A stretch of 38,035 nucleotides of DNA, from the NCBI GenBank assembly GCA_945890745.1, contig CAMDCW010000005.1, positions 1 through 38,035 of the forward strand, written 5' to 3'. The number at the start of each line of letters is the position of its first letter. Positions within the stretch are counted from its first letter, which is position 1. Source of the stretch: Phycisphaera mikurensis NBRC 102666 (GTDB lineage Bacteria > Planctomycetota > Phycisphaerae > Phycisphaerales > SM1A02). The notes below the pieces were generated by a model that made no database searches, was not told the origin of the DNA, and worked only from the letters and a program-made list of their open reading frames with translations. Shown here in pieces: positions 1 to 38,035 of the stretch. The translations under genes and the position numbers were made by a program.

Positions 1-1
1 T

Positions 2-967
2 TCACATATTCACGGCACTGGCGCCTCCACGCTGCTGCGCGAGGCGATGGATCTGTACGGGATCGACTCGATCCACTCCATGACGCGGTTGGAAGAGATT
101 CCTGCCATCCGTGCCGTGCTTGGCGAGCGCGTGCAGTTCATCGCCGTACCCGATTTCACCAACCCCGATCGACTTGCAGCGCATGGCACCGATTTCCTAG
201 CACGCATCCGCGAGTTCCATCGCGAAGGCGCAACCATCTGCAAATTCTGGGCGGCGCCGCGCGGCATTGATTTCGGCATCGAAGCCGGTGATCCGCGCCT
301 ATTGGCTCTCGACGCTCCGCACCGCCGCCGCGCGATGGACGAAGCCGCATCGCACGGCATGGCCTTCATGGCGCATGTAGCCGATCCGGACACATGGTTT
401 GCAACCAAGTACGCCGATCAATCACGGTACGGCACCAAGCGCGACCATTACGAGCCGCTGGAACGATTGCTTGACGAGTACCACGTTCCGTGGATCATTG
501 CGCACATGGGCGGCTCGCCGGAGAATCTTGATTTCTTAGACACCATGCTGGCTGCACATCCAAATCTCAACATTGATTCGAGCGCCACCAAATGGATCGT
601 GCGCGAGATCAGTCAGCATTCCGCCGAGCGGGTGCGCACATTCATGCACCGCTGGCGTGGCCGCATTCTCTTTGGAAGCGACATCGTTACCAACGAAGAG
701 CACCTGCAAACCGGTGAAAAGAGCACCGAAATGGCTGCAAAGGCCAGCGATCGAGAAAGTGCATTCGATCTCTATGCCAGTCGCTATTGGGCACTGCGCG
801 CGCTGTGGGAAACCGATTGGTCCTTGGAAAGTCCAATCAGCGATCCTGACTTGGCGATGGTCAACCCGGCTCGGCACGCCCATGATGCCCCGCGCTTGGA
901 GGGCAAGTGCCTTCCCACCGAAACACTCCGCGCGTTCTATCGAGACGCCGCGCTCAGTATTGTGTGA
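2..967 (+). CDS. Amidohydrolase family (TIM-barrel metal-dependent hydrolase), 5'-truncated by window edge
   Basis: Frame is open from base 2 (SHIHGTGASTLLREAMDLYG...), giving an HxH motif upstream of the ORF-track Met; also IIAHMGGSPENLDFLD and RILFGSDIVT, typical of amidohydrolase_2 proteins. Confidence 0.8.
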   Translation, partial: SHIHGTGASTLLREAMDLYGIDSIHSMTRLEEIPAIRAVLGERVQFIAVPDFTNPDRLAAHGTDFLARIREFHREGATICKFWAAPRGIDFGIEAGDPRLLALDAPHRRRAMDEAASHGMAFMAHVADPDTWFATKYADQSRYGTKRDHYEPLERLLDEYHVPWIIAHMGGSPENLDFLDTMLAAHPNLNIDSSATKWIVREISQHSAERVRTFMHRWRGRILFGSDIVTNEEHLQTGEKSTEMAAKASDRESAFDLYASRYWALRALWETDWSLESPISDPDLAMVNPARHAHDAPRLEGKCLPTETLRAFYRDAALSIV

Positions 968-1911
968 AGTGCAACGGCGGCGATGTTGGGGCGACGTGGA
1001 TCAAAGATCCGCTCCGCTGGCACCATATCCGTCATGGATGCCGCCGGCGTGTTACTGGCAACAACCACCGGAATTCCTGCACGGGTTGCAAGGCGTGCGC
1101 CCCACGAATCGCCATCAGGAATCATGGCCGTGATGCCACGCGCGAACGCCAGCGCAAATGCCGAGATTCCCGAATCCCGCCCGGTAGCTCCAGGACCACC
1201 GCGACCGATGCGCAAGTCAATCGCTATCGCCACGTCCGCCGCGCTCGCGAGCAATTCTGGATCATCAACGCGTGCATCGAACGCCAAACGCCACGCGCCA
1301 CCAGCAGCTGATGCAAGACGCTCAGCCCGCGCGGCGCCTGGAGAACTTGGATGCACTACCAGCACTACCGGATGACCGAGCATCGAAGTGCGCCCGGCAA
1401 TATCAAGTGCCATGCGGGCATCGCATGAGGCGGCGGGGCTGGCCAGCAGAATGCATACGCGTTCACTGGCGTCAACGCCCCACGCCGCGCGCAACTCATC
1501 ACGCGGCAGTGGATCGATCGGATCAGGAATCGCATCATCAAGAGCCACCGCGCGCGTACCGAAGGCAGGCGAAACCCCAAGCAATCGCGCCGATTCGTGG
1601 GCACGTAGTCCAAAGGTCAACAGCGATCCGTCGCTCGGAAGGCGACCAAAGGCGCGCCGCAGCGCGGACCCCGCCAGCACCATCGCCCCAAGCGGCGGCA
1701 AGCAGCTACTGCCTACATTCACTCCGAACGATGCCGCACGCCGAGCCTCCGCCGCTGTTCCGATGATGCCCGCCGGCCGACCAGCAAGACGAGCGGCGAT
1801 CGAACGCAGCCGAGGGGGCGCGCACGCATTGACATCGATCAGCGCTGCCATGCGCGGACGCACGGAAGCCGCGCTCGCACTGCTAGAAATTGCTGTGCGC
1901 TGCGGAATCAT
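937..1911 (-). CDS. Glycosyltransferase-like protein
   Basis: 324 aa ORF; GT-B-like two-domain layout (VCILLASPAASCDARMALDIAGR; AGIPVVVASNTPAASMTDMVP). Start codon shares one base with the stop of the upstream lipoprotein gene (TGATG). Confidence 0.5.
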   Translation of the reverse strand: MIPQRTAISSSASAASVRPRMAALIDVNACAPPRLRSIAARLAGRPAGIIGTAAEARRAASFGVNVGSSCLPPLGAMVLAGSALRRAFGRLPSDGSLLTFGLRAHESARLLGVSPAFGTRAVALDDAIPDPIDPLPRDELRAAWGVDASERVCILLASPAASCDARMALDIAGRTSMLGHPVVLVVHPSSPGAARAERLASAAGGAWRLAFDARVDDPELLASAADVAIAIDLRIGRGGPGATGRDSGISAFALAFARGITAMIPDGDSWGARLATRAGIPVVVASNTPAASMTDMVPAERIFDPRRPNIAAVALHTILSAASR

Positions 1912-2588
1912 CAGCCTTCCATCTTGGAAACGCCCTTGCCGAAGTTCTTCGGTTCGTGGTCGTAGAAGAGCTTGGTGATGTCATCCGCAAGCTTCTTCTC
2001 GAGGCCATCTTCGGCATTGCGTCGGGCTGCTGATGTTCGGTAGGCGTCGTTGGCCAAGGTGTCAACTTGGGCCGTGACAGGGTAGCCCTTCGGATCCGAG
2101 CCGAGCGGCGGGAACAATCGTTCCTTGGCCTTGACGTCTACTACTTTCACGCGCACTTGAGCGGTTGGCTTGGGTGTTGCGCCGTCCGGCGAGAGCGTAA
2201 ACGACTCCATTTCCACATAGAGCACGATGTCTGCGTTCACGGCATTCCCAAGGTCTTCAATGGAAATGCGCTTGGTGCTTGTCTCCATGCGGCGGACGTA
2301 GGAAATCAATTCGCGTCCGCTCACTACATCAGTGACCAGGCCCTGTTGCTTGATGACTGTTCCGATGTCATCGGCAAGCAGCGCACGCAACTGCAGGCGA
2401 CTCACCACACTCTTGCGATCATCAACAAACACCACCAATTTCTTATCTTTGGGCAACGTGTATTCGGCGGGCTTCTTGGGCGGACCCTGCGCGATCCACA
2501 TGGCTGGAACCGCGTAGTTGCAGCCCGCAATCACCAAGATCGCAGCCGCGAAGAATGCCAGTACCAAGGCTCGAAGTGCTCCGTGCAT
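1911..2588 (-). CDS. Predicted lipoprotein, paralogous to 2593..3261
   Basis: N-terminal signal with lipobox VIAGC; C-terminal DDITKLFYDHEPKNFGKG parallels TINKLFYDHIEDKYPNKRL of the adjacent gene. Confidence 0.7.
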   Translation of the reverse strand: MHGALRALVLAFFAAAILVIAGCNYAVPAMWIAQGPPKKPAEYTLPKDKKLVVFVDDRKSVVSRLQLRALLADDIGTVIKQQGLVTDVVSGRELISYVRRMETSTKRISIEDLGNAVNADIVLYVEMESFTLSPDGATPKPTAQVRVKVVDVKAKERLFPPLGSDPKGYPVTAQVDTLANDAYRTSAARRNAEDGLEKKLADDITKLFYDHEPKNFGKGVSKMEG

Positions 2589-2592
2589 CAGA

Positions 2593-3261
2593 TCAACCCT
2601 TCAGTCGCTTGTTGGGGTACTTGTCTTCAATGTGGTCATAGAACAACTTGTTGATCGTCTGCGTGAACTTGGCAACCAAGCCAAGTTGAATCTTCTCTTC
2701 TGAAGCGCTTTCGCGGCTGAGATCCTTCACGTCAGGAAACTTGACGGCAATGCTGTACTCCTCGGCGAAGGCATCGGGGTCCAGCGAATCACGCTCAATG
2801 ATGCCAACGTTTGCTCCGGCCATTCCTTCCCAAATCCAGCGGTTTCCGGGTGGATTGAGGCGAAACTCGAAGACGTCGATAAAGATCACCCGGTCAACGC
2901 CCAGTTCCTCGGCAATGGTCCCCAGTGGAAGCGTGGTCCAACTTGGCGTGCGGTAGCACCACGCCAACGACTCGCGCCAATCAAGTACTTGAACGCCACT
3001 GACATGCTCCTTGACGCCGGCGGCAATGTTGCCCGCGACGTTTGGAACAACGGTTGGATATTCATAGAGCACGCTTCGTTCAGCATTGACAACCACTGCA
3101 ACGGTCTTATTTTCAAGTCCGCGGTACTTGGCAAGCACCTCAACCTTCTTTTCAACCTCAATGGCCTCGCCGACTTTGGAGACCAGACCCATGGCGCCGC
3201 ACGAGGCGAGCACGAAAGGCATGACCAAGAGTGCAAGGAAAGCAACAATGCGAGTCTTCAT
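2593..3261 (-). CDS. Predicted lipoprotein, paralogous to 1911..2588
   Basis: MKTRIVAFLALLVMPFVLASCGAM signal plus lipobox LASC; ATG at 3261 overlaps the stop of the upstream DUF2752-like gene (ATGA). Confidence 0.75.
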   Translation of the reverse strand: MKTRIVAFLALLVMPFVLASCGAMGLVSKVGEAIEVEKKVEVLAKYRGLENKTVAVVVNAERSVLYEYPTVVPNVAGNIAAGVKEHVSGVQVLDWRESLAWCYRTPSWTTLPLGTIAEELGVDRVIFIDVFEFRLNPPGNRWIWEGMAGANVGIIERDSLDPDAFAEEYSIAVKFPDVKDLSRESASEEKIQLGLVAKFTQTINKLFYDHIEDKYPNKRLKG

Positions 3262-3824
3262 GGTGTTCCGATCGAAGCGGGGAGGAAGCCGCGAACTGCC
3301 GCGATCTTCCAGCCCCAAGAGAGGAGCGCAAATATTCCGAGCCCAAGCAGAAACCGCGGCGTCAGGCGATCGCCAAGAACATGTCCGAGCCGGCTACCGG
3401 TCATGGCCACGTAGGTGCTGACCAATGCCGTGGCAGCCGTACCAAGGGCGAGGACGAATCCCATGGGCTGTACGCGCGCCGAGGCCCAAAGGCTGCCGTG
3501 TGCCGCGTGGGAAAACGCGGTGGTCATCCCGCATGATGGGCACGGCATGCCGTAGCCAGCCATCCAACCACATGGGGCCATGCCAAGCATCTGGTGCGTT
3601 CCGTGACCTTCCGCAGACGGAGTCAACCACGCCGCCACGCCGAGCACGCCAAAGGCCGCCACCGCGAGTGCCGCACAGACGACGCGCTCACCCCGGGTGG
3701 CCGCCACCGGGACGGGAGCGGTGGACGCGGCGATCGCTGCACCCGAACGTACGCCCACCGACGCGCTCCGTTCAGCGGACGGGCGGTTGGGTGGGAAAGA
3801 AGATGGCTCGACGGACATCGTCAT
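3258..3824 (-). CDS. DUF2752-like membrane protein
   Basis: APCGWMAGYGMPCPSCGMTTAF matches the PCPxCGxTxA signature of DUF2752; TM segments follow. Start uncertain (ATG 3824 or 3818, GTG 3707); the longer ORF-track extension to 4874 is antisense to the M19 gene and rejected. Confidence 0.7.
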   Translation of the reverse strand: MTMSVEPSSFPPNRPSAERSASVGVRSGAAIAASTAPVPVAATRGERVVCAALAVAAFGVLGVAAWLTPSAEGHGTHQMLGMAPCGWMAGYGMPCPSCGMTTAFSHAAHGSLWASARVQPMGFVLALGTAATALVSTYVAMTGSRLGHVLGDRLTPRFLLGLGIFALLSWGWKIAAVRGFLPASIGTP

Positions 3825-3828
3825 TGCA

Positions 3829-4983
3829 ATGGTCGCGCAGCGTACCTTCCTACGGATGACCTTCGCTGACTCCACCGGCCCGATCCACCACACGCCGAGT
3901 GCCGCTTCGGCTAACGCCACCGCTGCGGCGCATACGCCTGTGCACGCCCCGTGGTGGCTTGATGCACATCTTGATCTGGCATACCTGCACCTTGGCGGCC
4001 CGACCGTCACGGAAGAACTCCCTGACCCGGTGACGCGTGGCGTCAGTCTCCCTGCATTGACGCGTGGGGACGTTCGAATCTTTCTTGGAACGATTTTTAC
4101 CGAGGTCGGCACCGAGGCCGCAAGCACGCCGTGGGGATACCGCGACCATGATGACATTGAAGGCGCGCACGCTGCGGGTGTTCGACAGTTAGAGATGTAT
4201 GAATGGCTTGAGCACACCGGACGCGCACGGATTGTGCGCAGCGCAGCGGATTTGGATGAGTGCGCCGCCGCACCGGCGGGTTCGCCGCCCGGAATCGTCA
4301 TCTTGATGGAAGGCGCGGATCCGGTTCGATGCCCCGAGGAATTTGCGTGGTGGCATGCGCGCGGAGTGCGCGTGGTTGGTCTGACATGGGCGAAGGGATC
4401 GCGGTACGCCGGAGGAAACGCAGCGCAGGGACCACTCACAGACATGGGTCGACGCGCTGTTGAGGCAATGGATGCGCTGGGGATTTTGCATGACGCAAGC
4501 CACCTGTGCGACGAATCATTTGCGGGCGTGTGCGCGGCCACTTCATCGCGCATCGTTGCCACGCATTCAAATGTTCGTGCACTTGCTGCGCCGGTCGAGC
4601 GACATCTGACCGACGCGCAGATTGCTGAAATCGCCGCGCGTGGCGGCATGGTTGGTTTGAACCTGTACGGCAAATTTCTGGCTGCCGGTCGCGCGGCAAC
4701 GCTGGCTGATGCGATTGCGCATGTGCAACATGTTGCAAGTATTGCCGGACGAAACTGCGTCGGTCTGGGCAGCGATTTCGATGGCGGATTCACCCCGGCA
4801 GAGTGCGCGACTGGCTGCGGTCGACCCGAGGAATTGCCTGCTTTAACAGCAGGACTTGCACAGGCTGGCTTCACTCACGCCGAGCAAGCAGCGTTCGCGC
4901 ATGGAAACTGGCTGCGGACTTTGCGCGCTTCCCTGCATGATGCAGAGCGCGGCGCGGTTAGCCGCATGTCGTTGGGTCGTTGA
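3829..4983 (+). CDS. Peptidase family M19 (renal dipeptidase-like) membrane dipeptidase
   Basis: WWLDAHLDLAYLHLGG (HxD), LMEGADPV, LHDASHLCDESF, VATHSNVRAL, GLGSDFDGGF all match M19 metal-ligand positions. Start at 3829 or 3856. Confidence 0.88.
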   Translation: MVAQRTFLRMTFADSTGPIHHTPSAASANATAAAHTPVHAPWWLDAHLDLAYLHLGGPTVTEELPDPVTRGVSLPALTRGDVRIFLGTIFTEVGTEAASTPWGYRDHDDIEGAHAAGVRQLEMYEWLEHTGRARIVRSAADLDECAAAPAGSPPGIVILMEGADPVRCPEEFAWWHARGVRVVGLTWAKGSRYAGGNAAQGPLTDMGRRAVEAMDALGILHDASHLCDESFAGVCAATSSRIVATHSNVRALAAPVERHLTDAQIAEIAARGGMVGLNLYGKFLAAGRAATLADAIAHVQHVASIAGRNCVGLGSDFDGGFTPAECATGCGRPEELPALTAGLAQAGFTHAEQAAFAHGNWLRTLRASLHDAERGAVSRMSLGR

Positions 4984-6286
4984 GCGGCACCACCACATGC
5001 ACGCGACCGTTGGGTGTTTCGGCAACCACTAGCACGTCTAGGAGGACGCCGGTGCCGTGCAGCGAAATGGCCTCGCGCGCATCACCAAGGAGAATGCGTT
5101 CGCGCACTTCAAAGCCGTCCTTGAGTTCAGCAAACGCCATGCCTAATAGTTCGCGGTGCATTGCGGCCCACGTGCGCGCCGTCCGAACGCGTGCAAGCTG
5201 ATCGGCGCGACCAACGATGTGCATACGCCGTTCGTCATCAAGGGCAAGCTCAATATCCGGAGCCATCGGACAGGAAATGCCCAGCGCACGAAGTCCGCGC
5301 AGGAGCGGAACGAGCTTCAGTGGAAGTTCAGCAACCGGCAACGCGGCAAACGCGGGAGCCGTGCGAGCAGGCGCGGGGTGCGGAGTGTGCGGCGCGGCGT
5401 GCGGAGTGTGCGGCGCGTGCGTGGTGTCCATAGCGGAGTCCCCGTGTGCAAGTGGCTCTTGGCGCGAAGTGAACGGCTGTGGCATGCTCGGGAACTTTGG
5501 TTCCACCGCGGCCGCCTCCGTGTGCATCACCAACGACGCGGCCGGAAGATCGGCATCAAATCGATGCGATGCGCCAACGCGCGCGCTCTGCAATTCGCGG
5601 GTGAATTGCGCAATCGGCGGGCATTCTTCGGCTGGATACGTAGCCCGAGCGCTTGATTCAACGCGCTCAATACGCGGCAAGCAGGCCACCGTTTCCACAT
5701 CCACTCCAAGGAACGATCGCGCTGCATCGCCAAGCCGAGCAGCGGCATGGGCTGCCTGCTCTGTTGTTGCGCCAACGATGACAAGTCCGACGCGCTCTAT
5801 CGGCGTGCCAGCATTGATGCCCTCATCCGCCAGGTATTTCAAGCGCAAATACGCACCGGTGACGGCGGCTTCATCAGCGCCAGTCATCAAGAGAATTTCT
5901 TGCCCAGCAGCAAGCACTTCGGCGGGCGATGTTTCAGCGGGAACACAAATGAGCCAGCGACGGACGGTGCTCGCCGCACGCGGGAGCCAACGTGAAACGG
6001 CCGCCGGACCAGCGGGTGGCACTTGTCGGCCATCAGCACGCAGCAATTCAATGGTGACGTCATCACGTTCAAAGCGAACCAGCGCGGTGGGACCAGCGAT
6101 GCGCGCCACCGCATCGGCAAATTGCGTGGTCCACAATCCGGCCATCACGGGAAGGTTGCCAACAAGGACGGTGGTCACCGCGCCAAGAGTTGGACCATCC
6201 GTGGTGCGCGCTGCTTGACCTTCGCCACCGTTTCCGGTTGTGAAGAGCGCGGCCAAACTTCCGAATGCATCACCGTTCAAGCTCAT
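4958..6286 (-). CDS. Uncharacterised protein with probable degenerate MinD/FlhG-like (SIMIBI) domain
   Basis: TTVLVGNLPVMAGLWTTQFADAVARIAGPTALVRF occupies the expected P-loop position but lacks GKT/S; WLICVPAETSPAEVLAAGQEILLMTGADEAAVTGAYLRLKYL and VGLVIVGATTEQAAHAAARLGDAARSFLGVDVETVACLPR resemble the C-terminal half of MinD/FlhG. His/Pro-rich linker follows. Confidence 0.5.
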   Translation of the reverse strand: MSLNGDAFGSLAALFTTGNGGEGQAARTTDGPTLGAVTTVLVGNLPVMAGLWTTQFADAVARIAGPTALVRFERDDVTIELLRADGRQVPPAGPAAVSRWLPRAASTVRRWLICVPAETSPAEVLAAGQEILLMTGADEAAVTGAYLRLKYLADEGINAGTPIERVGLVIVGATTEQAAHAAARLGDAARSFLGVDVETVACLPRIERVESSARATYPAEECPPIAQFTRELQSARVGASHRFDADLPAASLVMHTEAAAVEPKFPSMPQPFTSRQEPLAHGDSAMDTTHAPHTPHAAPHTPHPAPARTAPAFAALPVAELPLKLVPLLRGLRALGISCPMAPDIELALDDERRMHIVGRADQLARVRTARTWAAMHRELLGMAFAELKDGFEVRERILLGDAREAISLHGTGVLLDVLVVAETPNGRVHVVVPLNDPTTCG

Positions 6287-6381
6287 GGTTTCCTCCGCGC
6301 TGCCTCCGCAGCCGCGCCTCTCGCGCGGCACAGGCCGGCGAGCACTCACACAGGAAACACCGTCGAGCCGAGTACCGAGCG

Positions 6382-7371
6382 TCAGACCGACGCTTCCGGC
6401 ACATCCTGCTCGTGCCCCGACGCCGGGGCGCCCGAGATTCGCATGCGCTGCGCGAGCTCCGCCGCGCGGCCAGTGCCTGCAAGTCTCGGGAGGGTGTGGC
6501 CGTCGGAGGTCATGACTGAATCTCCGGGACCGTCGGCAACATACACCGCAGCGGCACTCGCGCCATGGTCAACCGCTTGGGATTCTGCGGAAACCGTGGC
6601 TTGTGTGTCCACGATCCACTCGGCAAGGGCGCGAAAGTCGTCATGGGCGGGGGAGCCGGGGGCGAACGCCACCACGGACTGACCGTAGCTGACCGCTTCG
6701 CGCAGCACTTCGTGCTCACGAATCGGAGTGGGAGCAATATGCGCGGTGAATTTGCGACCGATCGCCCCCAGAATGTCGTGGGAAAGCTGGCTGCCATCGC
6801 GGTGCAGCGTGGGAACGATCCGGACGGCGAGCTTTCGTCCCACTTGATCGGCCAGGGCACCGATGGTGGCAACCTGCCGCTCGGCGCCGCGCAGGGCAAA
6901 GAAGCCGGTTTCCACCGGCACGAGTGCCTCGTCAGCGGCGCGCAGTGCGTTGAAGGTCAGGTAGCCGATGGTGGGCGGGCAGTCGATGACGCATCGGTCA
7001 AAGTGTGGCGCCACGCGTTCGAGATATCTCAGGAGACGTCGGTCGCGGTCTGGGAGCGAAACCAGCCCCCCGCGCGCGCTTTCCAAGCCAGCCAGCGCCA
7101 CCGTACAGGGCGCCAGGCGCAGTCCACGCGCCACTTCCCACAGCCATCCAAGCGGATCGCTGCCACCTGGCGGCTCACACAGGAGCGCTTGCGCCAGACT
7201 GAATTCGATGCGTGTGTCAGGTACGCCAAGTCCGGCGGCGCAATGGCCTTGCGGATCCATGTCAACCAGCAGTACTCGCTCGCCTCGCTCGGCCAGTGTG
7301 GCGGCAAGGTTGATGGCGGTGGTGGTCTTGCCGGACCCGCCCTTCTGATTAACGACGGCTATTGTTCGCAT
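6382..7371 (-). CDS. ParA/Soj-family Walker ATPase
   Basis: MRTIAVVNQKGGSGKTTTAINLAATLAERGERVLLVDMDPQG is a canonical deviant Walker A; FDRCVIDCPPTIGYLTFNALRAADEALVPVETGFFAL is Walker A'/B. Confidence 0.92.
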   Translation of the reverse strand: MRTIAVVNQKGGSGKTTTAINLAATLAERGERVLLVDMDPQGHCAAGLGVPDTRIEFSLAQALLCEPPGGSDPLGWLWEVARGLRLAPCTVALAGLESARGGLVSLPDRDRRLLRYLERVAPHFDRCVIDCPPTIGYLTFNALRAADEALVPVETGFFALRGAERQVATIGALADQVGRKLAVRIVPTLHRDGSQLSHDILGAIGRKFTAHIAPTPIREHEVLREAVSYGQSVVAFAPGSPAHDDFRALAEWIVDTQATVSAESQAVDHGASAAAVYVADGPGDSVMTSDGHTLPRLAGTGRAAELAQRMRISGAPASGHEQDVPEASV

Positions 7372-7466
7372 CCGAGGATTCGTGTCCAACCGCCGCATCC
7401 GTGCGGCAAGCGCCTGAGCGAGGTAGATCGGCGCTTCGGGGAAGGATGCTTGATATTGGACGTGGC

Positions 7467-7510
7467 GATCAGGGGGCGATCAACAGGTGATCAGCGACCG
7501 ATCACCGGGC
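7467..7510. promoter_or_regulatory. Four GATCA direct repeats at exact 11-bp period (candidate operator/centromere-like iterons)
   Basis: gatcagggggc | gatcaacaggt | gatcagcgacc | gatcaccgggc, starting at 7467, 7478, 7489 and 7500; 96-133 bp upstream of the parA start; the last copy overlaps the aroB stop codon. Confidence 0.55.
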
Positions 7511-8617
7511 ACCCACGGCGCGCCAGGCTGCATCGAGCACGGGATCGGCAACATCGCGCACCACACGCACATCACCGAGGCTGAAAGGCACCACCAGTCG
7601 GAGCGTGCCGCCTTGTTTCTTTTTGTCGGAGCCCATGGCCTCGGTGAGGGCGGCTACGGAACGGGGTGACGGAATGGCGGTTGGCAATCCCAGCTGCTGC
7701 AACGTGGTTCGCACAGCGTGTTCGGCGTCAGGCGTACCGACCCCAAGTTCCACTGCCAATCGACAGGCCGCGACGGTGCCAATGCCCACTGCTTCGCCAT
7801 GCGTGCATTCATCATGGAGCAATGCTTCGATGGCATGCGCGAACGTGTGCCCAAGATTCAAGACGGCGCGTCGACCCTGCTCACGCTCATCGGCTCCAAC
7901 AACATCCGCCTTGATGCGCACATTGCGTTCCACCAGTTCCGCAAGCGTTGCGGGGTCATGCGCAAGAATCGGATCGATGCGTTCCACCATCCATGCCAGC
8001 ATGCTTGGGTCGGCGATCACTGCGTGCTTCACACACTCGGCAAGGCCGGAGCGCAGCTCGCGTACTGGAAGTGTTGCGAGCGATTCCGGATCACAGATCA
8101 CCAAGGCCGGCTGCGCGAACGATCCAATGATGTTCTTTGCCAGCGATCCATCAGGGCGCGCCAAATTCACTGCGGTCTTTCCACCAACCGCGGCGTCAAC
8201 CATGGCAAGCAGCGTGGTTGGAACTTGTACGCAGGCGATACCACGCATGTACGTGGCAGCTGCGAATCCCGCAACATCACCCACCACCCCGCCACCCACG
8301 GCAACCACTGCTCCAGCGCGATCGATTCCATCGGCAAGCATGCGCTCACAGAGGTCACCAAGCGTGGCAAGCGTCTTCATATCTTCCGAGGCATTCATAG
8401 CAATGCGTGCAACGCGAATACCAGCATCACGGAACGAACGATCAACCGCGGCGGCCGCGGATGACTCCACCGCGGTGTCACAAATGATGGCCACTGACGA
8501 AGGTCGCAACCCCACCGCTGCCATCCGTTCCGCAACATGGCGAACGGCGCCGCGTGCAACTTCAACTGGATAGGTCGAAGCATCAGTGCGAACGATGATT
8601 GATTGAAGTCCGTCCAT
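7502..8617 (-). CDS. aroB: 3-dehydroquinate synthase
   Basis: AVVAVGGGVVGDVAGFAAATYMRGIACVQVPTTLLAMVDAAVGGKTAVNL and RSGLAECVKHAVI; ALNLGHTFAHAIE-type motif present. Confidence 0.95.
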   Translation of the reverse strand: MDGLQSIIVRTDASTYPVEVARGAVRHVAERMAAVGLRPSSVAIICDTAVESSAAAAVDRSFRDAGIRVARIAMNASEDMKTLATLGDLCERMLADGIDRAGAVVAVGGGVVGDVAGFAAATYMRGIACVQVPTTLLAMVDAAVGGKTAVNLARPDGSLAKNIIGSFAQPALVICDPESLATLPVRELRSGLAECVKHAVIADPSMLAWMVERIDPILAHDPATLAELVERNVRIKADVVGADEREQGRRAVLNLGHTFAHAIEALLHDECTHGEAVGIGTVAACRLAVELGVGTPDAEHAVRTTLQQLGLPTAIPSPRSVAALTEAMGSDKKKQGGTLRLVVPFSLGDVRVVRDVADPVLDAAWRAVGAR

Positions 8618-8637
8618 CTATCGACAGGCTAACGACT

Positions 8638-8670
8638 AAATAGGTGCCGTTCACCCCTGTCCCTATTTTC
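8638..8670 (+). repeat. REP-like dispersed palindromic repeat, copy 1
   Basis: AAATAGGTGCCGTTCACCCCTGTCCCTATTTTC; terminal AAATAGG/CCTATTT inverted arms; near-identical copies at 18197 and (inverted) 18288. Confidence 0.8.
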
Positions 8671-8725
8671 GGGCATCACTGCGCTACCAACGGCGTGAAT
8701 TCCACGCAGTTCTCCACACCGTGAC

Positions 8726-8798
8726 CTGGCCCGCAGGCGCCGGAGAGGACAGGGCCGCGCTCAGCGGCCGTCCTCGTAAGGCGCGTGCGGGCCAGTAC
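8726..8798. repeat. Structured hairpin repeat element, copy 1
   Basis: cTGGCCCGCAGGCGCCGGAGAGGACAGGGCCGCGCTCAGCGGCCGTCCTCGTAAGGCGCGTGCGGGCCAgtac; nested stems TGGCCCGCA/TGCGGGCCA, GCGCC/GGCGC, GAGGAC/GTCCTC, GGCCGC/GCGGCC. Confidence 0.8.
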
Positions 8799-9056
8799 GC
8801 AGGCGTGCAGTGAAGTGAGTTCAGCCGCCCCCCGCCCCCTCCGTTGCGCGCGGGACCCTCGGACGCGGACGGCTGCGCTCCACAAGGTTCCGCTTAGCCT
8901 CGGGCGAATCTGTTCGTCCGGTTGGCACCCACGGGGCGTACGTCCAACTGCCGGACTTCTCAGTTTCACACGCCGCTTACCAAGGATCCCGTGCTCACTG
9001 CGGGGGCTCGAACACGGAAATCACTTTGACAACCAGGGTTTGTGGAACACCTCCAT

Positions 9057-9128
9057 CTGGCCGCAGGCGCCGGAGAGGATAGGGCCGCGCTCAGCGGCCA
9101 TCCTCGTAAGGCGGATGCGGGCCAGTAC
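9057..9128. repeat. Structured hairpin repeat element, copy 2
   Basis: cTGGCCGCAGGCGCCGGAGAGGATAGGGCCGCGCTCAGCGGCCATCCTCGTAAGGCGGATGCGGGCCAgtac; same fold as copy 1, with C->T and G->A changes at paired positions. Confidence 0.8.
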
Positions 9129-9239
9129 AAGGACGTAATGCCACAAGGCCGGAAATCACCCCAATTACCGCAATATGTAGTCCCATCAGCAAACCGATCG
9201 GGCATTTGAGTTGCTTCGCGTACCCTGCTTGATTCCCCT

Positions 9240-11285
9240 ATGCCTATTGCCACGCTCACCAACGTCCGTTACGGCTTCGGCACCCACATCGTGCTCGACG
9301 GTGCCACTGTGTCGATCGAGCCCGGCGAGAAGGTTGGGCTAGTCGGTCGCAACGGCGGCGGCAAGAGCACGCTCATGAAGCTGATCGCCGGTCTGTGGCA
9401 AGTGGACTTTGGAACCCTTGCGCTTGCCCGCGGCACGCGCGTTGGTTACTTGGCTCAGGACCCAAGGCTTGAACCAACGGACACGCTTCGCCATGCTGCC
9501 GCGCGTGCGTTCGAGCACCTTGACAGTCTGCATCGCCAGATGGAAGAAATTTACGAGTTGATGGCCAAGCCGGACGCGGACATCGACATTCTGATGAAGC
9601 GCCAGGTGAAGATCGAAGAAGAGATCGAACGCGCGGGCGGGTACGCCATTGATCACAAGATTGACGAAACACTGCACGGCCTGGGCTTCACCGATGAGCA
9701 ATTCTCGGTGTTGGTTTCCAAGATGTCCGGCGGCCAGCGCGCACGTGTTGGGCTTGCACGTTTGCTGCTCGAGCAACCCGACATCTTGCTGCTCGATGAA
9801 CCAACCAACCATTTGGATATCGAAGGACGCCGCTGGCTAGAGAATTTCCTAGCCAATGAGTATCCCGGCGCCGTCCTGGTGGTCAGCCATGATCGACGAC
9901 TCTTGGACGCAGTGGTGCACCGCATCATTGAAGTCGATCAAGGTCGCATTATTGAATATCCCGGCAATTACCGCGATTTCATCAACCTGCGACGTGAGCG
10001 CATGATGAACAGCCAGCGCAGCCATGAGAAGCAACTCGGCAAGATCCGCGCTGAAGAGCAGTACATCCTGAAGTACAAAGCTGGTCAGCGTGCCAAGCAA
10101 GCGCGTGGTCGCGAAACACGGCTCGAGCGCTTCAAGCGTGATGAACTGGTGGACCGCCCAGCTGAGCTTGATGTCATGAGCCTGGAACTTCCCAAGGCCC
10201 CGCGCGTGGGTGACTATGTCATGCGCGGCGCAGGGCTATCAAAGCGTTACGGTGACAAGGTCCTCTTCAATGAGTTGGACTTTGCAATCAAGCCGCTCGA
10301 CCGGATCGGAATTGTTGGGCCCAACGGCGCAGGCAAGACCACACTGGTGCGCGCACTTCTTGGCGATCTTCAGCCGGATGCTGGCGAACTGAAAGTGAGC
10401 CCGCAGATCAAGGTCGGCTACTTCCGGCAGACGCAAGAGCACATTGACCCCATGCTGACGGTGTGGGAATACCTGCAGCGAGTGATCGCTTCGAATGAAG
10501 GCGGACTCCGCGCAAGTGAGCAGCAGGCGCGCAATCTGGCCGGAGCATTCCTGTTCTCTGGGCCTGAGCAAGAGAAATGCGTTGGCAATCTCTCCGGCGG
10601 TGAGCGCGGTCGCATGGTGATTGCTGGCATCGTCAGCGCCGCCAACAACCTGATCGTCTTGGATGAGCCGACCAACCACTTGGATATTCCCAGCGCAGAA
10701 CGACTAGAAACAGCCCTTTCGATGGATCCAAAGGATGGCGGCTATGACGGCGCGCTCATCCTGATTAGCCATGATCGCGCGCTTCTCTCCGCATGTTGTG
10801 ATCGCCTGCTGATTCTTGATGGCGAAGGCAACGCCCGCGACTTTGACGGTGGCTGGGACGAATGGGAAGCCAAGGAAGCTGAAGAGCGCTCGCAGCGCGA
10901 CGCGGTTGAACGCGCCGCTGCTGATCGCGAGAAAGCAAAGACCGAGCAACGCACGCGACCAGAGCCGTCCGGGAAGAGCGGATCAGGTTCCAATAGTCCC
11001 GCAAACAACAAGGGTGCCGGAAACAACAAGGCCAACGGCGCATCAAGTTCAAAGGGATCATCAAGCGCCACTGCTGGCGATCCAAAGCTTGCGCGCATGA
11101 ACCTTGAGCAGATCGAAGCACGTATCACTGCGATCGAAACGCGCACGCGCGCCATCGATACTGACCTGATGAACCCAAAGGTCTACGCCGATTCCGCAAA
11201 GTCGCGCACACTCACTCAGGAACGCGAACGGCTCCAGCAAGAGCTGGAGCCGCTGGAGTTTGAGTGGAGCCGCCGCAGCGAGTAA
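9240..11285 (+). CDS. ABC-F family ATP-binding cassette protein (two NBDs, Uup/EttA-like)
   Basis: GRNGGGKSTLMKLIAG and GPNGAGKTTLVRALLG Walker A; LSGGERGRMVIAG / MSGGQRARVGLARLLL signatures; LLLDEPTNHLDIE and IVLDEPTNHLDIP; no TM domains; charged C-terminal tail. Confidence 0.95.
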   Translation: MPIATLTNVRYGFGTHIVLDGATVSIEPGEKVGLVGRNGGGKSTLMKLIAGLWQVDFGTLALARGTRVGYLAQDPRLEPTDTLRHAAARAFEHLDSLHRQMEEIYELMAKPDADIDILMKRQVKIEEEIERAGGYAIDHKIDETLHGLGFTDEQFSVLVSKMSGGQRARVGLARLLLEQPDILLLDEPTNHLDIEGRRWLENFLANEYPGAVLVVSHDRRLLDAVVHRIIEVDQGRIIEYPGNYRDFINLRRERMMNSQRSHEKQLGKIRAEEQYILKYKAGQRAKQARGRETRLERFKRDELVDRPAELDVMSLELPKAPRVGDYVMRGAGLSKRYGDKVLFNELDFAIKPLDRIGIVGPNGAGKTTLVRALLGDLQPDAGELKVSPQIKVGYFRQTQEHIDPMLTVWEYLQRVIASNEGGLRASEQQARNLAGAFLFSGPEQEKCVGNLSGGERGRMVIAGIVSAANNLIVLDEPTNHLDIPSAERLETALSMDPKDGGYDGALILISHDRALLSACCDRLLILDGEGNARDFDGGWDEWEAKEAEERSQRDAVERAAADREKAKTEQRTRPEPSGKSGSGSNSPANNKGAGNNKANGASSSKGSSSATAGDPKLARMNLEQIEARITAIETRTRAIDTDLMNPKVYADSAKSRTLTQERERLQQELEPLEFEWSRRSE

Positions 11286-12206
11286 TTAGCTGCTCATGAC
11301 AACCTTGTCGGTACTGTCGACTAATTCAATGGTGCCGGAATTCAGTAGGCATGCAGTGTCCAAGGCGAGTTTGAATTCTGCACCCCAAATTCCGTGCACC
11401 GCTTCGAACTCAACAATGTCGGTGATGACGTTTAAGTCAGACCGATGCCGCAAGGTGTATTTGCCTGTTTTCACACCAATCGCAATGCCCATCAGGGTGC
11501 CATTGGTGGTGTCCACGGCCAAAGTCAATGTGCCGGACTCGGTGGTGGCGGTTACATCCTTGCTGCTTAGCCCGCGCAGGAAGCTAGCCCTCTCAAACCG
11601 TGTCAGTGCGCCCGGGTGATCAAGGGATTCAAAGATCTGGTTCGGCGACGCCTTACCCAGCGCATACTCCGAAACCTTCAGCGCGAAGCCACTGTTGAGT
11701 AACTGGAACACCAACGCCACCGTCAACGCCGCAGTCAAAGCGATCGAGGCTGCACGCCAGTAGTACGAACTGACAGTGAACCGCTCGACATCCTTGCGGA
11801 GGACAGCCAGTTCCATTGCCTGCTCAACCAAGTCCTTGGTGTCGACCGAACGCGCCACGCGACGATTGCCGCGCGATGCCATCCGCCCAATCAGGGCGAT
11901 CGGTGCAAACTGTGATTCTTGCTGCTCAACGGCGGTCATCACCCGCGTCAGCGTCTGTAACTTCAGTTCGGCGGACGGCTCTTCCGCTGCCAAGAACGCC
12001 GGGTCAGCAACCGCGGCCGCCTGGATGACCCGCAACTCGGCCTGCAGCGCTGCTGGCGAATCGCGGAAGGCGCGATCAAACTGCGCCGCATCGACATCAT
12101 CAAGCAAGCCCAAGGCGTCGAGCACGGCGAGTGCTCGCAAGTCGGGCCCACGCCCTGCTTCAGGCGTCATTCGGTCACTGAAATTGTTGCCATCGTTGAA
12201 CTGCAT
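11286..12206 (-). CDS. Probable membrane-anchored anti-sigma factor (RskA-like)
   Basis: Lies directly downstream of an ECF sigma gene; N-terminal acidic helical region (ALAVLDALGLLDDVDAAQFDRAFRDSPAALQAEL), one TM (AASIALTAALTVALVFQLL), periplasmic C-terminal domain. Confidence 0.65.
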   Translation of the reverse strand: MQFNDGNNFSDRMTPEAGRGPDLRALAVLDALGLLDDVDAAQFDRAFRDSPAALQAELRVIQAAAVADPAFLAAEEPSAELKLQTLTRVMTAVEQQESQFAPIALIGRMASRGNRRVARSVDTKDLVEQAMELAVLRKDVERFTVSSYYWRAASIALTAALTVALVFQLLNSGFALKVSEYALGKASPNQIFESLDHPGALTRFERASFLRGLSSKDVTATTESGTLTLAVDTTNGTLMGIAIGVKTGKYTLRHRSDLNVITDIVEFEAVHGIWGAEFKLALDTACLLNSGTIELVDSTDKVVMSS

Positions 12207-12261
12207 CAAATCCCCTTGTGTTACTGTTGACCCATTCGCAGGCCACGGTCGATCGGCTGCC

Positions 12262-12864
12262 TTACGCCGAAGAATCTTGTCCATGATTTTTGTTATCAGA
12301 CATAAGGCGATCGCGGAGCCGAGCAAGCCCTCGGCTGAGAGCGCTTTTTACCGTTCCCAGCGGAGCATTGAGCTGCTCGCTCACCTCACGAAGGGTGAAG
12401 CCCTGGATGTAAGTCCGCTCGATCACCACTCGTTGCAATTCCGGCAGTTCAGCCACCCGGCGCTGCAGAATTTCCAGGTCATGATTTCCACCCATATCGC
12501 GCGGCGGCATCACCACCGGCCCAAGGAAATCGACCGATGAATCAAGCCCCAGTTGCTCCGGTCGCGCACTCTTACGACGCAAGCGGTCGATCAAATGCCG
12601 GCGAGAAATCAGCATGACCCACGTCACCAACTTAGCGCGATTGGGGTCAAACCGGTCCGCGGTCTGCCACAGACGGATAAAGGTCTCCTGAACCGCGTCC
12701 TCAGCCTCTGCTCGGGAGGGCATGATTTGCCGCGATGTCTTGTACACGAGCCCCACAAAGCGGTCGTACAGCTCCGCCATGGCGGCTTCGTCGCCCTCGC
12801 CGACCTTCTGCATCAAGAGCCAGTCATTATGTTCAGCAGGTTCCAAGGGTTCTCCCTTCCGCAA
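12262..12864 (-). CDS. RNA polymerase ECF sigma factor (SigK-like)
   Basis: AEAEDAVQETFIRLWQTADRFDPNRAKLVTWVMLISRRHLIDRLRRK (region 2) and LPELQRVVIERTYIQGFTLREVSEQLNAPLGTVKSALSRGLARLRD (region 4). Confidence 0.92.
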   Translation of the reverse strand: MRKGEPLEPAEHNDWLLMQKVGEGDEAAMAELYDRFVGLVYKTSRQIMPSRAEAEDAVQETFIRLWQTADRFDPNRAKLVTWVMLISRRHLIDRLRRKSARPEQLGLDSSVDFLGPVVMPPRDMGGNHDLEILQRRVAELPELQRVVIERTYIQGFTLREVSEQLNAPLGTVKSALSRGLARLRDRLMSDNKNHGQDSSA

Positions 12865-13030
12865 GGAGCATTGACAGGGCCGACAACACAGAGTGTGCCT
12901 CCGACTCTCGGGGTTTGGGACGTTATTCCACCAGAATTCGTTCAGATTTCGATTGAGTTTCGCTCAGATGGTGGCAAACTACCCATGGCTGCTGCTGTGC
13001 GTCCCCTCCCAGCCCTCTGCGAACTACGTG

Positions 13031-13861
13031 ATGACCAAGAAGACAGGTCTTCCATATTCGTTGTTCAACAAGCCGTCTCGCAGCGGCGCGAGCGGTGCAT
13101 TCGCCTCGCAGCGTGCCTTCACCGTCATTGAACTGATCGTCTGCATGGGGATCGTGGCGGTGTTGTGCGGCATCCTGCTGCCGTCGCTGCGCGCAGCACG
13201 GGAGGCGTCGTGCAAACTCAACTGCCAATCCAACAAGCGTCAGATTGGCACAGCGATCGTGGCCTACGGCATGCAGTCAAACAGCCGGATTCCACAGAGC
13301 GTGAATGCCGAGGGCAATCAACCACGGCGGCAAGAGTTGATGGCCTCTCGCTTGAAGGATGGCTCCATGCCCGGGTCCGCTGGATGGGACGGATTGGGAT
13401 TCTTGGTCAAGGGTGGATACCTCGGCAACTGCCAATGCCTCTACTGCCCAAGCCATCACGGCGACCATTCCTTTGGTCGCTACGCAGACGACTACGCAAG
13501 CAAGGACTCGGCCAGTGTGCAGATCTATACGAACTATCACTACTCCGGGCACATCCTTCGGCAATTGCGCGCAGGACTGGACGACTCCCGTGACACAGAG
13601 ATCACCATCGACTCCGGCAGTGATGTTCTCCTCCTCACCGATGGACTGCGAACCCGTTCCGATTTCAATCACGAAACCGGTCTCAACCGAATGATGGCTG
13701 ACCTCAGCATCGAGTGGTGGGCTGACACGGGCAATCTGTTGCGCAACAAGATTCCGGTGAACGCGGTGATCGCGGGCGCATCATCAGCAGCGTCATCACC
13801 GACAAACTTCGACAACATCTGGGATGAAATTAACCCACAGCCGCCAGTTGCGAACCCCTGA
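13031..13861 (+). CDS. Type II secretion/prepilin-like protein with N-terminal methylation motif (DUF1559-like)
   Basis: RAFTVIELIVCMGIVAVLCGILLPSLRAAREASCKLNCQSNKRQIGTAIVAYG; alternative start at 12968. Confidence 0.8.
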   Translation: MTKKTGLPYSLFNKPSRSGASGAFASQRAFTVIELIVCMGIVAVLCGILLPSLRAAREASCKLNCQSNKRQIGTAIVAYGMQSNSRIPQSVNAEGNQPRRQELMASRLKDGSMPGSAGWDGLGFLVKGGYLGNCQCLYCPSHHGDHSFGRYADDYASKDSASVQIYTNYHYSGHILRQLRAGLDDSRDTEITIDSGSDVLLLTDGLRTRSDFNHETGLNRMMADLSIEWWADTGNLLRNKIPVNAVIAGASSAASSPTNFDNIWDEINPQPPVANP

Positions 13862-13940
13862 TGCAGCAACGCTGCGCAGCCGTCGACTCACGCTGATATC
13901 AGCACCACCATGATGCGCGATCGGCGATCACTGCTGGCCT

Positions 13941-14945
13941 CTACTTCTCAACACGCGGATTCGTCAGCACACCTTGCTGCGCCCGGTGTTCGCTAAATCC
14001 CAAGTCAAACGTGCGATATCCGCGCCACGCGAGCCGCTCACCTGCCAACATGTGATCGATCCGCAACAGCGCCCACGGACGTTCAAAGGTGCACAGCCAA
14101 CCGCTCGCGCGCCATGGTGGGGCGGGATTACAACCATTGGCAAGTTCGACGATCACCCAACTGCCGGGCGTGCAATTGAAATCACCAAGGACAACATCCG
14201 GCGCAGCAGGCAACGCCACGCGCCGCAGAACATCGTGCACTGCGTTCGCCAATCGACCGCGCGCCACCCACGGAGCCGATGGCAGGTCAACAGCAAGAAT
14301 ATGAATCGGCGCCCCGGTTGGTGACTGCACCACCATCCACGCGAGCCACACCGTACCGATGCGCGCGATCGATTCGTGACACAGGATCCGGCACTCCAAG
14401 ATAGGAAGGCGCGATGCAATGGCAACAACTCCAAGATCAACGCCGCGCATCCCATCCGGCAGCCACTCTTCACGAGCAGCCGTTCGAAACATGGAACCCG
14501 GTCCACTGATGACCGCCACATCGCCCATCACCCCAGCGAGCGCGCGACCACACGCCAGCGCATGGTCGCCAGGCCACTGCGGATTCCAGTGGGTAATCAC
14601 TACATCTTCAGACGTGGCCGAGGCCGATACTGGTTGCCAACCAACATCATTGCGAAGAAATCGCGCAGCGCTCCAGACCGTGACGGCAGTCAGTGCAATG
14701 CACAAGACGCGCGCCGGCAACGGCGTTCCAAATGCGCGCCGCGCCATCCACGCACCGAACGCGAACACCACACACATCATCCACGCCGGCACCCAGAACA
14801 CGCACTGGCTCCAGACCCATTGATCACGTGCAATCTGCGCGGCGATCCAGATGACGGCAATGAGTGATACTGGCAGTACCACCATCACCGCCAGCGCAAA
14901 TGCCCAGCCGGTCAACGTTTGACGTGCTGGCTTCGGAGCGATCAC
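13941..14945 (-). CDS. Membrane protein with endonuclease/exonuclease/phosphatase (EEP)-like domain
   Basis: N-terminal TM helices; VVLGDFNCTPGSW, RIDHMLAGERL and GFSEHRAQQ resemble EEP motifs. GTG start at 14945 overlaps the stop of the upstream phosphatase gene (GTGA). Confidence 0.65.
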   Translation of the reverse strand: MIAPKPARQTLTGWAFALAVMVVLPVSLIAVIWIAAQIARDQWVWSQCVFWVPAWMMCVVFAFGAWMARRAFGTPLPARVLCIALTAVTVWSAARFLRNDVGWQPVSASATSEDVVITHWNPQWPGDHALACGRALAGVMGDVAVISGPGSMFRTAAREEWLPDGMRGVDLGVVAIASRLPILECRILCHESIARIGTVWLAWMVVQSPTGAPIHILAVDLPSAPWVARGRLANAVHDVLRRVALPAAPDVVLGDFNCTPGSWVIVELANGCNPAPPWRASGWLCTFERPWALLRIDHMLAGERLAWRGYRTFDLGFSEHRAQQGVLTNPRVEK

Positions 14946-15952
14946 GCTGGCACCGCTCCCGCAAGCGCCGCCAGCGCTGGCAACACGCGCGCTTCCAAGC
15001 CGCGGGTCGTACACACGATGCCGATATTCGCAGAGAGCGTTTCGCCGTGCGAGAAATCAAGCTCGCGCCCGTGCGCGTCGGTGATGCACGCGCCTGCTAC
15101 TTCTGCAATCAGCGTGCCGGATGCGTGATCCCAGATGCACTCCGAATGTCCGGGCGCGCGTGGCATTCGAATCACTAAATCAGCATCGCCGCGTGCCAGC
15201 AGCGCGTATTTGCACTGACTGTCCATCTCTTGATTGGTGAACGGCCCAAGCGCCGCAATGCATGGCTCAAGCCGCGAAGGCACCGCACTCTTACTGCGAT
15301 TCAATGAACGCGCCCAACGCGGAGCCGATCCGTTCCACGCGTTGAGTGTCAAGCGTGACTGCGCTGCGCCGGACGCATCGCATTCGAACGCGCCCATGCC
15401 GCGCGCGGCCGCGTAGATCACGCCCGGACCACCCGTGTGTACTGCCATATCTCCACGCGAGCCCATGCGCGGGCAGCCCAACACGCCCACGGTGGTGCGG
15501 CTTCCTTCAATGCGCGCCAAGCACACTGAGCACTGCATGCCCAGAAGAAATCCTTTGGTTCCATCAATCGGGTCGATCGTCCAGTACGGCTCGCCAGCGC
15601 GTGGTTCATCACCGTCAATCATGCGCAGTGCCGCAGCGCGATCGCGCCAGCCGAGCATGCTGCGAATGGCATCCACTACCAGTCGCTCAACGTCGGGGCG
15701 CCCACTGGTGGCCAACACATCAGCGTGCTCTTCTCCTAACAGCGGAACGCGTCCATCGGCGGAGCGAGCGCGCAGTCCTGCCACCACCAGCGCTTGCAAC
15801 ACATAGTCAGCAGCGGTCACGGGCGAACCGTCGCCCTTCTCGATGGGCGGCACTGATGCCAATGTCTCGCCCAGGAGTCGGACGGCAGGCAGCGCGGGAA
15901 CCACCGCGGCAATCGCGGTGGCCAACAGGCTGTCATTTGGAATGTGTGGCAT
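14942..15952 (-). CDS. Inositol monophosphatase-superfamily enzyme, HAL2/CysQ-like 3'(2'),5'-bisphosphate nucleotidase
   Basis: [79 protein letters not shown]. Confidence 0.88.
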
Positions 15953-16016
15953 CGGGTCTGAGGCTGAGTGCATGGATCGGTCCGGTGCGGATGTCATTGG
16001 GGTTACCGATCCTAGA

Positions 16017-16073
16017 GTGGAACCCCAGCGTGGAAGTCCTGCGTGGAACTCCAGCGTGGAAGTCCCCATGGAA
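16017..16073. repeat. 13-bp tandem iterons (about 4.4 copies; two 26-bp higher-order units)
   Basis: GTGGAACCCCAGC GTGGAAGTCCTGC GTGGAACTCCAGC GTGGAAGTCCCCA TGGAAC; GTGGAA at 16017, 16030, 16043 and 16056. Confidence 0.8.
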
Positions 16074-16185
16074 CCGCCCCTGTACCCCCCGTCCAGACCG
16101 TGTGCTGCCAGAACGGCAGATTCCCGCCACGGCGGCACCGAATGGGACAGGAAATCGGCCCATTGCACCCCAAATTGGCGCCCCA

Positions 16186-16209
16186 CGGACTGGCACGCGG
16201 GTTGCTTTA
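16186..16209 (+). promoter_or_regulatory. Predicted sigma-54 (RpoN) -24/-12 promoter of dnaK
   Basis: cggaC TGGCACG cggg TTGCT tta: matches the YTGGCACG-N4-TTGCW consensus with exact GG-N10-GC spacing (GG 16192-16193, GC 16204-16205), about 75 bp upstream of the dnaK ATG. Confidence 0.7.
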
Positions 16210-16281
16210 TCACCATGGCGCGGGCATCCCGCCCCCTCCCCCACCAAAGAACCATCCTCACCGAAAGGGAATCAACTCACT

Positions 16282-18198
16282 ATGTCAACCAAATCAATCA
16301 TCATCGGAATCGATCTCGGCACCACGAACAGCGTGGTCGCCGTCATGGAAGGCTCCCAGCCCAAGGTCATCATCAACTCCGTCGGTCAGCGCACCACCCC
16401 CTCGGTGGTCGGCTTCACCGAGAAGGGCGAACGGCTCGTCGGCCAGACCGCCAAGCACCAGCAGATCACCAACCCCAGCAACACCGTCTTCAGCATCAAG
16501 CGCTTCATGGGTCGTCGCCACAGTGAGGTAGGCCACGAAGAGAAGTTGGTGCCCTACACCATCAAGGGTGCACCGGACGAAATGGTGAAGGTTGGCATCC
16601 GCGGCAAGGATTACTCCCCGCCGGAAATCTCCGCCATGATCTTGGCCGACCTCAAGCGTCAGGCCGAAGAGTTCCTTGGCGAAACCGTCACCCGCGCGGT
16701 CATCACGGTGCCCGCGTACTTCAACGACGCGCAACGCCAAGCCACCAAGGACGCTGGCGAAGTTGCCGGCCTCAAAGTCGAGCGCATCATCAACGAGCCA
16801 ACGGCCGCGGCACTCGCCTACGGTCTTGAGAAGAAGACCAATGCGAAGATCGCTGTCTTCGACCTCGGCGGCGGTACGTTCGACGTGTCCATCCTGGACA
16901 TTTCCGACGGCGTGTTCGAAGTGCTCTCCACGAACGGTGACACTCACCTCGGCGGCGATGACTTTGACCAGAAGCTCATCGACTTCTTGGCCGAAGACTT
17001 CCGCAAGAAGGAAGGCATTGATGTCCGCAAGGATCCAATGGCTCTGCAGCGCTTGAAGGAAGCTGCTGAGAAGGCAAAGATTGAACTCTCCACTCAGGTG
17101 GAGACCACGGTCAACTTGCCGTTCATCACCGCGGACCAGAACGGTCCGAAGCACTTGCAAGTCACGCTGACACGCGCCAAGTTTGAAGAACTCTGCAAGG
17201 ATCTCTTCGAACGCCTTGCTGCGCCGTGCGAGAAGGCGCTTGCTGATGCCAAGCTCAAGCCGTCCGACGTGCAAGAGATCGTCATGGTTGGTGGTTCGAT
17301 TCGCATCCCCAAGGTGCAGGAACTCGCCAAGAAGATCTTCCACACTGACAACCTTGACAAGAGCATCAATCCCGACGAAGTGGTTGCCATCGGCGCAGCC
17401 ATCCAGGGCGGCGTCCTCATGGGCGATGTGAAGAACGTGGTGCTCCTTGATGTCACCCCGCTCTCACTCGGCGTGGAAACGCTCGGCGGCGTGATGACCA
17501 AGCTCATCGAGCGCAACACCACCATCCCAACTTCGAAGAAGGAAATCTTCTCTACTGCGCAGGACAATCAGAACGCTGTGACGATCGTGGTGCTGCAGGG
17601 CGAGCGCCAGATGGCTGCCGACAATCGCGTGCTGGGACGCTTCGACCTGCAAGGCATTGCAGCCGCTCCGCGCGGTGTGCCGCAAGTGGAAGTGGAATTC
17701 TCGCTGGACGCCAACGGCATCCTGAATGTCATGGCCACTGAGAAGGCCACTGGCAAGAAGCAGGAAATCAAGATCACCGGCTCGAGCGGTATCTCCAAGG
17801 ACGAAGTGGAGCGCATGCGCAAGGATGCCGAGGATCACGCCACCGCCGACAAGGCGCGTCGCGAGCTCGTCGACACCAAGAATCGTGCGGAGCAGGTGGC
17901 GTACCAGGTCAAGAAGCAGCTTGAGGAGATGGGCGCGAAGGTCCCAGCCGAAAGCCGCAACAAGATTGAAAGTGCGCTCAGCAACCTTGAGGACAAGCTG
18001 AAGGGCGACGATCAAGCCGCCATCGAAGCTGCCCTGAACAACCTGATGAACGCCTCGGGCGAACTGCAGCAAGCTGCGGGTGCCGCGGGCGCGGGCGAAG
18101 CTGGAGCAGCTGGCGGATCCGCTGGATCATCCGAAGGCGGCCCCAAGAAGGACGACGTCATCGACGCCGAGTACGAAGTAACCGACGAGAAGAAGTAA
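16282..18198 (+). CDS. dnaK: Molecular chaperone DnaK (Hsp70)
   Basis: [63 protein letters not shown]-terminal ...[14 protein letters not shown]. Confidence 0.98.
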
Positions 18199-18230
18199 AT
18201 AGGTGCCGTTCACCCCTGTCCCCAATTTCC
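18197..18230 (+). repeat. REP-like dispersed repeat, copy 2 (begins inside dnaK stop codon)
   Basis: AAATAGGTGCCGTTCACCCCTGTCCCCAATTTCC; shares its first 27 bases with copy 1. Confidence 0.8.
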
Positions 18231-18264
18231 ACAAAGGGGCGCCCACATGGGCGCCCCTTTGTGC
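18231..18264. terminator. Bidirectional terminator-like hairpin downstream of dnaK
   Basis: ACAAAGGGGCGCCCAcaTGGGCGCCCCTTTGT, perfect 15-bp inverted arms. Confidence 0.75.
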
Positions 18265-18287
18265 ATCTGTGGCTTTCGGTACCCAGA

Positions 18288-18322
18288 AAATAGGGACAGG
18301 GGTGAACGGCACCTATTTAATT
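18288..18322 (-). repeat. REP-like dispersed repeat, copy 3 (inverted relative to copies 1 and 2)
   Basis: GAAAATAGGGACAGGGGTGAACGGCACCTATTTAA, reverse complement of copy 1. Confidence 0.8.
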
Positions 18323-18416
18323 TTGCCGCTAACCTGCATTGCTTCGGTACCGCTCCGCACAGCCTGATGCGCAACTTCGCGCATCACGCCGACCCGGGCG
18401 CAACGCCGCATGCACT

Positions 18417-20174
18417 ATGCAGATCATCAAGGGTATTGCCGTCAGCCCCGGCATCATCGTCGGACGCGCCTTCTTGGTGGGAACAGCCGAACAGGTCGTC
18501 CCACACCGCATCATCGATCCATCAGAAGTCACCGCGCAACACGCGCGGTTGCATGCTGCGCTCGCCGCGGCCAGCGCTGAAATTGATGAACTGCGCGAAC
18601 GCACCCGTCGCGAACTCGGCCCCGAGCCAGCCAAGATCTTTGAATTCCATGCCGGACTCCTCCGCGACCGCGTGTTGGTCTCTGCTGTCGAGCGCCGCAT
18701 CGCCAACGATTTCGTGACTGCCGAACAGGCGGTCGCTGATCAGTTCCGCGTCTTGGTCGATCAATTCAACCGCATGGGCAATGAGGTCTTCGAGCAGAAG
18801 GCCAACGACATTCTGGATCTTGAGCGCCGCGTGCTCGGCCGACTCATGGGCGAAGAGAAGAGCCGACTGGCGCAACTTGATGCCCCTGCCATTGTGATCG
18901 CCCATGAACTCACGCCAAGCCAGGCTGCTGGCATGGACCGTAGCAAAGTCATCGCCATTGCTACTGACCTCGGTGGTCGCACTGGACATACCTCGATCGT
19001 GGCGCGCGCGCTCGGCTTGCCAGCGGTGGTTGGTTGCCAGCGGCTTTCAGTGGAAGTGGAAGACGGCGATCAGCTGATTGTTGACGGCAACGATGGCGTC
19101 ATCATCCTGCGCCCCGACTCGCGCACGCTTGAGGAGTACCGCCGCAAGCAAGAGCGCTCGCAACGCTCCCGCGCAGCGATGCGCGAACTCTCCGGGCACG
19201 AGGCCGTCACCAAGTGCGGCGCGCGTATCGAACTGATGGGGAACATTGAGTTCCCAGAAGAAGTGGAGGCGGTCCTCGCCAACGGCGGCGATGGCGTTGG
19301 TCTCTACCGAACCGAATTCCTCTGGCTCACCCGCAAGGAGCCGCCCACCGAGCAAGATCACATGGACGCGTACCTGCGCGCCATCAACCTGCTCAAGGGC
19401 AAGCCGCTCACCATTCGCACCTGCGACCTCGGCGCGGACAAATACACACAGGCGCAAATGGAAGAGCCGGAGCGAAATCCCTTCTTGGGCCTGCGCTCCA
19501 TCCGGCACTCACTGGCGAACCCCGCTGAGTTCAAACTGCAGTTGCGCGCCATCTTGCGAGCCAGCGCCCACGGCCCGGTCAAGATGATGTTCCCCCTGGT
19601 CTCCAACCTCATGGAGCTCCGCCAAGGCAAGCTCATGCTGGCCGACATCAGCGAGGAACTGGAGGACGAAGGCATCGCCTTTGACCGGCAGATGCCCGTT
19701 GGAGTCATGATTGAGGTGCCCTCCGCGGCCCTCATGGCCCGGGTCTTTGCTGCCGAAAGCAACTTCTTTTCCATCGGTACCAATGACCTGGTCCAGTACA
19801 CCCTGGCGGTCGACCGCGGCAACGAGCGGGTGGCACATCTCTACCAATCAGCCCATCCGGCGGTCGTTTATCTGGCCAAATCGATCGTCCGCGCCGCCCG
19901 TAGCGCCCAGATCGACTGCAGCCTGTGCGGCGAAATGGCCGGCGAACCGCTCTTTTCCATGTTGCTGTTAGGCATGGGTTTGCGTACACTCTCCATGGTT
20001 CCTGACCAGATCCCCGTCATCAAACGGGTGATCAGATCAGTAACGATTGAACAATGCGAACGCCTGGCCCGACGGGTCGGTTCGTTCGACTCGGAGCGTC
20101 AGGTTGAAACAGCCTTGCGCGACGAACTCAGGAAACTTGATCCCGATGTATTTGGACACTGGGTGTCCGAATAA
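18417..20174 (+). CDS. ptsI: Phosphoenolpyruvate-protein phosphotransferase (PTS enzyme I)
   Basis: MQIIKGIAVSPGIIVGRAFL; TDLGGRTGHTSIVARALGLPAVVG (phosphohistidine domain); GLYRTEFLWL; FFSIGTNDLVQYTLAVDRGN; CSLCGEMAG. Confidence 0.93.
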   Translation: MQIIKGIAVSPGIIVGRAFLVGTAEQVVPHRIIDPSEVTAQHARLHAALAAASAEIDELRERTRRELGPEPAKIFEFHAGLLRDRVLVSAVERRIANDFVTAEQAVADQFRVLVDQFNRMGNEVFEQKANDILDLERRVLGRLMGEEKSRLAQLDAPAIVIAHELTPSQAAGMDRSKVIAIATDLGGRTGHTSIVARALGLPAVVGCQRLSVEVEDGDQLIVDGNDGVIILRPDSRTLEEYRRKQERSQRSRAAMRELSGHEAVTKCGARIELMGNIEFPEEVEAVLANGGDGVGLYRTEFLWLTRKEPPTEQDHMDAYLRAINLLKGKPLTIRTCDLGADKYTQAQMEEPERNPFLGLRSIRHSLANPAEFKLQLRAILRASAHGPVKMMFPLVSNLMELRQGKLMLADISEELEDEGIAFDRQMPVGVMIEVPSAALMARVFAAESNFFSIGTNDLVQYTLAVDRGNERVAHLYQSAHPAVVYLAKSIVRAARSAQIDCSLCGEMAGEPLFSMLLLGMGLRTLSMVPDQIPVIKRVIRSVTIEQCERLARRVGSFDSERQVETALRDELRKLDPDVFGHWVSE

Positions 20175-20431
20175 ACACGGATCGCGGCTCCAAGGCGCGT
20201 GCCTCGAGCCAAGTAAGGACAACGGGTTGAACCGTCGCTCGAAACGACAGGTCTGCCCCACGGTGCGAAGCGGGACGATGCCCTTCCGGCGTTGACCCCC
20301 GACCCTCGGCGTGGCGGACCCCAAGAGCGCTCCATAGCGGAGCGCGCGAGACGACGGCACCCAGGCGGAACACACGGTGCGATTAACGAGCTTGTGTCAC
20401 ACGAATCCGACGGACCGACCGTCGCCCGAAT

Positions 20432-20470
20432 TGGATCGATCATCGATGAACATCGATGGTCATGGATCCA
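20432..20470 (+). promoter_or_regulatory. Strong hairpin in the leader of the RNase E/G gene
   Basis: TGGATC-GATCATCGATG-AA-CATCGATGGTC-atg-GATCCA: 17 potential pairs (one U-G) with one 3-nt bulge, about 97 nt before the GTG start. Confidence 0.55.
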
Positions 20471-20566
20471 CCGGGCGCGCTTGTTCATTCGTCGAGTGCT
20501 GACTGACACGGACTTGCACCTGAAGGTTCCGCCACGAACCGCCGCTTGACGCGGCAAGGATTGAAC

Positions 20567-23500
20567 GTGGCAGACGCCGATACCAAGCATGACGGACTCG
20601 AACCGCACGACGGGGATTCCAACGGAGCCAACTCCGAGGGACATCACGCCGCGCACGAGCATGAACACGACACCGAAGAGGAAAGCGCGTCGATCGACTC
20701 GGCCGCCTTCGCATCACTCGAGGCGCTCGAGAGCGGCGAGGATGCCCCCATCCTCCCGGTCCGGGCCATCGATGACGAGGAATCCAATGGCGCCGAAGCG
20801 TCAGCCGATGACTCAGATAACTCAGACGATGAGAGTGAAGACGAGTCCGATGATGAGTCTGAAGACGAGTCCGATGACGATTCTGATGACGACTCCGAAG
20901 ACTCGGAAACCTCCGCTTCCGACGAGGATGGTGACGCATCCGCCGATACCGGCGAAGATGGCACCAAGCGCCGCCGCCGTCGCGGTGGGCGCGGTCGCAA
21001 GAAGGAAACTCAGCAGACTGCGCCAGCCGGTTCCAAGCGCCGCCAGCTGATCGTGGTGAACGACGTCCCGGGTGAAGAGTGCCGCATCGCCGTCCTTGAA
21101 GATGGACGCCTCGAGCAGATCTTTGCCGAGCGCGAGAACACCGCCACCCACGTCGGCAACATCTATAAGGGCCGCGTTATGAACGTGGAGCCCGCCATCC
21201 AGGCGGCGTTCATCGACTTCGGCGAAGGCCAGAACGGCTTCCTGCACATCAGCGATCTGCACCCGCAGTACTTCCCCGGCGAAGAGCGCACCGAGCGCGT
21301 CGGCAAGAAGATTGCGCGCCGCGATCGTCCACCGATTCAGGAAGCGCTCAAGCGCGGACAGGAAGTCATCGTGCAGGTCCTCAAGGAGGGCATCGGCACC
21401 AAGGGCCCAACCCTGACGAGTTACGTATCGATTCCCGGCCGACTGTTGGTGATGATGCCGCAGATGGACAAGGTTGGCGTCAGCCGCAAGGTGGAAGACG
21501 AAGATCAGCGTCGCGAAATGCGCCGCATCTTGGACAGCCTTGAACTGCCAACGGGCTTCGGATTCATTCTGCGCACTGCCGGTTTCGATCGCACCAAGAC
21601 TGAACTGCAGCGCGACGCTATTTACCTGCAGCGTCTGTGGCAGGCCATGGAGCGACGCATGAGCTCCACCGGCGCGCCCTGCGCTCTGTACACGGAAAGC
21701 GATCTGCTGGTTCGCACCATCCGCGACATCGCCGACGACAGCGTTGACGCCATCGTGGTGGACAGCGAAAGCGCCTTCACGCGTGCCAAGACCTTCTTGC
21801 AAGTGGTGGCGCCGATCAACGCGCCGCGGCTTCTGTACTACGACCGCATTGCGCCAGTCTTCGAAGCGTTCGGCGTGGAACGGCAAATTGAGCAGATTCA
21901 CGCGCGCGAAGTGCCGCTGCCTTCGGGCGGAGCACTGGTCATTGACCAGACCGAAGCGATGGTGGCGATCGATGTGAACAGTGGCAAGAGCCGCAGTGCA
22001 CGCGATAGTGAAACCAACGCGTTCAACACGAACCGTGAAGCCGTTGATGAAATCGCCCGTCAGTTGCGCCTGCGCGACCTGGGCGGAATCATCGTCAACG
22101 ACTTGATCGACATGCGCATGTCCAAGCACCGGCGCGAGATTGAAGCGCGCCTGGAAAGCAATCTGCGCCGCGATCGTGCCAAGACCACCACGCTGGAGAT
22201 CTCTGACTTCGGCATGATTGAGATGACCCGCCAGCGCATGCGCCCGGGTCTTCACAAGGCGCACTTCATGGACTGCCCGCACTGTCACGGGGCCGGCGAA
22301 GTCCGCGTACCCGACGCAGTGGCTGCAGACATTCTGCGCCGCATCGCCCTGTTCTTCTGCCACGACCGCATTGCGCGCGTCGAGGTGGTGTGCAGCGCGC
22401 GCGTTGCTGGCGTGTTCCTGAGTACGCGCCGCAATGCGCTTCATGAACTTGAAGAGCGCTCCGACAAGCGTGTTGATATTCGCATCAGCGAAGCCTTCGC
22501 CATGGATCGCGTTGAGGTGTATGCCTACGACGACCGCGGCGCGGATATTGAGCTTGATCGTCTGCCGCGCGTTCCGGTTCCACGTCTGGCAGATCTGCCG
22601 GACAGCGTGGTCATTTCTGATGACGACGATGGTGATGATGACGTGGTGGATGGAGGCGGACACCGCCGCCGTCGCCGTCGTCGTAAGCCTGCGCCAGCTG
22701 ACGCAACGGCTATGGCACTCGCTGGTGGATTTGACGATCTGCCAACCCCAACTGCCAACGAACCGAGCGTTTCTGAACTGATTCGTCGCTCGGACGCTGA
22801 GCGCGAAACGCGCCGTCGCGAAGATGACGTGCGTAAGCGTGAAGAAGATGCGCGCCGCCGCGAAGAAGACGCGCGCAAGCGTGAAGAAGACGCCCGACTG
22901 CGGCAAGAAGCCGCTCGTGAACGTCAAGAAGCTGCACGCGAACGCCAAGAAGCTGCAGCAGCGCGAGCCGTTGAACGCGCCGCTGCTCGCGAAGCACGCG
23001 ATGCTGAACGAGCAACGCGCGTGGAAGCTGGACTTGATGTTGCTGACTTGGACGAAGCCGACGCTGCAGATGCCGCCGAAGAAGCTGCACTTGCACTTGA
23101 GCGCGAGCAATCCGGTGGTAATCGCGGACAAGGTAATCGCGGCGAAGGCGATGGCGAGGCCGGTCGCGGCCGGCGTCGACGTCGGCGTCGTGGTCGCGGA
23201 CGCGGTGGCGATCGTGATGACGAAGCACCAGCCAACGGAAACGGTGGCGGCAATCGTCAAGGCGGACGCAATGCTCCGCGCAACGATGCAGCTGGTGCGC
23301 CAGCCGGCGCGCGCGCTGAAGGTGATGCAGGCGGCGAAGGCTCCGAAGGCGGCGAAGCTGCTGAAGGAGCGCCACGTGGTGATGGCGGCGAAGGCAATGA
23401 AGGCGGAGAGGACGGTCCGCGCAAGCGTCGTCGTCGACGTCGTCGCGGCGGTCGTGGACGCGGTGGCGATCGGGGCGAAGGCGCAGAGGGCGCGGAGGGC

Positions 23501-23908
23501 GCAGAGGGCGCACCTTCGGGCGACGGCAGTCCAGCCGCAGCAGGTGATGCGCCGGAATCTCGCCCTCGAAGCCAACCATTGGGAGTACCTCCGGGATCAG
23601 GCGGCGGACGTGCCCCGCGTGAACCACGTACTCCACGCGAACCACGTGAGCCACGCGGCGACCGTGGCCCGCGTGAACCACGCGAACCGCGCGGCGACCG
23701 TGGCCCGCGTGAACCGCGCGAACCGCGTGGCGACCGCGCCCCGCGCAATGACGCACCAGCAGCTCCGGCACAACCGCCGGCTGCACCTGCAGCAAACCCC
23801 GCCACGGATACGCCACTCGGCGCCGCCAAGAAGACCATTCGAAGCGTCACCGGTTGGATGCGACGACTGAAGACCACTCCTGGTAGTGGCAGTCGCGACG
23901 ATCGCTAA
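20567..23908 (+). CDS. Ribonuclease E/G family protein with acidic N-terminal extension and Arg/Gly/Pro-rich C-terminal tail
   Basis: S1 domain (GNIYKGRVMNVEPAIQAAFIDFGEGQNGFLHISDL), AMVAIDVNSGKSR, GGIIVNDLIDMR, MDCPHCHGAGEV. GTG start at 20567 preceded by AAGGA; ORF-track TTG start at 20546 considered less likely. Confidence 0.93.
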   Translation: MADADTKHDGLEPHDGDSNGANSEGHHAAHEHEHDTEEESASIDSAAFASLEALESGEDAPILPVRAIDDEESNGAEASADDSDNSDDESEDESDDESEDESDDDSDDDSEDSETSASDEDGDASADTGEDGTKRRRRRGGRGRKKETQQTAPAGSKRRQLIVVNDVPGEECRIAVLEDGRLEQIFAERENTATHVGNIYKGRVMNVEPAIQAAFIDFGEGQNGFLHISDLHPQYFPGEERTERVGKKIARRDRPPIQEALKRGQEVIVQVLKEGIGTKGPTLTSYVSIPGRLLVMMPQMDKVGVSRKVEDEDQRREMRRILDSLELPTGFGFILRTAGFDRTKTELQRDAIYLQRLWQAMERRMSSTGAPCALYTESDLLVRTIRDIADDSVDAIVVDSESAFTRAKTFLQVVAPINAPRLLYYDRIAPVFEAFGVERQIEQIHAREVPLPSGGALVIDQTEAMVAIDVNSGKSRSARDSETNAFNTNREAVDEIARQLRLRDLGGIIVNDLIDMRMSKHRREIEARLESNLRRDRAKTTTLEISDFGMIEMTRQRMRPGLHKAHFMDCPHCHGAGEVRVPDAVAADILRRIALFFCHDRIARVEVVCSARVAGVFLSTRRNALHELEERSDKRVDIRISEAFAMDRVEVYAYDDRGADIELDRLPRVPVPRLADLPDSVVISDDDDGDDDVVDGGGHRRRRRRRKPAPADATAMALAGGFDDLPTPTANEPSVSELIRRSDAERETRRREDDVRKREEDARRREEDARKREEDARLRQEAARERQEAARERQEAAAARAVERAAAREARDAERATRVEAGLDVADLDEADAADAAEEAALALEREQSGGNRGQGNRGEGDGEAGRGRRRRRRRGRGRGGDRDDEAPANGNGGGNRQGGRNAPRNDAAGAPAGARAEGDAGGEGSEGGEAAEGAPRGDGGEGNEGGEDGPRKRRRRRRRGGRGRGGDRGEGAEGAEGAEGAPSGDGSPAAAGDAPESRPRSQPLGVPPGSGGGRAPREPRTPREPREPRGDRGPREPREPRGDRGPREPREPRGDRAPRNDAPAAPAQPPAAPAANPATDTPLGAAKKTIRSVTGWMRRLKTTPGSGSRDDR

Positions 23909-23949
23909 GGACACTCGGGCGCTCATAGGCCCCTTCACTCAGGAATCGC

Positions 23950-25146
23950 ATGACTGAAACGCGGCGCCTCATCATCCTCGGATCCACTGGATCGATTGGC
24001 ACCGCCACGCTTGAGGTGGTGGCGCATCTTGCACAGCAGGATGATGGGCCGCGCTACACCGTTGTGGGACTTGCCGCGGGTAGTAACGCAGCACTTCTCG
24101 CTCAGCAGGCAGAGCAGTTCGGTGTTCATGATGTTGCGTTGGCAGACGCCCGTTCCACCAGTGCGCTTCCTGCATCACTTCGCATCATCACCGGACCAGA
24201 CGCGGCCCTGGAATTGATTGAACGCGTTGCGCAACCCGGTGACATGGTGATGGCTTCCATGGTTGGCGTGGCCGGGCTGGCGCCGGTACTGGCAGCCATC
24301 GAACGCGGGTGTGATATTGCGCTTGCCAACAAGGAAACGCTGGTTGCCGCGGGATCGGTGGTTCAAGAGGCGGTCGCTCGCAAGGGCGTGAAACTGCTGC
24401 CGGTCGACAGCGAGCACAGCGCGGTATTCCAATGCCTGCGCGCCGGCACCCTGCGCGAAGTGGACCGACTGGTACTCACCGCAAGCGGCGGCCCATTCCG
24501 CACTTGGAGCCCAGAACGCACTGCCAACGCCACCCTCGCTGAAGCATTACGTCACCCCACGTGGCAGATGGGGCGCAAGGTCACCATCGACAGTGCCAGC
24601 TTGATGAACAAGGGCCTGGAAGTCATCGAAGCACACTGGCTCTTTGACCTGCCCAGCGACCGCATTGATGCCATCGTGCACCCACAGAGCATTGTGCATT
24701 CATTCGTCGAGTTCCGCGACGGTAGCACCATCGCGCAACTCAGCCCGCCCAGCATGAAGCACCCCATCCAGTACGCGCTGACTTGGCCGGCGCGGCTCAC
24801 TGGCTGCTGCCCCACCATCGCGTGGGACGCCATTCGGTCATTGGAATTCGAACCCGTGGACCACGCTCGCTTCCCGGCCATCAAACTTGCCAAGCGAGTC
24901 ATCGATACCGGCGGCAGTTCAGGCGCCATCTTCAACGCTGCCAATGAGGTCGCCGTAGAGGCGTTTATCGCCGGGTCGTTGCGCTTTGGAGACATCGCCG
25001 CGGTGGTCACTGATTCGCTGGACCGACTGCCTGCGCGAGCAGTGCACACGCTGGCTGAAGTACTGACCGCCGACCGCGACGCGCGGGAGTGTGCGCACGC
25101 GTGCGTGGCCGAACGCGCCGCGCTCAGCGCCGCCGCAACGCGGTAA
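23950..25146 (+). CDS. dxr: 1-deoxy-D-xylulose 5-phosphate reductoisomerase
   Basis: RRLIILGSTGSIGTATLEVV, LANKETLVAAG, LLPVDSEHSAVFQCL, TASGGPFR, HPTWQMGRKVTIDSASLMNKGLEVIEAHWLF, VHPQSIVHSFVEFRDGS. Confidence 0.97.
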   Translation: MTETRRLIILGSTGSIGTATLEVVAHLAQQDDGPRYTVVGLAAGSNAALLAQQAEQFGVHDVALADARSTSALPASLRIITGPDAALELIERVAQPGDMVMASMVGVAGLAPVLAAIERGCDIALANKETLVAAGSVVQEAVARKGVKLLPVDSEHSAVFQCLRAGTLREVDRLVLTASGGPFRTWSPERTANATLAEALRHPTWQMGRKVTIDSASLMNKGLEVIEAHWLFDLPSDRIDAIVHPQSIVHSFVEFRDGSTIAQLSPPSMKHPIQYALTWPARLTGCCPTIAWDAIRSLEFEPVDHARFPAIKLAKRVIDTGGSSGAIFNAANEVAVEAFIAGSLRFGDIAAVVTDSLDRLPARAVHTLAEVLTADRDARECAHACVAERAALSAAATR

Positions 25147-25189
25147 GTTCGCCTACGCTTCGTGCGGCACATCCGTGCCGCATGCAACC

Positions 25190-27394
25190 ATGGAAATTCT
25201 TACCAACGGCTGGAACGTCCTCATCATCCTTCTGGGATTTGGGGTTCTCATCTTTATCCACGAGCTCGGCCACTTCATGGCTGCGCGTTGGGCCGGCGTC
25301 CGCTGCGAGAGCTTTGCCGTGGGCATGGGTCCGGTGCTTGGAGCATGGCGCTCCGGCATCGGTTGGCGAGCGGGGTCCACCGATCCTGCCACCATCGCCC
25401 GCTTTGGGAAACCTGCCATTGAGATGACTGACGAAGAGCTTGCCCGTAACGGGATCGGCGAGACAGAATGGTCACTGCGCGCGCTGCCGCTCGGCGGATA
25501 CGTGCGCATGCTTGGCCAGGATGACCTTGACCCCGCTCAGGTGTCTGAAGAACGCCGCAGTTTCCAACGCGCGCCAGTGTGGAAGCGCATGATCGTGGTC
25601 ACCGCGGGCGTGACATGCAACCTGATCTTGGCGATCGCGCTCTTTGTGCTCACCTTCATGGTGGGCGTTCGCTTTGAAGCACCGGTGGTTGGTGCCGTCG
25701 CTCCGGGTTCCCCCGCGGCAGCGGCCGAACCAGCGGAGGGCGGGCCGGCCGGACTCAAGGCTGGCGACGCCATCACTGCCATTGACGGCGAGCCAGTACT
25801 CACGTTCGCTGACATTCAGATTGCAGGCGCTATGGCGCGGCCCGGCGAAGCGCTCACCATTGAGGTGCAGCGCGCTGATGAAACCGGGATGACTGTGCAA
25901 CGCACCTTTCGCATGATTCCTCGCAAAGATGCGGTCAGCGGATTGTTGGCCATCGGCATTGAACCCGCCATGTCTGGGCTGATCGGTGCGGTCCGTGGCG
26001 AAGAGCGAGAGATCTTTGATTCAACCATGACATCCGCTGGTCTTGGGCCAGTGATGACTGGAACGAAAGCAGATCCACTCCGCGAGTTGACCGAGATCAT
26101 CGAACCAGCGTCCGGCACCAGCGCCGCACAGGCGCACCGCGTCACTCAGCAGTACATCCCCGTTCCAGTGGGTGAACGCGCTCCCAATTCGCCGTCCGTC
26201 ACCGTGCTGTTGGGTGAGGCCGCCGATCGCTCCGCTGGTGCACTCTTTGATACCAAGTGGACCACCGCTTCCGGCGCGGAAGTAACGCGCACCTTGCAGC
26301 CCATTCCGGAACTGCAAGTGATGATCACTCCCGCAAGTGAAATCAATGGCGCAGAGATCGATCGTGGGTTGTTGGGTCTGGTTCCGCTCATTCGCGTGGA
26401 GCGCGTGCCCGCCGGATCTCCGAACGAGGGCACCTTGCGCCCGGGCGATGTGCTGCTACGCGTTGAGAATGTCGATGGTCCACGCATGTCGCAACTGCGC
26501 ACGGCGTTGGTGAGCCATGCAAGTGGTACGGCGGATGTAGTGGTATTGCGCGGCGGCGAGCCAACGCGCGTGACCGCGAAGGTGGATCGCGCCGGCCGGT
26601 TCGGAGTGGTCATCGCACCGGCACTGGATCAGCCCGCTACCACCGGCACTATCGATCGCCTTGCCGCAGAGAACAATGGCGACCGCGCCACTGCGGTTGC
26701 GGCACTCAACTTGCTACCGCGCACCACCGTTCGAACTGTGGCAGGAACTGCTGTCATCGACTGGGTCACCATGCGTGCCGCTCTCTTGGCGGCCACCAAG
26801 GATGAGGCGGTTCAGGGCGCAGGCGCATCAGTAAAAATTGAAATCGAAGCGCCCACGCCCGCACATGAACGGAGCACCGTCGTCTTGGTCATCGCCAAGG
26901 AAGATGTTGCCGCCATTCACGCGCTCGGTTGGGAGTCACCCGTGACGGCGGCGATCTTTGATCCGCTGATGACTCGGCTCACTGCCAACGGCAATCCCAT
27001 CACTGCCGTTCGCATGGGGTTCCATCAGACCAAGACCATGGTGGTCATGACCTATCTCACGCTTGACCGCATCTTCCGCGGCAGCGTCGGCGTTGAACAA
27101 TTGCGCGGCCCGGTGGGCATCGTGCACTTGGGGTCACGTGTGGTGGACCGGGGAGCCATGTACCTGGTGTTCTTCTTGGCAATGATCAGCGTCAATCTGG
27201 CGGTGTTGAATTTCCTGCCGCTTCCCATTGTGGACGGCGGGTTGTTCCTGTACTTGATCTATGAGCACATCACCGGTCGCGCGCCATCATTGAAGTTCCA
27301 GAACGCAGCCACCATGGTGGGATTACTACTCCTGGGCAGCCTGTTTCTATTCACTTTCTATAACGACGTGATGCGGCTATTTACAGGCGGTTAA
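25190..27394 (+). CDS. rseP: Site-2 intramembrane metalloprotease RseP, with PDZ domains
   Basis: GVLIFIHELGHFMAARWAGVRCESFAVGMGP; PLGGYVRMLGQD; LNFLPLPIVDGGLFLYLIYE; PDZ-like segments (GPAGLKAGDAITAIDGEPV; NEGTLRPGDVLLRVENVDG); downstream of dxr as is common. Confidence 0.92.
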   Translation: MEILTNGWNVLIILLGFGVLIFIHELGHFMAARWAGVRCESFAVGMGPVLGAWRSGIGWRAGSTDPATIARFGKPAIEMTDEELARNGIGETEWSLRALPLGGYVRMLGQDDLDPAQVSEERRSFQRAPVWKRMIVVTAGVTCNLILAIALFVLTFMVGVRFEAPVVGAVAPGSPAAAAEPAEGGPAGLKAGDAITAIDGEPVLTFADIQIAGAMARPGEALTIEVQRADETGMTVQRTFRMIPRKDAVSGLLAIGIEPAMSGLIGAVRGEEREIFDSTMTSAGLGPVMTGTKADPLRELTEIIEPASGTSAAQAHRVTQQYIPVPVGERAPNSPSVTVLLGEAADRSAGALFDTKWTTASGAEVTRTLQPIPELQVMITPASEINGAEIDRGLLGLVPLIRVERVPAGSPNEGTLRPGDVLLRVENVDGPRMSQLRTALVSHASGTADVVVLRGGEPTRVTAKVDRAGRFGVVIAPALDQPATTGTIDRLAAENNGDRATAVAALNLLPRTTVRTVAGTAVIDWVTMRAALLAATKDEAVQGAGASVKIEIEAPTPAHERSTVVLVIAKEDVAAIHALGWESPVTAAIFDPLMTRLTANGNPITAVRMGFHQTKTMVVMTYLTLDRIFRGSVGVEQLRGPVGIVHLGSRVVDRGAMYLVFFLAMISVNLAVLNFLPLPIVDGGLFLYLIYEHITGRAPSLKFQNAATMVGLLLLGSLFLFTFYNDVMRLFTGG

Positions 27395-27415
27395 CGCCGA
27401 CCGAGGTATGCACCG

Positions 27416-28123
27416 ATGAGCACTCCAATCACCATCGTCACGGGCGCGGGAAGTGGCATCGGGCGGGCGCTTGCCATTCTGTTAGCAGAACGCGGACACG
27501 CACTGACACTGGTCGGCCGCACTGAATCGAAGCTGCATGAGACAGTGGCTGCGTGCGGCGTGTGTTCTGGCGGACAGCCCATCGTCATTACTGGTGACCT
27601 TGCCAACAGCACCACTGCACATGGTGTGATTGATCGAACCATTGCGGAACGTGGTGCGCTGGACACGCTGGTCAATTGCGCTGGCGTTGCGCCACGCGCG
27701 CCGATCGAAGCGACCGATGATGAACTGCTTGAAGAGGTGTTCTTTCACAATGCGTTTGCACCGGCGTTCCTCATTGCACGGGCATGGCCACATTTCAAGG
27801 AACGCAAAGCCGGGTGTGTTGTGAACATCAGCACCCTTGGCACCTCGGATCCGTTTTCCGGTTTCTTTGCGTACGCCGCCAGCAAGAGCGCGCTGGATAG
27901 TTACACACGCAGCATGCATGTTGAGGGTGCCGCACTTGGCATCCGAGCGTTCTGCATCAACATGGGATCCATCGATACCCCGATGTTGCGCCGCAACTTC
28001 CCGGAGACGGTGCTGCCAACTGCCATGACGCTGGCGCCAGCGACCGCGGCGCAGGTGATTGTTGATTGCATTGAAGGACGGCGCGATGCTGATCGCGGCC
28101 AGTGCATCATCGTCAAGAAGTAG
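27416..28123 (+). CDS. Short-chain dehydrogenase/reductase (SDR) family oxidoreductase
   Basis: ITIVTGAGSGIGRALAILLAERG (TGxxxGIG), LVNCAGVAPRAPIE, YAASKSALDSYTRS (YxxxK). Confidence 0.92.
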   Translation: MSTPITIVTGAGSGIGRALAILLAERGHALTLVGRTESKLHETVAACGVCSGGQPIVITGDLANSTTAHGVIDRTIAERGALDTLVNCAGVAPRAPIEATDDELLEEVFFHNAFAPAFLIARAWPHFKERKAGCVVNISTLGTSDPFSGFFAYAASKSALDSYTRSMHVEGAALGIRAFCINMGSIDTPMLRRNFPETVLPTAMTLAPATAAQVIVDCIEGRRDADRGQCIIVKK

Positions 28124-28144
28124 GCGGTATCGGCTCTCCGCCGT

Positions 28145-28681
28145 TTAGCGGCGGCCGTGCATCGCGCGATCCATATCGCGCTTCATTTCCCGGGAGGCAA
28201 TGGCGTGGCGCTTGTCGGACGACTTTCGGCCGGTGCCAAGACCAATGAGAATTTTGGCCCGACCGTCCTTGAAATACATCTTGAGCGGAACGATGGTGTA
28301 GCCCTTGCGCTTCACTTCCTCAGCAAGTTTCCGAATTTCCCGCTTATGTGCAAGAAGTCGGCGCACACGGACCGGTGCGTGCTGGAGCGCCTTGCCCGCT
28401 GCCGGATATTCAGCAATATGCACCGAATGGAGCGACAGGGATGGCGGCTCCGCAGTGGCGCTGACGTAACCCTCTGCCAAGCTCACCTTTCCGGCACGAA
28501 TGCTCTTTACTTCCGTGCCAAGGAGCTCAATGCCGCATTCCAGGGTTTCGGTGATCTCGTAGTCATGCCGCGACTGACGATTTTCGATCGTCGGCTCGTT
28601 TGGGACATGTTCTTGGGAACTTCCAGCCACGGGGTGAGTATAGGAGGTTGTGACACTTGCCCGCCTATCGGACAAGACCAT
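28145..28681 (-). CDS. smpB: SsrA-binding protein SmpB
   Basis: RHDYEITETLECGIELLGTEVKSIRAGKVSLAEGYV ... KGYTIVPLKMYFKDGRAKILIGLGTGRKSSDKRHAIASREMKRDMDRAM. Confidence 0.96.
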   Translation of the reverse strand: MVLSDRRASVTTSYTHPVAGSSQEHVPNEPTIENRQSRHDYEITETLECGIELLGTEVKSIRAGKVSLAEGYVSATAEPPSLSLHSVHIAEYPAAGKALQHAPVRVRRLLAHKREIRKLAEEVKRKGYTIVPLKMYFKDGRAKILIGLGTGRKSSDKRHAIASREMKRDMDRAMHGRR

Positions 28682-28837
28682 GTCAAGGAACCGTCAAGTC
28701 GACGCTTGCCTGAACGCCTAGTCGGTGCAACAATGAGATAGTCGCCGATTATCTGCACCCCACACCCCACCGCCGCTGATTCGCCTCCGAATGCAGCACT
28801 GCTCCAAGCAGATAGACCCATACTTAGAAGACCATCG

Positions 28838-31645
28838 ATGAAATCCACTTCGCTCGCCGTCGCTCTCACGCTCGCCACGACTCTGACGACCACCGCACAG
28901 GTAGCGCCTGGACTTGGAGCATCGTCCCAGGCAGTTGAAGCCTTCCGACTTGCTTACCCACAGTCAGACGTCATGACGTGCGGCGATCAGATCGGCCGCG
29001 TCTATGGCAACTTCTCTCAGGGCGCTACCCCTTCGGAAAGCGCCAAGAAGTTCATCGAGACAAATGCACAACAACTCTTCGGCGTCCAGCCAACGGACTT
29101 GGCTCCGTTCGGACCCTTTGAGTCGGGCGAGCACTTGGTGCAGATCATGCCCAACCGCGATGTTGATGGCTTTAAGTTCACCGGGGTCTACTACACGCAA
29201 CAGTTCCGCGGCATCACCGTGTTCCGAAGCAATTTGATGGTGCTTACCCGCAACGAGGCGGGGTTCCCCGCCGTGCTGGCTTCCAGTTCACTGTGGGATG
29301 TCACCGGCGTTGAGAAGCAACTTGAAGGCGTCGATGTGAACAAGTTGCCAAGCGCCAAGATCTGGACGCGAAACCCATTGAGTGCATTCCGCTCCAAGCC
29401 AGAAGTTGGACCGGCGCAATATGTGATCTGGGCCGGCGTCGATCGCGTCAAGGCGGAACCACGCCTCGCAGTGCTCTTCACTGCGGAAGCCGGCAGCCCT
29501 GCTGACCCGGACAATCATCAACGCATTGAGTTTGTTGTTGACGCGCAAAACGGATCGATTCTGTTCCAAGAGAGCAAGATCTATCACGCGGTGAGCGGCC
29601 GAGTGACTTCACCAGCAACCGCTGGATACGGCGCGGACACCTGCGCGACCGAAGTTTCCACCGGAATGCCCTACGTGGCAGTACGAACTGGCACCACCAC
29701 TGCTTACACAGACGTGGACGGAAACTTCTCCATCGCTCCCGGCGCGGCTGGAGCCACGTACACGACGAGTTTGGTCGGTCGTTACTTCACCACCACCAAC
29801 AACAGCGCTGCAACCGTGTCGCTGAGCACCACCGCCAATGATGGCGACAACTGGAGCCCAGTCTTCAACGCAGCCAACAATGTGGCCAACGAACTGTCGC
29901 AGGTCAACGCCTACTACATGTCGAACAAGATGCGCGACCTGGCCGTGGCCGCATCGCCAGCCTTCCCGTCAGTATCGACGCAGACCAGCACATTCTTGAT
30001 CAACTGCAACTTGGCGAGCACGTGCAATGCGTACTACTCCGGCAACACCATCAACTTCTATATCGCTGGTGGCGGATGCGCTGCCACCTCGTTCGGTGAT
30101 GTGGTCGCTCACGAATATGGTCACAACATGGTGTCCAAGGGCGGATCGGGTCAGCAACAGTACGGCGAAGGCATGGGCGACATCTGCGGCTTCCTCTTGT
30201 CGGATGACCCACGTACTGGTGTCGGCTTCCAGACGTGCACCACTGGTATTCGAACCGCGGCAAACACCTGCCAGTTCAACGCCACATCATGCGCGACTGG
30301 TTCCACTTCGTCCGGCGCAACCTGCGGCAGCGAAATCCACTCCTGCGGACAATTGATCTCGGGCTGCTGCTGGGATATGCGCAATCGGTTTGCAGCCACC
30401 TACCCGAGCACCTACCGCACTGACGTTGCTGACTTGTGCGTCAACTCCATCCTGCTGCACGGCAACATCTCCACCATCGCTGCGGACATCACCATCGACT
30501 TCTTGACGCTCGATGATGACAACGCGAACATTGCTGACGGAACCCCGAACTACTCCGCCATCAACGACTCATTCACGCTGCACGGATTGGCGGGTCCGCC
30601 GCTCGCGCTGCTGCAATTCAGCTTCCCTCAGGGACTTCCAACCGTGATCGCACCGGATGGCAGCACCTCCATGCAGGTGAAGATTGATCCGAGCGCGGGC
30701 GTTCCGAACACCGCGACCGCCAAGTTGTTCGGCAAGGTCAGCGGAACAAGTACCTACACGCAATATCCAATGACCTACCTTGGATCGAACCTCTACCAGG
30801 TGAATCTGCCTGGCGGAACGTGCCCTTCCACGCTGAACTTCTACGTCTCGGCTCAGTCCAGCACCGGCGTCACCAACTATTCGCCAGCGACTGCTCCAGC
30901 GGCCTTCTACATCGGCACCGTGGCGAACGGCGTTACCGAGGTGATGGCTGACGACTTTGAAGCGACGACCACCGGTTGGACCGTGGGCGCCACCGGCGAT
31001 GCAGCTACCGCTGGCATCTGGAACCGCGTTGATCCGCTCGGCACGATCGCGCAGCCAGAGGATGACCACACCCCGACCCCTGGCGTCAAGGCGTGGATCA
31101 CCGGTCAGGGAACTGGCGGCGCCGTGGGTGAAGCCGACGTTGACGGCGGCATCACCACCTTGGTGTCTCCAGCCTACAACTGCGATGGTCTGGCCGAGGC
31201 ATACGTCAGTTACTCACGTTGGTACTCCAACAACAGCGGTGCTTCCCCGAACCTCGACACCATGCCGGTGGAGATCTCGGCTGACAACGGCGCCACTTGG
31301 ATTCTGCTTGAGAGCGTTTCTGAGAACGCCGGCGTGTGGGTAGAGAAGACCTTCCGCATCAACAACTACGTCACCCCTTCGGCACAGGTGCGCTTGCGCT
31401 TCCGTGCGCAAGACTTGGGCGCCGGTTCCATCGTGGAAGCTGGCGTTGATGATGTGCGCATCTACGGTGCCAACTGCACGCCGCCGCTCATTGGCGACCT
31501 TGATGGCAACCTCCGCGTCAACGGCGCTGACATGGGCATCCTGCTCGGAGCGTGGGGAACACTCACCTACGACTTGAATGGCGATGGCGGCCCGGTGGGG
31601 GGTGGCGACTTGGGAGTTCTGCTCGGAAACTGGACCACCAACTGA
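28838..31645 (+). CDS. Secreted M36-like (fungalysin-type) zinc metalloprotease with C-terminal dockerin-like repeats
   Basis: Signal peptide MKSTSLAVALTLATTLTTTAQV; VVAHEYGHNMVSKGGSGQQQYGEGMGD (HEYGH plus downstream E); C-terminal GDLDGNLRVNGADMGILLGAWG...DLNGDGGPVGGGDLGVLLGNW. Confidence 0.8.
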   Translation: MKSTSLAVALTLATTLTTTAQVAPGLGASSQAVEAFRLAYPQSDVMTCGDQIGRVYGNFSQGATPSESAKKFIETNAQQLFGVQPTDLAPFGPFESGEHLVQIMPNRDVDGFKFTGVYYTQQFRGITVFRSNLMVLTRNEAGFPAVLASSSLWDVTGVEKQLEGVDVNKLPSAKIWTRNPLSAFRSKPEVGPAQYVIWAGVDRVKAEPRLAVLFTAEAGSPADPDNHQRIEFVVDAQNGSILFQESKIYHAVSGRVTSPATAGYGADTCATEVSTGMPYVAVRTGTTTAYTDVDGNFSIAPGAAGATYTTSLVGRYFTTTNNSAATVSLSTTANDGDNWSPVFNAANNVANELSQVNAYYMSNKMRDLAVAASPAFPSVSTQTSTFLINCNLASTCNAYYSGNTINFYIAGGGCAATSFGDVVAHEYGHNMVSKGGSGQQQYGEGMGDICGFLLSDDPRTGVGFQTCTTGIRTAANTCQFNATSCATGSTSSGATCGSEIHSCGQLISGCCWDMRNRFAATYPSTYRTDVADLCVNSILLHGNISTIAADITIDFLTLDDDNANIADGTPNYSAINDSFTLHGLAGPPLALLQFSFPQGLPTVIAPDGSTSMQVKIDPSAGVPNTATAKLFGKVSGTSTYTQYPMTYLGSNLYQVNLPGGTCPSTLNFYVSAQSSTGVTNYSPATAPAAFYIGTVANGVTEVMADDFEATTTGWTVGATGDAATAGIWNRVDPLGTIAQPEDDHTPTPGVKAWITGQGTGGAVGEADVDGGITTLVSPAYNCDGLAEAYVSYSRWYSNNSGASPNLDTMPVEISADNGATWILLESVSENAGVWVEKTFRINNYVTPSAQVRLRFRAQDLGAGSIVEAGVDDVRIYGANCTPPLIGDLDGNLRVNGADMGILLGAWGTLTYDLNGDGGPVGGGDLGVLLGNWTTN

Positions 31646-31705
31646 TCAAACTGGATCAGGAATGTCCCTGGGTGGCAACTGACCCAGTGTCCATAGTTAT
31701 TACAA

Positions 31706-31738
31706 ATGCCCCCGCCGTTGAACGGCGGGGGCATTTTG
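31706..31738 (+). terminator. Rho-independent terminator of the M36-like protease gene
   Basis: ATGCCCCCGCCGTTgAACGGCGGGGGCAT followed by TTT. Confidence 0.85.
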
Positions 31739-31745
31739 CTATACT
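31718..31745 (+). promoter_or_regulatory. Predicted sigma-70-type promoter for tRNA-Leu
   Basis: TTGAAC (31718-31723), 16-bp spacer, TATACT (31740-31745). Confidence 0.5.
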
Positions 31746-31789
31746 CCTCGACCCTCCGCAGCAGGTTTCGCCTGCGCGGTGGATCCATC

Positions 31790-31873
31790 GCCCGGATGGC
31801 GGAACTGGCAGACGCGCCAGCTTGAGGTGCTGGTGGGAGCAATCCCTTGGAGGTTCGAGTCCTCTTCCGGGCA
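31790..31873 (+). tRNA. tRNA-Leu (anticodon GAG)
   Basis: GCCCGGA...TCCGGGC-A acceptor; anticodon arm CCAGC-TTGAGGT-GCTGG; long variable arm GGGAGCAATCCC; T loop TTCGAGT. CCA not encoded. Confidence 0.95.
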
Positions 31874-31875
31874 TT

Positions 31876-31905
31876 CACGGGAGGCGCCCAACGGCGCCTC
31901 CCGTG
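31876..31905 (+). terminator. Terminator-like hairpin immediately after tRNA-Leu
   Basis: CACGGGAGGCGCC-CAAC-GGCGCCTCCCGTG perfect 13-bp stem; only a weak T-tract. Confidence 0.7.
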
Positions 31906-31949
31906 TTGCATTCCAAAGCAGCCCGGAGACCGTACAGTTTGGAAGTCTC

Positions 31950-32762
31950 ATGCAGCCAAACCCACTCCAGCACCTGATGCCCACCTGCTCCGGCGCCAAG
32001 GCCGCCGCTGCCGGCACAGTGCTCGGAACCCCGGCACCAGCGGACAGCGCTCATGCTGATCCACGCACCGGAACCGTTCGGCTGAACGAGATCTTTCACT
32101 CTATCCAAGGGGAGAGCACCTGGGCAGGCGCTCCGTGCGTCTTTGTACGCCTGACGGGCTGCCCGTTGCGCTGCACCTACTGCGACACCGAGTACGCGTT
32201 CCGCGAAGGACGCACGGCAACGCTCGGCGAGATTGTCGACGCGGTGCTGGCTACCGGCTGTCCGCTGGTTGAACTCACTGGCGGCGAGCCCCTCGCTCAG
32301 AAACGCGCCTTCGATCTCATCCGCCTGCTCTGTGACCGCGGGCTGACCGTGCTCATTGAGACATCCGGCGCCATGGACATTTCGCCCTGCGATGAGCGCT
32401 CCATCCGCATCTTGGACATCAAGACGCCTGGGAGCGGGGAGAGCGCGCGGAACCTGTGGTCCAATATTGCCAACCTGCGCGCCCGTGACGAGGTGAAGTT
32501 TGTGCTCACCGACCGCGCCGATTACGAATGGGCAGTGGCAACCATCGCCGAGCGCGGCTTGACGGAACGCGTACAGCGCGGCGAACTGGGCGCCATCCTG
32601 ATGAGCGCGGCGTGGGCGCAGCCCAAGGGACTGGAGATTGCTGGTTGCCCTGGACTTTCGCCACGCTCGCTTGCCGAGTGGATCATTGCCGATCGCCTGG
32701 CCGTGCGGATGCAGACACAAATGCACAAAATCATTTGGGAACCGCAGACACGCGGCGTATAA
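31950..32762 (+). CDS. queE: 7-carboxy-7-deazaguanine synthase (radical SAM)
   Basis: LNEIFHSIQGESTWAGAPCVFVRLTGCPLRCTYCDTEYAF (CX3CX2C), VELTGGEPLAQ. The ORF-track start at 31779 runs through the tRNA; Met at 31950 preferred. Confidence 0.92.
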   Translation: MQPNPLQHLMPTCSGAKAAAAGTVLGTPAPADSAHADPRTGTVRLNEIFHSIQGESTWAGAPCVFVRLTGCPLRCTYCDTEYAFREGRTATLGEIVDAVLATGCPLVELTGGEPLAQKRAFDLIRLLCDRGLTVLIETSGAMDISPCDERSIRILDIKTPGSGESARNLWSNIANLRARDEVKFVLTDRADYEWAVATIAERGLTERVQRGELGAILMSAAWAQPKGLEIAGCPGLSPRSLAEWIIADRLAVRMQTQMHKIIWEPQTRGV

Positions 32763-32772
32763 AGATCCCACC

Positions 32773-33360
32773 GTGGAACATCCAGTCGACCTGAACAATC
32801 CGGATCGCCAGCGCGCCTTTGCTGAACTCATCGGGCGCCACTATCCCGCGCTGCGTGATTTGGCTGCGCGAACCCTGCGGGCTGAGCACGAAACCATGGG
32901 CTTTGGTGCTGCGGCGCTTGCGCCAACATCATTGGTCACGGAGACGGTGCTACGACTGATGAAGCAGGATGACCTGCCCATCAATGACGCGCATCTGCGT
33001 GGATTGGCCAGCGTGTTCATGACACGCGTGATTGCCGACCGCCGCCGCGCACGTCTCGCCATCAAACGCGATGTACGCATGACGCAACGGCTCGACACCG
33101 AACTTGGTGCCGGGCTGCGCGAAGACGCGCCGGACGCATCAAGCCGCGCCGACCTTGAACTTCTTGAACAGGCCATGATCGATCTGGCCGGCACGCATCC
33201 GCGTGAAATGGAGGTGGTCACGCTGCATTCCGTGGCCGGCATTTCCATGGATGTGGTGGCTGGCTTAGTGAATGTCAGCTTGGCCACTGCGCATCGTGAC
33301 TTAGTAGCAGCACGCGCCCTGCTTGCGCGGCGATTGCGATCACTGCGCGACGTGCGGTGA
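32773..33360 (+). CDS. ECF-type sigma factor (Sigma70_ECF / planctomycete type)
   Basis: ALAPTSLVTETVLRLMKQDD, GLASVFMTRVIADRRRARLA, HPREMEVVTLHSVAGISMDVVAGLVNVSLATAHRDLVAARALLARRL; GTG start inferred. Confidence 0.85.
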   Translation: MEHPVDLNNPDRQRAFAELIGRHYPALRDLAARTLRAEHETMGFGAAALAPTSLVTETVLRLMKQDDLPINDAHLRGLASVFMTRVIADRRRARLAIKRDVRMTQRLDTELGAGLREDAPDASSRADLELLEQAMIDLAGTHPREMEVVTLHSVAGISMDVVAGLVNVSLATAHRDLVAARALLARRLRSLRDVR

Positions 33361-33361
33361 A

Positions 33362-34270
33362 TTACTTCGGTTTGTTGGTGTTTGCCAGCGCGATGACCTT
33401 GGTCGCCGCACCGGACCCTTGGAATACCGCTAAGAACGGGGCTGGATCGGCGGGAACGGTGTCCCAACCAACCTTCTGCCCCATCGTCAACGTGCAGGTG
33501 ACAATCATCAAGTCTCCGCACTGCGTGGCGCGTGCATCCGCGAGCACGGGCGCCTCGGTGGTAGCAGCTTTGGCGCCGCGAATCATGTCCGCGCGCTCTT
33601 TTTGACCTTTGAAATTCACCACTTGGAATCCTTCGGCAAGCATTCCGTCGAAGGTCGGCAAGTCTTTGGCGTGTTGCGCCGTGAGAAATTTGGAGAGCAG
33701 CGCGGATCCAGTGGCGTTCAGCGCAGCATCACCCGCGAACCGCGGTGCAGTGGGCGCGGGACGGACAGCGGGCATTTCCAGGGACGCCCATGCAGCCAAC
33801 CGCCATGCTCCTTCGACCTGCTGCCACACCGCGAGGCGCGGAGCGGGCTCGGATGGGAGTTTCTTGCCACCGACTGATTCTCCTGCCTTTACAAGGCAAG
33901 TAACCACTAACGCATCACCAACGCGCGTAGCCCGGACACCGCTGACCGTGGGAGCGGTGACACCAAGGGCGGTAATGGCGGCTACTTCCGCAGTGCGGTC
34001 AAAGGCTCCTTCGAAATTGATGCGCTGGAAATTTGCCTGCATGCCGGCTTCAATCGCCGCGCGATCCTTGCTCACCATCTTCTGGAACCAGCCATCAAGG
34101 AGACCGGTTGCCAGCGTGTTGAGTCCTGCTTCATCCTTGGGCCAAGCGATGGCTGGTGCCGGCGCTGCGGGCGCCGTTTGCATGGACGTAGCGATGGGGT
34201 TGCTTGCAACCGCAAAGAGTTGCGAAGCGGCCACGATCACGGCGACAGAAGTCATAGGTGTGTAATGCAT
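33362..34270 (-). CDS. Exported protein with internal duplication of an NTF2/DUF4440-like domain
   Basis: N-terminal signal; halves GLNTLATGLLDGWFQKMVSKDRAAIEAGMQANFQRINFEGAFDR and ALNATGSALLSKFLTAQHAKDLPTFDGMLAEGFQVVNFKGQKER align. Confidence 0.6.
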   Translation of the reverse strand: MHYTPMTSVAVIVAASQLFAVASNPIATSMQTAPAAPAPAIAWPKDEAGLNTLATGLLDGWFQKMVSKDRAAIEAGMQANFQRINFEGAFDRTAEVAAITALGVTAPTVSGVRATRVGDALVVTCLVKAGESVGGKKLPSEPAPRLAVWQQVEGAWRLAAWASLEMPAVRPAPTAPRFAGDAALNATGSALLSKFLTAQHAKDLPTFDGMLAEGFQVVNFKGQKERADMIRGAKAATTEAPVLADARATQCGDLMIVTCTLTMGQKVGWDTVPADPAPFLAVFQGSGAATKVIALANTNKPK

Positions 34271-34320
34271 GTGAATCTCCAACAACGGTGTACCACGATC
34301 CCTCGGGGTTCATGCGCACG

Positions 34321-36804
34321 TCACCAATTGTCGGATCCCTCGGGCAAACGTTGCACCCCAAACTGCGTCTCCACCGCGCGCGCACCCTGCTCGTCGCCCC
34401 ACGCTGCCAGGACCCCCGCAAGCACGCGCGCTGACAGCGCAGACACAACCCCCTTGCCATCACTGCCAGCGGCCATTGCATCGCCAAGCTGGGTCATGGC
34501 GCATTCATACGCGGTGTCGTAGTCGCAGACTCGGTAGGCAATCGGGGAGAAGAATGCCAAATACCACGGGCGCAATCCGTCGGTTGGAATTTGGCGGTGG
34601 TACTCCGGCCACAAGAACCGCCTATAAACCAGGTATGCGTCGTCAAAGTGCCCCAAGTTGGCGCATGCGTACGCCAGATTCCAATGAGCGTTGACCGTGC
34701 GCGAGGCGCCGCTACCAAAGTGATGCTCCATGCGAGCACACAGCATGGTCATGCTTTGCACCATGTCATCACTGTTGAGACCATCAATCGACATCATGGT
34801 GAACACTTGCGTTTCCGCAAGCAGCAATTCCGGGTCGTTGGGCGAGAGGTGCTGCTCAAGGTATCCCCGCGCTGCAAACACTTCAGCGGTCCGGTTGGGA
34901 TATCCGTCGGCGCGAACGAGTGTCGAAATTCTGCTGAGGGCATAGGTGCACCCCGCATCAATGGGATCATCAAGCAGCGAGGCGTACCACTGACCTGCCA
35001 GCACTCGGACTGCTGGATCAGTGAATAGTGAAAAGAACGGCCACGGCTGACGTTCCATGCACATGGTCGGAATGAGCGAGCGCGCCGGGTCGCTACGGAT
35101 CTCGCCACTTGCTGAGAGGCGCGCAAAGATCATTGGACCGATCACGGCTGCACTGGCGCGGTCGTACTTCAAGGCCATGCGATAGTAAAGCGGTGCTAAC
35201 TCTGCAAATGCCGTGCTTTCGCCGGCTGGATCAGCCTTGAGCACCCCGTCAAACGATCGATCTAAGAGCTCATACGCGCTGCGATGCTGCCACGCTTCCT
35301 GGTGACCACGGACAACAATCGCTGCCAGTCGTCCAGCGACCAGCGGATCATCAACGGCGACGGTTTCGACCAACTTCTCAATGCGTCCAAACACTTCCTT
35401 GCCAGCGGCGGGATCTTTGGTGGCACTCTGCTGCGCCACCATGTCTTCAATCATCGACTGCGCAAATTGCATCGTCCTTTCAGAGTGGCGCTGCGCCGTC
35501 TCCGACAACTGTCGTTGATGGCTCGCCTGCGCGGTCCAGAGTGCAAACTGCACCAATCCCCCGACGATGGCAAGTGCGGCTACAACGGCAAGTGCGGTAG
35601 CAAGTCGATGGCGGCGGACCATGCGCCATGTGCGTTCCCAGGGTGCGAGCAATCGCGCAGCCACTGGCAATCCATCCAAGTATCGATGGAGGTCATCCGC
35701 CAGTGCTGCCGCCGATGCGTAGCGATCCTCTGGATGCGCGGCGGTCGCGCGGCGGACGATGGCTTCCAGGTCACCGCGAACTACTTCGGCCAGCTCGTCC
35801 GGTTTCATTCCACGCGCGGCTGCCACGGCAGCGGTGGCATCCGGGTTCGCAGCCGCCATCTCGGCAAGCCACGCGCTCGGGGGAACCACATAAGGAACTT
35901 CCAGCGGGCTACGCGGTAGTTTGGACGGTGGTCCGCCCACTAACAATTCGGCGAGCACTGTTCCCAGCGCATACACGTCGCTGCGCGCGTCGGCAATCCC
36001 CGCGCCGTGCATCCATTGCTCGGGGGCCATGTATTGCGGTGTTCCCAGGCGCTGCCCCTCCGCGGTTCGAAGGCTGGCGGCATCCGATGGATCGACTGCC
36101 TTGGCAACGCCAAAGTCAATGACCTTCACAACGGCACGGTCAGCGTTACGCGTTACCAAGATGTTGCCGGGCTTCAAATCGCGATGAATGACGCCCTTTT
36201 GGTGCGCGTGTTGCACGCCGGAACACACATCAATAAAGAGGCGCACGCGGTCACGCGGACGCATGTGACGTTCGTCACAGAGGGCGTTGATGGGTAGCCC
36301 ATCAATGAACGGCATGACAAACCACGGCCGGCCGTCTTCGGTGGTGCCAGCGTCCAGCACCGTAGCAACATGCGGATGATCCATGAGCGCCAAGGTGTGG
36401 CGTTCGTTTTCAAATCGGGCAAGCACTAACCGCGAGCCGGGGTCGCGGCGCAGCAGTTTGAGCGCCACCAGTCGACGCACTGGTTGTTCCTGAGAAGCAA
36501 GCCACACGGTGCCGAACCCACCTTCACCGATTTGCGTCACCAGCGTGTAGCGACCGATGCGCCCCACACCTTCCTCCATACCCAACTGCACTTCGGTAGC
36601 GGCGCGCGCGAGCAGTGCGTCAATCTCAGCAAGCGTGCGCGCGCTGGGCTCACCGAGGGTGGCGAAATCCGGGCCGCGCAGGATTGCTTCTTGCGGTGTT
36701 TCTGGCGGCGTGTCTGGCGTCAATGGCACGCCAATAGACGGCCCTGACTTGGAATGCCGGTTGGCAGATTGTGGAGCTGTACTGTCGTGTCCCGCCGGGA
36801 TCAT
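34321..36804 (-). CDS. Transmembrane Ser/Thr protein kinase with TPR-like C-terminal region
   Basis: IGEGGFGTVWLA, VALKLLRRD, VIHRDLKPGNILV, VIDFGVAKAV, GTPQYMAPEQ; one TM (LATALAVVAALAIVGGLVQFALW). Confidence 0.94.
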   Translation of the reverse strand: MIPAGHDSTAPQSANRHSKSGPSIGVPLTPDTPPETPQEAILRGPDFATLGEPSARTLAEIDALLARAATEVQLGMEEGVGRIGRYTLVTQIGEGGFGTVWLASQEQPVRRLVALKLLRRDPGSRLVLARFENERHTLALMDHPHVATVLDAGTTEDGRPWFVMPFIDGLPINALCDERHMRPRDRVRLFIDVCSGVQHAHQKGVIHRDLKPGNILVTRNADRAVVKVIDFGVAKAVDPSDAASLRTAEGQRLGTPQYMAPEQWMHGAGIADARSDVYALGTVLAELLVGGPPSKLPRSPLEVPYVVPPSAWLAEMAAANPDATAAVAAARGMKPDELAEVVRGDLEAIVRRATAAHPEDRYASAAALADDLHRYLDGLPVAARLLAPWERTWRMVRRHRLATALAVVAALAIVGGLVQFALWTAQASHQRQLSETAQRHSERTMQFAQSMIEDMVAQQSATKDPAAGKEVFGRIEKLVETVAVDDPLVAGRLAAIVVRGHQEAWQHRSAYELLDRSFDGVLKADPAGESTAFAELAPLYYRMALKYDRASAAVIGPMIFARLSASGEIRSDPARSLIPTMCMERQPWPFFSLFTDPAVRVLAGQWYASLLDDPIDAGCTYALSRISTLVRADGYPNRTAEVFAARGYLEQHLSPNDPELLLAETQVFTMMSIDGLNSDDMVQSMTMLCARMEHHFGSGASRTVNAHWNLAYACANLGHFDDAYLVYRRFLWPEYHRQIPTDGLRPWYLAFFSPIAYRVCDYDTAYECAMTQLGDAMAAGSDGKGVVSALSARVLAGVLAAWGDEQGARAVETQFGVQRLPEGSDNW

Positions 36805-36860
36805 GCAGCAATGCTAAACCAATTGGCAAAAACCGCAAACATCATCAGCACCATGTTCGA

Positions 36861-37664
36861 TCAGTACACCCAACCCTCAACCATGGCCACCTCGGGCACC
36901 ACGGCGGCCACGGTTGGCATGGTCAGGATGATGGCGTCAAGCATGTCGCCTTCCTCGTCTTGAATGGCTTCGCTGACAATCTGCGGCGGAATGGAGACCT
37001 TGGAATCGCTCAATAAACGAATGATTTCTGCACGCACCTTCATAGGCGGATCGCCGGCGCCCTTGTAACCGCGCTTTGGCCAGCCCTTGAGATGCAAGAT
37101 TGATGCCGGGCATCCTTCGCACACCACTACGTCGCCCGATGTGCCGGGGATGCAGGGTTCGATCCGAATGCCCTCTTCTGCGAGCGGCAAGAGAACTTCG
37201 CACATGAATGTCCACGTCTGCTTGAAGACGCGCAGGTTCAGTGGCGACATGGGGGTATTCATAGCGATGTCGCAGGCGCGACGTGGCTCGCGACGCGTGC
37301 GTTCGCGGACTGCTCCGCGCCACAACCGCGGCGATGCAAGACCCTGCATCCAGCGTGCCACTGCCATCCAATCGTTTGGTAATCCAAATTCGCGAACGAT
37401 CTCCGCGGGGATTGACATCGGCGCATCCACGCGCCAAACATGCGCGCGCTTGTCATCACGCGAGGCGAGGATGGCACGAACAAGTCCGCGGCGGTCGAGC
37501 CGTCCCATCGACTCAACCGGTGTTCGGAGCGAAGACATGTCACGGGTGATGACACGAATCTTTGCTGCTCCGCCGGAATCGGCTCCGGAGAAATCAACAC
37601 CGTGGAGAATGACGCCGTCGGCGAGACCGCTCGACTGGCTCTGCTGTGAGTTACTTGACTTCAT
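36861..37664 (-). CDS. DUF429-like predicted nuclease-fold protein
   Basis: ILHGVDFSGADSGGAAKIRVITRD, VWRVDAPMSIPAEIV, ACDIAMNTPMSPLNLRVFKQTW, MLDAIILTMPTVAAV. Confidence 0.6.
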   Translation of the reverse strand: MKSSNSQQSQSSGLADGVILHGVDFSGADSGGAAKIRVITRDMSSLRTPVESMGRLDRRGLVRAILASRDDKRAHVWRVDAPMSIPAEIVREFGLPNDWMAVARWMQGLASPRLWRGAVRERTRREPRRACDIAMNTPMSPLNLRVFKQTWTFMCEVLLPLAEEGIRIEPCIPGTSGDVVVCEGCPASILHLKGWPKRGYKGAGDPPMKVRAEIIRLLSDSKVSIPPQIVSEAIQDEEGDMLDAIILTMPTVAAVVPEVAMVEGWVY

Positions 37665-37668
37665 TGAT

Positions 37669-37896
37669 TCAACCGTTCCCGCACTGACTCTGTGATTTGC
37701 CGCATGGGCAACATGATCCGGTGTGCACATGCGCCTGACCAACCGACGAACCGGCAACGCCGAACACACTGTGTTTGCGCGTGAATTGACGTCCCTTGCC
37801 GGCCGGATCTTCGACCGGCGCATCCGCTTCGCGCATGGGGCGGAGGAGAACGATCACTTCACCATCTTCTTCGCAGGCATATTCGTACTGAGGCAT
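37669..37896 (-). CDS. FmdB-like putative zinc-ribbon protein
   Basis: MPQYEYACEEDGEVIVLLRPMREADAP...; Cys-rich C-terminus SCCPCGKSQSQCGNG. Confidence 0.65.
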   Translation of the reverse strand: MPQYEYACEEDGEVIVLLRPMREADAPVEDPAGKGRQFTRKHSVFGVAGSSVGQAHVHTGSCCPCGKSQSQCGNG

Positions 37897-37900
37897 GTGA

Positions 37901-38035
37901 TTACTTCCTTGAGTTTCGTTCGCCACCAGCGCGTGGTGCTTTCACCGGTCCTGGTGGACGCGGTGGCTTGGTTGGTCCACGACGCGGAGTCGATGGCTTC
38001 GTGTCACCGCGACGACCAACGGGCGCTTCCAACCG
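37901..38035 (-). CDS. C-terminal end of a basic/proline-rich protein (partial, runs off window)
   Basis: Open to the window edge: RLEAPVGRRGDTKPSTPRRGPTKPPRPPGPVKAPRAGGERNSRK*, with stop at 37901-37903. Not in the ORF track because it has no start. Confidence 0.5.
   Translation of the reverse strand, partial: RLEAPVGRRGDTKPSTPRRGPTKPPRPPGPVKAPRAGGERNSRK

Follow-up and report, generated by a model that had tools for sequence, protein, structure and literature searches.

In this study, we found that the dnaK gene in a 38,035-nucleotide stretch of DNA from Phycisphaera mikurensis NBRC 102666 (contig CAMDCW010000005.1; hereafter the window, meaning the whole stretch analysed) lies behind an exact sigma-54 promoter core with an inverted repeat further upstream (Table 1). 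As judged from sequence comparison, this is very probably a genuine enhancer-dependent sigma-54 promoter of dnaK, belonging to a sigma-54 heat-shock/chaperone regulon that is either an ancestral or a very widespread trait of Planctomycetota. An initial annotation of the same DNA had proposed sigma-54 control of dnaK, covering only the -24/-12 element of this one gene and missing the upstream inverted repeat; its reading is now supported by the presence of rpoN, by conservation, and by the lack of CIRCE and HrcA.

Table 1. Coordinates of the features upstream of dnaK in the window, and of the receiver genes heading groES/groEL operons.
Feature	Position	Strand	Remark
Inverted repeat CTGCCAGAACGGCAG	16105-16119	.	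predicted to act as enhancer (upstream activating site); the core lies 85 bp downstream
CACCGAATGGGACAG	16136-16150	.	may be a second, weaker half-site of the enhancer; follows the first by 31 bp
24-mer cggaCTGGCACGcgggTTGCTtta	16186-16209	+	matches the sigma-54 consensus, same strand as dnaK
Sigma-54 promoter core CTGGCACGCGGGTTGCT	16190-16206	+	exact consensus; kept in 49/55 genomes of the order
Predicted transcription start	16217	+	inferred from the -12 position (C16205 set as -12)
Predicted 5' leader, 65 nt	16217-16281	+	sequence and inference
Ribosome-binding site GAAAGGG in predicted leader	16263-16269	+	sequence
dnaK (Hsp70), 638 aa	16282-18198	+	ATG at 16282; Pfam HSP70 E 1.8e-255
Receiver gene heading groES/groEL operon	L082:554-1138		same genome as the window, contig C66
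Receiver gene heading groES/groEL operon	L230:2645-3178
Receiver gene heading groES/groEL operon	L125:1060-1461
Receiver gene heading groES/groEL operon	L379:1610-1975
Receiver genes heading groES/groEL operons			L377, L380, L220

The 24-mer had been described as fitting the full sigma-54 consensus with GG-N10-GC spacing, and this proved exact: the -24 GG (16192-16193) and the -12 GC (16204-16205) are separated by 10 bases with zero mismatches, and the TGGCAC-N5-TTGCW context (16191-16206) is likewise free of mismatches. Setting C16205 as -12 returns the same predicted start (~16217) and 5'UTR (~65 nt) as had been given before. The site upstream of dnaK is the sole zero-mismatch TGGCACG-N4-TTGCW site of the window. 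With two mismatches allowed, the window contains 16 motif matches against 11.4 expected, an unremarkable count close to chance; thus, the significance of the site rests on its conservation and location. The window also contains, downstream of dnaK and of a gene for a PEP-utilising enzyme (PTS enzyme I-like), a 1120-residue RNase E/G-family ORF (20546-23908) that is extended considerably at both its N- and its C-terminal end. L225 (Phycisphaera mikurensis NBRC 102666 isolate MsE-30jul19-209) encodes a DnaK 99.8% identical to that of the window, and one relative carries a second, divergent dnaK-like gene (G053:C48:28186-29964; 49% identity).

Across 55 genomes of the same order, TGGCAY-N5-TTGC was found within 200 bp of the dnaK start codon in 49, whereas dinucleotide-preserving shuffles of the regions upstream of dnaK gave a mean of 0.03 and a maximum of 2, and the antisense strand gave 0. 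The distance from core to start codon ranges from 28 to 178 nt, which means that the motif is kept while the surrounding sequence is not. Conservation in relatives had been proposed as a check on the promoter, and the motif is indeed retained in close as well as distant relatives with diverging flanks. In a genus-level alignment, the promoter core and the upstream palindrome form the two clearly conserved islands. The strict core is missing in six of the 55 relatives; some of them have degenerate forms (G015, G025, G040, G054, and G058), and in G041 no core, not even a degenerate one, was found upstream of dnaK. In L017, L019, L020, and L024 (from G003, G005, G007, and G028), the core lies only 28-29 nt before the dnaK start codon, which places the predicted transcript start on the ATG or right beside it and would make the dnaK mRNA leaderless or near-leaderless.

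The palindrome, a 15-bp DNA site with the consensus CTGCCAGnCTGGCAG, looks like the enhancer of a sigma-54 activator (bEBP). When the region 40-200 bp upstream of the promoter core was scanned in 54 genomes, a palindrome with a score of at least 10/14 was present in 52 of the 54 dnaK upstream regions, with ~12% expected from the shuffle null. It is invariant in the genus alignment, and it is also found at two groEL promoters of the same genome. In G018, G023, and G030, two of which are single-bEBP genomes, the promoter core is present and no clear palindrome was seen within 130 bp. The palindrome-core distances cluster at 64, 73-74, 83-86, 94-98, 105-108, and 115 bp, with outliers at 167 and 177 bp, and follow a helical period of ~10.4 bp (resultant R = 0.80). 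Thus, the site shifts by whole, not half, helix turns, which is the pattern needed for a sigma-54 activator to act by DNA looping. A second enhancer half-site beside the palindrome is proposed tentatively; over the order, a site at +30/+31 is weakly enriched (z = 3.5 and 2.0), with the right arm present in 17/50.

The gene rpoN, whose presence in the genome the initial annotation had wished to see confirmed, occurs once in the genome that carries the window (G000:C69), and all three Sigma54 Pfam domains (AID, core-binding, and DNA-binding) were found in its product. The same genome encodes one genuine bEBP, an NtrC-type response regulator (G000:C185, L070:1069-2376) with the Pfam domains REC, Sigma54_activat AAA+ with GAFTGA, and a C-terminal HTH_8 (Fis-type HTH). 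Orthologues of this protein are present in all 41 genera of the order that were examined, with 59-100% identity, and almost no variation is seen in its receiver Asp/Thr/Lys, its GAFTGA loop, or its recognition helix (GIGERTLYRK). The helix is also kept in most of the best matches in further planctomycete families, those carrying the composite enhancer-promoter site described below. The 2.7 Mb, 250-contig assembly is 90% complete, so a further bEBP could be missing, against which the relatives that are 97-98% complete speak; the protein is the sole bEBP above 200 bits in seven further genomes (G003, G005, G008, G014, G018, G030, and G031; 86-98% complete). Since promoter opening by the sigma-54 holoenzyme depends on a bEBP, the NtrC-type protein must serve any sigma-54 promoter in the single-bEBP genomes. 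No kinase gene beside the bEBP gene was recognised among the neighbouring ORFs of eight neighbourhoods inspected by eye.

From these sequence features, we infer that the conserved bEBP would bind the CTGCCAGnCTGGCAG palindrome. Alternatively, the palindrome could be bound by a different factor, for example a repressor, with the conserved bEBP acting elsewhere, and the genomes with many bEBPs indeed allow no assignment of an activator from sequence alone. This alternative seems very unlikely, because a position 64-115 bp upstream together with helical phasing is what bEBP enhancers typically show, whereas repressor sites of this sort are unusual, most of them overlapping the promoter, and because several genomes possess only this one bEBP while sigma-54 needs one.

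The link between the predicted enhancer, the promoter, and chaperone genes extends beyond the order. A composite pattern (GCCAN4GGCAG, 62-92 bases, TGGCAYN5TTGC), searched blind to genes in 392 planctomycete genomes, was found at 59 places in 56 genomes, and its reversed control at 1. Fifty-seven of the 59 places precede dnaK, groES/groEL operons, clp, or hsp20. As assigned by tblastn, the downstream genes are groEL (23), dnaK (14), Clp ATPase genes (8; ClpB- or ClpC-like), groES-groEL (5), and Hsp20 genes (4); three further places start with a single-domain receiver, with groEL following in all three, and the other two showed no recognised chaperone or protease gene directly downstream. In G037, an unannotated 487-residue ORF with no Pfam match (L147:2-1462, minus strand) starts 38 nt past an exact enhancer-plus-promoter composite and is a candidate for a new regulon member.

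A scan with the same composite pattern, directed at a set of 84,980 species genomes, gave at least 80 loci. Among the matches listed (80 loci), 30 are from Planctomycetota, including Phycisphaerales, Planctomycetia, Kuenenia, and Scalindua, and 28 of these 30 precede dnaK, groEL, hsp20, clp, or a receiver-groES operon, whereas none of the 50 listed loci of other phyla precedes a chaperone gene (Fisher p = 1.5e-19, a value that is only nominal since related species are not independent). In Scalindua rubra, one of the two planctomycete exceptions, groES is located further down, behind a receiver gene. The association of enhancer and promoter with chaperone genes is clearly specific to Planctomycetota.

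Within the genome that carries the window, the strict sigma-54 motif occurs 10 times and the palindrome nine times, and only three same-strand pairs of palindrome and promoter lie within 200 bp of each other, namely those of dnaK, a receiver-groES-groEL operon, and groEL2. An enhancer score of at least 12 was likewise obtained at only these three among 59 relaxed sigma-54 matches. The palindrome count by itself is not enriched (9 sites vs 12 in the reversed control); the information lies solely in its pairing with the promoter. The other sigma-54-like matches of this genome, mostly intragenic and without palindrome, were rejected as regulon members. TGGCAYN5TTGC occurs 60 times and the reversed pattern 12 times, most copies being intragenic, and this excess may be a codon-usage effect. 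This genome has three groEL paralogues (L083:1168-2865, L083:3347-4963, and L082:1817-3448), two of them in tandem on C104; the palindrome of the first C104 groEL (the groEL2 site) is 188 bp from its promoter, outside the usual range.

If the site, in an intergenic region rich in G+C, matched the sigma-54 consensus by chance, this would agree with the frequent two-mismatch versions in the window and with the intragenic position of most other sigma-54-like matches in the genome. Set against the conservation in 49/55 genomes where 0.03 is expected, the phased enhancer, and the phylum-wide chaperone link, this explanation is refuted for practical purposes, and we give it a negligible probability.

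In distant planctomycetes as well, the sigma-54 groES/groEL operon is headed by a gene for a single-domain receiver (Table 1). The operon receiver is canonical in L125, L379, and Scalindua (L220); it looks degenerate in the genome that carries the window and in L230, where the acidic pair and the Lys are lost and the Pfam match is marginal or none. The receiver is possibly a feedback regulator. In the operons of two planctomycete families, L377:615-1076 and L379:1278-1610 encode a small protein without a Pfam family between the receiver and the chaperonin genes.

Known bacterial heat-shock circuits mainly supply a sigma factor (sigma-32) or release a repressor (HrcA, HspR, or CtsR). HrcA was found in 0 of the 61 genomes of the order, with the positive controls detected, and neither CIRCE (TTAGCACTC-N9-GAGTGCTAA) nor HAIR (CTTGAGT-N7-ACTCAAG) exceeded the shuffled background upstream of dnaK, in line with the earlier remark that no CIRCE element is visible at this gene. 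Matches to the RpoH model reached at best ~167 bits in all 61 genomes against a cut-off of 323, and a distant RpoH-like factor is possible. Neither HrcA nor RpoH is supported as a regulator. A second sigma-70-family factor, scoring ~150 bits (below cut-off) with the RpoH model, is kept across the order and could have a role in heat shock as well. In R. baltica, heat shock induces dnaK, groEL, cpn10, clpB, and hsp20, no change of the rpoH and rpoN transcripts was observed on heat, and the authors inferred a different cascade (PMC2754498). Induction of chaperones without a change in rpoH or rpoN transcripts fits control via an activator protein, that is, a bEBP activated after translation.

It is also conceivable that the sigma-54 promoter and the palindrome are real and answer another signal, such as a nutrient, envelope, or cell-cycle state, with heat induction arising from a second, sigma-70-family promoter. 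Such a scenario would suit the conserved second sigma-70-family protein and the location of the bEBP gene near genes identified by eye as cell-envelope genes, namely an LptF/LptG-like permease gene on its own contig and Ddl- and MurB-like genes in some relatives. We consider it unlikely, since the regulon consists almost purely of chaperones, Clp ATPases, and Hsp20 (57/59), which corresponds to the heat-shock stimulon of R. baltica, and since the best sigma-70/sigma-32 site in the 300 bp upstream of dnaK has four mismatches, such scans being weak for this phylum.

With moderate confidence, we further suggest that the core heat-shock response of the whole phylum Planctomycetota (dnaK, groESL, clp, and hsp20) would run through one dedicated NtrC-type activator and sigma-54, that sigma-54 would be a near-dedicated chaperone factor in small genomes, and that the receiver of the groESL operon would feed back on the activator. 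In the mechanism proposed for the dnaK promoter, RNA polymerase with sigma-54 would wait as a closed complex at 16190-16206, while the NtrC-family response regulator (REC-AAA+-Fis-type HTH, GAFTGA loop) would bind the CTGCCAGnCTGGCAG palindrome at 16105-16119. Upon a proteotoxic or thermal signal, presumably heat or misfolded protein, the receiver would probably be phosphorylated by a kinase and the activator would assemble into a ring; looped DNA would bring the activator to sigma-54, and ATP hydrolysis would open the promoter. The helical phasing would follow from this looping. The same switch would drive the receiver-groES-groEL1 operon and groEL2 in the genome that carries the window, and dnaK, groESL, clp, and hsp20 elsewhere in the phylum, holding the place that sigma-32 or HrcA/CIRCE has in other bacteria.

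If this is true, transcription from the sigma-54 dnaK promoter would be very low without the activator, so that basal DnaK supply (barring a second promoter) and heat induction would both depend on a single AAA+ protein, and the activator is predicted to be essential or strongly needed under stress. The model would also help to explain heat-shock regulation in planctomycetes, given the unresponsiveness of the R. baltica rpoH and rpoN transcripts to heat. For testing, the finding points to one particular protein, one 15-bp DNA site, and a set of promoters.

Parts of this switch, namely a sigma-54 chaperone operon and an NtrC-like heat-shock regulator, are already of a known kind, whereas novelty appears to lie in the enhancer with its helical phasing, in the one conserved activator, in the logic of the regulon, and in the phylum restriction; an earlier account in the literature on Pirellula activators is possible. 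Carrera-Reyna, Cruz-Flores and Merino (2025; PMC12316311) used promoter matrices to predict, class by class, sigma-54 regulons at the level of gene families. For Planctomycetota, they predicted an enrichment of sigma-54 promoters in the DnaK, GroEL, GroES, GrpE, DnaJ, and IbpA families, chiefly in Planctomycetia and less so in Phycisphaerae. In the portions of their paper available to us, activator-promoter specificity is described as not available for all organisms. Unlike the present analysis, those portions name no enhancer site or activator for the chaperone genes.

The proposed switch resembles the HsfBA phosphorelay of Myxococcus xanthus, in which the NtrC-like response regulator HsfA directly activates the heat-shock gene lonD (Ueki and Inouye 2002, cited in PMC9109919). 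The targets of HsfA, however, are a single Lon protease gene together with secondary-metabolite genes, not core chaperones, in a different phylum, and HsfA has a kinase partner, HsfB, whereas no such partner is known for the planctomycete bEBP. Another likeness is seen in Bradyrhizobium japonicum, whose groESL3, under NifA, is one specialised copy tied to nitrogen fixation; the main chaperones of B. japonicum follow other controls, unlike the planctomycete set. This chaperonin operon is listed among RpoN-dependent genes (PMC4842269). Finally, the HrcA/CIRCE and sigma-32 systems are similar in that dnaK and groESL are controlled together, but they act by repression or by sigma-factor supply, whereas the planctomycete switch would act by activation from an enhancer.
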